Origin: Bacteroidota bacterium
GTDB taxonomy: Bacteria; Bacteroidota; Bacteroidia; Chitinophagales; Saprospiraceae
Direction of reading: 5' to 3'
Length of the DNA: 64,000 bases
Assembly (NCBI GenBank): GCA_024642705.1
Contig: JAHEAQ010000001.1
Location: forward strand, 238,225 to 302,224
Under the pieces are notes generated by a model. That model made no database searches. It saw nothing but the letters and a program-made list of their open reading frames with translations, and had not been told where the DNA came from. Position numbers and translations under genes: made by a program. Below, one piece after another: positions 1 to 64,000 of the stretch; the stretch's first letter is position 1; every line of letters begins with the position of its first letter.

Positions 1-637
1 ATTTAATCTTTCCTAACAATCCAGCTTCTTTTGGGTGAGCACTGCTTAGAAACAACTCGAAAAAATCGAATTCTCCTCCATAAACTGGAATTTTTGCTTT
101 TAGATTTGCTCCACAACTAACCAGAAGCTCAATAATTTCTATCAAGTTATATGGAACGACCTGCCTGTACAATTCCACAGCATTAGAAGCACAATAATGA
201 ATAAGTTGAGCTTGATGTCCAAATTGTGACGATTGATGAATAATATTTGGGTTATTTTTCAATATATATTTTAATTTGCTCATATCACCTAACAATAAAA
301 TATCAACTGCATTTTCAAATTCTTGATTTAAAATTCTATTCTTTGCTCTTGCTTCCTCAAAAGAATGAAATCCATGAACATTAGCTGCAATATTAAGAAA
401 ATCTTTTTCTGAATAACTTGCTGAAAAAATTACTTCAACTTTAGCACCTAAATAAGGTGGAAAATAATTACTAACTTCGATAGCCATTGCAGGATTTCTA
501 TTATTGAAACCAATTTCTATTTCTTTTGCATAAATCTTTAGTAAAGAATTTATTGATTTAAATTTATGTTTAACTGCAAGAAATTCTTTGTGCAAATCAG
601 CAACCATTTTAATATCAGAATGATAATAAATTTTCAT
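1..637 (-). CDS. Ankyrin-repeat-like protein, C-terminal part cut by window edge
   Basis: An open frame runs without a stop from ATG at 637 down to base 1, so about 212 residues are visible and the C-terminus lies outside. The N-terminus reads MKIYYHSDIKMVADLHKEF. From about residue 110 there are ankyrin-like elements, including ALVEL-type helices and the loop LLVSCGANLKAKIPVYGG, which resembles the ankyrin GA(D/N)(L/V) turn. Such proteins bind other proteins; no enzyme motif is visible. An upstream ATG at 645 hits a stop after three codons, which fixes the start at 637. The partner and role are unknown, and the ankyrin call rests on one or two recognisable repeats. Confidence 0.6.
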   Translation of the reverse strand, partial: MKIYYHSDIKMVADLHKEFLAVKHKFKSINSLLKIYAKEIEIGFNNRNPAMAIEVSNYFPPYLGAKVEVIFSASYSEKDFLNIAANVHGFHSFEEARAKNRILNQEFENAVDILLLGDMSKLKYILKNNPNIIHQSSQFGHQAQLIHYCASNAVELYRQVVPYNLIEIIELLVSCGANLKAKIPVYGGEFDFFELFLSSAHPKEAGLLGKIK

Positions 638-746
638 AAATTCATATTTAATAATAATTGACAAGAAAGTAAAAAAAATGTCTGACTTTCACTAAAAATG
701 TTAAAACAGTTAAATTACTAATTAAAAAATCAGCCAAAAATCTGAA

Positions 747-1199
747 TTGGGAATCTTTGATAAAATAAAACAAGTTGCATACTATTTCTCTGGTGGGGGC
801 GCAAATTTACAGTTAATTGTTGACGATAGTTTTGTCCAAAAAGATGGGAAAGTTAAAGTAAACATTTTATGTCATGTAAATGAGCAGGATATATTAATTG
901 ACAAACTATATGTAGAAATTAAAGCTGCTGAGACCGTAAAATTTAGACAAAAGCATCCAAAACATGGTTCGATTAACGGCAATTCAACTTCCATAACATA
1001 TGTTAACGAGATAATAGTCGATGAAAATTTTCGATTAGAAGCAAAAGGCGAGTATGAATGGAATGTAGAAATATTTATTCCCACAGGAATTGCTGGCACA
1101 TACCGTGGAATTAATGCAAACCATGATTGGCAATTAAGGACCTGTATGTCAAAAAAAGGAAAAAATCCTGAAAGTGAATGGGTAATGTTTATAGTATAA
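747..1199 (+). CDS. Arrestin-fold (Spo0M-like) protein
   Basis: This 150-residue protein starts at a TTG codon; no in-frame ATG lies upstream and the first residues, MGIFDKIKQ, fit a normal N-terminus. The pattern GANLQLIVDDSFVQKDGKVKV followed by a strand with IDKLYVEIKA resembles the first beta-sandwich of Spo0M/arrestin-like proteins, which start with a phrase meaning 'property X, requires Y, imposes on the molecule'. It has no signal peptide or membrane segment, so it is cytoplasmic. Family members are about 250 residues long, so this one would hold little more than the N-terminal sandwich. It is convergent with the aldehyde dehydrogenase gene. The function is not predictable from sequence, and the family call is tentative. 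Confidence 0.45.
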   Translation: MGIFDKIKQVAYYFSGGGANLQLIVDDSFVQKDGKVKVNILCHVNEQDILIDKLYVEIKAAETVKFRQKHPKHGSINGNSTSITYVNEIIVDENFRLEAKGEYEWNVEIFIPTGIAGTYRGINANHDWQLRTCMSKKGKNPESEWVMFIV

Positions 1200-1224
1200 A
1201 AAACGTAACCAAGTTCAAATTATA

Positions 1225-2661
1225 CTAACTCAACCATTTTTCTGTTAACTTAACCAACCAAGTTTTTGTCTTGTCATATGGAGGCAGTAACAAATCAGAA
1301 GCGCTTAAGGATATAAATTGCTTTAATACCCCTCTTTGATTCACAAATTCTAGATATCCATAATAACCCATACTTTTACCAATTCCACTATTGTTAATTC
1401 CGCCAAAAGGAAGGTTAGAGTTAAACAAATGAATAATTGAATGATTAATTGCAGTTCCACCAGCTCTTGTATTACTCATTAAATAATTGATATTCTTCTT
1501 ACTCTTACTATAAATATAGAGCGCCAAAGGTTTCTCAGCTTTTTCAATGATGCCTGGAACTTTTTGAATATCAGAAAACTCAATAATAGGTAATATTGGA
1601 CCAAAGATTTCTTCTTTTAACAATAAAGCCTTTGAATCCAAATTAGAAACTATAGAAGGTTCTATGAAATTAGTGTTGGCATCCACTTTTCCTCCAAGTT
1701 CAAATTTTCCTCCATTTTCAATCGCATCTTTCAAATAATTATTCAATCTATCAAAGTGTCTGCGATTTACTATTCTTGTATAAGAATCAGATTCTGAAGG
1801 ATTTTCAGTGAAAAATTGCTTTATATTCTCTTTGATTAATGTCAAAAGTTGGTTTTTTACACTTTCATGAACTATCAAATAATCTGGCGCTACGCAAATC
1901 TGACCTGAATTCATAAATTTTGACCAAACAATTCTTTTTGCAGCTATTTTTAAATTGGCAGTTTCATCGACTATGACTGGGGACTTTCCTCCTAATTCTA
2001 AAGTTACAGAAGTTAAGTGTTTTGAAGCAGCTTTCATTACTATTTTGCCGATAGCTGGTGCTCCAGTGAAATGAATATGATTAAAAGGTAATTCTAGTAA
2101 ATCTGAAGAAGTTTTCACTCCACCTTGAACCAAGGCAACTTCTTTTTCATCGAAAGTTTCATTGATTATTTTCTGCAAAAGTGCTGAAGTATGGGGTGTA
2201 ATTTCAGAAGGCTTGAGCATTGCAGGACATCCAGCAGCAATAGCGCTAACTAATGGCACAAGGGTTAAAAAAACAGGGAAATTCCATGGAGCAATTATTA
2301 AGCTGACGCCCTTTGGCTCATTGATAATTTTCGAACTTGAACCCAATAAAGATAATGGAGTTTTCACACTTCTATTTCTTGTCCAACTTGTTAAGTTTCT
2401 TTTTGCATGTTTAATTTCAGAAATCAAAGGTAAAATTTCAGAGGCATCAACTTCTAAAGAGGGTTTTTTAAAATCTGCGTAGAGTGCGTCTCTTAATGCT
2501 TGCCTATTATTTTCTATTGCTTTTTGTAAAAGTGTTAATCGATCATATCTTTTTTTTATGGGTTCATTGCCATAAATGATTTGATTAGATTTTTGTAAAT
2601 TAAAAATTCTTTCCAATTCAATTGTGGCGGTATCCATTATATTTTTTGTGGCGGTATCCAT
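1225..2661 (-). CDS. Class-3 type aldehyde dehydrogenase (NAD(P)+)
   Basis: The enzyme oxidises aldehydes, probably fatty or aromatic ones, to carboxylic acids. The fold is covered in full: the cofactor-binding signature around PWNFPVFLTL, the general-base glutamate in LELGGKSP and the catalytic cysteine in SGQICVAPDY. The last motif is the form typical of class 3 (ALDH3-like) enzymes, as is the length of about 480 residues. Two ATG codons, at 2661 and 2637, each begin MDTAT because a 16-base segment is duplicated in frame. I chose the outer one, but either could be used. A -7 box at 2693-2700 would put the mRNA 5' end near 2688. The substrate cannot be told from sequence. Confidence 0.88.
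   Translation of the reverse strand: MDTATKNIMDTATIELERIFNLQKSNQIIYGNEPIKKRYDRLTLLQKAIENNRQALRDALYADFKKPSLEVDASEILPLISEIKHAKRNLTSWTRNRSVKTPLSLLGSSSKIINEPKGVSLIIAPWNFPVFLTLVPLVSAIAAGCPAMLKPSEITPHTSALLQKIINETFDEKEVALVQGGVKTSSDLLELPFNHIHFTGAPAIGKIVMKAASKHLTSVTLELGGKSPVIVDETANLKIAAKRIVWSKFMNSGQICVAPDYLIVHESVKNQLLTLIKENIKQFFTENPSESDSYTRIVNRRHFDRLNNYLKDAIENGGKFELGGKVDANTNFIEPSIVSNLDSKALLLKEEIFGPILPIIEFSDIQKVPGIIEKAEKPLALYIYSKSKKNINYLMSNTRAGGTAINHSIIHLFNSNLPFGGINNSGIGKSMGYYGYLEFVNQRGVLKQFISLSASDLLLPPYDKTKTWLVKLTEKWLS
2622..2661 (-). repeat. 16-bp in-frame direct repeat duplicating the start codon
   Basis: The sequence TTGTGGCGGTATCCAT occurs exactly twice, at 2622-2637 and 2646-2661, with a period of 24 bases. 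Read on the minus strand, each copy gives ATG followed by codons for DTAT, so the aldehyde dehydrogenase carries two start regions eight codons apart. Confidence 0.85.
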
Positions 2662-2692
2662 AACTTTTAAATATTTCAAATTTAACAAGAAT

Positions 2693-2724
2693 CAAAGATA
2701 ATAGTTTTCTACTTAACTTCACAA
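2693..2724 (-). promoter_or_regulatory. Bacteroidota-type promoter of the aldehyde dehydrogenase gene
   Basis: On the minus strand TATCTTTG (2700-2693) matches the -7 consensus TAnnTTTG exactly. A TTG (2724-2722) lies 21 bases upstream, as expected for the -33 element. The predicted 5' end is near 2688, about 27 bases before the outer ATG. Confidence 0.6.
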
Positions 2725-2801
2725 GGCACAGAACAAATAATTAAATATATTATAAATAAAATAACATATTTTTCAATTTATCTTAAAATAAATAACAAAT
2801 T

Positions 2802-2823
2802 AATTATTGCATATGCAATAATT
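2802..2823. promoter_or_regulatory. Perfect 22-bp palindrome between divergent operons (candidate operator)
   Basis: The bases form an uninterrupted inverted repeat: AATTATTGCAT (2802-2812) followed at once by its reverse complement (2813-2823). There is no U-tract, so it is not a terminator. It lies between the divergent promoters of the aldehyde dehydrogenase gene (2693-2700) and the aromatic operon (2902-2909), about 80-100 bases from each. That arrangement suits a dimeric DNA-binding protein. Which protein is unknown. Confidence 0.5.
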
Positions 2824-2901
2824 GCGGTCATAAGTAATTGATTTTTAGTTATTAATGGTTAAAATAAAGCTATTTTTATTTTATTATTCGAAAATAAAGG
2901 A

Positions 2902-2909
2902 TATGTTTG
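2902..2909 (+). promoter_or_regulatory. -7 promoter box of the Phe/Tyr operon leader
   Basis: TATGTTTG matches TAnnTTTG exactly. Only seven bases separate it from the leader-peptide ATG at 2917, so the transcript would start at or a few bases before that ATG. I see no clear -33 TTTG. Confidence 0.6.
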
Positions 2910-2916
2910 CCCCGTA

Positions 2917-2979
2917 ATGATAAATAACACATTAAATAATAGCTTCTGTTTCTTCTTTTACTTTTACGGAAAAAAGTAG
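2917..2979 (+). CDS. Phe/Tyr-rich attenuator leader peptide
   Basis: A short reading frame of 20 codons runs from ATG 2917 to TAG 2977-2979. Codons 10-17 encode FCFFFYFY, so seven of eight consecutive residues are aromatic (five Phe, two Tyr), exactly the end products of the operon downstream. The reading frame ends five bases before the antiterminator segment at 2984. This is the design of ribosome-mediated attenuation leaders such as pheL in enterobacteria: shortage of Phe-tRNA or Tyr-tRNA stalls the ribosome and lets the operon be read. It is too short for normal ORF calling. No homologue is known to me, so identity rests on composition, position and the RNA structures that follow. Confidence 0.82.
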   Translation: MINNTLNNSFCFFFYFYGKK

Positions 2980-2983
2980 GAAT

Positions 2984-3045
2984 AGAACTTCGTTGCATTT
3001 AATGCCCAAAATATAAAGGAGTTCTTAGCAGAACTCCTTTTTTAG
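2984..3045 (+). promoter_or_regulatory. Transcription attenuator (antiterminator/terminator switch)
   Basis: The terminator is an 11-bp stem, 3015-3025 paired with 3030-3040, with a four-base loop TAGC and a following T run. The left arm can instead pair with an upstream segment: 2984-2991 (AGAACTTC) with 3018-3025 (GGAGTTCT), eight pairs including one G-U. A ribosome stalled on the Phe/Tyr codons (2944-2967) leaves 2984-2991 free and the terminator cannot form. A ribosome that reaches the stop at 2977-2979 covers 2984-2991 and the terminator forms. The structure was worked out by eye. Confidence 0.82.
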
Positions 3046-3120
3046 TTTTTGGAAATTGAACCATTATCAAAATTTGAAAATAGTAAAAAAACAAAGTCCA
3101 ATATTCATGGCTTTTTAAAT

Positions 3121-3975
3121 ATGGATGATAAAAATAAATTAAAAGTAGTTATACAAGGTGTCCCTGGATCCTTTCATGAGATTGCTGCGCGTCACTATTT
3201 TAAAGACAATAATGTCGAACTTGTTCCCGCAATGGATTTCAGAACTTTAATTCAAAAATCTGAAGATGAAAAAGTTTCAGATTTTGCGGTGATGGCCATT
3301 GAAAATACTATAGCTGGTTCTTTATTAGATAATTACATTTTATTAAAAGAATCTAATCTTACAATAGTGGGAGAAGTTCTATTGAGGATTAAACACAATT
3401 TGCTCGTTATTCCTGGTACTAATATTGAAGATTTAAAGCAAGTTAATTCCCATCCTATGGCGATTTTGCAATGCAGGGAATTCTTTTACAATTATCCAAA
3501 TATAAAATTGGTAGAATCAGATGATACTGCTGCAAGTGCAATAACTGTTAAAGAAAAAGGAAACCCAAAATTTGCAGCAATTGCCAGTTCACTTGCTGCA
3601 CAGCAAATTGGACTGGAAATACTAGCACCTGAGATTGAAACCAATCATCGAAATTATACTAGGTTTTTAGTTTTAGAAAGAAAAAATGGTCACCAATTTA
3701 AAAAACACCATGTAAAAGTTTCTGTTTCTTTCGCTTTGGAACACCAGGTTGGTAGCTTAAGTACGGTATTGAATAATCTAACGAAGAATAATACCAACCT
3801 TACCAAAATTCAATCCATGCCAATTATTGGAAAAGAATGGCAATATTATTTCTTTGTTGACTTTATTATAAACGGTTTAGGTGATTTTGAGACCATTATA
3901 AATGATTTAAGGAATGACACCTCTGAATTACATATTTTAGGTACATACGAAAAAGGTGATTACTATGATAGTTAG
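3121..3975 (+). CDS. pheA: Prephenate dehydratase
   Basis: Converts prephenate to phenylpyruvate, the committed step to phenylalanine. The N-terminal catalytic domain begins with GVPGSFHEIAA near residue 13 and carries the conserved Thr-Arg-Phe triad at about 180-182 (NYTRFLVLER). A C-terminal ACT domain from about residue 200 (HQVGSLSTVLNNL) normally binds Phe for feedback inhibition. The frame is open upstream to a TTG at 3049, but that lies in the terminator's T run; ATG 3121 gives 284 residues, the usual length without a fused mutase. The chorismate mutase activity is supplied by the fourth gene. First structural gene of the attenuated operon. Confidence 0.93.
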   Translation: MDDKNKLKVVIQGVPGSFHEIAARHYFKDNNVELVPAMDFRTLIQKSEDEKVSDFAVMAIENTIAGSLLDNYILLKESNLTIVGEVLLRIKHNLLVIPGTNIEDLKQVNSHPMAILQCREFFYNYPNIKLVESDDTAASAITVKEKGNPKFAAIASSLAAQQIGLEILAPEIETNHRNYTRFLVLERKNGHQFKKHHVKVSVSFALEHQVGSLSTVLNNLTKNNTNLTKIQSMPIIGKEWQYYFFVDFIINGLGDFETIINDLRNDTSELHILGTYEKGDYYDS

Positions 3976-5164
3976 TAAAGCAAAAAGATTAGAACATGTA
4001 GAAGAATACTACTTTTCTCATAAGTTACGAGAAATTGCACAAATGAATGCAAATGGTAAGAATGTAATAAACCTTGGTATAGGAAAACCTGATTTACCAC
4101 CTCCAGCATCAGCAATTAATAGACTTAATTCTGCAGCTCTTAATGATTCTAGCCACGGATACCAATCCTACAATGGAATTCCTGAATTGAGAATGGCTTT
4201 TAGCAATTGGTACAAACAATATTATCAGACTGATTTAAATCCAGAATCAGAAATTTTGCCTTTAATTGGAAGTAAAGAAGGTATTATGCACATCACTATG
4301 AGTTTTTTAGAGTCAGGTGATGAAGTGTTAATCCCAAATCCTGGTTACCCTGCATACAGTTCTGCCGCAAATCTAAGTGGAGCTACCACGATATATTATA
4401 ACTTAACTGCTGAAAATGATTGGCTTCCAAATTTTGAAGAACTGGAAGAAATGGACTTAAGTAAGGTCAAACTAATGTGGATCAATTATCCGCACATGCC
4501 CACAGGTGCCCGAGGAAATATTGATGTTTTTGTGAAACTTATCAACTTCTGCAAATCAAACAAAATCTTGCTTTGTCATGACAACCCTTATTCATTTATA
4601 TTAAATGAAATCCCGTTTAGTATTCTTAGTATTGAAGGTGCAAAAGAATGCACCCTTGAATTGAATTCACTTAGCAAATCCCATAATATGTCTGGATGGA
4701 GAGTGGGTATGGTGGGAGGAAAGAAAGATTATATTGATACTATTATGCAATTCAAAAGCAACATGGATTCTGGCATGTTCAAAGCAGTCCAAGAAGGTGC
4801 AATAGAAGCTTTAAATATCGAAGAAAATTGGTACAGAAATTTATTTGATATCTACACTGAAAGAAAAAAAGAAGCAGAAAAAATTATCCGTCTTCTAGAG
4901 TGTGAATACATTGATAATCAAAGTGGCATGTTTCTTTGGGCTAAAATTAATGAGGGATATAATAATTCAAAGGAATTGGCCGACCATATACTTTATGGAT
5001 GTAATGTGTTCATCACACCAGGAAGCATTTTTGGTAGCAATGGCGATCAATATATAAGAATTTCTTTGTGCCAGCCAGTAGAATTGATTGCTACGGCAAA
5101 AGAAAGAATAAAAATATTTGTTGAAAATGCAGCCCAAAGCAAATTTTCACAAAAAGTAGTATAA
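3965..5164 (+). CDS. PLP-dependent class I/II aminotransferase (aromatic operon)
   Basis: Fold-type I aminotransferase, probably making Phe and Tyr from phenylpyruvate and 4-hydroxyphenylpyruvate, or arogenate from prephenate. The PLP lysine is about residue 238 in SLSKSHNMSGWRVG. Asp206 and Tyr209 lie in HDNPYSF, and the carboxylate-binding Arg is about residue 365 (YIRIS). The segment normally reading N-x-N-P-T-G is NYPHMPTG, so the Asn just before the Pro is Met (about 178). ATG 3965 overlaps pheA by 11 bases, showing translational coupling. Related enzymes include LL-diaminopimelate aminotransferase, but the operon argues for aromatic substrates. Confidence 0.85.
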   Translation: MIVSKAKRLEHVEEYYFSHKLREIAQMNANGKNVINLGIGKPDLPPPASAINRLNSAALNDSSHGYQSYNGIPELRMAFSNWYKQYYQTDLNPESEILPLIGSKEGIMHITMSFLESGDEVLIPNPGYPAYSSAANLSGATTIYYNLTAENDWLPNFEELEEMDLSKVKLMWINYPHMPTGARGNIDVFVKLINFCKSNKILLCHDNPYSFILNEIPFSILSIEGAKECTLELNSLSKSHNMSGWRVGMVGGKKDYIDTIMQFKSNMDSGMFKAVQEGAIEALNIEENWYRNLFDIYTERKKEAEKIIRLLECEYIDNQSGMFLWAKINEGYNNSKELADHILYGCNVFITPGSIFGSNGDQYIRISLCQPVELIATAKERIKIFVENAAQSKFSQKVV

Positions 5165-6004
5165 ATGAGAACAGCGATAATAGGTCTTGGATTAATTGGA
5201 GGTTCGTTTGCAAAAAGCTTAAAAGAAAATGGCATATCTACCCATATTATCGGTGTGGATGCATCGTCAGAGCATTGTGAAATTGCAATGAAACTTGGAA
5301 TTGTAGACCAAATATTGGATTTAGAGGAAGCGGTTTCAAACAGCGATCTGATTGTTGTTGCAACACCTGTTAATACTATTTCTACAATTGTAAACAAAGT
5401 TTTAGACCTTGTTGAAAATCAAACAGTTATTGATGTTGGATCTACAAAACTTGAAATTACTCAGGGAGTAAAAGATCATCCAAAAAGAAATCATTATGTA
5501 GCGACACATCCTATGGCAGGAACTGAATTTTCAGGTCCTACCGCCGCAATTTCAAAATTATTTGAAGGAAAATATGTAGTCTTATGTAATGCTGAAGAGA
5601 GTGATTATGGCAAATTTGAATTTGTGAAAAATATTTATGAAAAGCTTGGCATGAAGCCTTTGTTCCAAGATGCAAAATCCCACGACACACACGTGGCCTA
5701 CGTATCTCATATTTCTCATATCAGTTCATTTGCATTAGCCATCACTGTATTGAACAAAGAAGAAGACGAAGATAAAATATTCGAATTGGCAAGTACAGGA
5801 TTTAGTAGTACTGTCCGGTTGGCCAAAAGTTCCCCAGAGACTTGGGTTCCAATTTTTGAACAGAATAGAGATAACGTATTGGAAGTTCTTGACGAGCACA
5901 TAAATGTATTATCAAACTTCAGAAGTTTTTTAATAAAAAAGAATTATAAAGAATTTCACAAAATGATTTGTGAAGCAAATAAAATAAAAAAAATACTTAA
6001 ATAA
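5165..6004 (+). CDS. tyrA: Prephenate dehydrogenase
   Basis: Oxidatively decarboxylates prephenate to 4-hydroxyphenylpyruvate for tyrosine synthesis. The N-terminal Rossmann motif is GLGLIGGSFAKSL (residues 6-18). THPMAGTEFSG, with the catalytic-region histidine, is near residue 115. The 279-residue length fits the single-domain form, with no fused mutase or ACT domain. The start codon immediately follows the aminotransferase stop at 5164. Confidence 0.93.
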   Translation: MRTAIIGLGLIGGSFAKSLKENGISTHIIGVDASSEHCEIAMKLGIVDQILDLEEAVSNSDLIVVATPVNTISTIVNKVLDLVENQTVIDVGSTKLEITQGVKDHPKRNHYVATHPMAGTEFSGPTAAISKLFEGKYVVLCNAEESDYGKFEFVKNIYEKLGMKPLFQDAKSHDTHVAYVSHISHISSFALAITVLNKEEDEDKIFELASTGFSSTVRLAKSSPETWVPIFEQNRDNVLEVLDEHINVLSNFRSFLIKKNYKEFHKMICEANKIKKILK

Positions 6005-6014
6005 ATATTTGATT

Positions 6015-7091
6015 ATGCAAATGAAATTAGAAAATGTCTTTGGAGCTGAAAAACAAAGACCGTATATTATAGCTGGCCCATGCAGTGCTGAAACAGAAGC
6101 TCAAGTACTTGCAATAGCTCATGAACTGAAAGAACAAGACATTGATCTATATAGAGCTGGGATATGGAAGCCAAGAACAAAACCAGGATCATTTGAAGGG
6201 GTTGGTGCTTTAGGATTAAAATGGTTAAGAAGAGTTAAAGAAGAAACAGGATTGAAAGTTACTACTGAGGTAGCTAACAGAGTACATGTGGATGAATGTT
6301 TATATCATGATATTGATGTTCTTTGGATTGGCGCCAGAACTACTGTGAATCCTTTTTCTGTTCAAGAAATAGCAGATGCTTTGAAAGGTGTTGATATTCC
6401 AGTAATGGTGAAAAATCCAATAAATGCAGATTTAGCCCTTTGGATTGGGGGAATCGAAAGACTTTACAAAGCTGGAATTACAAAAATAGCAGCAATCCAT
6501 AGAGGTTTTTCTTCTTTTGGTGAAACAAACTACAGAAATGCGCCTACTTGGCAGATTCCAATCGAATTGAAAAGACAATTTCCAGATCTAACCATAATAA
6601 ACGACAATAGTCATATCTGTGGCAGGAGAGATATTCTTAAAGAAATTGCTCAAGTAGCTATGGATTTGAATTTTGATGGAATAATGACAGAAGTTCACAA
6701 TGATCCGGATAATGCTTGGAGCGATGCCGCACAACAAATTACTCCTAAAGTATTTCACGAATTGGTCCAGAGTTTGGTCATCAGAGAAAGTCAGGATTTA
6801 GATATAAAACACTCAGATCTTTCTTCAATAAGATCAAAAATTGATGTACTTGACGATGAATTGTTAAGAATTCTTTCTGATAGAATGAAATTATCTGAAG
6901 AAATAGGAAAATATAAAAAAGCACATAATATTTCTATTCTTCAACCAGGGAGATGGAATGAGATTATTGAAAAATCAGAACAAAAGGCCAAAAAAACCAA
7001 TTTGAGCTTAAGTTTTGTTTCTGAATTATTCAGAGCTGTGCACCAAGAGTCAATCAATCACCAAGAGGAAATATTAAGTAAAAACGATTAA
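6015..7091 (+). CDS. Bifunctional DAHP synthase / chorismate mutase
   Basis: Catalyses two separate steps: condensation of phosphoenolpyruvate with erythrose 4-phosphate (entry to the shikimate pathway), and chorismate to prephenate. The N-terminal (beta/alpha)8 domain is of the short type Ib kind, with AGPCSAE near residue 18, GAR(T)T and the metal-site H/E residues in HRGFSS and TEVHNDPDNAWSDA. From about residue 265 a helical chorismate mutase domain of the AroQ class follows (SSIRSKIDVLDDELLRILSD). This synthase-mutase fusion order is known in Bacteroidota. ATG 6015 or 6021 may be the start; a TTG at 6009 is less likely. Last gene of the operon, closed by the terminator at 7103-7140. Confidence 0.92.
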   Translation: MQMKLENVFGAEKQRPYIIAGPCSAETEAQVLAIAHELKEQDIDLYRAGIWKPRTKPGSFEGVGALGLKWLRRVKEETGLKVTTEVANRVHVDECLYHDIDVLWIGARTTVNPFSVQEIADALKGVDIPVMVKNPINADLALWIGGIERLYKAGITKIAAIHRGFSSFGETNYRNAPTWQIPIELKRQFPDLTIINDNSHICGRRDILKEIAQVAMDLNFDGIMTEVHNDPDNAWSDAAQQITPKVFHELVQSLVIRESQDLDIKHSDLSSIRSKIDVLDDELLRILSDRMKLSEEIGKYKKAHNISILQPGRWNEIIEKSEQKAKKTNLSLSFVSELFRAVHQESINHQEEILSKND

Positions 7092-7102
7092 AATATAAGT
7101 GC

Positions 7103-7140
7103 AAAAAACCTTCTGATTAGAAATTTTCAGAAGGTTTTTT
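7103..7140 (+). terminator. Rho-independent terminator of the Phe/Tyr operon
   Basis: AACCTTCTGA (7107-7116) pairs with TCAGAAGGTT (7127-7136), followed by a T run; A's on the 5' side extend the stem. It lies 12 bases after the last stop codon. Confidence 0.85.
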
Positions 7141-7274
7141 CTTTATTTGGTAGCCCAAATCCAAATTCATTCTATTTTTTACCCTAAAATGACAATTTTT
7201 AGAGGGAAACACTCCACTTCTTTCCTTAATGATTCGTTTATTTGTGTTCATTTTATCAATTAAGTATTAGAAAC

Positions 7275-9500
7275 ATGAAGATTCAATTCCTATCAGTTTT
7301 ATTATTCGTATTTATTTCATTATCAGCGATAGGTCAAGAAAGCCACCTAGCAAATATTAAAAAACTCACTTTTGGTGGAGATAATGCAGAAGCTTATTTT
7401 TCTCCTGATGGATCAAAATTAACAATGCAGGTGACTAATCCAGAAATAGGAGCAGAATGTGATCAAATATATTTATTGAATCTTAATGATGATTCTTTTA
7501 CTAACGAGGATTTGAAATTGGTATCAACAGGGTTTGGAAGAACAACTTGTTCTTTTTTTATGCCTGATGGTAAACATATAATTTATGCTTCTACTCACGA
7601 ATCTGAAAAAGCATGTCCTCCGCCACCAGCACCTAGAGCAGACGGAAAATATGTTTGGGCTATATTCCCAGACTTTGATATTTACATGGCAGATCTAAAC
7701 GGAAATATAGTTAAGAAATTAACTGATTCACCCCGATATGATGCAGAAGCTGTGGTTTCTCCTGACGGAAAGAAAATTGCTTTTACAAGTATACGTACTG
7801 GCGATCTTGAGATATACGTAATGGACATTGATGGAAGCAATCTAAAACAAATCACTTCAGAATTAGGATATGATGGGGGAGCTTTTTTTTCACATGATAG
7901 CAAAAAACTTGTTTTTAGATCTTCACGACCAAAAACAGACAAAGAAATTTCAGAATACAAAGCATTGCTTGCAGAAAATCTTGTTACTCCGACAGAAATG
8001 GAATTGTACACCGTTAATATTGATGGTACAAATCTAAAGCAATTAACAAAATTGGGAAAAGCCAATTGGGCTCCTTATTTCCATCCTTCCGACCAAAAAA
8101 TTATTTTTGCCTCCAATCATCATTCTACAAGAGGTTATGATTTTCAATTGTACATGATTGATATTGATGGTACAAATCTTGAACAAATTACATACGAAAG
8201 CGAATTCAACGCATTTCCTATGTTTTCTCCTGATGGCAAAAAATTAGTGTTCAGCAGCAATAGGATGCAAGAGAAAAGCCGAGAAACCAATGTATATATA
8301 GCGGATTGGGTAGAAGGGGACAGAACCAATTTAGTAAATAAAGAAAATCTAAAAAAACACAATACATTTTTAGCCTCAGACAAACTTGAAGGAAGGTTAA
8401 CTGGATCAAAAGGCGAAAGGAAAGCAGCTAAATATATTGAGAAAGAATTTAAGAAACTAGGTTTACAACCATATATAGGAAATTCATTTGGTCAAAAATT
8501 TGATTACACTGTTAAGCTTAATCCTCACAGCGATTCTGAAAATATTTCTAATTCTGGAACCAATGTAATTGGATATTTAGATAACCATGCAAAAAAATCC
8601 ATCATTATTGGAGCTCATTACGATCATTTAGGAAGAAATGAACACCACAATTCAACACTTCCTAATTCAGAAGGGAAGATACATAATGGGGCCGATGATA
8701 ATGCTTCCGGCGTCTCAGCAGTGCTTGAATTGGCAAGAATATTCTCGCAAAATAATGCCATTGAAGACGCCAATTTTATTTTCGCATTATTTTCAGGAGA
8801 AGAGGATGGTCTGATTGGATCCAAAAAGCTTGCAGAAGAAATACCTTTCCAAAAGATACCAGTTACAGCCATGATTAATATGGACATGATAGGACGTTTG
8901 GATAAAAATAAAGCACTTACAGTAGGCGGAATAGGCACAAGTCCATTGTTTGGTGATATAGTAAATAGGTACAAGCCTGCGGGATTCAATCTTGCTATAG
9001 ATAGTTCAGGAACTGGACCAAGTGATCATACTTCATTTTATCTAAAAGATATACCAGTACTTTTTTTCTTTACAGGAACGCACGAAGATTATCATAAACC
9101 TTCAGATGATACAGATAGAATAAATTTCGAAGGCCAAAAAAATATTGTAAAATATGTTAAAGGCGTTGCTGACGAATTGAGTTTGTTAGAGAAGATTCCA
9201 TTCGAAAAAACTAAATCATCTAATCCTAGATCTGTAGCAGCTTATAAAGTTACACTTGGTATAATGCCAAATTATGCCGGTGAAAATTCAGATGGCTTGA
9301 TCGTTGATGGCGTTATGGAAGGTAGACCTGGTGAAAAAGCTGGATTAAAACAAGGAGATATCATAACTCAAATTGGCGACTGCCCTGTAAAAGAGGTTTA
9401 TTCTTATATGGAATGTCTTGCAAAGATAAATGCTGGCGACACCTTGAAAGTAAAGTTTATTCGAAATGGAAAAGAGATGATAGGAGAAGCTACTTTTTAA
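7275..9500 (+). CDS. Secreted TolB-like propeller, M28 metallopeptidase and PDZ fusion
   Basis: A 742-residue exported protein. Signal peptide from ATG 7275 (hydrophobic LSVLLFVFISL, cleavage near AIGQ). Residues about 25-350 hold repeated PD40/TolB blades (FSPDGKK, SNLKQIT). Residues about 370-645 form an M28 zinc aminopeptidase domain: His448 in AHYDH, Asp474 in GADDNASG, Glu509-Glu510 in SGEEDG, Asp537 in NMDMIG and His607 in DYHKPSDD. All two-zinc ligands are therefore present. A PDZ domain (PGEKAGLKQGDIITQIGD) closes the protein. It probably removes N-terminal residues from peptides in the periplasm or at the surface. A stand-alone gene, with transcription starting 3' of the aromatic operon terminator. 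Confidence 0.88.
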   Translation: MKIQFLSVLLFVFISLSAIGQESHLANIKKLTFGGDNAEAYFSPDGSKLTMQVTNPEIGAECDQIYLLNLNDDSFTNEDLKLVSTGFGRTTCSFFMPDGKHIIYASTHESEKACPPPPAPRADGKYVWAIFPDFDIYMADLNGNIVKKLTDSPRYDAEAVVSPDGKKIAFTSIRTGDLEIYVMDIDGSNLKQITSELGYDGGAFFSHDSKKLVFRSSRPKTDKEISEYKALLAENLVTPTEMELYTVNIDGTNLKQLTKLGKANWAPYFHPSDQKIIFASNHHSTRGYDFQLYMIDIDGTNLEQITYESEFNAFPMFSPDGKKLVFSSNRMQEKSRETNVYIADWVEGDRTNLVNKENLKKHNTFLASDKLEGRLTGSKGERKAAKYIEKEFKKLGLQPYIGNSFGQKFDYTVKLNPHSDSENISNSGTNVIGYLDNHAKKSIIIGAHYDHLGRNEHHNSTLPNSEGKIHNGADDNASGVSAVLELARIFSQNNAIEDANFIFALFSGEEDGLIGSKKLAEEIPFQKIPVTAMINMDMIGRLDKNKALTVGGIGTSPLFGDIVNRYKPAGFNLAIDSSGTGPSDHTSFYLKDIPVLFFFTGTHEDYHKPSDDTDRINFEGQKNIVKYVKGVADELSLLEKIPFEKTKSSNPRSVAAYKVTLGIMPNYAGENSDGLIVDGVMEGRPGEKAGLKQGDIITQIGDCPVKEVYSYMECLAKINAGDTLKVKFIRNGKEMIGEATF

Positions 9501-9519
9501 AAAATAGTGCTTTAATCAA

Positions 9520-10143
9520 TCAAAAGCCTTCGTACCAGACTTTGTCAGGTTTACTAGTCCATTGATTATCTTTTATTCGAAATCTGAAAGGCCAATTGGA
9601 GCTTTCACCGGCTGTACTCATTCCAACTCTTGGGCCTATTACAATTTCATCTGCTTTGCATTGAGGGAGGCCTTCTTCTAACCAAATTCCGTCAGGAATA
9701 GTAAGATCGGTTCCATTTAGATTTTTGTTAATTCCCATGGCAATGCTGAATTTTCCTGGTCCGTTTGTCAGCTTATGTGCTGGCGACATAATTCCTCTAC
9801 GGCCAATCATTATGTCCACACCTTCAATTGGTTGGACTGCTCTAATCAAAATACAATGAGGGATTCCTTCAGGAGCTGTGATAATATTAAACAAATGAAA
9901 TGTGCCATAAATAATATATACATATGCCGTTCCAGCTTGGCTAAACATAGTTGCTGTTCTTGGAGTCAACTTATTCATGTAGGCATGGCTAGCTTTATCT
10001 TCTGGGGCTTTATATGCTTCCGTCTCTACTATATATCCTGAACAATAATTTCCTTCAATATTAGTGCAAAGTTTTTTGCCCAATAACGATTTACTGATTT
10101 CTAAAATATTGATACTTTCGTAAAAATCTCTATTTAGAATCAT
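9520..10143 (-). CDS. mpg: 3-methyladenine DNA glycosylase (AAG/Mpg family)
   Basis: Excises alkylated and deaminated purines such as 3-methyladenine and hypoxanthine to start base-excision repair. The 207 residues show the AAG fold motifs: GxIVETEAY (VETEAYKAPEDKASHA), TPRTATMFSQAGTAYVYIIYG, GRRG, and LTNGPGK followed by RVGMSTAGE. The glutamate of ETEAY is the catalytic base. The gene begins exactly where guaB ends (zero spacing), so it is translated from a guaB-mpg message. Confidence 0.93.
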   Translation of the reverse strand: MILNRDFYESINILEISKSLLGKKLCTNIEGNYCSGYIVETEAYKAPEDKASHAYMNKLTPRTATMFSQAGTAYVYIIYGTFHLFNIITAPEGIPHCILIRAVQPIEGVDIMIGRRGIMSPAHKLTNGPGKFSIAMGINKNLNGTDLTIPDGIWLEEGLPQCKADEIVIGPRVGMSTAGESSNWPFRFRIKDNQWTSKPDKVWYEGF

Positions 10144-11625
10144 TTATCTCCTTTTACTGTAATTCGGTGCTTCTTTAGTGATAGTTATATTGTGTGGGTG
10201 GCTTTCAATAATTCCTGCATTGGTAATTTTTGAAAATTGAGCTTGCTGAAGCGTTTCAATATTGCTTGCTCCACAGTATCCCATTCCAGCTCTTAATCCT
10301 CCAATATATTGAATCATTACTTCTTCTAAGTTTCCTTTAAATGCTACTCGACCTTCAATTCCTTCAGGTACCAATTTTTTTATATCATCTTCCACATCTT
10401 GAAAATATCTATCTTTTGAGCCAAGCTCCATAGCACCTAATGAACCCATCCCTCTGTATATTTTAAATTTTCTACCCTCAAAAATTACAGTTTCGCCAGG
10501 TGCTTCTTCAACTCCAGCAAATAATGAACCTCCCATAATCGTACTCGCTCCTGCAACAATAGCTTTTGCAATATCACCTGTGTACCGAATTCCCCCATCC
10601 CCTATTATTGGAACTCCAGTCCCTTTAATAGCTTCGGCAGCGTTATAAATTGCCGATAGTTGCGGCACACCTACTCCTGCTACAATTCTGGTAGTACAAA
10701 TACTTCCTGGACCAACACCAACTTTAACGCCATCAGCACCTGCATCAACTAATGCTTTTGCACCTGCACCTGTCGCTACATTACCTCCAATTACTTGAAG
10801 GTGTTTATACATTTTTTTTACCTCTTTGACTGCATCCAAAACACCTTGCGAATGTCCATGTGCAGTATCAATCGTAATACAATCCACGCTAACACTTTGT
10901 AAAGCCTGTATGCGATCGTGCATGTCTTTTGTGACGCCAACGGCAGCACCAACCATCAATCTTCCAAATGTATCTTTGCATGAATTTGGATAATCAGTGA
11001 GCTTTAAAATATCTTTGTAGGTAATTAAACCCATAAGAATGCTATTCCCATCAACAACGGGTAATTTTTCAATCTTATATTGTTGTAAAATATCTTTAGC
11101 TTGATCTAATGTTGTTCCTACTGGAGCTGTGATCAGATTTTCTTTGGTCATGATTTCACTGACCTTTTTTTTCATATTCTTTTCAAATCTCAAATCCCGA
11201 TTCGTAAGAATTCCCACCAACCTTTGATCGTCATTCACAATTGGAATACCACCAATCTTATAAGTTTCCATTAATTTGTGGGCTTCGGCAATTTTGGCTT
11301 CTGGTCCAAGTGTTACAGGATCAATGATCATCCCGCTTTCAGACCGTTTAACTTTTCTTACTTGATCCATTTGAGCTTCAATACTCATATTTTTATGGAC
11401 CATACCAATGCCTCCTTGACGTGCAATGGCAATAGCTAATTTATACTCTGTAACCGTATCCATTGCGGCGGATATGATGGGCACATTAATTGTTAATTCT
11501 CGCGTGAGCTTTGTTTTTATATCAACATCTCTGGGAAGAACTTCAGAGTATGCAGGAATGAGGAGAACGTCATCAAATGTTAAGCTTTCCTGCAAAAACT
11601 TAGTGTTAAAATCATTTATTTCCAT
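10144..11625 (-). CDS. guaB: IMP dehydrogenase
   Basis: Oxidises IMP to XMP with NAD+, the rate-limiting step of GMP synthesis. N-terminal [19 protein letters not shown], two CBS domains at about residues 95-210 ([20 protein letters not shown]), and the active-site loop [15 protein letters not shown] with Cys310. The flap segment GMGSLGAM and the C-terminal YCGA region are also seen. Length 493, as usual. ATG 11625 is preferred over the TTG two codons upstream because a perfect -7 box ends only three bases before it, implying a leaderless message. Followed directly by mpg. Confidence 0.96.
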
Positions 11626-11628
11626 GCG

Positions 11629-11636
11629 CAAAGATA
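11629..11636 (-). promoter_or_regulatory. -7 promoter box of guaB, immediately before the ATG
   Basis: On the minus strand TATCTTTG is followed by CGC and then ATG of guaB. This exact TAnnTTTG match predicts initiation at or within a base or two of the A of the start codon. Confidence 0.55.
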
Positions 11637-11722
11637 TTCAATAGATTTTTTTATAAAACTAATTCTTATAAAAAATTTTAATTTCTTTGTTTTACATTGT
11701 TTATTAAATAAAAAAGATCCAC

Positions 11723-12169
11723 ATGATTGAAGTCTTCGATGACAATTATTTTATGCAACAAGCAATAAATGAAGCTCAATTGGCACTTGAAAAAGGTGAA
11801 GTTCCCGTCGGAGCTGTAATTGTAAGCCAAAAAAGAATCATAGCAAGGGCACATAACCAAACCGAGATTTTAAATGATGTAACAGCTCATGCAGAAATGT
11901 TGGCGATTACTTCAGCAAGTTCATATTTAGGTGCAAAATACTTAACAGATTGCACAATGTACATTACACTTGAACCTTGTGTGATGTGCGCCGGTGCATT
12001 AAGATGGGCACAACTTAGCAAATTGGTTTATGGAGCAAGCGATGAAAAAAGTGGTTTTATGAGAATTGGAAAAGAATTGCTTCACCCCAAAACTACCATT
12101 GCATTTGGCATTAAAAACGAGGAATGTGCTTCCTTAATGAGTGATTTCTTTTTGGCAAAGAGAAAATAG
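11723..12169 (+). CDS. tadA: tRNA adenosine(34) deaminase
   Basis: Deaminates wobble adenosine 34 of tRNA-Arg(ACG) to inosine. The zinc-dependent cytidine-deaminase fold is shown by HAE at residues 56-58 (TAHAEMLAI) and PCVMC at 85-89. The usual length, 148 residues, and the N-terminal QAINEAQLALEKGEVPVGAVIV agree. A close relative, guanine deaminase, is possible but the C-terminal FFLAKRK-type end and length favour TadA. A single gene, divergent from guaB. Confidence 0.86.
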   Translation: MIEVFDDNYFMQQAINEAQLALEKGEVPVGAVIVSQKRIIARAHNQTEILNDVTAHAEMLAITSASSYLGAKYLTDCTMYITLEPCVMCAGALRWAQLSKLVYGASDEKSGFMRIGKELLHPKTTIAFGIKNEECASLMSDFFLAKRK

Positions 12170-12288
12170 AAAGTTCAGTCTTTGTTACAATGCATCTGCT
12201 TGTAATATGTGCAAATAAAAAATATCAAGCCAAATAAACTTTTTATGTCCTATCTTCATTAATAATTTATAATTAATGGAAAAGAAAT

Positions 12289-13206
12289 ATGGCAGAAACA
12301 AGTTTTTGGAATGGCTCCGAAATATACCTTTGTGATTTAGAATTAGCCCAAGCATTTCATATGGCAAGAACCTTGGGTATGCCTTTATTAATAGAAGGCG
12401 AACCAGGAACTGGAAAAACAGAATTACCTCTTCAATATGCCAAAGATAAAAATTTGGAATTATTTGTTTTCCCCGTAGGTTCGAAAAGCAATGTGGATCA
12501 ATTTGTCGCAAGATTTGATCATGTAAAATACTTGCGGGATTCTCAAATTGAGGTATTGAATGCCCAAAGAGAAGAGAAAGGCTTGCAAAACAATTTAAGT
12601 ACAGGAGGAAGATCTACAGAACTTTTAGATGATTATGTAATTCTTGGACCTGCAGCTCAAGCATTTAATTCACCCAATTCTGTGCTTTTAATTGATGAAA
12701 TAGACAAAGCTCCACGAGAGTTCCCAAATGATTTGTTGTATGCACTGAGCCATAGAAAATTTATTATGCCAGAATCAGGTAAAATAATTGAAATAAGCGA
12801 AGAGCAAATGCCTGCCATTGTAATTACAAGCAATCGAGAACAAGAATTACCAACAGCATTCAAAGGTCGTTGTATCTATCATTATATACAATTTCCAGAA
12901 CCAGAAACGATGAATGAAATAGTTCTTAAACATTATCCTGAATCTGACGAAGAAATAGTAAAAGTTGCCATTGATATATTTTATCATCTAAGAAGATTGG
13001 GATTGGAAAGGGCTCCTTCAACAAGAGAATTGTTAAATTGGCTAAAATACATTCAACAATTTTCCAAAAAAGAAGCTTTAGAAAGAATTAACAACCTTTC
13101 TGGAATAGGTGCTTTGATTAAGACACAATCAGATATTGAAAAAGTGCAAAGGAAATTATTCAATTCTTCAACCGATGACTACGGAAGAAGATCAAATTTT
13201 AACTAA
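12289..13206 (+). CDS. MoxR-type AAA+ ATPase
   Basis: A 305-residue AAA+ ATPase. Walker A is GEPGTGKTEL near residue 38, Walker B is VLLIDEIDKA near residue 125, and sensor-1-like VITSNREQELP is near 180. Members work as chaperones together with von Willebrand A proteins, remodelling or loading metals into partners; the VWA partner follows two bases later. The partner of this particular pair is unknown. There is no signal peptide, so it acts in the cytoplasm. Confidence 0.87.
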   Translation: MAETSFWNGSEIYLCDLELAQAFHMARTLGMPLLIEGEPGTGKTELPLQYAKDKNLELFVFPVGSKSNVDQFVARFDHVKYLRDSQIEVLNAQREEKGLQNNLSTGGRSTELLDDYVILGPAAQAFNSPNSVLLIDEIDKAPREFPNDLLYALSHRKFIMPESGKIIEISEEQMPAIVITSNREQELPTAFKGRCIYHYIQFPEPETMNEIVLKHYPESDEEIVKVAIDIFYHLRRLGLERAPSTRELLNWLKYIQQFSKKEALERINNLSGIGALIKTQSDIEKVQRKLFNSSTDDYGRRSNFN

Positions 13207-13208
13207 TT

Positions 13209-14528
13209 ATGTTTCCTGAACTCCCAGCAAAATTTAAATCCTACGGCTTACCTGCTGACGTGAGAACATTACTTTTGCTTAGGAAAGCAATGGAAAAAGG
13301 ACTTATTCATACACTCGGAGATATTTATTTGGTTCTAAAAGCAATTGTTGTAAAGGATCCGAAAATGATAGGACCTTTTACGAGAGCTTATTATGATTAC
13401 TTTTTGAGTATTGAAATCAATAGGGGTGAAACCTTAGATGAAGCAATTAAAAGATCATTGAGCTTTGAAAATTGGAAGGAAAAATTTCTTCTGGAACATC
13501 CAGATTATGACGAGAAAAATATTAAAGATTTGATTTCAAAGTATCTGGATGAAGTGCATATCACAACTTATGACATCAAACAAATTATTGATGGGAAAGA
13601 AATTCTTGAAAAAGATGATCCAGAGATGGAGGATCAAGGCGAAGGAGGATCTGAAAATTCATCTCATTTGGAAAAAGCAGCTGATTATTCGGGTATTGAC
13701 CTTGATGAATTAATCCGAAGAATGGAAAAAGTTAAAGACAAACAATCCAAAAATCATGGAGGTGGCAGTCACTGGATTGGTAAAGGTGGGATTTCTCCAT
13801 ACGGACATAGTGGAGCTGCCAAAGGTGGCATCAGAGTTGGAGGTGCTGGAGGTGGAAAAATGGCTCGAAAAGTAATTGGAGATAAGCGGTATTATCCTGT
13901 GGACATGAATGCTCAGATTAAAGATGACAATATTGATGCTACATTGGCCTCCTTGAAAGGGGTAATTGAAGAAAGTGCAGAAATTCAATTGGATGTTCCA
14001 AAGACAATTAAAGATGGCCTGAAAAGAGGAGGTTTATTTCTCCCAGAAATGAAAGATGTTATTTCCGAAAAAATGCAAATTTTATTGCTTATCGATAATG
14101 GCGGTTATTCAATGGATCCTTACATATATGCAGTTACGAAATTGTTTAAAAAAATGAAAACAAGGTTCGCCCATGATCTTGAAGTATATTATTTTCATAA
14201 TACAATTTATGGAAGGCTTTATTCAGATGAAAGAAGAACTAAGGCTGTATCAATAGATACTTTTATTCAAAAAGATAAAAATTATAAAGTTTTTATTGTA
14301 GGGGATGCCGCTATGGCTCCATATGAATTAACTCAAGGAAGTGTTGAAAATTGGTTGCTAATTAAAGAAAAATTTAAAAAATGTGCTTGGTTAAATCCTG
14401 ATCCAGAACGATCATGGAGAGGAACTCAAACCACCGTTTATTTACGAAATTTATTTGAAATGTATCCGCTAACTCCTGCAGGGGTTGAATTAGCAGTACG
14501 CGAAATGAATAAAAAAACTGTCCTTTAG
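13209..14528 (+). CDS. CoxE-like von Willebrand A-domain protein (MoxR partner)
   Basis: A 439-residue cytoplasmic protein, the VWA partner of the preceding ATPase. Residues about 160-250 form a charged then glycine-rich linker (GGGSHWIGKGGISPYGHSG). The VWA domain starts about residue 290 (MQILLLIDNGGYSMDPYI). The metal-binding site DxSxS is degenerate here (DNGGYSM), and the TNPFG-type threonine is not obvious. Downstream WLNPDPERSWRGTQTT is a conserved end of this subfamily. It ends well before the convergent bicupin gene. Confidence 0.82.
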   Translation: MFPELPAKFKSYGLPADVRTLLLLRKAMEKGLIHTLGDIYLVLKAIVVKDPKMIGPFTRAYYDYFLSIEINRGETLDEAIKRSLSFENWKEKFLLEHPDYDEKNIKDLISKYLDEVHITTYDIKQIIDGKEILEKDDPEMEDQGEGGSENSSHLEKAADYSGIDLDELIRRMEKVKDKQSKNHGGGSHWIGKGGISPYGHSGAAKGGIRVGGAGGGKMARKVIGDKRYYPVDMNAQIKDDNIDATLASLKGVIEESAEIQLDVPKTIKDGLKRGGLFLPEMKDVISEKMQILLLIDNGGYSMDPYIYAVTKLFKKMKTRFAHDLEVYYFHNTIYGRLYSDERRTKAVSIDTFIQKDKNYKVFIVGDAAMAPYELTQGSVENWLLIKEKFKKCAWLNPDPERSWRGTQTTVYLRNLFEMYPLTPAGVELAVREMNKKTVL

Positions 14529-14584
14529 ATATTTTTAATTCAATCTAAGTCCAAAATATATAAGAGTTGAATGTTTGGTAAATG

Positions 14585-15355
14585 CTAATTCCATTTAAAA
14601 GCGAAGTAAGAACAAGGTTCATCGGTTGAATTACTAATTCCATGACGTAATTGTGATTCAATATAATAAAAATCGCCTGCTGTGGCTTCATATTTTTCAT
14701 CCTCAATAACCATTTCTGAATGACCTGAAATCATTAGAATAACCTCTGTTTCAACATGCTGATGTGGTAAATGACTTGGACCTTTGGTATTCAATTTAGT
14801 GATGTGCATTTCAAATCTTTCACACATTGCGGTCTGACGATCAAAAAATGCAATTCCTCCTCCTCGTGCACTGGGTTTGAAGATCAGATCCTCTTTTTTC
14901 AAAATTATGGATCCTCCGGCAGCTATCCCTCTTTCTAAATTCATTTGTTTTTTTGATCTATATTTCATATCTATATAACTCACAGGAGTATTACTTGCAT
15001 TTTCAATCACAAATTTTTGCCCCGGTATAATCAAAATAATTCCTTCAGGTTGCAGAATTATACTTTCATTTTCAATCGTTATTTTCAAAGAACCAGATCT
15101 TACAATGAACAATTCTTCCATATCCAAATTGACATTCTCTTGACCTAAATTTACATCGTCAAATAACGTTCGAAGTTGAATATCTAAAAATTCAAGATGA
15201 GTTGATTTTCCTTTCAAAAACGAAAAAGTTTCACTTCCTTCATCCTTTTTAGCTTTATTTTCCTCATAACTATATACTCCAGAACGCACAGGAAGGTATT
15301 GAGCATAAGAACTAATAGTTATAAAATATAAAACACTAAATATGATTACTCTCAT
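14585..15355 (-). CDS. Secreted bicupin protein
   Basis: 256 residues with a signal peptide (hydrophobic VIIFSVLYFITISSYA, then QYLP). Two cupin barrels: residues about 60-135 (a degenerate first barrel, GSLKITIENESIILQPEGIILIIPG) and about 175-256, whose motif HLPHQHVETEVILMISGHSEM has the His-x-His ligands and a downstream RHGISNST histidine. The second barrel probably binds a metal. The substrate is unknown. The family includes sugar-binding and dioxygenase-like proteins, and I do not assign a reaction. Confidence 0.7.
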   Translation of the reverse strand: MRVIIFSVLYFITISSYAQYLPVRSGVYSYEENKAKKDEGSETFSFLKGKSTHLEFLDIQLRTLFDDVNLGQENVNLDMEELFIVRSGSLKITIENESIILQPEGIILIIPGQKFVIENASNTPVSYIDMKYRSKKQMNLERGIAAGGSIILKKEDLIFKPSARGGGIAFFDRQTAMCERFEMHITKLNTKGPSHLPHQHVETEVILMISGHSEMVIEDEKYEATAGDFYYIESQLRHGISNSTDEPCSYFAFKWN

Positions 15356-15549
15356 AAATTTAAAATGACTAAAATTATTTTTTATTATCTGGAACTTCTT
15401 AATTTATAATTCATTCTACTTCTAAATATACCCAATAAAATAAAATAAAGCGTTAAAATTTAAACTCATACTTCAATTAGATATTTTCCGATTATAAGTT
15501 ATTATTTTTAAAACTTTTCAAACAAAATTTTATTTATACTCTAAAAAAA

Positions 15550-16248
15550 ATGAAAATGATTCCAATTGCTTTCAGTTTATTATTACTTTTTTCATGTGTG
15601 CCGGATCAGAAAACTCATACCGATGATGACGACACACTAAGCATAAGCTACCTTGCTTTAGGAGATAGCTATACAATCGGCGAAAGTGTACAAGAGGAAG
15701 AGCGATTTCCATATCTATTAATTCATTCAGATTTTGTAAAACCGCATACCATTAAGGATTATAAAGTCATTGCAAAAACCGGGTGGACTACAAGAAATTT
15801 ATTGGATGCAATGGATAAAGAAGATCTTAAAATCAATCAATTTGATTTTATCACCTTATTAATTGGTGTAAACAATCAGTATCAAGGAAAACCATTCCTA
15901 GAATATGAAGAAGAACTACGTGAATTATTTGAAAGAGCAATTTATCTTCTTAATGGAAACGCTGACAAATTAATTGTTGTTTCTATTCCAGATTACAGCG
16001 TAACTCCTTTTGCCTCTTCACGAGATACGGTTAGAATTGCTTCAGAAATTAAAAAATACAACGATTTCAAAAAAGAATTGGCAGAATCCTTTGGTGCTAG
16101 ATTTGTTTACATCACAGATCTAACTCAAAATGCAAAAAATGACCTTTCACTATTAGCTGGGGACCAATTGCATTATTCGGCTAAATCGCATGGGCAATGG
16201 GTATCAAGAATTGTTCCTGAAGTCAATGAAATAATTAAAACCCAATAA
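15550..16248 (+). CDS. SGNH/GDSL-type lipoprotein hydrolase
   Basis: A 232-residue lipoprotein: signal MKMIPIAFSLLLLFS with lipobox Cys16. The SGNH fold is present: nucleophile Ser40 in LALGDSYTIGE, block III LIGVNNQYQG, and the catalytic Asp/His pair in GDQLHYSAKSHGQW near residues 211-215. It probably hydrolyses an ester in the envelope, such as an acylated glycan or a lipid. Single gene; a preceding divergent cupin. Confidence 0.85.
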   Translation: MKMIPIAFSLLLLFSCVPDQKTHTDDDDTLSISYLALGDSYTIGESVQEEERFPYLLIHSDFVKPHTIKDYKVIAKTGWTTRNLLDAMDKEDLKINQFDFITLLIGVNNQYQGKPFLEYEEELRELFERAIYLLNGNADKLIVVSIPDYSVTPFASSRDTVRIASEIKKYNDFKKELAESFGARFVYITDLTQNAKNDLSLLAGDQLHYSAKSHGQWVSRIVPEVNEIIKTQ

Positions 16249-16322
16249 TTTTAAACCTTAATAATTACAATAAAAATCCCTAAATCAGTTTAATATCAAT
16301 ATGCTCAACAAATACAAAAGGG

Positions 16323-16727
16323 ATGTGGACTTGCCAAATATGTGAACGAAAATTCGCCAAAAATAATCAATCGCATTTTTGTGTAACGACTACTATAGAT
16401 GATTTATTTAAAGACAAACCTGATAATTTGTTGGTAGCTTTCGATAGAATTCTTGTAGATGTCTTTGAATTCGGAGAAATGAGCATTGGTGCATCGAAGA
16501 ACACTGTAATTTTTACAAATAAAAAAGCTTTTTTGATTATAAGACCAATGTCAAAATTATTAGACTTGAAATTTTATTTCAATGAAACTTTAAAAAGTGC
16601 TAAACTCCATACTACTGGTGCTCATGGTAAATATTTTTACCACCACATTCGTATTCAAGATGAAGAGGATGTAGACCATGAAGTTATATCCTTGTTGAAA
16701 AAAGGATATAATTATGGATTAATGTAA
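16323..16727 (+). CDS. DUF5655-domain protein with N-terminal CxxC zinc-ribbon-like motif
   Basis: 134 residues. The N-terminus MWTCQICERKFAKNNQSHFC has two Cys pairs (CQIC and SHFC) that could bind a zinc ion. The rest, with IDDLFKDKPDNLLVAFDRIL and the closing HHIRIQDEEDVDHEVISLLKKGY, matches DUF5655, a domain of unknown function in many bacteria. Cytoplasmic. Its stop lies 37 bases from the convergent lipA stop. Confidence 0.7.
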   Translation: MWTCQICERKFAKNNQSHFCVTTTIDDLFKDKPDNLLVAFDRILVDVFEFGEMSIGASKNTVIFTNKKAFLIIRPMSKLLDLKFYFNETLKSAKLHTTGAHGKYFYHHIRIQDEEDVDHEVISLLKKGYNYGLM

Positions 16728-16764
16728 GCATCAAAAAAATTAAAAATAATTTGATAAATAAATA

Positions 16765-17637
16765 CTACAGATGACGTTCTGCGTGATAGCTGCTTCTCAC
16801 CAAAGGTCCACTTTCTACAAAATCAAATCCTTTATTCAATCCTACTTCTTTATAATGAGCGAATAAATCAGGGTGAACAAATTCTGCAACTTCTAGATGC
16901 ATTTTTGTAGGTTGGAGATATTGCCCAATAGTAATTACATCACAACCATGATCGATAAGATCATCCATTACTTTATAAATTTCTTCTTGGGTTTCACCAA
17001 GACCCACCATAACACCTGATTTTGTTCTTTTTCCAGCTGACTTTGTTCGAGATATTTGCTCCAAACTTCTCAAATATTTAGCTTGAGGCCTAACTTTCCT
17101 ATACAACCTTTCAACCGTTTCCATATTGTGAGAAACTACTTCTTGGCCAGGACTAATCATTTGATCTAAAGCTTCCCAATTTGCTTTGACATCTGGAATA
17201 AGTGTTTCAATTGTGGTTGTCGGAGATAATTCTTTAACAAATTTGACTGTGTTATGCCAGATTACTGCTCCTTTATCCTTTAATTCGTCTCGATTTACAG
17301 AAGTAATCACAGCATGCTTCACACCCATCAAATGGATCGCTTCAGCAACTCTTCGAGGTTCATCTTCATCATAAGAAGGCGGTCTTCCAGTTTTTACTGC
17401 GCAGAAGGAACATCCTCTAGTACAAGTATCACCAAGAATCATAAAAGTTGCCGTACCTGCACCCCAGCATTCTCCCATATTTGGGCAATTACCACTTTGG
17501 CAAATGGTGTGTAGATTATATTCATCAACCAATGACCTGACTTTCTTATAACTTTCGCCAGTAGGTAATTTAACTCTTAACCATGAAGGTTTCTTTTTTC
17601 TAGGCTCTTGAGCCCCAATTATAGGTAATTCTATCAA
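16765..17637 (-). CDS. lipA: Lipoyl synthase
   Basis: A radical-SAM enzyme that inserts two sulfurs into octanoyl groups of the lipoyl domains of 2-oxoacid dehydrogenases and the glycine cleavage system. Two iron-sulfur cluster sites: the auxiliary CxxxxxC cluster ligands in [13 protein letters not shown], and the radical-SAM [10 protein letters not shown]. The C-terminal GLGETQEEI and serine-rich [10 protein letters not shown] end are typical. 290 residues, normal. It follows an envelope protein gene by 11 bases and is probably cotranscribed with it. Confidence 0.95.
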
Positions 17638-17648
17638 TGATTTGCTTT

Positions 17649-18437
17649 TTAATTTCGTTTTCCGAAGTGCAAATTTACATAAAGATTGAAGAAAAAAGGA
17701 TTATCTGAGTGATTCTCTGTAGGAGCCATTAAAGGAATAACTCTAGTATATACATCTAACATCGCTCCAATTTCAATTGCTTTCACAAATTCATCATAGG
17801 CACCTGCATCGAAATGTATTCCAATTTTACCTTGAATTCCAGGAATTACTTTTGACTCAAGTAAACCTTCGGAAAAATTTGCTTGGCTATGGATTTCGGA
17901 TAAATCGAGGAATTGTTCCGAAGTTTCCTCACTGTATTTTATTTTTTTTGTAAAATATTTACCTGCTTCATTCGATTCATAAACCTGGACATAATATGGT
18001 TTTAAAATCCCTAATGCTGGTCCAATTTCATAATTGTATCCCACTGCAATTCCTTTTCTCTTTGCTTTTTCAGTCAAATATTTCGTTCTTCCAATTCCAG
18101 CTCTCAAAGCAAAAAAATTATTTATTTTTCCATATGAAAAAGATCCGTTTCCTCTAACTAAGGTAAGATTATATGGTCTACTTTGTGATTTCTCTCGTGG
18201 ATCAGAAATTTTCCCCAATTCAAAATGGTAATATTTAGTTCTGTTGTAACTAATAATCTGACCGATGTTATATGCTACAGCCCATCCATTGGCATGAATT
18301 CTGAAATCTACAGTTTTCTCAAAATTATATACTACACCTTTATTATCATAGTCAATTGACTTTGGCTGAAAGGTAACCTGACCTTTTAAAGGTATCAGAA
18401 AAACCGACATGATTGGTATAAGTAGTAGTATTTTCAT
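17649..18437 (-). CDS. Predicted outer-membrane beta-barrel or periplasmic protein, upstream of lipA
   Basis: 262 residues with a signal peptide ([19 protein letters not shown]). The mature part alternates polar and apolar residues with many Tyr/Phe/Gly, has repeated beta-strand pairs ([31 protein letters not shown]) and ends in [12 protein letters not shown], close to the aromatic-terminated strand of outer-membrane barrels. I do not recognise a named family. The 11-base gap suggests a shared transcript with lipA; whether the functions are linked is unknown. Confidence 0.55.
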
Positions 18438-18618
18438 TCCTAAAATTAACTATGAATTATAAATAGTTTTTAACAATAAAGGTTCTGAAATTTTGATCTT
18501 TTTTTATAGTTCTTGACTAAAATACATATTAATATTTAATAGGTAAGAAAAAACTTGAAATTTTATTTTAAAAGTTTTTTACAAATCTTTGTTGGTTATG
18601 TCTAAAAGACCCCAAATA

Positions 18619-18652
18619 TAAAGTAGGATTCTACTTTAAGAACCCTACTTTA
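18619..18652 (-). terminator. Possible terminator hairpin downstream of the SH3 gene
   Basis: AAAGTAGG (18620-18627) pairs with CCTACTTT (18644-18651) over a 16-base loop. The T-tract on either strand is weak, so this is only a tentative terminator for the minus-strand SH3 gene ending at 18704. Confidence 0.35.
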
Positions 18653-18703
18653 AAAAATCAACTTTGAGCAAAAATCTGGATTATTTACTTTTTAAATACA
18701 CTT

Positions 18704-19423
18704 TTAACAGCCTTGATGGATTGTTTGACATGATATTTTTATTTGACCAGCAATTTCTGAAATGACAATCAACCCTCCGTTAATTTTTATTCTATTTACC
18801 TTGCCAAATTGATTTTCGAAGAAAACAGAATTTTCCTTCAATATTGATCTGTTAGACCTTGTATCCATCATACTTTCTATAAGATGGTAAGCATCCATAA
18901 TTCTAATATTTGAAATTGAAAATTCAACTTTCATCATTTGTTCAGAATCATGAACGAATAGCTCATTGCCAGAAAGATTTGAAACTGTCGTAATAGAATT
19001 TTCACTTTTGGCCAAGGTGTCTATTTTTAAAAATTCATAGTTATTAAATGCCCATGTATACAGAGCAATGCTCAGATTATTGATATCGGACGAAAATTCT
19101 GCATCCCATAATGGAACATTTAATATGCTCACAAAGCCATCGAAAATATATCCAATTTGACCTTTACTTTTCACTTTTATCCAAGTACCCTCCACCCACT
19201 CAATTCGAAATAGAGAAGATGAGGTCGTGTCATCTTTAATAATCTCGACTTTCTCGCCGTACGAAATGACTCCAAGAACTGGGGCATTAATTTCTGGCGT
19301 CAACCTTAATTTCAGACCTGATTTTGCCATAACTATCAGGCTTGGTTCTTCATTAACAATAGTATTTCCAAATGCCATGCTATTCATAAGTATGGCGATA
19401 ATAAAAAGATTTGCAATATTCAT
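18704..19423 (-). CDS. Secreted bacterial SH3-domain protein
   Basis: 239 residues from ATG 19423, chosen over an ORF extended 12 codons upstream because it starts a clean signal peptide (MNIANLFIIAILMNSMAFG). Residues about 25-95 are an SH3b domain (LKLRLTPEINAPVLGVISYGEKVEII, with GTWIKVKSKGQIGYIFDGFV), normally a cell-wall or protein-binding module. The C-terminal half is of unknown fold and ends CQTIHQGC. No catalytic domain is attached. Unlinked to its neighbours. Confidence 0.7.
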   Translation of the reverse strand: MNIANLFIIAILMNSMAFGNTIVNEEPSLIVMAKSGLKLRLTPEINAPVLGVISYGEKVEIIKDDTTSSSLFRIEWVEGTWIKVKSKGQIGYIFDGFVSILNVPLWDAEFSSDINNLSIALYTWAFNNYEFLKIDTLAKSENSITTVSNLSGNELFVHDSEQMMKVEFSISNIRIMDAYHLIESMMDTRSNRSILKENSVFFENQFGKVNRIKINGGLIVISEIAGQIKISCQTIHQGC

Positions 19424-19668
19424 AGTTTGAAATTTTGTTGAAACATTTCTAAAGAGCATCCTTTTTCTAGTTTCAGATGAAATAATAACTGCAAGTAAAG
19501 GGACTTTTTATTAGGATATCTGACCAACTATTATTTGTTAATTTCTCTCGACAATCTGAATTGGTTCGTCTAAAAAACGTATATAATAATAAAAAGGAAA
19601 ACCTTTCTGTATGCTTTCTGTAAAGAATTGATTATCTTAAGTGTCCAGCAGTATAAAACTATATACTT

Positions 19669-20322
19669 ATGATCTACAATCTATCAGACCATAACAGTGT
19701 TGCTTCATATTTTATCTCTGAACTTCGAGATATTAATATTCAAAAAGATAAAATGAGATTTCGCGAAAACTTGCGAAAAATAAGTCAGATATTGGCTTAT
19801 GAATTGAGCAAAACACTGAATTATGAACCCAAAGAAGTAGAAACTCCTTATGGTTCTCTCCAAATGGAAATTCCATCTGCAGGGGTAGTTTTAGTACCAA
19901 TTCTGAGAGCTGGTATTGCAATGCATCAAGGTTTGATGGATTTCTTTCCAGATGCCGAAAGTTCATTTATGAGTACTACAAGATTAATACACAAAGATGG
20001 TACAATGGATGTAAATCTTGATTATGTATCCTCACCAATGGTTGAAAATCGAGTGGTAGTTTTAGCGGATCCGCTTATTGCAACTGGCTCCACTATTCAT
20101 AAAGCTTATAAAACAATATTGAAATACGGAAAGCCACAATCTATTCATGTTGTTTCGGTTATTGCATGTATAGATGGCGTAGAATACCTTTCACGAAAAA
20201 TACCAAGACTCAAAATTTGGACAGGATCTATTGATCAAGAGCTAACCGCAAAATCTCTTATAGTACCAGGATTGGGTGATGTAAATGAATTAAGTTTCGG
20301 GCGAGCAATTGATCTGGATTAA
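19669..20322 (+). CDS. upp: Uracil phosphoribosyltransferase
   Basis: Salvages uracil to UMP with PRPP. The 217 residues include the uracil-binding segment and PRPP motif, here VVVLADPLIATGSTIHKAYK near residue 125. The C-terminal IVPGLGDVNELSFG resembles the conserved PGLGDAGDRIFG. AT-rich 200-base gap separates it from the BlaI promoter. Stand-alone. Confidence 0.85.
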   Translation: MIYNLSDHNSVASYFISELRDINIQKDKMRFRENLRKISQILAYELSKTLNYEPKEVETPYGSLQMEIPSAGVVLVPILRAGIAMHQGLMDFFPDAESSFMSTTRLIHKDGTMDVNLDYVSSPMVENRVVVLADPLIATGSTIHKAYKTILKYGKPQSIHVVSVIACIDGVEYLSRKIPRLKIWTGSIDQELTAKSLIVPGLGDVNELSFGRAIDLD

Positions 20323-20468
20323 TAAAAAGTAGTAAGATTTACAAAGCATTTTGTTCTTTATTCCATAGGGTAAAATTGCAATTTTCGATCTTTTTATAAA
20401 ATGAATTAAACTCCGGTATATAAATATTTTAAATATTGGGAACTCCTCTAAAAAAATAATTAAATAAA

Positions 20469-20523
20469 TTTGGAAGTTTTAAAATTTGGTTCTACATTTG
20501 TAGAACAACAACTACAAACATAG
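20469..20523 (+). promoter_or_regulatory. Promoter with overlapping BlaI-type operators
   Basis: A -33 TTTG (20469-20472) lies 20 bases ahead of the perfect -7 box TACATTTG (20493-20500). The box sits inside an inverted repeat, 20490-20505, with seven-base arms TTCTACA/TGTAGAA around TT. This contains TACAnnTGTA, the BlaI/MecI operator core. A second, weaker CTACAAACATAG copy is at 20512-20523. The predicted start of transcription is about 20505, so a bound repressor would block RNA polymerase directly. Confidence 0.75.
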
Positions 20524-20529
20524 AACACG

Positions 20530-20898
20530 ATGTTATCAAAAGGTGAAGAAAAAATAATGAGGATTCTTTGGAAAAAGAAAACTGCTTTCATGAAAGATAT
20601 TTTAGAAGAATTACCAGAACCAAAACCTGCAAAAACGACAGTTTCTACACTCTTAAAAAGAATGGTAGAAAAGGAAATGGTAGATTTCAATACTTTGGGT
20701 TCCGTCCGTGAATATTACCCAAAAGTTTCTAAGCAATCTTATTTCTCTAAAAGATTCAATGAATTCAAATCAAATTTTTTCAACGACTCTTCCACTCAAT
20801 TTGCTTCATTTTTCACCAAAAATACCAATCTAAGCATCTCTGAACTTGAGGAAATAAGAAAAATTATCAACGAAGAAATAAATAAGAAAAAACAATGA
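20530..20898 (+). CDS. BlaI/MecI/CopY-family transcriptional repressor
   Basis: 122 residues with the family winged helix at residues about 5-75 (GEEKIMRILWKKKTAFMKDILEEL, TTVSTLLKRMVEKEMV). The C-terminal half forms the dimerisation helices, and the family is cleaved by a cognate M56 sensor protease. The BlaR1-type gene starts inside its stop codon (ATGA, four bases shared), showing coupling. It likely represses its own promoter via the operators at 20490-20523. Confidence 0.88.
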   Translation: MLSKGEEKIMRILWKKKTAFMKDILEELPEPKPAKTTVSTLLKRMVEKEMVDFNTLGSVREYYPKVSKQSYFSKRFNEFKSNFFNDSSTQFASFFTKNTNLSISELEEIRKIINEEINKKKQ

Positions 20899-22637
20899 TG
20901 GTTTATTTATTAAAATTTAGCACTGTCTTATTGATCTTGATTATTTTTTATAAAATATTCTTAGAACATGAAAAGACATTCAAGTTCAATAGGTTTTTCC
21001 TTTTAACTTCTTTATTGTTCAGCGTCATTTCTCCATTTTTTGTAATATATGTTAGTCCTGAATGGTTGGATATTCCAACACAACAAACTCAAAATATTGT
21101 TACTCAATCTGAATTTATTGGGTCTCCAATAAATATAAAATATGTCGAACAACCAAGCTTGAATTATTATAACATATTACTTACAATTTATTGGACCGTT
21201 TTTATTTTATTGGCTTTTAGGTTTGTCTGGAACTTAAAGAATTTGATTGCAAAATGCAATAAATATGGTCAAGTAATAAATAACAAGTTTCATATCGTTC
21301 TCGATGAAAACAAAATTCTTCCACATAGTTTTTTCAACTACCTCTTTTTCAATAGAGAAGACTTTGAGAATGGAAAAATCGATGCAACCATAATAAGACA
21401 TGAACAACGCCATGCCGAAGCATATCACAGCATAGATATTATACTAATGGAATTAACACTTTTATTTTTTTGGTTCAACCCAATTTTATATTGGTATAAA
21501 AAGACTATGTTACTAAATCATGAATTCTATGCTGATCTACAAAATGACAATAAAAATCTTAAATATTATCAAAGACTTATTTTAAGTCAAGTATTTCCAA
21601 AAAAAGCAAACTATCTGGCCAGTGGTTTCAATTATTCATTTATTAAAAAACGTATGAAAATGTTACAAAAATCACACAATGGACCATATTTAAGGGTCAA
21701 ACAATCCTTAATCATTCCTCTTTTACTTATTATTTCATTAGTAGTAAGTAAGAAAATGATTTCACAAAATAATTCCACAACGAATCACACAGTGGTATTC
21801 ATTAATGGAAATAATTCCACTTCAAATACTACTTTTTCTCATTTGAATCATGACAATAAAACCATGAATTCTGATGAGATTGGGAAAATCATCAAATCAG
21901 AGGGAATTACCTCTTTTGATAAGATCGGAATTGTAAACAATGGAAAGAAATACGAAGGTTCAGCAGTTACGGAGTTTAAGTATCTAGAAGACAAATCTGA
22001 ATTATTTATGCGAGGACTGAGTAATGCTAGTGCATTAATAATTATCCAGACAGAAAAATCTGCTTCAGGAAAAAAAGTCAGAGAAGTTAAAATAGATGAA
22101 TCCAACGATGATGCAAAAGCTTCCGCAAAAGTTGTATATAATGATTCAGAATCAATGTTACCGCCACCACCGCCGCCTGTCCAAAGAATTAATAGTAATG
22201 GTTCAAATAAATATGATAATGTACCAGGACCGCCACCACCTCCTGTCGCTCCAAACGCGCCAATGCCTCCTGCACCTCCTGTACCTCCAGCACCACCTAC
22301 ACCCCCAGCGCCACCAGTGCCACCTTCACCAAATATTGAAGAAGCAGAACTTGTTATGAAAGCTGAGCAAGTCAGAATGGAAGCTGAGCAAGCAAGAGCA
22401 TTGGAACAACAATTAGCCATGAAAGCGGAAATGGAAAAACTAATTGAACAACAGGTAGAAATGAAAGCGGAACAAGAAAAAATGGTGGAACAGCAACTAG
22501 CCATGAAAGCGGAAATGGAAAAAATGGTGGAACAAAATGTAATTATGGAGAAAGAAAAGGCTAAAATGAAAGAAGAAAAAGCTAAAGAGGAGAAAGAAAA
22601 GCTAAAAGAAAAACAGAAAAAGGAAAAAAATCAATAA
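20895..22637 (+). CDS. BlaR1-type M56 sensor protease with proline-rich and coiled-coil tail
   Basis: 580 residues. The N-terminal half is the M56 membrane protease: helices near residues 2-20, 32-55, 90-115, 180-197 and 275-292, and a gluzincin site HEQRH (His169, Glu170, His173). Family members sense an envelope signal and cleave the BlaI repressor. In classical BlaR1 a penicillin-binding domain follows; here residues about 300-400 are a small unrecognised domain, about 423-478 are proline-rich (PPPPPP, PPAPPVPPAPP), and about 483-580 a Glu/Lys/Met coiled coil with repeats MKAEMEK/VEQQL. So beta-lactam sensing is not indicated. The coiled-coil tail probably binds a partner or the wall. Confidence 0.85.
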   Translation: MMVYLLKFSTVLLILIIFYKIFLEHEKTFKFNRFFLLTSLLFSVISPFFVIYVSPEWLDIPTQQTQNIVTQSEFIGSPINIKYVEQPSLNYYNILLTIYWTVFILLAFRFVWNLKNLIAKCNKYGQVINNKFHIVLDENKILPHSFFNYLFFNREDFENGKIDATIIRHEQRHAEAYHSIDIILMELTLLFFWFNPILYWYKKTMLLNHEFYADLQNDNKNLKYYQRLILSQVFPKKANYLASGFNYSFIKKRMKMLQKSHNGPYLRVKQSLIIPLLLIISLVVSKKMISQNNSTTNHTVVFINGNNSTSNTTFSHLNHDNKTMNSDEIGKIIKSEGITSFDKIGIVNNGKKYEGSAVTEFKYLEDKSELFMRGLSNASALIIIQTEKSASGKKVREVKIDESNDDAKASAKVVYNDSESMLPPPPPPVQRINSNGSNKYDNVPGPPPPPVAPNAPMPPAPPVPPAPPTPPAPPVPPSPNIEEAELVMKAEQVRMEAEQARALEQQLAMKAEMEKLIEQQVEMKAEQEKMVEQQLAMKAEMEKMVEQNVIMEKEKAKMKEEKAKEEKEKLKEKQKKEKNQ

Positions 22638-22654
22638 TATAAATAGGCAATAAA

Positions 22655-22690
22655 AAATGAGGCAATTAGTAATTATTTGCCTCATTTATT
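22655..22690. terminator. Bidirectional terminator
   Basis: AAATGAGGCAA (22655-22665) pairs with TTGCCTCATTT (22677-22687), followed by ATTTTT on the plus strand and preceded by AAAAA (T's on the minus strand). It separates the convergent BlaR1-type and EamA genes. Confidence 0.8.
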
Positions 22691-22691
22691 T

Positions 22692-23525
22692 TTAAGGTTT
22701 TAATAAAAAACTGCTCAAAATAATAAATGATCCTCCGATGATCACATTCCAACTTAAGGATTCTCCAAGTATAAAATAACCTAAAATCATAGTACTTGGA
22801 ATTTCCAAATACATTAAACTAGATGTTATTGAAGCTTTCATATACTTAAGGCCAACCATAAATAAGCTGAAAGTAACTACGCCAATTGCCATTCCATAAC
22901 CAATTCCAAGACTTACATTTTTTAAGGAAATATTGCCAATATCCATTAAAAAAAAAGGTAAAAATAAAATCATTCCACTCAAGTTCTGATAAAAAAGAAC
23001 TTCATTTCTTTCATAATCCAAATTTGTCTTTTTCATTAAAATAACCACATAAGCAAAAACTATAGCTGCTCCAATTGCTGAAAACATTCCTAAAAAATCC
23101 GAATCTGAAAATGAAAATGTTTTGTTGGAATAAACAATAACCAATCCCAAGAAAGCAAACAACATCAATCCAATTTGCTTTTTATTCATTTGTTCTCCTA
23201 ATAGTCTATTTGCCAACAACAAAGTAAATATCGGATAGGTATAAAAAAGTACTACAGCGTTGCCTACGGACGTTAGGACGTACGCCATAATAAATAAATA
23301 AATTCTAAAACTGCTTAATACTGAAAATTTGAATAATGAAAGGAATCCTGATTTGAAAAGCTTCTTTTTTTGAATTAGAAGCAATGCACCCAAAAATAAA
23401 GTGGGTACTGTGGTGCGCATCCATGCAATTGCTGTTGCATCCATATCAATAAATTTGATAAAAATACCCCCGAGCCCAGCAATTAATGCTGCAACAACAA
23501 CTGCGATGAAAGATTTTCCTTTCAT
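22692..23525 (-). CDS. EamA/DMT-family transporter
   Basis: 277 residues with about ten hydrophobic helices in two EamA repeats (GIFIKFIDMDATAIAWMRTTVPTLF in the first, LGLVIVYSNKTF at the junction, YLEIPSTMILGYFILGES in the second). The family exports amino acids, sugars or metabolites. The substrate is not predictable. The start codon is ATG 23525, about 30 bases after a -7 box at 23557-23564. Single gene. Confidence 0.85.
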   Translation of the reverse strand: MKGKSFIAVVVAALIAGLGGIFIKFIDMDATAIAWMRTTVPTLFLGALLLIQKKKLFKSGFLSLFKFSVLSSFRIYLFIMAYVLTSVGNAVVLFYTYPIFTLLLANRLLGEQMNKKQIGLMLFAFLGLVIVYSNKTFSFSDSDFLGMFSAIGAAIVFAYVVILMKKTNLDYERNEVLFYQNLSGMILFLPFFLMDIGNISLKNVSLGIGYGMAIGVVTFSLFMVGLKYMKASITSSLMYLEIPSTMILGYFILGESLSWNVIIGGSFIILSSFLLKP

Positions 23526-23556
23526 AAAATAATCAGATATATTATAATTAAGTGCG

Positions 23557-23564
23557 CAAAACTA
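23557..23564 (-). promoter_or_regulatory. -7 promoter box of the EamA transporter gene
   Basis: CAAAACTA on the plus strand reads TAGTTTTG on the minus strand, an exact TAnnTTTG match. Initiation would be near 23552, giving a 5' leader of about 27 bases. No -33 TTG is obvious. Confidence 0.45.
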
Positions 23565-23774
23565 ATTCAATTTGCATTACTTATAGAAAAATTGTAAAAT
23601 TTTAGTGTTCTGATTTATTTCAATCAAAAAATTATATTAACAATTGAAAAGGTATCTTAAAGACAGTTATTACATTACACATCTTGAATCAATATAGTTA
23701 TAATGGAAAATATTAGTGCAAACTTGATGATAATGAATTTATTCAACTATTTTTAATTCACAAAATCAAATACT

Positions 23775-25253
23775 TTGGAACAAACAATTAGTCCAGCTTT
23801 AATTATTTCTATTGTCTCCCTTTATTTCTTAATGTTGATAGGCGTTTCCTATTTCACAAGCAAAGGGGCAGGTAACCAAACATTTTTTAACGCTGATAGA
23901 AAATCACCTTGGCTTTTGGTGGCTATAGGTATGATTGGTGCTTCACTTTCTGGCGTTACTTTTATATCAATTCCGGGGGTTGTAGGAAAAGGTGGATATA
24001 ATATGAACTTTTCATATATGCAAATGGTGTTAGGGTACTTGGTTGGTTATGCAGTTATAGCGCTTGTTCTAATGCCAATATATTATAAAATTGGATTAAC
24101 AACCATCTATACTTACTTAGATGACAGATTTGGAAAATATTCATATTTGGTTGGGTCGCTGTATTTTTTACTCTCTAGATTGGTAGGGTCAGCATTGAGG
24201 CTTTTTTTGGTCTCAATTGTATTTCAAAAAATTGCGATGGACCATTTGGGAGTTCCTTATTTTGTGACTGTATTGATTGCAATTGCATTAATTTGGGTCT
24301 ACACATTTAAAGGTGGAATTAAAACAATAGTGTTCACTGACACTTTACAAACTTTTTGTATGATAACAGCTGTTTTACTGACAGTTGTTGCCATTGGGAA
24401 ATCTCTAGGAGCCACCAATATTTTTGATACTTTCTCCTTAGTAAAAGATAGTGCTTATAGTCAAATGTTCTTTTTTGAAAATGGATGGAATGATCCCAAC
24501 AACTTTTTTAAGCAGTTTATTAGTGGAGCCTTAATTGCTACAGCTATGACAGGGCTAGATCAAGACATGATGCAAAAGAATTTAACCTGCAAAAACCTGG
24601 GTGAAGCTCAAAAAAATATTTTCACATTCAGTGCAATTCTAATATTTGCCAACATACTTTTCCTTTCTTTAGGTGCTTTATTGTATTTGTATGCGGCTTC
24701 AAAAGGAATACAAATTCCTGAAAAATCAGATCAACTTTACGCCCTTATTGCTTTGAATCATTTGAATCCTTTTATTGCTATTCTTTTTGTTTTGGGACTT
24801 ATTGCAGCGGCTTATTCAAGCGCTGATTCTGCATTAACTGCTTTGACAACTTCATTTTACATTGACATTTTGAAGTATGACAAAAGAGACAAATCAGAAA
24901 GGGAACAAAAGAGGACTAGAATGATAGTTCATATAGCTTTTTCGTTTTTGAGTTTTGTCATCATTCTAGCCGTTAAAGCATTAAATAATGATGCGATAAT
25001 CAATGATCTGTTTATTGCAGCAGGTTATACTTATGGGCCAATTATGGGGCTATTTGCTTTCGGAATTTTGACCAAATACAAAATTCACGATCAATGGACC
25101 ATTCCAATTTGCTTAATGTCTCCTATTATCACGTATTTTATCAATTCTAATTCAGAAGCTTGGTTTGGTGGTTTTTCTTTTGGGGCAACAATTTTAGGAT
25201 TAAATGCAATAATTACATTTATTGGCTTGTTTTTAGCTTCTAAAAGAAATTAA
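23775..25253 (+). CDS. Sodium:solute symporter (SSS family), linked to murQ
   Basis: 492 residues with about 13-14 transmembrane helices. The family core ASLSGVTFISIPG lies in TM2 (residues about 55-70), and helices near LYFLLSRLVGSALRL and AAYSSADSALTALTTSFYIDI follow, the latter close to the Na+-site region of SSS proteins. It starts at TTG 23775: an in-frame stop (23754-23756) is just upstream and the next ATG would cut the first helix. The gene is one base from murQ, so the substrate may be a peptidoglycan amino sugar such as MurNAc. In Tannerella a membrane transporter (MurT) is encoded with a MurNAc kinase and MurQ; here the kinase is not next to it. Confidence 0.82.
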   Translation: MEQTISPALIISIVSLYFLMLIGVSYFTSKGAGNQTFFNADRKSPWLLVAIGMIGASLSGVTFISIPGVVGKGGYNMNFSYMQMVLGYLVGYAVIALVLMPIYYKIGLTTIYTYLDDRFGKYSYLVGSLYFLLSRLVGSALRLFLVSIVFQKIAMDHLGVPYFVTVLIAIALIWVYTFKGGIKTIVFTDTLQTFCMITAVLLTVVAIGKSLGATNIFDTFSLVKDSAYSQMFFFENGWNDPNNFFKQFISGALIATAMTGLDQDMMQKNLTCKNLGEAQKNIFTFSAILIFANILFLSLGALLYLYAASKGIQIPEKSDQLYALIALNHLNPFIAILFVLGLIAAAYSSADSALTALTTSFYIDILKYDKRDKSEREQKRTRMIVHIAFSFLSFVIILAVKALNNDAIINDLFIAAGYTYGPIMGLFAFGILTKYKIHDQWTIPICLMSPIITYFINSNSEAWFGGFSFGATILGLNAIITFIGLFLASKRN

Positions 25254-25254
25254 T

Positions 25255-26058
25255 ATGGATAAAATAACAGAAAAGAGTTCATTATACAGGCATTTAGATA
25301 AAATGTCAACTAATGAAATTTTGATCAATATGAATAATGAAGATCAAAAAGTGGCAATTGCTGTGCGGGAGCAAATTATGGATATTGAAAAATTGGTGGA
25401 TCATATTGTCCCCAAAATGAAAGAAGGTGGTCGACTATTTTATATTGGAGCTGGCACTTCTGGCAGACTGGGAGTTTTAGATGCTTCTGAATGTCCCCCT
25501 ACATTTGGCGTTCCCCATGATTGGATAGTAGGATTGATAGCAGGGGGAGATATCGCTATAAGAAAATCTGTCGAACATGCTGAAGATGATGAAAATCAAG
25601 CAATCAAAGATTTAGAAGAATATAACATTGGTACTTTAGATACCGTCGTTGGAATAGCAGCCTCTGGAACAACGCCTTATGTAATTGGTGGTTTAAGAGA
25701 ATGTCAAAACCGCAAAATAAGTACTGGATGTATAGTTTGCAATCCTGGTGCCCCTGTCATCGAATATTCAGATTACCCGATAATTGCTCAAGTAGGACCA
25801 GAATTCCTTACGGGAAGTACAAGAATGAAATCAGGTACTGCACAAAAATTGATTTTAAATATGATCAGCACTTCAGCAATGATAAAATTAGGCAGAGTGG
25901 TAGATAACAAAATGGTAGACATGCAATTGTCTAATATTAAACTTTTAGACAGAGGAACAAAAATGGTGATGCAACAATGCAACCTCCATTATGACCAGGC
26001 AAAAGAACTTTTGTTAAAACATGGAAGTGTTAGAAAAGCAATTGAAAATTCAAATTAA
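25255..26058 (+). CDS. murQ: N-acetylmuramic acid 6-phosphate etherase
   Basis: Cleaves the lactyl ether of MurNAc-6-phosphate to GlcNAc-6-phosphate and D-lactate. The 267 residues carry the SIS sugar-isomerase fold: GRLFYIGAGTSGRLGVLDASECPPTFG near residue 60, conserved Glu in VEHAEDDENQA, and FLTGSTRMKSGTAQKLILNMIS. Slightly shorter than E. coli MurQ (298). It follows the symporter by one base. With anmK at 51.5 kb it supports recycling or scavenging of muropeptide sugars. Convergent with the rhomboid gene. Confidence 0.93.
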   Translation: MDKITEKSSLYRHLDKMSTNEILINMNNEDQKVAIAVREQIMDIEKLVDHIVPKMKEGGRLFYIGAGTSGRLGVLDASECPPTFGVPHDWIVGLIAGGDIAIRKSVEHAEDDENQAIKDLEEYNIGTLDTVVGIAASGTTPYVIGGLRECQNRKISTGCIVCNPGAPVIEYSDYPIIAQVGPEFLTGSTRMKSGTAQKLILNMISTSAMIKLGRVVDNKMVDMQLSNIKLLDRGTKMVMQQCNLHYDQAKELLLKHGSVRKAIENSN

Positions 26059-26068
26059 AAAAAGTTAA

Positions 26069-26803
26069 TTAAGTATTATCAGAATTCCAGCCACCAGATT
26101 TCCATATTGTTTCCTGATTTCTTTTGAATTGTTCTTCAGCATATCTTTCTGCTTTCGTTTTTTCAAAAACGTCTCTAGGTAGTAAATAATTTTGAGGTTC
26201 ATCTTCTTCGCCCTCCCAAGGGTTTTCTTTTTTATCATCGTCTTCTACAATTCCTTTCACAAGAAAAGCTACCATTAGGCCTGCTAAAGCTCCAAATAAA
26301 TGACTTTCCCAAGAAATTCCTTCTTTTGTCGGTAAAACACCTGCAAAATAACCGCTATACAAAATTGTTACGATAAGAGCCAAAACAATAGATCGCAAAT
26401 TTCGACGAAAAATTCCACTCCAAAACACAAAACTTACCAAACCATAGACAACTCCGCTTGCTCCAATATGAATGCTTCTTCTGGCAAACAACCATACCGC
26501 TAGACCCGTTAATAAGTAAATAATTACAAAAACTGGAATAGCTACCTTCTTATAGAAATAACCCAATATGGTCATTAATACAATTAATGGGATAGAATTT
26601 GATATCAAATGTTCAAAGCTTCCATGTATTAAAGGGGAGAAGAAAATTCCTTTTATTCCTGACCATTCTCTTGGAAATACGCCATAATATTCTAGATTTA
26701 AATTAGTACTTAATCCAATAAAATGAACAATCCATAATACAGCCACGAAGGCCATAGGTACTCTTATCAATTCTAGAATTTCATATATCGTTTTCTTATC
26801 CAA
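26069..26803 (-). CDS. Rhomboid-family intramembrane serine protease
   Basis: 244 residues with about six helices. Catalytic Ser116 in HIGASGVVYG and His168 in SWESHLFGALAG form the rhomboid dyad; the cleft-lining HGSFEHLISN (residues 60-69) is also typical. The C-terminal 60 residues are charged and cytoplasmic. The substrate is unknown; it acts on membrane helices. Its ATG lies one base beyond the stop of the upstream 26805-27503 gene, so the two are probably cotranscribed. Confidence 0.9.
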   Translation of the reverse strand: MDKKTIYEILELIRVPMAFVAVLWIVHFIGLSTNLNLEYYGVFPREWSGIKGIFFSPLIHGSFEHLISNSIPLIVLMTILGYFYKKVAIPVFVIIYLLTGLAVWLFARRSIHIGASGVVYGLVSFVFWSGIFRRNLRSIVLALIVTILYSGYFAGVLPTKEGISWESHLFGALAGLMVAFLVKGIVEDDDKKENPWEGEEDEPQNYLLPRDVFEKTKAERYAEEQFKRNQETIWKSGGWNSDNT

Positions 26804-26804
26804 A

Positions 26805-27503
26805 CTATCTAAATCTTCGTTGAACTAATGAAATAAACCCTGCAGCTTTTTTTAATTTGGTAGTTGAGGACCAATCGTATATTTGAGCAGTACTAGATAA
26901 CAAATAGGACTTTGCTTCATCATAACTTGTCATTTTATTAATCTGATCTATACAATCCTTAAATGCATTACTGTCTCCCCCAAACAAATCATTAATTGTT
27001 AGAAACCTATCATTAATTCCAATAGCAGTCGAAAGATCTTTTATTGGAGAGTTGCTTAATTTTTCCGATAATTCTCTAGCTTCCTTCATATCAAACATCT
27101 CAATAAGTTCGCTATTGATTTGATTTTCTGAGTGGCTATCCTTGACCAATTGATCTTGTAGTTCTTCCTTTTCAATACTTTCAATAACAACTAGTGTCTC
27201 TATAATTTCGGAAGGCTGTTCTTGATCTATTGCTTTCGTTTCAGATGATTTAACTTCAGGCACTATTGGTGTAGTAACAACTTTTTTAAGTTCTGAAACA
27301 GTCATTTCTTGCTTGAAATTTACAGGATCTGAATAAGACTTTTTTTCTTCAGTCGTAATTTCTAAAACTTGTTCATATAGCTGCCTTATGTAATTAAGCA
27401 ACAAATCTTTCTCAATTGAAGAAATTTGATCGTCAATTGATAGAAGACTATCATGAAGAACATTTATTTTTTCTATTAATTTACTTACTTTCTTTAAACC
27501 CAT
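26805..27503 (-). CDS. Conserved hypothetical protein upstream of rhomboid
   Basis: 232 residues. Residues about 1-60 are a helical/coiled-coil segment (SKLIEKINVLHDSLLSIDDQISSIEK). Then comes an acidic, disordered-looking stretch (about 60-140), and a C-terminal helical domain (about 145-232) with LSTAIGINDRFLTINDLFGGD and DEAKSYLLSSTAQIYDWSS. The last domain is familiar from uncharacterised Bacteroidota proteins. No signal peptide or catalytic motif. Function unknown; the tight spacing suggests it works with, or is a substrate or partner of, the rhomboid protease. Confidence 0.65.
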   Translation of the reverse strand: MGLKKVSKLIEKINVLHDSLLSIDDQISSIEKDLLLNYIRQLYEQVLEITTEEKKSYSDPVNFKQEMTVSELKKVVTTPIVPEVKSSETKAIDQEQPSEIIETLVVIESIEKEELQDQLVKDSHSENQINSELIEMFDMKEARELSEKLSNSPIKDLSTAIGINDRFLTINDLFGGDSNAFKDCIDQINKMTSYDEAKSYLLSSTAQIYDWSSTTKLKKAAGFISLVQRRFR

Positions 27504-27675
27504 TATGTTTGTTTTTCGAATTTTAAATCACTAATTGGTCAAACTTTGAATAATAACTTGTCAGACACTAAAAATATTGAACAAATTTAATTTATTTTGA
27601 ACTTGGTCGGAGTTTTTATATAAAAGGTTTGATTTTACAGACCATTGTCACTTTGTAACAAATTATTGAAAGAAT

Positions 27676-28266
27676 ATGTTTTTAGAACCACATTTTAAAG
27701 GTCAACGCAGTGGATGGATAGAAGTCATTTGTGGGTCTATGTTTTCAGGCAAAACGGAAGAACTTATTCGCCGATTAAAAAGAGCAAAATTTGCCAACCA
27801 AAAAGTTGAAATTTTCAAACCAAAGACTGATTCCAGGTATTCAAAGGCAAGTGTAGTGTCTCATGATGAAAACTTTATTGATTCTATTGCTGTTGAAAAA
27901 AGTACTGACATTTTAGCATTGAGTAATGATAATGCAGTCATTGGTATTGATGAAGCGCAATTTTTTGATGAAAAACTTACCGATGTTTGCCAAAAATTAG
28001 CAATTCGTGGTGTTAGAATAATAGTTGCAGGTTTAGACATGGATTATCGAGGTAAGCCATTTGGTCCTATCCCATATTTACTTGCAGTGGCTGAATATGT
28101 TACTAAAGTACATGCAATATGTCCACATTGCGGAAATCTTGCGACTCATTCCTACAGACTTTCAGAAGAAAAGGAAACTGTCGTATTAGGTGAAAAAGAT
28201 AAATACGAACCGCGTTGTAGAATTTGTTATGAAATGGGGAATATATTAGATCTCAAAATCTATTAA
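27676..28266 (+). CDS. tdk: Thymidine kinase
   Basis: Phosphorylates deoxythymidine to dTMP in the salvage pathway. 196 residues of the TK1 type: P-loop [15 protein letters not shown] near residue 22, Asp/Glu-rich DEAQFFD near residue 96 (general base region), a lasso-like loop, and the C-terminal zinc site CPHCG and CRICYE. A partly matched -7 box TCACTTTG lies about 25 bases upstream. Convergent with the PBP gene. Confidence 0.95.
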
Positions 28267-28317
28267 AACTATAAAGACGGTTGTTTTACTTTTTAATTCT
28301 TTCAGGCTTAAAAAATA

Positions 28318-30732
28318 TTATCCACCTTCCCCATTATCCTTCTTCTTATTACTTTTGAATATGAGATCTAATCTTTCTTGCAATGTTAGTTTTTTATCTC
28401 TTCTTCTCCTCCTTGGCACCTTTTCTTTTTCCTCTGCAGAAATGCTATCCACCTCATTTTCTTTATTACCATTGCCAGAAAAAATATTTTCTAATCTAGA
28501 TAGCAAAGAAATTTCATCTTCTTCTATCTCTTCTTGGAGGATTGCATTGGTTTCTTCAGCAGATAACTCACTATAATCTACACAATTAAGATAGAATTCA
28601 GTAGTATCAAAACCAATCGCCGGAATTCTTTTATATGCATATGCTTTTTGGTACAATTGGCCAACTAAAGGAAGTGCTGTTCTTCCCCCTGAGCCTGTGG
28701 TTAAACTTCTGAAATGAATTCTCCTATCATCTGTTCCTACCCAAGCGCCAACTACAAGATTAGGACTAGCTCCTATAAACCATCCATCTGATTGATTTTG
28801 GGTTGTTCCTGTTTTGCCGGCAATATGAACTGGAAGATTGTAGGAATTTATTCTACTTCCAGAACCATATCCAGTGCCATTTTGAAGCATTTGAATCATT
28901 ATTTTGGCATTTTTTTCTTCCATCACTTTTCTCCAAGGTTTAGCTTTGTATTCATACAATAAATTACCGTCAAAATCTTCAATCTTAGAAATAATATACG
29001 GATCTATAGTGTGACCATTGTTAGCAAAAGTGCTATATACTTTCATCATTTCTACCATTGTAACATCAGCAGTTCCTAAAACAATAGAAGGTACTTTGGG
29101 AAGATAGCTTTCAACACCCATTTCATGAGCCTTCTTCACCACATTTTCAGGACCTAATTCCATTATTAATTGCACTGAAACCGTATTCACAGAATGCGCA
29201 AGTGCCCCTTGCATAGAATAAGAACCACCATATTCTCCTCCTGCATTTTCAGGAGTCCAATCTTTGTATTCTGAATATGTTCTCAATTCATTAGGATAAA
29301 ATTCGCATGGATCTTTTCCATTTTCTAAAGCAAGTAAGTAAGTAATCGGTTTGAAAGTTGAACCTACTTGTCTGGCCGAACTGACATTATCAAATTGAAA
29401 CTCTCCATAATCATTGCCTCCCACCCAAACTTTTATCGCACCATTCTGGGGCGATACGGCCATCATTCCTCCATGAACTAAGGTCAAATAATGCTTAATA
29501 CTGTCTATTATACTAATTTCTTTATCTTGATATCCATCCCACGTCCATACTCTCCTTTTGGCTTTTGTAGTAAATTGTTCTAATATGTCTTTATTCTCTA
29601 ATCCTTGAGATTTTAATCTTATATACATTGGATGTTTATGAATTGCATCATCAACCGCTTTTGTGCTTCCTTTGAATGGGGTTGATCCTGACCAACCAGC
29701 AAAAAATTGCTTCTGAATATTTGGCATAGTAGCAGCAAAAATAGTTTCAGCGTCCCTTTGCATTTTTTTATCAAGCGTGGTATAAATCTTAAGACCATCG
29801 GTATAAAGATTGTAAGTTGACCCATCTGGTTTTAAAAAATCACCTTTTATTTTATCAAACTCTTTTTTAACGTGTTGCTTAGCATAGGCAATTAATCTTT
29901 CTCCTTTTGGAGCCATGTATTCTACGGATAATTCTAATTCTTGGGTTTCTATTTTTTCGGATTCTTCCAGATATCCAAATTTGTGCATTTGGGCTAAAAC
30001 AACATCTCTTCTTGCTTGAGCTCTTTCAGGATATTTTCTAGGACTATAATAGCTTGGCGCTTTAAGAATTCCTACTAATGTCGCTGCCTCATTCAAAGTT
30101 AAATCCTTGGGAGCTTTATTGAAAAATCGATTTGAAGCAGTATTTATACCAAAAGCCAATTCTCCAAATGAGACCGTATTTACATAAAGTTTAAGTATTT
30201 CATCTTTGGTATAAATGTTTTCTAGACGTCTAGCGGCAATCCATTCCCGCATTTTTACAATTGGTGAGGATAGAATACCATAGGATTTACGCTTAAATAT
30301 ATTTTTGACTAGTTGCTGAGTAATTGTACTTCCTCCTCCACTTGATTCCCTTCTTAATAAAATGGTTTTAAAAATAACCCGTGCCAAACTTCTTAAATCT
30401 ATCCCACGATGCTCATAGAACCTTACATCTTCAGTTGCAATCAATCCATTTATAAAATATGGGCTTATTTCTTCAAGTTCAACATTTGTTCGATTTTCAA
30501 TGTAATACTCAACAATTAGCTCTCCTCTTGCATCCAACAAACTTGAACTAACTGGATTTCTTATTTCTAGCATCTCGGCTTTAGTTGGCACTTCTCCAAT
30601 TACACCAAATCTTATCAATAAAAATAAAAAAACCACCCCAATTATGGGTGCAGCAATGATTATTGCAGTTATCTTCTTCCAGCCTAATTTTAATGCTTTA
30701 TCTTTTAACTGAGAAATATCTATTTTAATCAT
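28318..30732 (-). CDS. Class A penicillin-binding protein (PBP1a-type)
   Basis: Polymerises glycan strands and cross-links peptides in the peptidoglycan wall. 804 residues: a cytoplasmic tail, one membrane anchor at about 21-45, a GT51 transglycosylase domain with catalytic Glu101 (ATEDVRFYEHRGID) and GGSTITQQLVKNIF, and a transpeptidase domain with SxxK (GSTFKP, about 456), SxN (HSVNTVSVQ) and KTGT (about 639). The C-terminus adds a Lys/Arg/Glu-rich region (RRRRRDKK). Single gene; convergent with tdk. Confidence 0.93.
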   Translation of the reverse strand: MIKIDISQLKDKALKLGWKKITAIIIAAPIIGVVFLFLLIRFGVIGEVPTKAEMLEIRNPVSSSLLDARGELIVEYYIENRTNVELEEISPYFINGLIATEDVRFYEHRGIDLRSLARVIFKTILLRRESSGGGSTITQQLVKNIFKRKSYGILSSPIVKMREWIAARRLENIYTKDEILKLYVNTVSFGELAFGINTASNRFFNKAPKDLTLNEAATLVGILKAPSYYSPRKYPERAQARRDVVLAQMHKFGYLEESEKIETQELELSVEYMAPKGERLIAYAKQHVKKEFDKIKGDFLKPDGSTYNLYTDGLKIYTTLDKKMQRDAETIFAATMPNIQKQFFAGWSGSTPFKGSTKAVDDAIHKHPMYIRLKSQGLENKDILEQFTTKAKRRVWTWDGYQDKEISIIDSIKHYLTLVHGGMMAVSPQNGAIKVWVGGNDYGEFQFDNVSSARQVGSTFKPITYLLALENGKDPCEFYPNELRTYSEYKDWTPENAGGEYGGSYSMQGALAHSVNTVSVQLIMELGPENVVKKAHEMGVESYLPKVPSIVLGTADVTMVEMMKVYSTFANNGHTIDPYIISKIEDFDGNLLYEYKAKPWRKVMEEKNAKIMIQMLQNGTGYGSGSRINSYNLPVHIAGKTGTTQNQSDGWFIGASPNLVVGAWVGTDDRRIHFRSLTTGSGGRTALPLVGQLYQKAYAYKRIPAIGFDTTEFYLNCVDYSELSAEETNAILQEEIEEDEISLLSRLENIFSGNGNKENEVDSISAEEKEKVPRRRRRDKKLTLQERLDLIFKSNKKKDNGEGG

Positions 30733-31055
30733 TGAAGGAGATAGGTTTTGAATTTATTAAACGTGATTTTTGTAAAGTAACCAATTTTTAGCAATTGTGT
30801 AAATTACATTTTATAATACGAAGTAAGTTTAAAATATATTATTCTTTATAAAATAAAATACCAAAAGTCCACTGCATTTTAATTTATACAATTAAAACAA
30901 AAAGTCGAATCGAAATCAAGAAAACTATGAAAATAACCATAAAATTTGGCCTTTGTACTCAACTTTTTTTAAACCAAATTTCTTAAATTTTATACATTGA
31001 TATCTTTAATATTTAATTTAAGATTCAATTTAATTGCTTATTTGGGTTGCCAAAG
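30733..31055. other. Intergenic stretch, A+T-rich, no feature recognised
   Basis: This 323-base gap lies between the PBP and LURP-one-like genes, both on the minus strand. It contains no reading frame with homology that I recognise (only a 19-codon frame at 30928-30987), no clear hairpin with a T run and no -7 box placed near the PBP start. It probably carries the PBP promoter. Confidence 0.4.
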
Positions 31056-31652
31056 TTAACCTCGTCTCCGTTCTAATAACACCATCATCATTAATCCAAG
31101 AATAATATCATCATCTTCATGACCTTCCAAATTGCTTAACTTTTCCAGAATAAATTTTCTGCCCCAGAAAGAGGCTTCTTTCTTGATTCGAACTACATTG
31201 TGATCATAAACATCAGTTACAATATACGAAGGATTAAAAAAATAGCCTGTAAACATTCCTAAAATCGGAACTTCGCTAAGCAAACCATCCATTACTTTTA
31301 CCCACCCATTTTCTTCTCTAATATTGAATTTCAATTCTTTATTTTGGTCAAATATTTCATAATGTGCCTTCCATAATGAAGTCCACCCTCTGCGACCAAT
31401 TCTGCCTAATTCGGCCCCATTATTGTCGAAAAAAGTATAGGTAGCTGAAAAATCAATCCACCTATCTGCCTTTATTCTATAATTTATTTGTGCTTGATTT
31501 TCGTTTTCATACACTACAATGTCTTCTTTAAATTTAAAAAGTTTTTGTTTTACATATGCCACGGTTTTACCTGTTGCATCTATTGCTGTAAAATCGTTTG
31601 AAAAAGACGAAATTCTAAATTTGAAACGTATTGGAAATTGAAAATTCTGCAT
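31056..31652 (-). CDS. LURP-one-related / scramblase-fold protein
   Basis: 198 residues without a signal peptide. The alternating strand pattern FKFRISSFSNDFTAIDATGKTVAY and VKQKLFKFKEDIVVYENE match the Tubby-like/LURP-one-related beta-barrel, which also covers phospholipid scramblase-like proteins. Later elements include GRIGRRGWTSLWKAHYEIFD and a short tail ending LLERRRG. Biochemical role unknown; the fold may bind lipid or membrane. Single gene. Confidence 0.7.
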   Translation of the reverse strand: MQNFQFPIRFKFRISSFSNDFTAIDATGKTVAYVKQKLFKFKEDIVVYENENQAQINYRIKADRWIDFSATYTFFDNNGAELGRIGRRGWTSLWKAHYEIFDQNKELKFNIREENGWVKVMDGLLSEVPILGMFTGYFFNPSYIVTDVYDHNVVRIKKEASFWGRKFILEKLSNLEGHEDDDIILGLMMMVLLERRRG

Positions 31653-31752
31653 AGTTGATTTATAATTTGTTCGACTAAAGATAAATCTTTCATTGAATTA
31701 TCATTCAATATTAATGCAATACATCGAAATTTCTTTCATAAAAAATAATTAA

Positions 31753-31786
31753 AAAGAGGTTCCCACTATTCAATGAAAACCTCTTT
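31753..31786 (-). terminator. Terminator of the Tyr/Asn-rich secreted protein gene
   Basis: AAAGAGGTT (31753-31761) pairs with AACCTCTTT (31778-31786). On the minus strand the stem is followed by TTAATTATTTTTT, a T-rich tail, 50 bases after the stop at 31836. Confidence 0.75.
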
Positions 31787-31835
31787 CTAATTTTTCAATA
31801 AGATATTTTAATTCATATTATCAACTACTCAATCT

Positions 31836-32681
31836 TCAAAAATAAGATCTTCTGAACACTATTTCCCTTCGATTATCTGATCTTTTCCACTCCATTTTCC
31901 CACTATTAGTGAATTTTATAGTATTCCCATACCTATCTTCAAAAAGCAATTTTTTTGGATGAACTCTTCTAAATGTGGTCCAATTTCTATTCTTATTTGT
32001 TTTCATTTGTACAGCAAAACCGTCAAACTCAACATAAGCAACTGTATTTTTCCATTTATTGCTCCAAGTTCCAGAAAGTTCTCTTACTAAATATCTATCT
32101 GTACCATTGAATCTACCATTCCTGTGCATGGAGCAATTAGCTGCGCAATTATCACTACAAAAACCATCGTCATACCTATTGTTGCGACCATAATTATCAT
32201 TCCCATAGTGGTCATACCTATTGCGACTATAATTATCATTCCCATGTTGGTCATACCTATCGTATCCATAATCATTTCTGCCCTGCCTATAATTGTAATC
32301 ATCGTCGTATCTATCTTTCCTTTGATACCTTGTTGAACCTTGATTGTTTGACCCATAATTCCTATTAGAATTATAATTGTCATAAGCTTTAAAAAGTCTT
32401 AGTTTCTTCCTGCCATCTCGACTTTCCCAAGTTAAATTTTTAGAAGATTGCAAAGTATATCTATTTCCCTGCCTATCTTCATAAGTATTGTTCCTCAAAT
32501 AATCATAATGGTCCCAATCGTGCGATTCGACAAATTTCGCTTTTATACCTTGATTGGTAGTTCTAATTTCAATGATCTCTTTTGAATTGTTAACTTGCCA
32601 CAAACCTTCGATTTTTGAAGCTGCAGACAGTGTAATTGCAATAAGTAGGATGATACCTGTTGAATACATTTTTGCTAACAT
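31836..32681 (-). CDS. Secreted two-lobed protein with Tyr/Asn/Asp-rich repeat linker
   Basis: 281 residues with a signal peptide (MLAKMYSTGIILLIAITLSAA). Two similar lobes flank a low-complexity middle. N-lobe: IEGLWQVNNSKEIIEI and EDRQGNRYTLQSSKNLTWESRDG (about residues 24-90). C-lobe: LSGTWSNKWKNTVAYVEF and EDRYGNTIKFTNSGKMEWKRSDN (about 205-281). The middle (about 95-195) has 13-14-residue repeats of the type RYDHYGNDNYGRN and a Cys cluster (CSDNCAANC). The lobes seem to be an internal duplication. No named family is recognised. It may be a surface or adhesive protein. Confidence 0.7.
   Translation of the reverse strand: MLAKMYSTGIILLIAITLSAASKIEGLWQVNNSKEIIEIRTTNQGIKAKFVESHDWDHYDYLRNNTYEDRQGNRYTLQSSKNLTWESRDGRKKLRLFKAYDNYNSNRNYGSNNQGSTRYQRKDRYDDDYNYRQGRNDYGYDRYDQHGNDNYSRNRYDHYGNDNYGRNNRYDDGFCSDNCAANCSMHRNGRFNGTDRYLVRELSGTWSNKWKNTVAYVEFDGFAVQMKTNKNRNWTTFRRVHPKKLLFEDRYGNTIKFTNSGKMEWKRSDNRREIVFRRSYF
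32170..32262 (-). repeat. Short tandem repeats in the linker of the two-lobed protein
   Basis: Near-identical units beginning TCATACCTATTG recur at 32170, 32212 and 32251 (periods 42 and 39 bases), each carrying CATAATTATCATTCCCAT-like sequence. They encode YDHYGNDNYGRN-type repeats in frame. Periods that are multiples of three let unit number vary without breaking the gene. Confidence 0.75.
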
Positions 32682-32805
32682 TTTACCTAATTTTATTTGT
32701 TATAAATATATTAGTTAAAACGAATCAAAACTGCTATCAAAAAGTTAATTCTTGAACAATCCTAGTTAATGATAATTTAAAAAAAATAGGATTTCTTAAA
32801 TGGTG

Positions 32806-33702
32806 TTAAAAAATAATTAAACCAAGGCCAAATAACATAACAAACAATAATGTTGTCAGCGCCATCTGCTTTAAATAAGGATCTAATAAAAGTGAATTCT
32901 TTAATTGTTTTACAGCTTTGGCATTTTTTATTAACAATGGAATTACTAACAAAAAACTGAACTGAAAATAACTTTTGAAATTTAACAAGATAAATAATAC
33001 AGATGACGACATTGCTATAATCAAAAGACAATAATGATATATCAAAGCATTTTTTCTACCGATTCTTACCGGGATTGATTTTTTACCAGCCTTTTCATCG
33101 GATTCCAAATCTCGGATATTGTTGATATTCAAAACAGCTACTGCAAATAGTCCGCAACTGATAGCAGGCAATAAAATTATATAATCCAAAATTCCGACAT
33201 GCAAATAGTAGCTTCCAAAAACACCTAAAATTCCAAAAAATACAAAAACAGAAATATCCCCAAATCCCGAATACCCGTAAGGTTTTTTTCCATTCGTATA
33301 ATAAATAGCAGCAGCTATGCTTGCTATCCCAAACAAAAAGAATATTAAAAATTTAACGCTAAATGCAACACTTACATACAAGAGTAAAATACCACTGATC
33401 AGTGACAACCCAACAAAAATATAAATTGCTATCTTCATGGATGAAGCACTAATTTCACCCGATTGAACTGCTCTTTGTGGTCCAGTTCGACCTGCGTGAT
33501 CAGCACCATGGATAAAATCTCCATAGTCATTACTGAGATTTGATAAAATTTGCAGAAAAAGCGTAGTAAGTAATGTCAAAAAAAGGACTTCCCATTTAAA
33601 TTTTCCTGCTGAAGCTGCAAGAAAACTTCCCATACTTACGCATGCTAATGTGAGCGGTAATGTTCTTAATCTAAATGCTATAATCCATTTTTGCATATAC
33701 AT
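32806..33702 (-). CDS. menA: 1,4-dihydroxy-2-naphthoate polyprenyltransferase
   Basis: Attaches a polyprenyl chain to DHNA in menaquinone synthesis. The UbiA-fold protein of 298 residues has about eight helices. The first Asp-rich motif is SNDYGDFIHGADHAGRTG (Asn58, Asp59, Asp62). The second is NNIRDLESDEKAGKKSIPVRIGRK. Two ATGs at 33702 and 33696 are close. Menaquinone as respiratory quinone is typical of Bacteroidota. No other men genes are in the window. Confidence 0.92.
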   Translation of the reverse strand: MYMQKWIIAFRLRTLPLTLACVSMGSFLAASAGKFKWEVLFLTLLTTLFLQILSNLSNDYGDFIHGADHAGRTGPQRAVQSGEISASSMKIAIYIFVGLSLISGILLLYVSVAFSVKFLIFFLFGIASIAAAIYYTNGKKPYGYSGFGDISVFVFFGILGVFGSYYLHVGILDYIILLPAISCGLFAVAVLNINNIRDLESDEKAGKKSIPVRIGRKNALIYHYCLLIIAMSSSVLFILLNFKSYFQFSFLLVIPLLIKNAKAVKQLKNSLLLDPYLKQMALTTLLFVMLFGLGLIIF

Positions 33703-33880
33703 TCTTTATAAAAAGTCGAAATTATTACTTTTTTTTATATATCAATTATAATTTAATTGGATTCATTTTACAACTTTTAAGCCTTAACTTTGTAAAATAG
33801 CTGTCCAATTATCATATATCAAAACAAAAAACAAGCTTTTGAAATCATTTCACTGTACATTTACTTAAACCCTTAAATTT

Positions 33881-34798
33881 ATGTGGAGTTTGATTTGCGA
33901 TTGGTTACCCATTATTGCCTTCTTGAGCGGAACAGCACTTGGACTACTGACTCTATATTCATTCCTTCAGGAAAAAGAAAAACATCTCAAACAATCTTTG
34001 AACAAAATAAAATCTGAGAAAATTGTTTTAGAAAATCAACTCGACCAGCAATCTCATTTAAAGCAAGATTTGTTAAGTATTTCACACGAATTGAATACAA
34101 CTAAAAGCAATTATGCCGAACTTTCGAATAAGTTAATAAAAACTTCAGCCGAATTGAATAATCTTGCGAATAGTCAGTCTAAAATTGTCCATTCTGAAGT
34201 CAATGACCTGAATCTAGAAAATAATGAACTCAGGCAAAAAATAAAAAAACTTGAAAAATCGAGCAACAAATCATCGTCAGGAAATGATTATTTATCAGAT
34301 TACCAAAAATTTCTTTTAAACCTTGAAGATTCGATAATAAAGGCAAAAAAGAATGCATTCAATGATAAAAAAGCAAAAAAGAAATCCAAGAAAAAAAAGT
34401 ATTTAGATGAATCAGAGTTTAAAACAAACAAAAAAAAGAATCAAAAGGATAAAATTTCTCAGGCCAATTTAGACTTTTATACAGAAAAATTTAAAGGCTT
34501 TTCCCCCGAAAACAAGGCTTTAAAATTATTTGAAGAACCTCAAAAATTAGAAAAAGATCTCACATATATTTATGGTATTTCGCCACAAATCCAAAATGTG
34601 CTAAACAGCGCAAATATTTATACATTTGAAGATTTATCCAATACGAAAATTGAAACTTTGAAAAATATTCTCATTTCTAGTGGAGATCAATTCAAAAATA
34701 TAAGTCCATTAAATTGGCCCATTCAAGCCCGAATTGCCGAAAAAGGTCAATGGGCAATTTTGGATGAATACAAACAAAAAATGAACCTAATTAACTAA
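33881..34798 (+). CDS. Membrane-anchored coiled-coil protein with C-terminal helix-hairpin-helix domain
   Basis: 305 residues. A hydrophobic segment near residues 8-27 (LPIIAFLSGTALGLLTLYSF) anchors it, followed by a coiled coil (about 30-130) and a Lys-rich disordered stretch. From about residue 228 comes a domain that matches a recurrent helix-hairpin-helix-like module: YIYGISPQIQNVLNSANIYTFEDLSN, then LKNILISSGDQF and SPLNWPIQARIAEKGQWAIL. Other examples are fused to ribosomal or membrane proteins. Role unknown. A strong terminator follows. Confidence 0.7.
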   Translation: MWSLICDWLPIIAFLSGTALGLLTLYSFLQEKEKHLKQSLNKIKSEKIVLENQLDQQSHLKQDLLSISHELNTTKSNYAELSNKLIKTSAELNNLANSQSKIVHSEVNDLNLENNELRQKIKKLEKSSNKSSSGNDYLSDYQKFLLNLEDSIIKAKKNAFNDKKAKKKSKKKKYLDESEFKTNKKKNQKDKISQANLDFYTEKFKGFSPENKALKLFEEPQKLEKDLTYIYGISPQIQNVLNSANIYTFEDLSNTKIETLKNILISSGDQFKNISPLNWPIQARIAEKGQWAILDEYKQKMNLIN

Positions 34799-34821
34799 TT
34801 ATAATATGCCTTTCATTGCGA

Positions 34822-34860
34822 GAAGAAGCTTTTTCAATACGAAGAAGCTTTTTCTTTTTT
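34822..34860 (+). terminator. Terminator built from two direct repeats
   Basis: The 14-base sequence GAAGAAGCTTTTTC occurs at 34822-34835 and 34841-34854. Because it is nearly self-complementary, the copies pair over 14 base pairs (two G-U) around AATAC in the RNA, followed by TTTTTT. It lies 24 bases after the stop of the helix-hairpin-helix gene. Confidence 0.85.
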
Positions 34861-34904
34861 TAATTTTTCGCAGTCGAACCGGAATTGTTCAAAATTGCCA
34901 ATTA

Positions 34905-35093
34905 AGTGACTAAATAAGACTTTGATCCCCAAGATTATTACACATTTTAACATTATTTTTGAGTCTTTATTTGAAATCGAATCTCGAGAACCGAACGAGA
35001 CAATCTTTTTCATTGCATTTCTAGTAGTATGTTGAAAGCTACTAGAACCTTTTAATTTTAAGTCCTGGATATAGAGAGTTCAGGACTTTTTTA
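34905..35093 (+). ncRNA. Candidate structured RNA between two terminators
   Basis: A non-coding unit of roughly 190-220 bases follows terminator 34822-34860 and ends in its own terminator (35060-35067 paired with 35081-35088, then TTTTTT). Inside are three more helices: 34912-34921 with 34962-34972 (one bulge), 34982-34986 with 34996-35000, and a nine-pair stem 35019-35027 with 35039-35047 enclosing an 11-base loop. No reading frame of note. It could be a free small RNA, such as a 6S-like RNA, or the 5' leader of the DUF6503 gene at 35155. The start and promoter are not clear (a weak TAATTTTT at 34861-34868). I recognise no Rfam class. Confidence 0.45.
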
Positions 35094-35095
35094 TT
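35060..35095 (+). terminator. Rho-independent terminator at the end of the candidate RNA
   Basis: AAGTCCTG (35060-35067) pairs with CAGGACTT (35081-35088), followed by TTTTATTTC. It precedes the DUF6503 gene by about 60 bases. Confidence 0.8.
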
Positions 35096-35108
35096 TCATA
35101 TGAAAGAT

Positions 35109-35149
35109 AATGCTTAAATTGAATGTATAAATCCAAAATTATAAGCATT
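35109..35149 (+). promoter_or_regulatory. Hairpin just before the DUF6503 gene start
   Basis: AATGCTTA (35109-35116) pairs with TAAGCATT (35142-35149); AATT on each inner side extends the stem with one bulge. The stem ends five bases before ATG 35155 and could hide the translation start region. Inference only. Confidence 0.4.
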
Positions 35150-35154
35150 AATAA

Positions 35155-35886
35155 ATGATTAAAATTCTTATTGCATTAAGCTTTTTCTTGCTACACTCCA
35201 TTTCTTACGCTCAATCAGAAGCTGAAAAAATTGTACTTCAATCCATCAAAAATCACGACCCTAACGGCAATTGGCAAAAATTCAATGCTACAGTAAATAT
35301 CAATTCAATTGTTATTCGAAATGGGACTGTTGACACATCAAATAGAAAGATATTTCTAAATCTAAGAGAAAATATTTTTGAAATGTCTTTTAACCAAAAT
35401 GGAGAATTGGTTAATCTTTACCTTGATGAAAAAACATGTTTTGGAGAAGTGGTAAGCAATCCGAATTATTCGTCAGATCAGCTAATTGAAAAAAATATAA
35501 CATGCGAACGTGCAAAAATGTACAATGATTATTATCAATACCTCATTGGTCTGCCAATGAAACTCAAAGATAATGGCACCATCATTCATCCTCAATTAAA
35601 CCAAGAATATTATAAAGGCATAGAATACAATGTGGTTACAGTTACTTATGATCCTAAAATCGGAAATTATACTTGGAAGTTTTATTTTGATAAAAGATCT
35701 TCTTTATTAATTCTTGCAGAATTCTCAAAAGACGGCAGCTTTTTAAATGGAGAGACTATAGAATTTAACAATAAAGTATGGTATCAAAAAATGCTCCTAC
35801 CTGGGCAAATGGTTTGGTATGTGCTACCAGATAGACCTTTGCTAGCAGAAGAAAATATTACTTACTCACGAAAAAGTAGGAAATAA
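35155..35886 (+). CDS. DUF6503-family secreted protein
   Basis: 243 residues with a signal peptide (MIKILIALSFFLLHSISYAQ). The mature start SEAEKIVLQSIKNHDPNGNWQKF is the characteristic DUF6503 opening, seen in many marine Bacteroidota proteins. The later IGLPMKLKDNGT and KFYFDKRSSLLI segments fit a beta-rich fold similar to LolA-like lipoprotein-binding proteins. Function unknown. It is preceded by the structured region 34905-35149. Confidence 0.75.
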   Translation: MIKILIALSFFLLHSISYAQSEAEKIVLQSIKNHDPNGNWQKFNATVNINSIVIRNGTVDTSNRKIFLNLRENIFEMSFNQNGELVNLYLDEKTCFGEVVSNPNYSSDQLIEKNITCERAKMYNDYYQYLIGLPMKLKDNGTIIHPQLNQEYYKGIEYNVVTVTYDPKIGNYTWKFYFDKRSSLLILAEFSKDGSFLNGETIEFNNKVWYQKMLLPGQMVWYVLPDRPLLAEENITYSRKSRK

Positions 35887-35973
35887 CTTTTGGAACTTTC
35901 AAAAATATAAATGGTTTTAATAAATAAGATTTCGTTGAATCAAAGCTATTATGGTCTATTATTATAATAAATT

Positions 35974-35981
35974 TATATTTG
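35974..35981 (+). promoter_or_regulatory. -7 promoter box of the T9SS plug gene
   Basis: TATATTTG is an exact TAnnTTTG match. Initiation near 35986 would give a 5' leader of about 55 bases before the TTG start at 36041. Confidence 0.45.
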
Positions 35982-36040
35982 CAATCGTATTCTATTTGCA
36001 TTTAATTTTTATTTAGCTTTTTATTATAAATTATTCACTT

Positions 36041-37315
36041 TTGAAAAAAACAGGTATAATTTTCATTTTATTTTTTATTTCATTCTCCCTATATGCTCAG
36101 AATGAAAAAATTTCCATAGAAGATGAAGTTTATTTTGAACATATCAAAAGTGTGAAATTTCACCATTCAAGTCTTCCTACTTCCTACCCTATTTTTGATT
36201 TGAAGTCTATGGGTAAACTAAAATTAAGTTTTGATGACTTAGAGGGCAGTAATAAAGATTATGTATATTCCATCATTCATTGCGATAAAGATTGGGTTCC
36301 TTCCAAAATTGATGCAATGGAATACTTAGATGGGTTCAATGAAGAAGACCTCAATCAATTTTCTTTTTCTTCCCAAACCATTCATGATTATACTCATTAT
36401 GAATTGATTTTTCCTAATAACAATACTAATTTGAGAATTTCCGGAAATTATATTTTGAAAATCATGGATAGCGATGCGGATAATCAAGTAATCATTACAC
36501 GTAGATTTCTAGTTGTTGAACCGCTTACCTTAATTCAGGCTTCTGTTTTGCCGCCTTTTAACTCAGAAAATTACAACACGCATCAAAGAGTTGATTTTAA
36601 AATTGATCTCAACAAATTTTATATTAGTGATGCAATGAATGAATTGTCAATAAGCATACTGCAGAACAATCGATGGGACAATGCAATTACAAATATAAAG
36701 CCATTAACTGTGATTGGTGATATGGTTAATTTCAATAAATTTAATACTACTTCTTTTCCTGGAGGTAAGGAGTTCAGATATTTTGATACCAGAGATATTT
36801 TACTGAATTCTGATAGAACTGAGGCAATCGAGATAAACACAGGAAGCATTAATGTGCTTTTAAAAAAAGATATCTTAAGGGAATCTAAGACTTACATATA
36901 TTATAAAGAGGGAAATGGAACTTTTGTTCCAAATTATAGTTCGAGTATAAGAAATGGGAAATCCACCTCTGAATATACCAATGTAATTTTCAATTTAGAA
37001 TCTAACCAAGAACTTTTCGGCTACGACGTTTTTATCGTTGGAGAATTTTCAAGTTGGAAATTTTATCCAGAAAACCAAATGTTTTATGACGAAGAAAATG
37101 GTGCTTATACTGCTACTTTAGAGTTGAAACAAGGATACTATAATTACTACTACGCTGCCATTGATGATAAAAACAGAGCCAATTATGAAATTACGGAAGG
37201 AAATTGGTTTGAAACTGAAAATGAATACACCATATTAGTTTACTACCGTCAGCTTGGTGCAAGATATGACCGACTTATTGGAGTTTCCAATGTCAACTCA
37301 TTAAATCGAAACTAA
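36041..37315 (+). CDS. Type IX secretion system plug protein (DUF5103)
   Basis: 424 residues with signal peptide (KKTGIIFILFFISFSLYA). DUF5103 family: YPIFDLKSMGKLKLSFDDLEGSNKDYVYSIIHCDKDW and the later FLVVEPLTLIQASVLPPFN are its hallmarks. The plug closes the SprA translocon pore of the type IX system on the periplasmic side until substrate binding. The TTG at 36041 is required because no ATG exists for the signal peptide. It links this window's T9SS cargo, the SdrD-B giant, to the secretion machinery. Confidence 0.85.
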   Translation: MKKTGIIFILFFISFSLYAQNEKISIEDEVYFEHIKSVKFHHSSLPTSYPIFDLKSMGKLKLSFDDLEGSNKDYVYSIIHCDKDWVPSKIDAMEYLDGFNEEDLNQFSFSSQTIHDYTHYELIFPNNNTNLRISGNYILKIMDSDADNQVIITRRFLVVEPLTLIQASVLPPFNSENYNTHQRVDFKIDLNKFYISDAMNELSISILQNNRWDNAITNIKPLTVIGDMVNFNKFNTTSFPGGKEFRYFDTRDILLNSDRTEAIEINTGSINVLLKKDILRESKTYIYYKEGNGTFVPNYSSSIRNGKSTSEYTNVIFNLESNQELFGYDVFIVGEFSSWKFYPENQMFYDEENGAYTATLELKQGYYNYYYAAIDDKNRANYEITEGNWFETENEYTILVYYRQLGARYDRLIGVSNVNSLNRN

Positions 37316-37326
37316 TCAATAACGGA

Positions 37327-37923
37327 GTGAAAAATTCTCGCAAACTGCTGATTTTTACTAAAAACTTAATTCCTGGAACTGTCAAAACCAGAATCAGCGT
37401 GGTCAAAGGAGATCAAATAGCTTTAAAAGTGTACCAAAAATTACTGGAATACACGAATCAAATAACCAAAGAAATAGATTGCGATAAAATTGTCTTTTTC
37501 AACAATTACATAGAAAAAAATGGCATTTGGGACGATTCAATATTTGAAAAAAAAATGCAAGCACCAGGAAATCTTGGAATGAAAATGGCAACTGCATTTG
37601 AAAATGAATTAAATAATAATTGCAAGGTTTTATTAATTGGTTCAGATTGTCCTAATTTAAATAAGGAAATAGTTGAAGAAGCATTCAATGCTTTAGAAAA
37701 TCATGATGTTGTTATTGGACCTGCTGAAGATGGAGGATATTATCTGATAGGAATGAAAAAATTCCAATCTTTTATATTTGATGGAATGCCATGGAGTGAA
37801 AATGACTTGTTTGATAAAACAATCAAAAAACTTCAGCAAAATAAGCAGAAAACTTACATTTTAGACGCAAAATCTGATGTAGATTTTTGGGAAGACTTTG
37901 AAAAATTAGGTTGGAAACTATAA
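37327..37923 (+). CDS. TIGR04282-type glycosyltransferase (DUF2064)
   Basis: 198 residues with a GTG start. GT-A fold: LIFTKNLIPGTVKTRIS at the N-terminus, LLIGSDCPNLNKEIVEEAF (DxD-like DCP), and GPAEDGGYYLIGMKK, which matches the family. Such proteins are probably nucleotidyl- or glycosyltransferases; the substrate is unknown. It sits 11 bases after the T9SS plug gene and is probably cotranscribed with it. Confidence 0.8.
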   Translation: MKNSRKLLIFTKNLIPGTVKTRISVVKGDQIALKVYQKLLEYTNQITKEIDCDKIVFFNNYIEKNGIWDDSIFEKKMQAPGNLGMKMATAFENELNNNCKVLLIGSDCPNLNKEIVEEAFNALENHDVVIGPAEDGGYYLIGMKKFQSFIFDGMPWSENDLFDKTIKKLQQNKQKTYILDAKSDVDFWEDFEKLGWKL

Positions 37924-38166
37924 TTTTCTTATCAAACAAGGCATGCGATTAAGAGAAATACAACAAATATTTTTGTCATCCTATTTAGTCAAAAATGCCT
38001 ATATAACTAGGTTTCAAATTAATTCCTAGTCCAATTTTGGACGCTGGACTGCACATTTTGAAGTTCTGAAGTTTTATAATAGTTGCAACCAGCCTTAGTA
38101 TTCAACTAATTTTTATATCCTATTCCTCTTTCAATCAGCAGATCCAATTTTGCTTTTATAGGGAAA
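37924..38166. other. Intergenic region with small palindromes
   Basis: Two hairpin-forming sequences are seen: ACTAGG with CCTAGT near 38008-38032, and the perfect palindrome GTCCAATTTTGGAC at 38029-38042. Neither has a T-tract, so no terminator is called. It is between convergent genes. Confidence 0.4.
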
Positions 38167-39192
38167 TTATTTTGCATTTTTCACAATATAAGCTTTAAGA
38201 TCTTCTAATTGCTCGATAGACATTTTCTCCAAAGTATATTGAGGCATATAAGCTTTTTTCCCAGCAGCAGGTTTGGTTCCATATCTTGAAACTTGATAAA
38301 TTGATCTTTCATGATAATCATCCAGATTATGTTTTAAATTTTTAAAAGTTAATACGGAATGATCTAGATTGAAAAACGAATATTTTCGTTCTCCATGACA
38401 ATACATGCAACCATTATTGTATATAATTTCTCCATTTTCAGGATTGCCAATTACTTTTCTTCTATCCTCTTTTGCTGAAGGAGGATCAATAAAGTGCGCT
38501 GGAGATGATTTTAAATATTTAGATTCAATAATTTTTATCGCCTCTTCTGTTCCAGTTTCTTTAGAAAGTGCCTTAACAATAATTGCTTCTTCTTCTCCAT
38601 TAATTTCCAAGTCATCCAATTTCAATTCTAAGGTCCATAGGTACATTAATACAGATTCCAATTCCCAATTTTTCATTTTTCGACCCTGACTGCATTCCGT
38701 TGAACACAATTGAATGGCTTGTCGTAAATCATTTCTTGCCGCATTAACCAATTCTCCATATTTCTTGTAATAATCATCGTTATAGAAAGAACTTCTATTT
38801 ACAATTCCATACAGAGGACTGCCCTGCAAGAATGGCAACCCAATAGAATTAGTGTATTCCAAACGTGATTGTGGATCAATAACAGAAAGATCAGGCACTT
38901 CTTTTACAATATTATGGCAGGAAGTGCAAACGAAATGCTTGCTTATTCTACTTGTTTTTAAGCCTCTTGAGTTGTGAGTGAAGCCATTTGTAACAATCTC
39001 TTTCCCTCTTTCAACACTTGCTCCTTTTACTGAAGGATCCACAAAATGCTGGTATTGCACATTAGCAGATAAATCGGTTAGAATTTGCCTGACCGGTTTA
39101 TTGTAGTCTAATGAAAATGAACCACTTTTTTTCGTAAAACCAAGTGAAATAATTAATAAAACTAATCCAACACAAAATCCAAACTTTTTCAT
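38167..39192 (-). CDS. Secreted dihaem cytochrome c (SoxA-like)
   Basis: 341 residues with a signal peptide (KKFGFCVGLVLLIISLGF). Two haem c sites: C89TSCH93 (HFVCTSCHNIVK) and CMYCH near 263. The stretch CSTECSQGRKMKNWELESVLMYLWTLELKLDDLE is typical of SoxA-like cytochromes. The final acidic-amphipathic LEDLKAYIVKNAK is like other cytochrome c ends. Transcribed after the CX4CH lipoprotein and DUF5777 genes as one minus-strand operon, with a role in periplasmic electron transfer. Whether it handles thiosulfate is unknown. Confidence 0.8.
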   Translation of the reverse strand: MKKFGFCVGLVLLIISLGFTKKSGSFSLDYNKPVRQILTDLSANVQYQHFVDPSVKGASVERGKEIVTNGFTHNSRGLKTSRISKHFVCTSCHNIVKEVPDLSVIDPQSRLEYTNSIGLPFLQGSPLYGIVNRSSFYNDDYYKKYGELVNAARNDLRQAIQLCSTECSQGRKMKNWELESVLMYLWTLELKLDDLEINGEEEAIIVKALSKETGTEEAIKIIESKYLKSSPAHFIDPPSAKEDRRKVIGNPENGEIIYNNGCMYCHGERKYSFFNLDHSVLTFKNLKHNLDDYHERSIYQVSRYGTKPAAGKKAYMPQYTLEKMSIEQLEDLKAYIVKNAK

Positions 39193-39194
39193 AA

Positions 39195-40067
39195 CTACAA
39201 ATTAAATATTCTAGAAATGGTAAAGCCAATTCTGAATTCTCCCTCTGACCAATTAGATGTTGTATATGGGATAAAATCTGTTTCACTCATTCCCGTTGCA
39301 TTGGTCAAATTTAATTGAAATACATGCCCACTTCCAGTTTCAAATTCAAATCCAAGTCCAATAGCTGGATAATAGCCATTTTCAACAGTTCGCAAAGTAG
39401 AAAACGGGTAAGTAACATCAACAATTAGCCCCATTACTCGTGTTATTTGAATTCTTGAAGCTATTCCAGCACTTACTAAATCATTCTTATCATAATCATA
39501 AACTAAATTCCTATAAGTCCATCCGCCATTCAATTGAAGCGAAAAGCCAGGTGAAAATTTTCTAGCAAGCATTAATTGAGAGTGAAATGAAAACCTATGG
39601 TCAATCTGGGGAAAACTTGATATAACACCTTCAGTTTGAGATTGTGCCATTGTTGAATAAGTTGTCATACCCATTACCGTAATTGTTAATGGGTTATTTT
39701 GCTTATCTTGGGCCATCAATTTCGCCTTCATAAAAGAATTAATATTTTGCCTCAACTCATTGGAACCTTTCGTTCTAGAAATACCAATGTTAACATTATT
39801 AGTGAGTCCATAATCAAAACCTATAAAAATATCAGTCGAATTGTCCAAACCATAGAATGTCTGCCATCCTCCAGTTTCTCCTAACATGTTTCCAAAACGA
39901 TGGCCAATTCTGAAATCAAGCTTTCTTTTCATAAGCGTTTCAGAGGAATGGTTGTTAATAACTCTTCTGTCTTTAAATGTTTCGTATACAAGTACTTTTT
40001 CTTGACCACTTAATGTTATTGAAAAGACAAAACAAGCAAAAATGTAAATAATTATATTTCTTTTCAT
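39195..40067 (-). CDS. DUF5777 outer-membrane beta-barrel protein
   Basis: 290 residues with signal peptide (MKRNIIIYIFACFVFSITLSG). DUF5777: KLDFRIGHRFGNMLGETGG, FYGLDNSTDIFIGFDYGLTNNVNIGISR, and GLGFEFETGSGHVFQLNLTN then SEGEFRIGFTISRIFNL ending in an aromatic strand. Such proteins recur next to cytochrome c and YceI genes in Bacteroidota, and here lie between two cytochrome genes with gaps of 2 and 10 bases. They may form a pore or scaffold for redox proteins. Confidence 0.78.
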   Translation of the reverse strand: MKRNIIIYIFACFVFSITLSGQEKVLVYETFKDRRVINNHSSETLMKRKLDFRIGHRFGNMLGETGGWQTFYGLDNSTDIFIGFDYGLTNNVNIGISRTKGSNELRQNINSFMKAKLMAQDKQNNPLTITVMGMTTYSTMAQSQTEGVISSFPQIDHRFSFHSQLMLARKFSPGFSLQLNGGWTYRNLVYDYDKNDLVSAGIASRIQITRVMGLIVDVTYPFSTLRTVENGYYPAIGLGFEFETGSGHVFQLNLTNATGMSETDFIPYTTSNWSEGEFRIGFTISRIFNL

Positions 40068-40077
40068 AATCGTATTA

Positions 40078-40440
40078 TTAGTTCTCAGGATAACCTGACT
40101 GAATCCAGCATTTAAAAATGACTATTTCTTCATCTGATAATTTTGAAGGACCAAGTGATGAATAATTTGGTGGCATAGTCCGATCAAAAATTGTTTTTCT
40201 TTCAATAAGACCACTATCAAAATATTTAGAAATTCCTTTATAGCTTGTAAAATTTCCCGGTGCCCCACCAGCATGGCATCCAGAATAAGCACAAGTAGTA
40301 GAAATGATGGGTCTTATTTGGTTATCATAAGTAACCACATCTCCACATTCCGTAATTATTTCAGAAATTTGGTCTCTGGTACAAGAAACAATTATTAGAA
40401 TTAATATTGTTGTAAAAAAAATAACTGCAACAAATTTCAT
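40078..40440 (-). CDS. Cytochrome c-like lipoprotein with CX4CH haem motif
   Basis: 120 residues. Lipobox after MKFVAVIFFTTILILIIV with Cys20. The haem motif is CAYSGCH (CX4CH, four residues between the cysteines rather than the usual two) in TTCAYSGCHAGGAPGNF, and an axial-type Met lies in RTMPPNYS. CX4CH is known in some Bacteroidota and planctomycete cytochromes. First gene of the cluster 40440-38167, so it is translated with the DUF5777 and SoxA-like proteins. Confidence 0.75.
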   Translation of the reverse strand: MKFVAVIFFTTILILIIVSCTRDQISEIITECGDVVTYDNQIRPIISTTCAYSGCHAGGAPGNFTSYKGISKYFDSGLIERKTIFDRTMPPNYSSLGPSKLSDEEIVIFKCWIQSGYPEN

Positions 40441-40535
40441 TAATTTTGGTTTTATTAAAGAAAAGCGAAATTAACAACATATTAATTTCTTTCAAATTAT
40501 TTTTATTTTTATAACAAGAAATACAAACCATAATT

Positions 40536-40952
40536 ATGTATCCACCAGAATTAGTGAAACCAATGGCTCAAGAATTAACAGAATTTGGGTTTCAATCATT
40601 ATCTACTCCTGAAGAAGTAAACAATATTCTTGAAAACAATGAAGGTACTGTTTTATTAGTAGTTAATTCAGTTTGTGGCTGTGCAGCAGCTAATGCAAGA
40701 CCTGGAGCAAAAATTGCAATCCAAAATAGTAAAAAGCCAGCTAAATTAGTTACTGTTTTTGCAGGAGTAAATGCAGAAGCTACTTCTAGAGCTAGAGATT
40801 ATTTACTTCCATATCCTCCATCTTCACCTGCAATAGCTTTGTTTAAGGATGGTAGCCTTGTTCACATGTTAGAAAGACACCATATTGAAGGAAGGTCTGC
40901 GCATATGATTGCTGACAATCTAGTTATGGCTTTCAATGAATATTGTGATTAA
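40536..40952 (+). CDS. Bacilliredoxin (BrxA/BrxB family)
   Basis: 138 residues, thioredoxin-like fold with the family CGC site (C47, C49 in NSVCGCAAANARPG). In Firmicutes these proteins remove bacillithiol from protein thiols; some Bacteroidota also make bacillithiol. Length and the LPYPPSSPAIALF segment agree. Its last four bases overlap the end of the convergent SdrD-B gene, so the genes meet tail to tail. Confidence 0.9.
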   Translation: MYPPELVKPMAQELTEFGFQSLSTPEEVNNILENNEGTVLLVVNSVCGCAAANARPGAKIAIQNSKKPAKLVTVFAGVNAEATSRARDYLLPYPPSSPAIALFKDGSLVHMLERHHIEGRSAHMIADNLVMAFNEYCD

Positions 40953-43900
40953 TCCTGATCGATAATAATTTTTTCATGATATGTTCTATATCCTGCATCC
41001 ATCTGTAGGATATAGAATCCTTTTGGAATCGTAGAAATATCAAATGTTTTTTCATAAACACCAGTTTTGAAATCTTGATATTCAATCAAGTTTTTTATTT
41101 TTCTTCCTGCTTCATCTAATAATCTGATTTCCACTTTACTCTGCTCAGCAACTTCAAATTGAAGATGTAAATTTTCCTTTGTTGGATTTGGATAAATTTC
41201 AAAAGTAAACGTTTGATGAAAAGCTTTTACCACAATCACATGACTGTATGAGTAATTGCCTTCAAGATCAAATTCTTTTAACCTATAATAATAATTGCCT
41301 TCATCACCAGAATTTATATCTAAAAATCTATATTCTTGCAAATATTTTTCTTGGTCAATTGCTGAAATTTCTGCGATTTTTTCGAATTTATGAGCCCCAT
41401 CTTTCCTTCGCTCCAATTCATATTTTGAAATTATTTTATCTACCTGGGTAGCCCATTCTATGACGTTTTCTTCACCTTCTCTTCTGCCCGTAAAAGCCAA
41501 TAAATTAGAAAATATAAGATCATTGATCACTACCCCAGCATCTACATTATCGATGAACTCAGACGGATTAATGCTAAATAATTTAGTGGTTCCATAGCCA
41601 AAGGAATTGTCGACATCACTATTATGATTTTCATCTGAATTTACGTTCATTGTAAATTCATATGGCCCATCAAGTCTGAATTTTAAATAATAATTTCCTT
41701 TCCTTAAGTTTTCTACTTTGTAATGTCCTTGAGCATCCGAAGTTTCAGTTGCTATTAACTCCTTTTGTTCATTGTAAATATCAATCTGAGCTCCTACAAT
41801 TCCAACTTCATTTTCGCCTTGCATTCCATTGTAATCTTCATCAAGCCAAACCATTTTACCCAAAGTCCCCGGCTCATATAAACCAACGGAAATAGTTTGT
41901 TTGAGTTCTTTAGAATAAATTGAAAATGGAAACGATTCGTAATTAATTTCAGTTTCCATAAAATCAGAATCTGTAAAATCAGTGCTACCAGCGGCTTTAT
42001 AATCTGTCAAAAACATTCCAGTATCTTTTTCCATTTTTATAAAATACATTCCTGGTAAAACCTTAATAGTGGTTTGTTGTACACCTGCAAAATTTCCAAG
42101 AAAATCTCCTTCTATAGAATACAAAGAAGCCTTATAATCTTTTAATGCACCATCATTTTCTTCCTTTATTCCATTTCCATTATTATCTTTCCAAACATTC
42201 ATTTCTATTGTTCCATAGGTGTATAATCCTAGATCTAAATTTTTGATTGCGATTCCCTGAGCATTAATTACTTGAGATTTTCCACTATTATCAAACTTTA
42301 TCTGACTCAAATCTAAATTAGAAACATAGTAAGATTGTGGCAATTCAACCTGCAAAGAATATTGGCCTTTTGGCAATATGCCTAATTCAAATTTTCCATA
42401 TTTATTAGTCTGAACATCATAGACAATTTCTCCAACAATGCTAATCAAACTCAATCTTACACCTTCAATACCTTTTTCGAAACTATTGTATTGATGGTCT
42501 AAATTCAAATCATGATGTAAAGTGCCGCTGGAAGGGTCTTCATTATCATACATTCCAATATCAATCCAATCGATCTTTTGATTGGCACCAAGATAAAATA
42601 CTTCCGTTTTTCCAGAATTCATTCCATCGTTGTCTATTTCATCATTACTGGCATTCGAAATTGCCACTTGAAATCCTTGAGGAATTTCAAATTGCAAATA
42701 ATATCGGCCACTTTCAATTCCATAAAACCCATACTTACCCTTTGAATCTGAAATGGTACTGCTTAACAATTTATTATCCAAAGAAAAAATAGAAACAGAA
42801 ACTCCTTCGATACCTTTTTCACCATTTTGAATTCCATCTTTGTTGAAGTCGTTCCAAATAAGATTTCCCACATAAGTTGTCGAAATATATCCTGCATCTA
42901 TGTCATTTTTTACTTCTCCTGAATAAAGACTAAAAATTTTGGTTCTTCCATTTTCATTCACATCAGAATTTTTATCCTGGAAAGGCAAAACTATTTTTGT
43001 GTATTCGAAAGCAGTTTTTTTCGAAAAAGTTAAATAGTAATTTCCTGGACTAACATTGTTGATTTTGTAATATCCATCAGCATTTGATATGGTCCTATCT
43101 ACAAGTTTACCATTCGTTTCATATAATACAATTTCAACTCCTGAAAGACCAGGTTCGTCTGGGTCTTGCAAACCATTTGAGTTAAAATCAATCCAAACAA
43201 AATCACCTATACTTGTTTGAGGTTCAAAAAACCCAGCGTCAATATTAAGATTATTTTGCCCTGGATAGATTTCAATAAAATCTGTAGTTCCATATCCATT
43301 CGCTCCAGTAACATCAGAATCCAAAATGTCATTCCCTTTTTTCGCAGGCGCAAATTTCATTTCTTTTGAAACTTCAAACTGCAAATAATATTTTCCAGAA
43401 TAATTACCTTTAAATTGGTAATAGCCTAAAGATCCATTTTGGGGATTTGATTTGGTTTTTGTAGTTGAGATAAGAGTATTTTTTTCATCATATAAATTTA
43501 CAATGACTCCATTTGCTCCTACCTCATTTTCATCCTGAATACCATTAGAATTCTGATCTTTCCATACATAATCTCCAATTTCCGTATAAATTGAATAAAA
43601 ACCAGCATCATAATAATCATTCATTTGACCTGGATTAAATTCAAATAAATCAGTAGTACCTTCACCATTACTTCCAGTCACATCAGAGTTTTTGTTGCTA
43701 TTTCCAATGTTTGGAATGGTATACAAAAACTGATCTAACAATATAAACTGCAAATAATATTTTCCTTTAAATGCACCTTTAAAATAGTAATATCCAAGTT
43801 TCCCAGTTATTGGATTATAATTTGTTTGTGTCGAATCTATGAAGAACCCATTTCCATCAAATAATTTAACACTTACGCCATTCAACCCATTTTCATTATC

Positions 43901-46489
43901 ATCTTGTTTCCCATTTTTATTGCTGTCATCCCAAACATAATCGCCAATAAATTCAACAATGGGTTTTAATCCTCCATCGATATCCAAGTTTGCAGCACAA
44001 TTTTCAAAATTAAAATTTCCACTTTTTCCGATGGTGAAATTGCCTTCTTGAGCCTCTACTATTATATCAGAATTTTGGCTCTCAATGCCAATATTTTTTG
44101 TTTTACTAAAGTTATGTGGGTAAACAAACTCCACATGATATTCCCCTTCAGCAATGTCTTTAAATAAATAATGACCATTTTCATCAGTAGTATCTGTGAA
44201 AATTTTTTGCGTCCCTTTATATAAACTTACGGTAATGCCTCCTATTCCTTTTTCTTCGGAGTCTTGTAATCCATTATTATTTGAGTCCATCCAAACAAAA
44301 TCCCCAATTACATTCGAACAAATAATTAATCCAATATCAATTGGTGCTGGAGCATTAACGCCATCAATAAAAAATTGATCAGAAATATAATTAGCATTTA
44401 AATCTGAGTTTTTATCTAAGTCAGCTTGTGTTCTTTCTATTATAGTATTGGAAATTGTTTTTTCCGTTGCAATATAATATCCGCCATTTCCTAAATTATT
44501 AAATTCGTATTCCCCATTTTCATCAGTTAATGTTGAATCTAACTCGTTTTTATCTTCATTTAACAGCTTAATTACCACCCCTTCAACTCCATTTTCAAAA
44601 GGATCTTGAAGTAAATTAAAATTTGTTTCTTCCCAAACATACCCTCCGATTGAGTTAAATTTTCTTGTATATCCAGCATCAATTGTTCTGTTTTTTGTAC
44701 CCGATTTGATATTTACTAAATCGGTCTGACCATCATTATTGATAACATTAGAATTCAGGTTCTCAATATTACTAATAGTGGTATATTCATAATTTAGTTT
44801 TTTATCGAACACAATTCGATATGAACCTGGGAAAATACTGTCAAATAAATAAAATCCATTTTGCTCAGAAATATCTCCTTTTATCCATTCCCCATCTTTA
44901 TCAAACAGTTGAATTGTGACATCAGCAATACCCTTTTCATTTATATCTTGAATTCCATTTCTATTCAAATCTTCCCACACAAAATCACCAATTTCTGAAT
45001 AAGAAATCAAAAAGATATCAAGATTTGAAATGTATGAGCTTGTTTTTATATCAACATTCAAATTATTCTTTGAAAAATATTGAGAGAACCCAAATTTACT
45101 TGGCAGGATAGGTTGGATAGTATATTTTCCAATTGGAAGATTTTCAAACTTATACCGGCCATCTGACGAAGTTATTACTTCAGCCACAAGATTCCCACTC
45201 TCATTGAATAATTCTATGGTTACATCTCTTAATTGGATGGAGGTTTTACTTTCTAAATTCCCATATACATCGTTATATAATGTTCCAGAAATTGTTCTTG
45301 AAGAAACTATACCGATGTCAATCCCTGAAAAATCAGTATTTGATTTAATATAGAATGCTTTTGTTCTAATTTTATCATTCATTAATAAAGCATCATTATC
45401 AAAAAGTGGATTACCAACCTGATATGGACTTGCTGAATTCCCTTTTGCATCCATTTCCAGAAAATAATAGCCTTCATTTAATGATTTGAATTCAAATCTG
45501 CCATTCGCATCAGTTTCAGCTTTTGTGAATAATCCAGAATTATTTTCAACCAATTTTATAGTCATTCCTTCATACCCATCCTCATCATTTTCTTTTATAC
45601 CATCCGAGTTGAAATCTTTCCATACATTTCCTTTTAGTGTAGATAACCCGCAATCTTTAACCAAAATTTTCCTGCAACAAGTATCGATAACTTGTCCATC
45701 AATAAATGAATTTACACAGATGGTATGCATTCCAATTGATGCAGCAGACATATCTAAATTAATTGTGTTCGATAGTCCGTCCTCTGATTTTGATTTCAAA
45801 TCAGTAGAATATTCCCACTCATATTCAACATTTTCTTGAGGCTCAACATACAAAAAAGTAGATTTACCGTTGCACACAGTAAATAATTCTTCATAATAAA
45901 CCTTGAGGTCCACTATATCCAAGTGAAAATTAGATAATGAATTTGAATTATTGACTAGTTCAATTTCAAAACCAAATTTATTACTGTTTACTAGAGTATC
46001 ACTCAAATCAAAACCCCAATTATCAGCACTAAAACCATATTGCCAATGTTCGTTAATTGAATTTAATTCTGATCCAGTCACTATTTTGTTGGCTTTATTC
46101 ACACCAATAAAGCTGCCTCTGTTCTTATAAAATTGGACTTTTTTGATGCTTATAGGCTTATTACTGTCTTGATAACCTACAAGCCGAATTGCTAAACCTA
46201 ATATTTTGGAGCCTTCGGGTATACGTATTCCGAATTTATCAAATTGTAAACATAAATTCTGATTGGCCTCTATAGAACCATTATAAAAGAAATTATCTTC
46301 TGATAAAGTAGCGCTTGATGATTTTGATGTATTGCAGATATTTTGAATGGGCAATGCAATTTTAAGGAAATCAGAAGTTGTTTCTTTTTCCGCGATAATT
46401 GCACAAGAAGAATCCTGAGCAATTGCACCTATTACACTTATTAAAATAAGCGAGGTTATAAGGATTAAGCGTAATAAATCCTTTTTCAA
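40949..46489 (-). CDS. Giant SdrD-B repeat protein with type IX C-terminal sorting domain
   Basis: 1846 residues. Signal peptide (LLRLILITSLILISVIGAIA). Residues about 25-275 are non-repetitive. From about 285 to 1690 come twelve SdrD-B-type repeats, each starting G(D/N)x(V/I)W.D.N.(N/D)G.Q...E.G..GV, e.g. IGDFVWEDLNRNGIQ and LGKMVWLDEDYNGMQ. The Asp/Asn-rich starts probably bind calcium. A FnIII-like spacer follows and the last about 80 residues (FEIYPNPTKENLHLQF, then GFYILQMDAGYRTYHEKI) form a type A T9SS sorting domain. It is therefore exported and surface-anchored or released. Similar proteins act as adhesins. Confidence 0.9.
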   Translation of the reverse strand: MKKDLLRLILITSLILISVIGAIAQDSSCAIIAEKETTSDFLKIALPIQNICNTSKSSSATLSEDNFFYNGSIEANQNLCLQFDKFGIRIPEGSKILGLAIRLVGYQDSNKPISIKKVQFYKNRGSFIGVNKANKIVTGSELNSINEHWQYGFSADNWGFDLSDTLVNSNKFGFEIELVNNSNSLSNFHLDIVDLKVYYEELFTVCNGKSTFLYVEPQENVEYEWEYSTDLKSKSEDGLSNTINLDMSAASIGMHTICVNSFIDGQVIDTCCRKILVKDCGLSTLKGNVWKDFNSDGIKENDEDGYEGMTIKLVENNSGLFTKAETDANGRFEFKSLNEGYYFLEMDAKGNSASPYQVGNPLFDNDALLMNDKIRTKAFYIKSNTDFSGIDIGIVSSRTISGTLYNDVYGNLESKTSIQLRDVTIELFNESGNLVAEVITSSDGRYKFENLPIGKYTIQPILPSKFGFSQYFSKNNLNVDIKTSSYISNLDIFLISYSEIGDFVWEDLNRNGIQDINEKGIADVTIQLFDKDGEWIKGDISEQNGFYLFDSIFPGSYRIVFDKKLNYEYTTISNIENLNSNVINNDGQTDLVNIKSGTKNRTIDAGYTRKFNSIGGYVWEETNFNLLQDPFENGVEGVVIKLLNEDKNELDSTLTDENGEYEFNNLGNGGYYIATEKTISNTIIERTQADLDKNSDLNANYISDQFFIDGVNAPAPIDIGLIICSNVIGDFVWMDSNNNGLQDSEEKGIGGITVSLYKGTQKIFTDTTDENGHYLFKDIAEGEYHVEFVYPHNFSKTKNIGIESQNSDIIVEAQEGNFTIGKSGNFNFENCAANLDIDGGLKPIVEFIGDYVWDDSNKNGKQDDNENGLNGVSVKLFDGNGFFIDSTQTNYNPITGKLGYYYFKGAFKGKYYLQFILLDQFLYTIPNIGNSNKNSDVTGSNGEGTTDLFEFNPGQMNDYYDAGFYSIYTEIGDYVWKDQNSNGIQDENEVGANGVIVNLYDEKNTLISTTKTKSNPQNGSLGYYQFKGNYSGKYYLQFEVSKEMKFAPAKKGNDILDSDVTGANGYGTTDFIEIYPGQNNLNIDAGFFEPQTSIGDFVWIDFNSNGLQDPDEPGLSGVEIVLYETNGKLVDRTISNADGYYKINNVSPGNYYLTFSKKTAFEYTKIVLPFQDKNSDVNENGRTKIFSLYSGEVKNDIDAGYISTTYVGNLIWNDFNKDGIQNGEKGIEGVSVSIFSLDNKLLSSTISDSKGKYGFYGIESGRYYLQFEIPQGFQVAISNASNDEIDNDGMNSGKTEVFYLGANQKIDWIDIGMYDNEDPSSGTLHHDLNLDHQYNSFEKGIEGVRLSLISIVGEIVYDVQTNKYGKFELGILPKGQYSLQVELPQSYYVSNLDLSQIKFDNSGKSQVINAQGIAIKNLDLGLYTYGTIEMNVWKDNNGNGIKEENDGALKDYKASLYSIEGDFLGNFAGVQQTTIKVLPGMYFIKMEKDTGMFLTDYKAAGSTDFTDSDFMETEINYESFPFSIYSKELKQTISVGLYEPGTLGKMVWLDEDYNGMQGENEVGIVGAQIDIYNEQKELIATETSDAQGHYKVENLRKGNYYLKFRLDGPYEFTMNVNSDENHNSDVDNSFGYGTTKLFSINPSEFIDNVDAGVVINDLIFSNLLAFTGRREGEENVIEWATQVDKIISKYELERRKDGAHKFEKIAEISAIDQEKYLQEYRFLDINSGDEGNYYYRLKEFDLEGNYSYSHVIVVKAFHQTFTFEIYPNPTKENLHLQFEVAEQSKVEIRLLDEAGRKIKNLIEYQDFKTGVYEKTFDISTIPKGFYILQMDAGYRTYHEKIIIDQD

Positions 46490-46508
46490 AATAAGTAGTT
46501 TTCAATTT

Positions 46509-46537
46509 ATATGCTCAGCTAGCAATTATGAGCATAT
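46509..46537. promoter_or_regulatory. Inverted repeat upstream of the SdrD-B gene
   Basis: ATATGCTCA (46509-46517) pairs with TGAGCATAT (46529-46537). It lies 20 bases before the giant gene's start and might be an operator or 5' leader hairpin. No T run follows. Confidence 0.4.
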
Positions 46538-46675
46538 TAGAAATATTAGTAATTTGTAAAAATAGTAATTTATGTCGAGTATATATAATAAATAATTGTA
46601 ATATATACGATTTTTAAGCTTAAAAACAATATTTATTTTGGTTATTGGGAAGATTTTTGGGGAAATAAAAAAAAT

Positions 46676-46702
46676 GGGGTGCTCTTAGTAGAACAACACC
46701 CC
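46676..46702 (-). terminator. Terminator hairpin, probably for the glycosyltransferase gene
   Basis: GGGGTG (46676-46681) pairs with CACCCC (46697-46702). On the minus strand the stem is followed by ATTTTTTTTATTTCC, a long T run. The glycosyltransferase gene ends at 47025, about 320 bases upstream on that strand. Confidence 0.65.
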
Positions 46703-47024
46703 AAAATAATGAGAATGAAACCTGGTTCTTATATACTTTAATTATGTATGATCGGATTACTTAAACTAAGATACACTAATTTGAATATCTATGCAAAAAT
46801 CATTATAAAAAATAAAGACAAAAATAAGTCCAAGTTTCTGATTTATAGAGGATTTGATGTCGAATTTCTTAAAAATTACAGTAGTTTTTCAGGAAATTAT
46901 TTCAATATATGCTTATATATAACGACTAATAAATTAGCTAATTTTCACATATGAAAACAGAAAAATAATTTAAAAATTTTAATAAAAAATACTGATTTAT
47001 TTACTTGAATTGAAAATTTACTAA

Positions 47025-48128
47025 CTACTTAGCTTTGGAATACAACCTATGCAATTTCATAGCATGTTCGTCGGCACCAAATTTTTGCTTAATCTTAAGG
47101 ATATCGTGATCACTTATTTTTTCCGATGATATAGATAATTGTTCAATTGATGTACCAATAGATTCAACGGAATTAGGGTCAATCAATACAGCAATTTCAT
47201 TCCCTGCTTCAGGCATTGATGAAGTATTGCTCGTAATTACTGGAGTACCACATAACAAAGATTCTATTATCGGGATTCCAAATCCTTCATAAAAAGAAGG
47301 ATAAATACTAAATTTTGCATGAAAATATAATTCTTTTAATTCTTGGTTTTTTATATGCCCCAGGAATAAAACATCCCTGCTCAAATTATTTTCACCTACC
47401 CATTTTTCTAACTCCTTTTTATATTTCCCTCCATCTCCGACAACTACCAACAAAGGCCTATTTTCAGGCTTTATCAAATTCAATGCGACCAAAACATTTT
47501 TTAAATTTTTCCTTTTAGTAATTGAACTAACAAATAAAAAATAAGGTCTTTTTTCATTTTCAATATACTTTGGGAAAGGGCAATCTTTTATTTTATCATA
47601 AAATATGTCATCACAACTTTGATAAATTACTTCAATTTTCGATTCTGGAATTCCAAAAAATTGAATGATATCCATTTTTGTAGATTCAGAAACTGCAATG
47701 ATCTTATCCGCTGAATTACAAGATCTTCGAAATTTTGAATGGTATATTTTACGATCAATTAAAGGGTAAAACTCAGGAAATTTTAGGAAAATGAGGTCAT
47801 GAATTGTCACTATTTTATAAAGCGTAGATAAATTCTCAATGGAATATGGAAGTTCATTACTAAGTCCGTGATAAATATCTAAATCCTGTTTTTCAATGTC
47901 TTTAACAATGTTTTTAAACCTCCATAAAAATTTCTTTTTGCCATCTACAATGCAATACTCACTTGTGAGAAAATCTTTTTTAAACTTTGATTCTTCATAA
48001 TGCTTAACAAAAAGTGTGATTTGATCCTCTTCATACAATTGATGGTAATGTTTGACAACTGATCGGCTATAATTCCCTAATCCACTGAAGTTAAAAAACA
48101 ATCTTTTGGCATCAAATCCTATTTTCAT
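47025..48128 (-). CDS. Glycosyltransferase family 4
   Basis: 367 residues, GT-B fold. The N-terminal acceptor domain (GLGNYSRSVVKHYHQ) is followed by the donor domain with FLFVSSITKRKNLKNVLVALNLI and the conserved E-x7-E motif in FYEGFGIPIIESLLCGTPVI. Such enzymes use NDP-sugars to build surface polysaccharides. It follows the EF-G2 gene by about 77 bases, with a hairpin between, so it probably has its own promoter. Acceptor unknown. Confidence 0.88.
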   Translation of the reverse strand: MKIGFDAKRLFFNFSGLGNYSRSVVKHYHQLYEEDQITLFVKHYEESKFKKDFLTSEYCIVDGKKKFLWRFKNIVKDIEKQDLDIYHGLSNELPYSIENLSTLYKIVTIHDLIFLKFPEFYPLIDRKIYHSKFRRSCNSADKIIAVSESTKMDIIQFFGIPESKIEVIYQSCDDIFYDKIKDCPFPKYIENEKRPYFLFVSSITKRKNLKNVLVALNLIKPENRPLLVVVGDGGKYKKELEKWVGENNLSRDVLFLGHIKNQELKELYFHAKFSIYPSFYEGFGIPIIESLLCGTPVITSNTSSMPEAGNEIAVLIDPNSVESIGTSIEQLSISSEKISDHDILKIKQKFGADEHAMKLHRLYSKAK

Positions 48129-48154
48129 TAGTTTGATTTATTACAAAATTACAA

Positions 48155-48181
48155 GAGGAAGTGACAATTTATCACTTCCTC
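48155..48181 (-). terminator. Hairpin after the EF-G2 gene
   Basis: GAGGAAGTGA (48155-48164) pairs with TCACTTCCTC (48172-48181). On the minus strand the tail is only moderately T-rich (TTGTAATTTTGT), so termination efficiency is uncertain. Confidence 0.6.
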
Positions 48182-48204
48182 CCTAAAACATTATTTATAA
48201 TAAA

Positions 48205-50331
48205 TTAAACTTCCTCCAATTCTTCTACATATTCCTCAATCAATTTTTGCTGAATTTCAGGAGGTGTAGGAGTATACTCTGCAAATTTTCTATTAAACTT
48301 TGCTCTTCCTTGAGTAAGTGACCTCAAACTTGACGAATATTTATACATTTCGGCAAAAGGCACCTTTGCCATAATTTTTTGATAATGTCCATCTGAATCA
48401 ATCCCCAAAATTATAGCACGTCGGGTTTGAAGATCTCCCATCACGTCTCCCAAAACGTTATCAGAACACAAAATTTCCAAGTCATATATTGGTTCAAGTA
48501 ACTGAGGCTTTGCATTTACAAAAGAATTCTTAAATACCATCATTGAAGCAAGCATAAATGCCATATCATTCGAATCAACAGCGTGCATTTTCCCATCATA
48601 AATACAAACCCTAATATCTTGGCAGTAAGATCCTGTCAAAGGGCCTTCTTCCATTTTTTGCATAACACCTTTTTTAATGGCATTTGAATATTTTGCATCA
48701 ATAGATCCCCCAACAATGCACCAATAAAAAGCCAACTTTCCTCCCCAAGGAAGATCTTCAATTTCTGATTTTCTAACATTTAAGCCTTCTGGTTCCGGCA
48801 TCCCTTCATAATATGGTTCAATCCTCATATGTACTTCACCAAATTGACCTGAACCTCCTGATTGCTTTTTGTGTCGGTAACTTCCTTCTGTCATTTTCTG
48901 AATGGTTTCTCTGTAAGGTATTTTTGGTTGGATATATTCCATAGTAATACCATTCAATTTTTCAATTCTGTATTTTATAATATCCATTTGCAATTGACCC
49001 TGCGCATGAAGTAATGTTTGTTTCAGTTGTTGCGACTGCTCAATAATTAATGTTGGATCCTCCTCAGAAAAAGTATGCAATGCTTTCATTAATTTTTCCA
49101 TATCGTTCTTACTTGGAGGAAGTATTGCAGATCTAATTTTTGGCTCAGGGAACTTTATTGGTTCAATTTCAATATTTGAGTTTTTTTCTGTCAATGTGTT
49201 ATTAGTATGAGAATTTTTTAGTTTTACTGTTAACCCTAAGTCACCAGCTCTCAACTCATTGACACTCTCCCTAGTTTTTCCATTTGATAATGAAAGTTGA
49301 TTAATTCTCTCATGTCCTCTATTCGAATTATTGATTAACTCGTCACCAGGTTTTAGAATTCCAGAATAAACTTTGAAATAAGAAACCATACCAATCTGTG
49401 GTTCTGAATGACTTTTGTAAATAAAACATGCAAGTGGACCCTCAGAATTACATTCTAGTACCTCACCATCTTTTAATTTTGCTGCTGGTCGATCTGCTGG
49501 TGAAGGAGCGATATCATTGATGAAACCCATGATTCTACCAGAACCCTTATTTAATAGAGCGGAGCAACAAAAAACTGGAAAAATCTCTAAATTAGCTAGG
49601 GCAATTGTTAAACCTTCTGCCAATTCTTCCTCATTCAATGTCCCTGCATCGAAAAATTTTTCCATTAAAGACTCATCATTTTCAGCCGCAGCTTCAACCA
49701 ATAAATTATGCATTTCCTGAGCTCGACCAATTTCTGAGTCTGGAATAGGAAGCTTTTCAGGTTTTCCACCATCTTGGGGGAATACATACATAATCATTCT
49801 TAAGGCATCGATTATTTTATTGAATTCTGCACCTTGATTCAAAGGATATTGAAATGGTAAAACTTTGTTTCCAAATCTATTTTGTGCCTGTTCAAGAGTG
49901 CTTTCAAAATTTGACTTTTCATGGTCAATTTGGTTAATCACAAAAATTGTTGGAGTATGCATTTGTAATGTATACTCCCATAAAAGCTCAGTTCCCACTT
50001 CTACACCTGAAGCCGAATTTAATACCATGATACCTGTATCTGCAACTTTAAGTGCAGAAATTACTTCTCCTGCAAAATCATCAAGACCCGGAGTATCAAT
50101 AATATTTATTTTTGAGTCTTTCCATTTGGCATGCATTAATGAGCTGAATATAGAATTTCCTTTTTCCTTTTCTATGCTTGTGAAATCAGAAACCGTAGAA
50201 CCCGTTTCAATATTTCCTCTTCTTGGAATTTCATTGGCTTCGAAAAGCATCGTTTCCGAAAAAGTAGTTTTCCCGCATCCGGAATGGCCTAATAAGACTA
50301 CATTCCTTATATTTTTTGATTCAAATGCCAT
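48205..50331 (-). CDS. EF-G paralogue (EF-G2 type), likely without GTPase activity
   Basis: 708 residues with the five-domain EF-G organisation. G1 is GHSGCGKTT (15-23). The G3 motif DTPGLDDF has Leu83 where canonical EF-G has the catalytic His (DTPGHVDF). G4 is NQID (133-136, instead of NKxD). The switch I end reads EKGNSI rather than ERGIT. Domains II-V look complete (domain IV GGSGQFGEVHMRIEPYYEGM). In Bacteroides thetaiotaomicron an EF-G paralogue supports translocation without GTPase activity and is needed during starvation and gut colonisation. The canonical EF-G must lie elsewhere in the genome. Confidence 0.9.
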   Translation of the reverse strand: MAFESKNIRNVVLLGHSGCGKTTFSETMLFEANEIPRRGNIETGSTVSDFTSIEKEKGNSIFSSLMHAKWKDSKINIIDTPGLDDFAGEVISALKVADTGIMVLNSASGVEVGTELLWEYTLQMHTPTIFVINQIDHEKSNFESTLEQAQNRFGNKVLPFQYPLNQGAEFNKIIDALRMIMYVFPQDGGKPEKLPIPDSEIGRAQEMHNLLVEAAAENDESLMEKFFDAGTLNEEELAEGLTIALANLEIFPVFCCSALLNKGSGRIMGFINDIAPSPADRPAAKLKDGEVLECNSEGPLACFIYKSHSEPQIGMVSYFKVYSGILKPGDELINNSNRGHERINQLSLSNGKTRESVNELRAGDLGLTVKLKNSHTNNTLTEKNSNIEIEPIKFPEPKIRSAILPPSKNDMEKLMKALHTFSEEDPTLIIEQSQQLKQTLLHAQGQLQMDIIKYRIEKLNGITMEYIQPKIPYRETIQKMTEGSYRHKKQSGGSGQFGEVHMRIEPYYEGMPEPEGLNVRKSEIEDLPWGGKLAFYWCIVGGSIDAKYSNAIKKGVMQKMEEGPLTGSYCQDIRVCIYDGKMHAVDSNDMAFMLASMMVFKNSFVNAKPQLLEPIYDLEILCSDNVLGDVMGDLQTRRAIILGIDSDGHYQKIMAKVPFAEMYKYSSSLRSLTQGRAKFNRKFAEYTPTPPEIQQKLIEEYVEELEEV

Positions 50332-50503
50332 AATATATATTTTTAATTATTTATAAGTCCGCAATAAAATTTAATAGCGAATATTAAGTTAATTAAATAC
50401 TATTATTTATCATAGGCATTGCTAATAAAAATAATATTTGGAAATTTAATTAATGATGACTTTAAAGAAAGGTGTAATATTTAATTATTTGAGAACAAAA
50501 GAT

Positions 50504-51544
50504 TTACTTGAATATAGCTTCAAAATAAGCATATGATTTTTTTTCTTCATTACTTTTTTTAAATTTATTTAAAGTATCCTTTACTGACTTTTCAATGGGT
50601 ATATATTCGAAATTGAATAATTTTTTTGACTTAGAATTGTCATATAAAAACGTACCAGATGTGATCGTAACCGTTTCTTTGGTCAATGGGGGATCCCCTC
50701 CAAAAATCATTTGCTTTATTTTATAAAATCGCCATGCAATTGCAGTAATTACTTTATTGGCTTCTCTATTTGGAGGTTTTATATTAAGATGTGTGGCCAT
50801 AAGACCAAATAAATCTTTATAACTTATCATGTTGCTTACCGCAATGACTCTTTGATTTGAAACTTCACTTTCTAAATAAGAAATGGTCAGTTTTGCCGCA
50901 TCTCTAACATCTACAAAGCCATTTGTACCAATCGGATACAATTTCTTATTGTTTATAACATGTGTGAATATTTTAGTACTGCTATCGCCCCATATCGAAG
51001 GACCTAAAATCATACTTGGATTAATAATCCCAATTGTTAAACCTTCTGTCATACCTCTCCAAACCTCAAGTTCGGCAAGGTATTTTGAATAGCCGTATTG
51101 TGTACTAAATTTGCTATCTTCCCATTCTGATTCTTCATTTATATATTCTCCACTTTTTACTCTTCCGATTGCAGCAACTGAACTAAGAAATATCAATTTC
51201 TTTGGTTTAGACACAATACAAACATTTACAAGGTTCGCCGTACCTTCCACATTTATCGAGAATACAGACTTTTTATCCTTGGAATTGTAGCTCACTTTTG
51301 CTGCAGAATGAATAATATAATCACAATTTTCAACCAATTGTTGAAGAGAGTCTAAGTCTAAAACATCTCCTTCGACCCATTGAACCAACTCCATAATGTC
51401 TTCGACGAGATCCATTCTACTGCCTTCTCTCCTTAATGCCTTTATATTTTTATACCCTTTCTCAAAAAGACCACGCAAGATATGAGAACCTAGAAAACCT
51501 GTTCCGCCAGTAACTGCAATAGTGCTATTTGAGTTTGGTATCAT
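50504..51544 (-). CDS. Extended SDR / NAD-dependent epimerase-dehydratase
   Basis: 346 residues. The N-terminal NAD(P) motif is GGTGFLGSHILRGL. The active-site tyrosine-lysine pair is in YGYSKYLAELEVW (YxxxK) and the strand with the catalytic Ser is FLSSVAAIGRVKSGE. It resembles dihydroflavonol-4-reductase-like or nucleoside-diphosphate-sugar epimerases. The substrate is not clear. It lies three bases after anmK in a cytochrome c - anmK - epimerase operon. Confidence 0.82.
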   Translation of the reverse strand: MIPNSNSTIAVTGGTGFLGSHILRGLFEKGYKNIKALRREGSRMDLVEDIMELVQWVEGDVLDLDSLQQLVENCDYIIHSAAKVSYNSKDKKSVFSINVEGTANLVNVCIVSKPKKLIFLSSVAAIGRVKSGEYINEESEWEDSKFSTQYGYSKYLAELEVWRGMTEGLTIGIINPSMILGPSIWGDSSTKIFTHVINNKKLYPIGTNGFVDVRDAAKLTISYLESEVSNQRVIAVSNMISYKDLFGLMATHLNIKPPNREANKVITAIAWRFYKIKQMIFGGDPPLTKETVTITSGTFLYDNSKSKKLFNFEYIPIEKSVKDTLNKFKKSNEEKKSYAYFEAIFK

Positions 51545-51547
51545 TTT

Positions 51548-52627
51548 TTAATTATAAATATAAATGCAACCACCAATGGTATCTTCTAATGCTCCTGTAA
51601 CAGATTTCAATGCATTTGGTTTTTTATGTTTTCTTAAATAACCCATTAATGCAATCAATAATGCTTCTTTATAATTAATGATGTCATATGAAGCAGTTAC
51701 TTTTTTTATATTTAGTGGCGACAACTTATCTTCCAAAACTTTGATAAAGAATAAATTAAAACCACCTCCTCCAGTTATCAAAATTTTCCTTTTATGGTCA
51801 ATATTCCCATTTTCTAATATTGCAAAAATAATTTCATCAGCAATAAATTCTACACAAGTCCTCAATAAATTTTTGACTTCCAATGTGCTAGATTCTAAAA
51901 CAGGTAAGAAATTTCGAACTACCCAAGAATTATCTATTGCCCTAGGTCCGCTTCCATTAAAGGAATTCAATTCTTTCAATTTTCTCAAAATAATTGGATC
52001 AATCTGACCTTGTGCGGCTATTTTCCCATTTTCATCATATGCCAGATTCATTTTGCCAGCAAGGAAATTGAGCAACTGATTACATGGTGAAATATCAAAT
52101 GCTTGGATTGACTCTTTGTTTTTAAAAGTAATATTGCTTATTCCACCTAAATTAAGACAGATTTCTGAATCATTAAATATATAAAAATCGACTATAGGAG
52201 CAAATGGTGCTCCTAATCCACCAGCCGCAATATCAGAACTTCTAAAGTCACATATAACTTCCTTTTTCGCCAATTGAGAAATAGCTGCGCCATTTCCAAT
52301 TTGCAATGTGAAAGCTTGATCAGGAAAGTGAAATATGGTATGTCCATGTGAAGCAATGGCATCTATCTCAAATTTCGAATTTTCAATAAAATGCTTACAC
52401 TTTTCACCTAAAAAAAAACCGAAGTCCGAATCCAATTTACATAATTCTTTCGCTGAAAAATCAGTGCTTTTCTTAAGTTTTTCTGCTAAATCATCAGGAA
52501 ATTCAACTTGTTCTGTTTCTAATATTTCCCAATTGAAATTTGGCTCTCCTGGTATCCCTTCAAAAGAACACAAAGCCATGTCTAAGCCATCAAGTGAACT
52601 TCCTGACATTAGACCCAATATGTTCAT
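51548..52627 (-). CDS. anmK: Anhydro-N-acetylmuramic acid kinase
   Basis: Hydrates and phosphorylates 1,6-anhydroMurNAc to MurNAc-6-phosphate, the substrate of MurQ. The 359 residues have ATP-binding MSGSSLDGLDMALCSFEG at the N-terminus, with GHTIFHFPD and NLGGISNITF later, and GGGGFNLFF near the C-terminus. The phosphate product would feed murQ at 25.2 kb. Start codon ATG 52627, seven bases after the cytochrome gene. Confidence 0.93.
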   Translation of the reverse strand: MNILGLMSGSSLDGLDMALCSFEGIPGEPNFNWEILETEQVEFPDDLAEKLKKSTDFSAKELCKLDSDFGFFLGEKCKHFIENSKFEIDAIASHGHTIFHFPDQAFTLQIGNGAAISQLAKKEVICDFRSSDIAAGGLGAPFAPIVDFYIFNDSEICLNLGGISNITFKNKESIQAFDISPCNQLLNFLAGKMNLAYDENGKIAAQGQIDPIILRKLKELNSFNGSGPRAIDNSWVVRNFLPVLESSTLEVKNLLRTCVEFIADEIIFAILENGNIDHKRKILITGGGGFNLFFIKVLEDKLSPLNIKKVTASYDIINYKEALLIALMGYLRKHKKPNALKSVTGALEDTIGGCIYIYN

Positions 52628-52633
52628 TCTTTA

Positions 52634-52936
52634 TTATTTAAAAGTAGTAGTGTATTTTGCAACAGCAGCAATTTCATCCGCAGTTAATGTATTTTCGTAG
52701 GCTAGCATTAGATTCCTGCCTTTTGTAATTACTTGGACTCTTTCTTCTTCAGTCAAAGGAGATGCACTTAAATCTTTAGCTCCATTTAACCCTAATTTGC
52801 CATCTGCTCCATGGCATAATTGGCAATTCGTTTTAAAAACTGCAGCCCCATCCGCCTTTGGAGTATTATCACTCTGGCCGCAAGCAAATATCAATGTTAA
52901 AATAGCGAAAGCAAAGAAAAATTTAATTTTTGTCAT
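52634..52936 (-). CDS. Small lipoprotein cytochrome c
   Basis: 100 residues from ATG 52936 (a TTG two codons earlier is the longer alternative). Signal KIKFFFAFAILTLIFAC ends with lipobox Cys. Single haem c site CQLCH followed by GADGKLGLNGAKDLSAS, and an axial Met in GRNLMLAYE. Class I cytochrome that probably carries electrons in the periplasm. First gene of the operon with anmK and an epimerase. Confidence 0.85.
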   Translation of the reverse strand: MTKIKFFFAFAILTLIFACGQSDNTPKADGAAVFKTNCQLCHGADGKLGLNGAKDLSASPLTEEERVQVITKGRNLMLAYENTLTADEIAAVAKYTTTFK

Positions 52937-53102
52937 ATTCAATAAAGTTAATTTAAATAAAAATTTGGACTTCAGTTCTAACTTTTCATTTCAAAAAGTT
53001 TTGAAAGGTAAAGTAATATATTATTTATCGAAAATAAAAGCACTTTTATCTTATTATTGGAAACTTTTAAACCTTTTATAGTTTCCATGGTTTATAATTT
53101 TT

Positions 53103-53110
53103 TATTTTTG
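53103..53110 (+). promoter_or_regulatory. -7 promoter box of the TetR-efflux operon
   Basis: TATTTTTG matches TAnnTTTG exactly and ends seven bases before the tetR ATG at 53118. This is the same spacing as at the Phe/Tyr leader, so the message is expected to be leaderless or nearly so. Confidence 0.5.
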
Positions 53111-53117
53111 CGGCGAA

Positions 53118-53726
53118 ATGAATATACTAGATAAAATTATAGCAACATCAGAAAAACTTTTCATGAATTATGGCCTAAAAAGCATAAGCATGGATGACAT
53201 TGCTGCTGAAATTGGTATATCAAAAAAAACGATCTATAAACATTTTTCTACAAAAGACAAATTGATTCAAATCACCTTGTCCTTGTATCTGAAAAACGAA
53301 AAAAAGGTCGTAACCAAAATAGCTTTAGAAAGTGAAAATGCAGTTGAAGAGATCATTACTATTGGCAAGCATGTCATCAATATGGCAAGAAAATTAAAGC
53401 CGACTTTGATTTTCGATTTGAAAAAATACCATTCGGAAAATTGGAAATTAATTGAAGAGCACCATAATAATTTTATTAATGAAACCATTCGGAAAAATAT
53501 TGAAAAAGGCATAGCGGAAGGTTTGTTCAGAGAAAATATTAATCCAGAAGTTATTGCAAAGCTATATGTAGTAAAAAGTCTATTTATTTCTGATGAGACT
53601 AATTTCCCTTTGAAATTCATCTCTCTTGATAGTTTATTAAAAGAACATTTATTATATCATTTATATGGAATCCTTTCACATGAAGGCATTAAACTAGTTG
53701 AAAAATATGAACTCGAAGCATTATAG
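53118..53726 (+). CDS. TetR/AcrR-family transcriptional regulator
   Basis: 202 residues. The N-terminal HTH is typical (IIATSEKLFMNYGLKSISMDDIAAEIGISKKTIYKHFSTKDKLI). The helical C-terminal part should bind an inducer. It likely represses its own operon, the pump genes that follow. Its 3' end overlaps the tolC-like gene by 20 bases. No operator palindrome was identified with confidence near 53100. Confidence 0.9.
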   Translation: MNILDKIIATSEKLFMNYGLKSISMDDIAAEIGISKKTIYKHFSTKDKLIQITLSLYLKNEKKVVTKIALESENAVEEIITIGKHVINMARKLKPTLIFDLKKYHSENWKLIEEHHNNFINETIRKNIEKGIAEGLFRENINPEVIAKLYVVKSLFISDETNFPLKFISLDSLLKEHLLYHLYGILSHEGIKLVEKYELEAL

Positions 53727-55044
53727 CATCACTTTTGTGCTGCTTTTATTAATTTATTTGCCTTTAAAAGGCCAAGAAACTTATACTATAGATGAATCTG
53801 TTAATTATGCTATTAAAAATAGTGCACAAACAAGACTCAATCAATTGGATTTAACAAAAGCAGAAGCTCAGATAAAAGAATATAGAGCTACTGGACTTCC
53901 TCAATTAAAGGGAAGCGTTAATTATCAACATTTCATCAATTTGCCAACTTCGCTATTACCAGCAGAGATTTTTGGAGGTCCAGCAGGAACTTTTGCGGAA
54001 ATTAAATTCGGCTTAAAAAACAGTCTAAATTCTGGATTGGAATTGAATTCATTAATCTTTGATGGGTCCTTTTTTACTGGATTAAGAGCTCAAAAAATTT
54101 ATAGAGAATTAGTATTCAAACAAGCCGAACAATCTGAATTCGAAATAAAAAACAATGTTACTAAAGCATATTTAGGCGTGCTAATTGCCGAAAGAAACAA
54201 AAATATTATTGAAAAGAATCTGGAAAATCTTGAAAAAACACTCGAAGAAACTAAAATCTTTTTCGAAAATGGTTTTTTAGAGAAATTGGATGTTAGCAGA
54301 TTGCAATTGTCATTCGATAATTTATCAACTGAAATTGGAAGAATTGATCGAATTATCAATTTGTCAAAGAATCTATTGAAATTCCAAATGAACTATCCTT
54401 TGGATAAGGACATCACACTAAGTGAAACATTGGACGACCTTGTAGATAAAGTTATCATCGCAAAAGTTGATTTGAATGAGCCATTAGATATCAATAATAG
54501 ACCTGAATATGCAGTTATTGAAACAGGCGAAAAGCTGAATGAACTGAATATCGAAGCAATGAAGAAAGGTTATTTACCTTCTCTTATTGGATTCGCAAAT
54601 TATCAAACAGCAATTCAGAGAAATAACCTATTTAACAATGATGAACCAGCATTTTTTCCTACAACAATAGTTGGTTTGGGTCTTTCTATTCCAATATGGG
54701 ACAGTTATGCTAAACGATCAAAAATTCAGCAGGCTCAAGTTGATTTAGAAATAACTAGAGTTCAAAAATCTGAATTTGAAAGAGGAGTTAGTCTTCAAGT
54801 TTACAATGCAAAATTGAATTATGAAAATGCATTAAACACTGTAAATAATACAAAAAGAAATGAAAATTTGGCACTTGAAATTTACAATACTTCACAAATT
54901 AAATTCAAAGAAGGTATTGGATCAAGTCTGGAATTAGGCCAAGCTGAACAAAATCTTTATGCCGCTCAGGCAAATTATATAAATGCTCTTTATGAGTTAG
55001 TTGTTGCAAAAACAGATTTAGATATATCCTTAGGTAAAAATTAA
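53707..55044 (+). CDS. TolC-family outer-membrane efflux protein
   Basis: 445 residues. Signal peptide (HYSITFVLLLLIYLPLKG). Two repeats of the TolC barrel-helix fold, e.g. TKAEAQIKEYRATGLPQLKGSVNYQH and RPEYAVIETGEKLNELNIEAMKKGYLPSLIGFANYQ. It forms the outer-membrane channel of the tripartite pump with the adaptor and RND permease. ATG 53707 lies in frame of the upstream extension TTG 53698 and starts the signal peptide better. Confidence 0.9.
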   Translation: MNSKHYSITFVLLLLIYLPLKGQETYTIDESVNYAIKNSAQTRLNQLDLTKAEAQIKEYRATGLPQLKGSVNYQHFINLPTSLLPAEIFGGPAGTFAEIKFGLKNSLNSGLELNSLIFDGSFFTGLRAQKIYRELVFKQAEQSEFEIKNNVTKAYLGVLIAERNKNIIEKNLENLEKTLEETKIFFENGFLEKLDVSRLQLSFDNLSTEIGRIDRIINLSKNLLKFQMNYPLDKDITLSETLDDLVDKVIIAKVDLNEPLDINNRPEYAVIETGEKLNELNIEAMKKGYLPSLIGFANYQTAIQRNNLFNNDEPAFFPTTIVGLGLSIPIWDSYAKRSKIQQAQVDLEITRVQKSEFERGVSLQVYNAKLNYENALNTVNNTKRNENLALEIYNTSQIKFKEGIGSSLELGQAEQNLYAAQANYINALYELVVAKTDLDISLGKN

Positions 55045-55057
55045 GACAAAAATTATA

Positions 55058-56203
55058 ATGAAACGATACTATACTTTAGTCCTTTTAGGACTTTTATTAA
55101 TTTCTTCATGCGCTTCAAATGCAGGAGAACCTCAAAGTTTAGAAGAATTGAAAAAATCTCTTGCTACTTTGAAAACAGAACGTTCTGAACTAGAAAAAAA
55201 TATTAAAAATCTAGAAAGCGAAATTGAAAAATTGGAACCAATCAACTTAAAGCCAGAAAAGTTGGTGACCACAGATATTTTGGCTAGAGAAGATTTCAAA
55301 AGATATATAGATATTCAAGGTTCTGTAAATTCTAGCGAGGCTGTATATGCGTCCCCTGAAATTGGTGGCAGAATTCTTTCTATGACCATTAATGAAGGAG
55401 ACTTTATAAAAGCCGGAGCTAAAGTTGCCACTTTAGATGTAGAGACCGTTAGAAATCAAATTTTAGAAGTTGAAAAATCTTTGGAATTGGCCAATGATAT
55501 TTTTAATCGTCAAGAAAGATTATGGAACCAAGAAATAGGCTCAGAAATTCAATTCCTACAGGCAAAAAACAACAAAGAAAGACTTGAAAAATCTCTTGAG
55601 AGTATTAAATATCAATTGACAAAAGCAAATGTTTATGCTCCTATTTCTGGATTTGCTGACAAAATTTTCTTGAAAAAAGGAGAACTAGCTGGGCCTGGTG
55701 CACCTATCATTCAAATCATAAATACGAATACCGTAAAAGTTGTTGCAGACGTACCAGAATCATTGTTGGGAAAGGTTAAGAAAGGTGAAACTGTTGAAAT
55801 CGATTTTCCAGCTTTGAAAGAAAGTAAAAAAGGAAAAGTATCCTTAGTAGGTAGGTCCATCGATCCTGCGAACAGAACATTCAAAGTAGAGGTTGAATTG
55901 CCGAATTCCAATAATTTACTAAAACCTAATCTACTATCAATTATGAAAATCAACGATTTGACAGTAGAGAATACGATTGCTATCCCTTTAGAATTAGTTC
56001 AACAAGAAATAAGTGGTAAAGACTATGTTTTTGTTGTAGGAAATTCACCAGGCGGACTCATAAGCGAAAAAAGATATGTGGAAACAGGAGCCACATTTGA
56101 AAACAAAATTGTGATCGATTCAGGTTTAAATGAAGGGGATCAAATTATCATGATTGGCGCAAGAGGACTTGCTAGCGATGAATTAATAAAAGTCCAAGAA
56201 TAA
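55058..56203 (+). CDS. RND efflux periplasmic adaptor (lipoprotein)
   Basis: 381 residues. Lipobox Cys18 after YYTLVLLGLLLIS. A coiled coil at about residues 24-62 (LEELKKSLATLKTERSELEK), then a lipoyl-like domain (SPEIGGRILSMTINEGDFIKAGAKVATLDVE), a beta-barrel and a membrane-proximal domain. It links the RND pump to the TolC channel. 13 bases after the tolC-like gene. Confidence 0.93.
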   Translation: MKRYYTLVLLGLLLISSCASNAGEPQSLEELKKSLATLKTERSELEKNIKNLESEIEKLEPINLKPEKLVTTDILAREDFKRYIDIQGSVNSSEAVYASPEIGGRILSMTINEGDFIKAGAKVATLDVETVRNQILEVEKSLELANDIFNRQERLWNQEIGSEIQFLQAKNNKERLEKSLESIKYQLTKANVYAPISGFADKIFLKKGELAGPGAPIIQIINTNTVKVVADVPESLLGKVKKGETVEIDFPALKESKKGKVSLVGRSIDPANRTFKVEVELPNSNNLLKPNLLSIMKINDLTVENTIAIPLELVQQEISGKDYVFVVGNSPGGLISEKRYVETGATFENKIVIDSGLNEGDQIIMIGARGLASDELIKVQE

Positions 56204-56232
56204 AATAAAAAAACAACATATCACGAAGTGTA

Positions 56233-59200
56233 ATGGAAGAAAAAAACGATAAAAAATTGCTAAGGACTTTTGGACTAACAAATCTTGCAGTTGACAATAA
56301 GATAACAGTATTTTTATTAACAATAATGATTTTTGTTTTTGGAATACTTTCATATATAGGGATGCCAAAAGAATCCTTTCCAGAAATAACTTTTCCACAA
56401 ATTTTTGTAAACACAACTTATTTTGGAAACTCTGCGGGAGATATTGAAAATCTCGTAACACGACCTTTAGAAAATCAGCTTTCTACAATTTCAGAAATTA
56501 AATCTGTTACTTCATCTTCAATGCAAGATTTTTCAATCATTACTTGCGAATTTGAAACAGATATTGATATTGAATATGCTAAGCAAAAAGTAAAGGATGC
56601 TGTAGATAAGGCAAAATCAGATTTACCCAATGACTTAACAAGTGAACCTGAAGTTTTGGATATCAATTTATCAGAAATTCCGATTATGAGCGTCAATTTA
56701 TCTGGAGATTTTCCAAATGATGAGTTAAGATCTTATGCCGAATTTTTGCAAGATAAATTTGATGATTTGAAAGAAATTTCAAGCGTTAATTTAAAAGGAA
56801 CTTTAGATCGAGAAGTACAGATAAATGTAGATGTTCCAATAATGCAAGCCTTGGAAGTTAGTTTTGGAGATATAGAGAACGCAGTGAAAGCTGAAAACTT
56901 AACTATGTCAGGAGGTGAAATTGTTAACAATGATTTTAGACGATCAATTAGAATTATTGGAGAGTTTACTGAATTAAAAAGTTTAGAAAACTTAATTATT
57001 AAAGCTGAAAATCAAAAACCAATATATTTAAAAGATTTTGCTAAAGTAAATTTCGGATTTGCAGAGCAAACGAGCATAGCTCGATCTGATAAATTGCCAG
57101 TAGTGTCCCTTGATATTATTAAGCGCGCTGGAGAAAATCTATTGTTGGCTTCGGATAAAATAAAAGCTATAGTTGACGATGCGCAGAAAAATGATCTTCC
57201 ACAAAATTTGAGTGTAAAAGTTTTTAATGATCAATCGGTGAGAACCAGAGATATGGTTTCGAATCTTGAAAATAGTATCATTTCAGGCGTAATTCTCGTC
57301 GTTGTCATCCTTTTATTTTTTCTCGGTTTAAGAAACGCTTCATTTGTTGGGATAGCAATTCCTATTTCTATGATGATGGGAATAATGTTATTAAGCTTTA
57401 TCGGCTACACACTCAACATGGTGGTCTTATTTTCGCTTATCCTGGCTTTGGGTATGTTGGTAGACAATGCTATAGTAGTAGTTGAAAATATTTATAGATA
57501 TTATGGGGAAGGTTACAGTAAGGACGATTCAGCAAAATTTGGAACTGGAGAAGTTGCTTTGCCCATAATTTCGTCAACAGCAACCACTTTGGCAGCATTT
57601 GTCCCTTTAGCATTCTGGCCGGGATTGTTTGGTTCTTTTATGAAATTCTTGCCTATAACCTTAATTGCTGTTCTAACGGCTTCCCTTTTTATTGCCCTAG
57701 TAATCAATCCTGTATTAACTTCAACTTTCATGGTTAAAGAAGATACTGGAAAAAAGAAAAAAAGTAAATCTGTCAAGAATTTTATCATTTCAATATGTGC
57801 ACTTTTATTATTTGTATTGGTTGGTCATTTTTCTGGAACAATGTGGTTGCGAAATTTAAGTATTATCATCACAGGAATGATAATTGTAAATTTCTTTATA
57901 TTAAGACCAGGCACTCGGATATTCCAAAAGCATATTATGCCATTTTTTGAGAACATATATGATAAATTTATAAGATTCGCCCTTTACAAATTTATGCCCT
58001 ATTTGTTTTTCATAGGTTCTTTTATCTTATTGGTTATTTCAATGGTTTTATTAGTTAAAGATCTACCGAAAATTGATTTGTTTCCAAGTACAGATCCAAA
58101 TTATGTGAATGTTTTTGTTGAATTACCTATGGGTAAAGATATTCTTGCCACAAATGAAATAATGCTTCAAATCGAAGAAAAAGTTGAAAAGGATTTAGCC
58201 AAAGATGCAGAAGTTGTAGACGCTATACTTTCGCAAATTGGTGAAAATACAGGAGATCCAAGCATGGGCATGTCATTCGGTGCATCACCGAATAAGGCTA
58301 GATTGACAGTATCATTCGTTCCTTCAGAAGATAGAAATGGTAAATCAACTGTAGATATTATGGAACAAATTAGGGAATCTATAAATGGAATTCCAGGAGT
58401 TCAAATGACCGTTGACAAAGATGCTTCCGGGCCGCCTCAAGAAAAACCAGTTTATATTGAGCTTACAGGAAACGATATGGATCAATTAGCTACTTTGTCT
58501 GAATCTGTAATTTCTTTCATCAATCGATCAAATGTAGAAGGAATTGAAGAATTAAAGGCAGATGTTCAAATTGGCAAACCAGAAATGCAAATTGGTATTG
58601 ATAGAGCCGCAGCAAGAAGATATGAAATATCAACTTTTGGAATTGCTGATGTTATAAGAACCGCTGTTTTTGGAAAAGAAATATCTAAATTCAAACAAGG
58701 CGAAGATGATTATCCTATCAACTTAAGAGCAGAAGAAAATTATAGAAATAGTGTAAGTGACATTCTTAACCAAAAAATCACGTTTAGAAATCCTGCAAAC
58801 GGAAGAATTGCTCAGGTCCCTATTGCTTCAGTTGCAGATATAAAGTACACTTCAACTTATAGCTCAATCAACCGAAGAGACCAAGAGAGAATGATTACTA
58901 TCACTTCCAATGTATTGAGTAATTACAACCCTAACGAAGTGGTGAAAAACATTGGAGAAGTAATGGAAGATTATGAAATGCCTGAAGGATATTCATTTAA
59001 ATTTGCAGGTCAACAAGCTCAGCAAATGGAGGAAATGGCATTTCTTTCTAAAGCCTTGGGAATTGCAGTATTTGCAATTTTCTTAATTTTGGTAATGCAA
59101 TTCAATTCGTTAATATCTCCATTTATCATTATACTTTCTGTTGTATTTAGTTTAATTGGAGTGTTATTTGGATATCTCTGGTCAGGCATGGATATTTTGA

Positions 59201-59667
59201 TAATTATGACTGGTGTAGGTATCATTTCCTTGGCAGGCATAGTTGTGAACAATGCTATTGTCCTCGTCGATTACACTAATTTGACTGTTCAGAGACGCCG
59301 CGAAAAACTAGGTATTGATAACATGATAAATATGGACGCTGAAGATGTTAGAGAAGCAATAGTAAGGAGTGGTGCTACTAGGCTTAGACCGGTTCTTTTA
59401 ACTGCAATAACAACAGTTTTGGGATTAATTCCATTGGCAATTGGTCTTAATATTAACTTCATCACATTAGTTACTGATTTCGATCCTCAATATTTTGTAG
59501 GTGGGGACAATGCAGCATTCTGGGGAACTATGGCTTGGACTGTAATTTATGGCTTGGTATTTTCTACTTTTTTAACATTGGTAATTGTGCCTGTGATGTA
59601 TTGGTTAGGATTTTTATTTAAACGATTTATTATCAGATTATTTTCAAAACAAACTGAAATAGTATAA
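56233..59667 (+). CDS. RND-family efflux permease with an extra membrane insertion
   Basis: 1144 residues, proton-driven exporter. Two MMPL-like repeats, porter domains, TM4 VDNAIVVVEN (Asp411, Asn412 in place of the usual Asp-Asp) and TM10 VVNNAIVLVDYTN (Asn replacing Lys940 of AcrB). Between TM6 and the second periplasmic domain an added segment at about 510-570 (NFIISICALLLFVLVGHFSG and LSIIITGMIIVNFFIL) contributes two more helices. So 14 rather than 12 are predicted. Substrate unknown. Stop shares a base with pdxH. Confidence 0.92.
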   Translation: MEEKNDKKLLRTFGLTNLAVDNKITVFLLTIMIFVFGILSYIGMPKESFPEITFPQIFVNTTYFGNSAGDIENLVTRPLENQLSTISEIKSVTSSSMQDFSIITCEFETDIDIEYAKQKVKDAVDKAKSDLPNDLTSEPEVLDINLSEIPIMSVNLSGDFPNDELRSYAEFLQDKFDDLKEISSVNLKGTLDREVQINVDVPIMQALEVSFGDIENAVKAENLTMSGGEIVNNDFRRSIRIIGEFTELKSLENLIIKAENQKPIYLKDFAKVNFGFAEQTSIARSDKLPVVSLDIIKRAGENLLLASDKIKAIVDDAQKNDLPQNLSVKVFNDQSVRTRDMVSNLENSIISGVILVVVILLFFLGLRNASFVGIAIPISMMMGIMLLSFIGYTLNMVVLFSLILALGMLVDNAIVVVENIYRYYGEGYSKDDSAKFGTGEVALPIISSTATTLAAFVPLAFWPGLFGSFMKFLPITLIAVLTASLFIALVINPVLTSTFMVKEDTGKKKKSKSVKNFIISICALLLFVLVGHFSGTMWLRNLSIIITGMIIVNFFILRPGTRIFQKHIMPFFENIYDKFIRFALYKFMPYLFFIGSFILLVISMVLLVKDLPKIDLFPSTDPNYVNVFVELPMGKDILATNEIMLQIEEKVEKDLAKDAEVVDAILSQIGENTGDPSMGMSFGASPNKARLTVSFVPSEDRNGKSTVDIMEQIRESINGIPGVQMTVDKDASGPPQEKPVYIELTGNDMDQLATLSESVISFINRSNVEGIEELKADVQIGKPEMQIGIDRAAARRYEISTFGIADVIRTAVFGKEISKFKQGEDDYPINLRAEENYRNSVSDILNQKITFRNPANGRIAQVPIASVADIKYTSTYSSINRRDQERMITITSNVLSNYNPNEVVKNIGEVMEDYEMPEGYSFKFAGQQAQQMEEMAFLSKALGIAVFAIFLILVMQFNSLISPFIIILSVVFSLIGVLFGYLWSGMDILIIMTGVGIISLAGIVVNNAIVLVDYTNLTVQRRREKLGIDNMINMDAEDVREAIVRSGATRLRPVLLTAITTVLGLIPLAIGLNINFITLVTDFDPQYFVGGDNAAFWGTMAWTVIYGLVFSTFLTLVIVPVMYWLGFLFKRFIIRLFSKQTEIV

Positions 59668-60311
59668 TGAAAAAGGATTTATCAAATATGCGTGAAAACT
59701 ATAAAAAAGGAATTCTCGATGTTTCGGATATTAATCAAGATCCTTTTGCTCAATTTCAAAAATGGTTTAATGATGCTATTGCTGGAAAAGTAGTGGAGCC
59801 AAATGCAATGACCTTATCAACGGTTAATAAAAATGGGCACCCCTCATCTAGAATTGTTCTGCTAAAGGAAGTCGATGATCAAGGGTTTGTTTTTTTTACA
59901 AATTATGACAGCAAAAAAGGCCAAGAAATTCACCAAAACGACAATGTAGCAATTAATTTTTTTTGGAGAGAGCTTGAACGGCAAGTTCAAATCCAGGGAA
60001 AAGCTAAAAAAATAAGTGAAACACTTTCTGAATCTTATTTCCACTCTCGACCGTTTGGAAGTCAAATTGGGGCTATTTCTTCTAATCAAAGTTCACAAAT
60101 TGAAAATAGGGCCCGATTAGAAGAAAAATATAGTCAAAATTATGATTTGTACAAAGAGCAAGGGTATGCACCTTTTCCCAATAATTGGGGTGGATTTATA
60201 GTGACTCCAAGCTATTTTGAATTTTGGCAGGGACGAGAAAGTCGATTACATGATAGATTTGAATATTTGAAGAAAGGCGATAACTGGCAAATAAATAGAT
60301 TAGAGCCCTAA
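59667..60311 (+). CDS. pdxH: Pyridoxamine 5'-phosphate oxidase
   Basis: Uses FMN and oxygen to make pyridoxal 5'-phosphate from pyridoxine or pyridoxamine phosphate. 214 residues. The FMN-binding TLSTVNKNGHPSSRIVLLKEVDDQGFVFFTNYDSKKG, then FFWRELERQVQIQGKAKKIS and the C-terminal WQGRESRLHDRFEY match the family. Its ATG overlaps the RND stop (TAATG), so it is translated from the same message although the functions are unrelated. A terminator follows at 60339-60378. Confidence 0.95.
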   Translation: MKKDLSNMRENYKKGILDVSDINQDPFAQFQKWFNDAIAGKVVEPNAMTLSTVNKNGHPSSRIVLLKEVDDQGFVFFTNYDSKKGQEIHQNDNVAINFFWRELERQVQIQGKAKKISETLSESYFHSRPFGSQIGAISSNQSSQIENRARLEEKYSQNYDLYKEQGYAPFPNNWGGFIVTPSYFEFWQGRESRLHDRFEYLKKGDNWQINRLEP

Positions 60312-60338
60312 GATCATTTCATTTATTTGGTAAAAAAC

Positions 60339-60378
60339 AAAAGCCTGATATTGGATGCCTTTCCAATACCAGGCTTTT
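60339..60378. terminator. Bidirectional terminator between pdxH and ssb
   Basis: AAAAGCCTG (60339-60347) pairs with CAGGCTTTT (60370-60378), extended by TATTGG with CCAATA across one mismatch. T's follow on the plus strand and TTTTGTTTTTT on the minus strand. Confidence 0.85.
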
Positions 60379-60421
60379 ACAATTTATCTCAAAGTGTATT
60401 TACTAATATTATTGCAAAATG

Positions 60422-60775
60422 CTAAAAAGGGAGGGCCTCATCCTTTGTAGAAAAATTTTTAAAATTATTCACTTTCACTTGAGTTGAATACTTGGTTTCC
60501 CCTGTTTTTGTTTTGTAACTTTCTTGGTTTAGCTGTCCTTGAACTAGTACGTGACTGCCCTTTTTTAGAAATTTACTCATTTTTTCCGCCGTTCCATTCC
60601 AAGCAATAATTGGATGCCACTCTGTTTTTTGTACTTTCTCACCATTTTTATCTTTATAGACTGAATTGGTTGCAATACTAGTTTTTCCGATTTTTACTCC
60701 ACTTGAAAGTTCTGTAATTTGAACATCTGTTCCTAAGTATCCGATTAATGTTACTGAGTTATTTAAAGCATTCAT
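60422..60775 (-). CDS. ssb: Single-stranded DNA-binding protein
   Basis: 117 residues, an OB fold: NSVTLIGYLGTDVQITELSSGVKIGKTSIATNS, WHPIIAWNGTAEKMSKFLKKGSHVLVQGQLN, and a short C-terminal tail ending DEALPF, which keeps the acidic-Pro-Phe tip that binds partners such as RecO and the primosome. It lacks the long disordered linker of E. coli SSB. Probably a second, accessory SSB. A single gene; promoter region to 61031. Confidence 0.9.
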   Translation of the reverse strand: MNALNNSVTLIGYLGTDVQITELSSGVKIGKTSIATNSVYKDKNGEKVQKTEWHPIIAWNGTAEKMSKFLKKGSHVLVQGQLNQESYKTKTGETKYSTQVKVNNFKNFSTKDEALPF

Positions 60776-61031
60776 AATAAATAAGTTTGTGTGCGATATT
60801 GCACTGTTTTAATAAATAATTGTTGACAAGACAAATATGAATGCATAATGAAAAAATATTCGGTTTGTAGTCGAATAATATCGTTTGTTGTCGTTTATAA
60901 ATGAATAAATATTTCTATTTAATTGTATATCAATAATTTACAACAAATAAATAAATTGAATTTTTTAGACGAAAAGGATATTGAATTTATAAAACATGAT
61001 ATTCACATTCTTCAATCTCCCAAATTATTGA

Positions 61032-62009
61032 TTATTTGGTCTCATAACTTTCGGAATCATGGATTTTTATTCCTGATTGATCGCTCACTGTAAATACGAA
61101 ATCTGGTTTTACACTATATGCCCCAAAATTTCCATTTTTATCTAATGCAATATACCCTACTTGTATATCTGTGATATCTTGTTTACGTACTATTCTCATT
61201 ACAGCTTCTTTGCATGCCTCAAAAGGCGACATGCCTTGACGCATAAGTTCCACAACTAAGAAAGAACCTACACTTCTCATAACCAATTCTCCCATTCCAG
61301 TAGCAACTGCTGCACCTATTTCATTATCGACATACAAACCTGCACCAATTATAGGACTATCTCCAATTCTTCCTGCCATTTTATATGCCAATCCACTTGT
61401 AGTGCAAGCTCCACTTAAATTGCCATCTGAATCAATTCCAATTATTCCTATGGTATCGTGCAGTTCAATATTTACTTTTGGTTTGTATTCCGCTTTTACT
61501 AACCATTCTTCATATTCTTTTTTAGAAGCTTCAGTTAATAGATTTTCCTTACTAAAGCCTTGTGCCAGTGCAAATTGCAAAGCACCATCACCAGAAAGCA
61601 TCACATGAGGTGTTTCCTCCATTACTTTTCTAGCCACAGAAATTGGATGCTTTATATGTTGCAAATAAGTTACAGCACCACATCCTCCCAAGTGATTCAT
61701 AATACACGCGTCCAATGTAACATTTCCATCCCGATCTGGCCTCCCACCATACCCAACAGATTGATCTGCTGGATCGCCCTCCGGTATCCGTGCGCCAGCT
61801 TCTACCGCATCAATTGATTTTCCATTTTTAGACAAAACTTCCCAAGCTGCATTATTGGCTCCTTCATTTTTCCAAGTAGAAACTACGATGGGAATATTTT
61901 TACTCAACTCTTTATTTGTTGTAATTTCTTTACCTTCACAAGATTGCAAAATCACTCCTGTGGTGATTACTATCGAACTATTTATAAATTTTCTGCGTGT
62001 TTGCTTCAT
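61032..62009 (-). CDS. Tat-exported glycosylasparaginase-type Ntn-hydrolase
   Basis: 325 residues. N-terminus KQTRRKFINSSIVIT is a Tat signal (T-R-R-K-F), and LQSC near residue 24 reads as a lipobox. The nucleophile Thr186 in HDTIGIIGIDSDGNLSGACTTSG is preceded by Asp185, at the autocatalytic cleavage site, and the second half has GRIGDSPIIGAGLYVDNEIGAAVATG. The family cleaves GlcNAc-Asn bonds from glycoproteins (Elizabethkingia enzyme) or isoaspartyl peptides. Its export suits breakdown of scavenged glycopeptides. Single gene. Confidence 0.88.
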   Translation of the reverse strand: MKQTRRKFINSSIVITTGVILQSCEGKEITTNKELSKNIPIVVSTWKNEGANNAAWEVLSKNGKSIDAVEAGARIPEGDPADQSVGYGGRPDRDGNVTLDACIMNHLGGCGAVTYLQHIKHPISVARKVMEETPHVMLSGDGALQFALAQGFSKENLLTEASKKEYEEWLVKAEYKPKVNIELHDTIGIIGIDSDGNLSGACTTSGLAYKMAGRIGDSPIIGAGLYVDNEIGAAVATGMGELVMRSVGSFLVVELMRQGMSPFEACKEAVMRIVRKQDITDIQVGYIALDKNGNFGAYSVKPDFVFTVSDQSGIKIHDSESYETK

Positions 62010-62128
62010 TTTAAAAGATATCTAATATTATAAAATCCTATATTTTTTCGTTATCATATTGTTAATCAATTTGAATAATTATACTTATCATAAATATATT
62101 ATTAAATAAATATTATCTTCTAGATTAT

Positions 62129-62136
62129 TAATTTTG
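62129..62136 (+). promoter_or_regulatory. -7 promoter box before the 62153 gene
   Basis: TAATTTTG matches TAnnTTTG exactly; the start of transcription would be about 62142, only 11 bases before the first ATG. The -33 element is not clear. Confidence 0.45.
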
Positions 62137-62152
62137 TTTTATAAACTTCAAA

Positions 62153-62779
62153 ATGATGAATTCGAAAATAAAAATATATATTCTGACTTTTATCCTTGGG
62201 CTTAACTATGTTTCTGCGCAAGTTGAAATCAAAACTAATGCTTTAGGTTTGGTTACTAATAATTATAATGCACAAGTTGAATTATTATTGAATTATAGAT
62301 CTGGAATTGAACTTGAACTTAGCTATAGGAATACACCTTGGATATTAGGCCTTTCTGGATCAGAAATAAAAAACAACTCCTTTAGATTTTTAACTTCGTA
62401 TAAATATTATCTAGATTCTGAGGATCCTGCATCTGGATTATATTTTGGTCCGTATCTAAGATTAAAAGTAGCTGGAATGGAAAATATCCCAGTAGCTCTT
62501 GACCAGACTTATTCCGGTATTTTTGCTAATCCTGAAATTGTTAAAGTTATTAACAATGCTTTTACTGTCGGAATAACCGGTGGTCAGAAAATTGTATTTA
62601 ATAACAATTTTGTGCTTGAATATTATGCTGGTATTGGATATAATCCATTCAACAATATTAGAATCAGAGATGATATTCCAAAAGAAATTGAACCATATTT
62701 AAATATTACTTCCAACACATTTACTTGGCCATGGGATTTTCGATTAGGTTTTTCACTTGGTTATAGAATTTGGCGCTAA
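62153..62779 (+). CDS. DUF3575-like outer-membrane protein
   Basis: 208 residues from the first of two adjacent ATGs (62153 or 62156). Signal peptide (KIKIYILTFILGLNYVSA). The mature start VEIKTNALGLVTNNYNAQVELLLNYRSGIELEL and the later FVLEYYAGIGYNPFNNIRI resemble DUF3575 proteins, eight-stranded barrels. The C-terminus ends GYRIWR. It may be cotranscribed with the lipoprotein gene that starts 16 bases later. Function unknown. Confidence 0.6.
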   Translation: MMNSKIKIYILTFILGLNYVSAQVEIKTNALGLVTNNYNAQVELLLNYRSGIELELSYRNTPWILGLSGSEIKNNSFRFLTSYKYYLDSEDPASGLYFGPYLRLKVAGMENIPVALDQTYSGIFANPEIVKVINNAFTVGITGGQKIVFNNNFVLEYYAGIGYNPFNNIRIRDDIPKEIEPYLNITSNTFTWPWDFRLGFSLGYRIWR

Positions 62780-62795
62780 AAATGGTTAATTGATT

Positions 62796-63446
62796 ATGAA
62801 GCATCCCATTATTTTTTACTTTTTAGTAATTTTTCTTTTTTCTAATTGTTCGCAATTGGCAATTTTTCATTCTGCAAGAACAGAAGGCAAAGGAAATTTG
62901 AGTTTTTCGCCATCATTAGAAGGATTTGTGTTTCGACCATTTGCTTCAAGCGGTGGAGATTTAGGTGTATTAGGTTTGCCTGGCATAAGAGCTGAATTAA
63001 ATTACGGAATAACCAATAGTACAGATATTGTTTCAAGTTTTTATTCTTCTGGAGCATTTTTAACAAGCCTAAAAATGCGATTTATAGGTACCAATGAATC
63101 TCCATTTTCTATTTCTGTTATGCCTGGGTATGAATACCAATTCAATCTATTACAAACAAGCACAGCATCTGGGAAAGTGAATCGTTTGCATTTGCCAATT
63201 ATCGCATCTTTCTATACTACTGAGAATATTGGTTTTTCAATTGGGACGAAATATGTATTGCAAATTGAGGAAAATGGTGATAATGTATCTTTTCCTGGAA
63301 TAAACGCAGGTATAAATATTGATAGAAGAATCAAATATACAATAGGTGGCGGTTTGTTTTTGCCATTCAGACCTTTGACTGGAACAGAAGGCTTTATTTT
63401 TCAATTTGGGGTGAGTGCAAAAATTCCACTCTACACCAATGATTAG
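62796..63446 (+). CDS. Lipoprotein/outer-membrane barrel-like protein
   Basis: 216 residues from ATG 62796; a TTG two codons earlier is possible. The leader HPIIFYFLVIFLFSNC ends in a lipobox Cys. The body has beta-strands (GIRAELNYGITNSTDIVSSFYSSG, FSISVMPGYEYQFNLLQT, NIGFSIGTKYVL, GLFLPFRPLTGTEGFIFQFG) typical of barrel proteins. I recognise no family. With the preceding gene it may form an outer-membrane pair. Confidence 0.6.
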   Translation: MKHPIIFYFLVIFLFSNCSQLAIFHSARTEGKGNLSFSPSLEGFVFRPFASSGGDLGVLGLPGIRAELNYGITNSTDIVSSFYSSGAFLTSLKMRFIGTNESPFSISVMPGYEYQFNLLQTSTASGKVNRLHLPIIASFYTTENIGFSIGTKYVLQIEENGDNVSFPGINAGINIDRRIKYTIGGGLFLPFRPLTGTEGFIFQFGVSAKIPLYTND

Positions 63447-63673
63447 CTACACATTCGAGATGTTGACAATATTCTGCCTTGAAATTTACATTAAGCTGAG
63501 GCTGAGTCTTTTATAAGAACAATAAATCTTTTCTTGGTAAGTCCAAAAAAAAATAGCTTTTACAATTTCCAATAATTAAAAAGTAGAAAGGTGGTTAATA
63601 ACTTAATTTTGAAAACTAAATTAAGCACATCATATTGCAACCAGAAGAAAATCAAAAATAAATTGAATAAACC

Positions 63674-64000
63674 CTATACAGAAAAACTTTCACCACAACC
63701 GCAAGTTCTTGAAGCATTCGGATTGTTAAAGTAAAATCCTTTTCCATCCAATCCGCCAGCAAATTCTAATGTGGTATTGCACAAATAAAGAAAACTTTTA
63801 AGATCTGTTACTACTTTAATACCATTGTCTAAAAATTCTTGGTCATTGGGTTTAGATTCATTATCAAAATCCATAATGTATGAAAGTCCAGAGCATCCTC
63901 CGCTAGTTACGGAAACGCGCACAAAATAATCCTCTGAAATGTCTCCAGACTTGATTATTTCTTGAATTCTTTCTTTAGCACTATCTGCAACAAAAACCAT
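63674..64000 (-). CDS. IscA/SufA-type iron-sulfur carrier
   Basis: 108 residues. Accepts and delivers Fe-S clusters. The conserved cysteines are in VSVTSGGCSGLSYIMDFD (first Cys) and the C-terminal pair RTCGCGESFSV (CGCG). The ATG coincides with the last base of the window (64000), so an upstream start cannot be excluded. Family length 105-122 residues suggests it is complete. The neighbouring suf/isc genes, if any, lie outside. Confidence 0.9.
   Translation of the reverse strand: MVFVADSAKERIQEIIKSGDISEDYFVRVSVTSGGCSGLSYIMDFDNESKPNDQEFLDNGIKVVTDLKSFLYLCNTTLEFAGGLDGKGFYFNNPNASRTCGCGESFSV

Follow-up and report, generated by a model that had tools for sequence, protein, structure and literature searches.

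How might the phenylalanine and tyrosine operon near the start of the window (the whole 64,000-nucleotide stretch analysed here) respond to the supply of its own products? The structural genes had been predicted to make exactly Phe and Tyr, and this was borne out by Pfam, which finds a prephenate dehydratase (PDT), an aminotransferase, a prephenate dehydrogenase (PDH) and a DAHP synthase/chorismate mutase (CM). The operon and its upstream neighbour are laid out as follows.

1225-2688, opposite to the pheA operon: aldehyde dehydrogenase gene, the upstream neighbour
3121-3975, + strand: pheA, prephenate dehydratase with an ACT-like C-terminal part (Pfam PDT, E 3.9e-53; ACT under cut-off)
3956-5164, + strand: class I/II aminotransferase (Pfam, E 5.6e-55); the exact start is unsettled and the frame overlaps the end of pheA
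5165-6004, + strand: tyrA, prephenate dehydrogenase (Pfam PDH_N/PDH_C)
6009-7091, + strand: DAHP synthase-chorismate mutase fusion (Pfam DAHP_synth_1 and CM_2)

Ahead of pheA lie a short frame rich in Phe and Tyr codons, a promoter motif and a set of alternative RNA stems.

2902-2909, + strand: promoter -7 element TAnnTTTG (TATGTTTG), the only TAnnTTTG match within 2801-3000
2917-2979, + strand: leader peptide frame MINNTLNNSFCFFFYFYGKK with stop, Phe/Tyr control codons 10-17; the sole such frame in the window; Portibacter lacus and P. marinus have leaders like it
2944-2959, + strand: region 1, leader codons able to pair with 2972-2987 in the minimum-energy structure of the leader (1:2 hairpin, occupying part of region 2)
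2956-2981, + strand: local hairpin across the stop codon (2956-2965 with 2972-2981), fold -5.4 kcal/mol; its counterpart in relatives shows covariation
2984-2991, + strand: region 2 (AGAACTTC), antiterminator 5' strand, directly past the stop codon
3018-3025, + strand: region 3 (GGAGTTCT), the strand common to antiterminator and terminator
3015-3042, + strand: intrinsic terminator, regions 3:4 (3015-3025 with 3030-3040, then T's), -13.8 kcal/mol

The frame opens with ATG and runs for 20 codons in total before TAG, and its codons 10-17 specify F C F F F Y F Y. As expected of an attenuator, the amino acids that the operon makes are those whose codons cluster in the leader, and this clustering recurs in relatives. 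Among the 1501 short frames of the window (10-40 aa, 722 and 779 on the two strands), the leader alone combines at least six Phe or Tyr in nine residues with a strict terminator; six other frames reach 6/9 and have no terminator. Under a looser rule (at least 5/9 Phe, Tyr or Trp plus a terminator), one further frame passes, LVWWFFFWGNNFRIKCNNYIYWLVFSF at 25160 on the + strand, which has a weak terminator-like hairpin (-9.4 kcal/mol) behind it and may be due to chance. The motif TAnnTTTG is presumably a -7 element of the Bacteroidota type. In the window it starts about 15 nt ahead of the leader ATG, a distance so short that the frame may sit on an almost leaderless transcript, the exact 5' end being a prediction; in relatives, 49/87 motif matches of first or only leaders sit 25-34 nt ahead of the start codon.

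The switch elements also hold up. The original prediction had placed the 20-codon Phe/Tyr frame with FCFFFYFY at 2917-2979, a strong terminator at 3015-3040 before pheA and an antiterminator option of 2984-2991 with 3018-3025; the coordinates and codons of the frame agree, the terminator (AAAGGAGTTCT-TAGC-AGAACTCCTTT, with T's next) has the strength expected, and pairing equal to that of the antiterminator arises in just 2/100 shuffles of the region. The folded leader as a whole has a z-score of -4.2, with 1/200 shuffles equally good. The complete leader is predicted to adopt a longer 1:2 pairing (2944-2953 with 2978-2987, plus 2955-2959 with 2972-2976) that uses part of region 2, the classical attenuator arrangement, and its outer pairing ranks at 0.05 against swapped pairings. 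Less can be said for the Cys codon between the Phe codons, which had been proposed as an extra sensing point and probably is not one. Its TGT lies inside the 1:2 helix, where the G forms a G-U pair in the minimum-energy fold, and this place in the helix would be a simpler account than cysteine sensing. The codon is common to the three Portibacter leaders; at its position in 110 leaders with three sense codons past the last Phe or Tyr, Phe stands in 59 and Tyr in 25.

Together, these elements very probably constitute a ribosome-mediated transcription attenuator in which a single leader senses both charged tRNA-Phe and charged tRNA-Tyr. With ample Phe and Tyr, a ribosome translating the leader would pass the Phe/Tyr codons, reach the stop and cover region 2 (2984-2991); with region 2 covered, the terminator at 3015-3040 would form and a short leader RNA would result. 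With Phe or Tyr in short supply, the ribosome would stall at codons 10-17 and break the 1:2 hairpin, leaving region 2 free. Free region 2 would then pair with region 3 (3018-3025), no terminator would form, and the operon of pheA, aminotransferase, tyrA and DAHP synthase/CM would be read. The spacing in the window suits this scheme, since Tyr17 starts at 2965, 19 nt ahead of region 2, and the stop codon starts 7 nt ahead of it. Exactly three sense codons follow the last Phe or Tyr both in the window and in 101/168 leaders, so that, given the footprint of a ribosome, region 2 would be exposed while the ribosome is at the last aromatic codon and covered once it is at the stop.

Whether the arrangement is peculiar to this genome was judged from homologous loci. 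Searches for PheA homologues covered relatives, family, order, class and phylum, and also the named genomes of Portibacter lacus and P. marinus and a single Saprospiraceae MAG; the window's genus was assumed to be Portibacter, family f1 was equated with Saprospiraceae, and the orientation of each locus was set by tblastn. PheA matched in 206/298 family genomes, part of which were sampled, and 108 distinct family loci, some of them reached via other searches, stand in the survey of 210 loci. PDT matches were obtained in 53/119 order genomes, 41/149 class genomes and 128/148 phylum genomes; at most 30 loci were taken from each of these three groups, plus 20 stretches. Loci were chosen mostly by PheA or PDT match score, not randomly, and those with short upstream sequence were dropped (less than 150 nt, 2/165, in the 163-locus count; less than 300 nt in the 162- and 210-locus counts).

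Leaders of this kind are frequent before pheA. A leader with at least 6/9 Phe or Tyr lies within 500 nt of pheA in 124/163 distinct loci, against 45/3260 shuffles and 0/163 reverse strands, and two such leaders occur in 45/163 loci against 0/3260 shuffles. When at least 5/9 Phe, Tyr or Trp and a strict terminator are required, 142/162 loci qualify, against 1/486 shuffles and 6/162 reverse strands. In the larger survey, an aromatic-rich frame with a terminator precedes pheA in 159/210 loci: 101/108 in f1, 24/27 in the rest of the order, 34/46 in the rest of the class and 0/29 outside the class. Homologous pheA operons had been proposed as the place to look for the leader and its alternative stems, and these counts, along with the fit of region 2 to its own terminator arm described below, bear the proposal out. 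Inside the class, 159/181 sampled loci carry the module and 22/181 do not by the criteria used. It was not found in f33 (0/5), f42 (0/2) or f45, f74, f82, f2 and f3 (0/1 each), and it is present in part of f36 (2/4) and f12 (2/3). One frame in L034, MHLLGFFFFFF, 1 of 173 frames within 700 nt, has no terminator and was judged spurious. In family f59 (L153, L158, L164, L165), leaders end in a common (D/S)-(K/E)-S-R-(D/G) tail, not in G-x-P, and in L153, L158 and L164 the predicted hairpin begins in the aromatic codons ahead of that tail, another tail solution in another family.

Where at least 1000 nt of sequence follow pheA, the same strand carries a downstream aminotransferase like that of the window in 77/84 loci with a leader and in 11/43 without one; the 43 leaderless loci comprise 28 outside the class (aminotransferase in 0/28) and 15 inside it (11/15).

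Terminators and antiterminators recur with the leaders. A strict terminator starts at most 75 nt past the stop in 168/172 leaders against 55/516 shuffles, the shuffled stretches being 110 nt long and the observed ones up to 170 nt. The antiterminator is within the best 5 of 100 shuffles in 105/168 leaders and outside them in the other 63/168; the shuffle tests, like the Fisher test below, treat loci as independent of kinship. Of the 105 leaders whose pairing beats the shuffles, 54 have its start in the stretch from 2 nt ahead of to 5 nt past the end of the stop codon; in the remainder the predicted duplex extends further upstream. In both the window and the group tests, the antiterminator occupies the terminator's 5' arm and the two are mutually exclusive, the arrangement that defines an attenuator.

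This pairing is specific to the locus. Region 2 pairs with its own terminator arm at a mean of -11.94 kcal/mol, against -8.48 kcal/mol with the arms of other loci, and its own pairing falls in the best 5% of swaps in 63/166 cases, where 8.3 are expected. A repeat on 214 modules gave -9.41 for own against -6.64 for swapped arms (KS p 7e-23), with the window ranking at 2%. Where two modules stand in tandem, region 2 favours the arm of its own module in 65/86 cases, with 1 tie. The outer 1:2 pairing is weakly locus-specific in relatives (median rank 0.51, KS p 0.003; 23/214 in the best 5%). In folds of complete leaders, the terminator is absent from the minimum-energy structure in 31/214.

A compact hairpin over the stop codon adds a further element. 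A Tyr codon stands four codons ahead of the stop in 82/147 distinct leader ends, and its third base co-varies with that of the last sense codon: 43 T-A, 33 C-G, 2 T-G and 4 non-pairing combinations (2 C-C, 2 T-T), so that 78/82 can pair (Fisher p 5e-20 on the 78 with A or G, kinship ignored). This covariation is evidence of a hairpin spanning the stop. When the leaders are placed on the PheA tree, those of first or only modules are concordant in 65/66 cases, with 14 changes at one site and 15 at the other; 4 independent well-supported pairs change in the same direction in nearly all random pairings, too few to reach 0.05. The second module is concordant in 30/30, with 4 changes at each site and 2 well-supported pairs. 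Against synonymous shuffles the hairpin stands out weakly (21/168 at or below 0.05, 8.4 expected), perhaps because the hairpin itself shapes the codon pool, and in the window it is no better than the shuffles (rank 0.44). In nascent folds, before the terminator 3' arm is made (n = 214), hairpin and antiterminator occur together in 106, the antiterminator alone in 46, the hairpin alone in 7 and neither in 55. A C-terminal Pro that slows release was considered for these leader ends, Pro being the last residue in 67/168 leaders, but the covariation of third bases points to RNA pairing, alongside which a release effect may still exist. The hairpin would mean that third codon positions are selected on grounds unrelated to protein sequence.

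Three other accounts of the locus deserve weighing. The terminator might merely end upstream or spurious transcripts, with pheA served by a promoter of its own and the Phe/Tyr frame an accident of T-rich DNA. Such DNA does yield Phe-rich frames, as the shuffles that produce leader-like frames and the six other Phe/Tyr-rich frames of the window attest. An accident of composition, however, would hardly explain why families share Tyr-bearing leaders with a three-codon tail, followed by a terminator and by pairing specific to each locus, nor why 163 reverse strands yield none, and the gene at 1225-2688 runs the opposite way, which leaves no co-directional neighbour to terminate. This account is extremely unlikely.

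It is also highly unlikely that the leader acts through translational coupling or reinitiation in place of the transcription terminator. Leader genes near structural genes have been proposed to help reinitiation, according to the part of the source available (PMC4833913), but the distance from leader stop to pheA is 141 nt in the window and, measured to the aligned pheA start, 47-390 nt in relatives' loci, and a strong terminator sits between leader and pheA. The stems might instead be bound by a protein or small molecule, in the manner of TRAP, a riboswitch or a T-box, with the peptide secondary. Leaders resemble one another, however, in the amino acids they encode, the length of their tail and their pairing, and not in one RNA core. 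At gathering score no Rfam family, T-box included, matches anywhere in the 64-kb window, and none of the sub-threshold matches on the leader strand is convincing (best E 0.31, to a fungal snoRNA model). Apart from the existence of the conserved stop-codon hairpin, nothing positive speaks for ligand binding, and the chance that it is the main mechanism is very slim. Attenuation by ribosome stalling on a Phe/Tyr leader is the reading preferred here. If it is true, leader-peptide attenuation by two amino acids would head the Phe/Tyr pathway across much of the class (the 159/181 sampled loci), as a device that carries no Rfam annotation in the window, to which the Rfam scan was confined.

In many relatives, the attenuator module is present twice. 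Two modules were found in 45/123 loci in one count and in 55/159 positive loci of the 210-locus survey, where f1 contributes 53 of the 55 and f56 and f68 one each. Module-to-module spacing is 141-190 nt in 41/45 two-module loci. The motif TAnnTTTG occurs within 80 nt upstream of 86/121 first or only leaders, 2/45 second leaders and 9/492 control windows in pheA; its presence before first leaders and rarity before second ones indicate that both modules are apparently on one transcript. With two modules behind one promoter motif, RNA polymerase would need to pass both gates. A division of labour, one module for Phe and one for Tyr, was rejected, as the Phe and Tyr content is nearly equal (means in the last 16 residues of 4.82 F and 2.98 Y in the first module, 4.98 F and 3.13 Y in the last).

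On the PheA tree, the two-module label switches about 20 times, and all three Portibacter genomes, among them that of the window, have a single module. In seven of the one-module loci, over 200 nt separate the module from pheA, and some second modules may therefore have escaped notice. In L031, the modules stand 443 and 286 nt upstream of pheA, whereas its relatives L034 and L035 have them at about 320 and 153 nt; L031 has extra sequence ahead of pheA, and no third module was found there. Many Saprospiraceae probably carry two full Phe/Tyr attenuators in series per transcript, answering to the same signals and with gates that would multiply, together with a stop-codon hairpin that involves the last Tyr codon and is under synonymous selection. 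Loci with such a doubling would lend themselves to asking whether two identical attenuators in a row make a response sharper or deeper.

The window's own genome has further putative leader peptides, seen in the regions upstream of trpE and hisG. A Trp leader (MKRNNLNNTNWWWHFKEFRMC and stop, L175 1310-1375, contig C186) lies upstream of trpE with TATATTTG directly upstream of it, and a terminator-like hairpin, judged by eye, lies between the leader and trpE. The genome has two hisG genes, and His-rich leaders stand upstream of both copies, each followed by a terminator-like hairpin, again judged by eye.

L177 1167-1223: His-rich leader MNFIQLHHHHFHTCTQAS and stop
L176 1210-1266 (numbered on the reverse complement of L176): His-rich leader MKIINLHIHHQFFLIPFG and stop

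These leaders and hairpins suggest that leader-peptide attenuation may be a wider habit in this genome.

One of the closest known parallels is the enterobacterial pheL/pheA attenuator, in which a leader peptide rich in control codons and an antiterminator/terminator switch precede pheA. The present locus resembles that system (Rfam RF01859, Phe_leader) in its control-codon leader, its switch and the pheA downstream. It differs from pheL in that its control codons cover both Phe and Tyr, the two products of its operon, and in belonging to another phylum; RF01859 has no match on the leader strand of the window and scores only below threshold on the reverse strand (21.6 bits against a cut-off of 55). 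In E. coli trpL, three sense codons separate the last control codon from the stop. The modules described here are like trpL in placing control codons in region 1 and in the three-sense-codon tail, and unlike it in the amino acids concerned, in the compact stop-spanning hairpin with covarying third bases and in being often doubled in series.

By the account given in the available part of a 2010 paper, no leader-peptide system was known outside Proteobacteria and Actinobacteria, ermC aside, before its own find in Firmicutes (PMC2965389). In Bacteroides thetaiotaomicron, short frames in 5' UTRs are described as reminiscent of leader peptides in the accessible part of another report (PMC7366714). 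A search by title and abstract, mostly in the open literature, found no description of a Phe/Tyr leader in Bacteroidetes, of leader peptides in Saprospiraceae or of tandem amino-acid attenuators. In Flavobacterium psychrophilum, the available portion of one study reports amino-acid operons with strong signs of attenuation by leader peptides, as well as a structured element 5' of pheA that other Flavobacteriaceae share and that has no Rfam hits (PMC9723704). That element is like the present one in standing at the same gene in related bacteria; the Phe/Tyr codons at pheA, the tandem modules and the stop-codon hairpin are not named in that portion of the account (PMC9723704). The novelty claimed in the original prediction is smaller than supposed for an attenuator upstream of pheA in Bacteroidetes as such, because of that pheA element and those leader-peptide clues, and larger through the two modules in series in many relatives.

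Two short leader frames per leader RNA are known from Salmonella mgtCBR, where, in the part of the report at hand, the two leaders sense ATP and proline (PMC3641672); unlike these, both modules here have the same Phe/Tyr make-up, and each has its own terminator. The attenuator reading is well supported by comparison across loci, with its function deduced from sequence; the mechanism is of a known kind, and its dual Phe/Tyr content, its spread within the class, the stop-codon hairpin and, above all, the serial doubling in relatives set this form apart as new.
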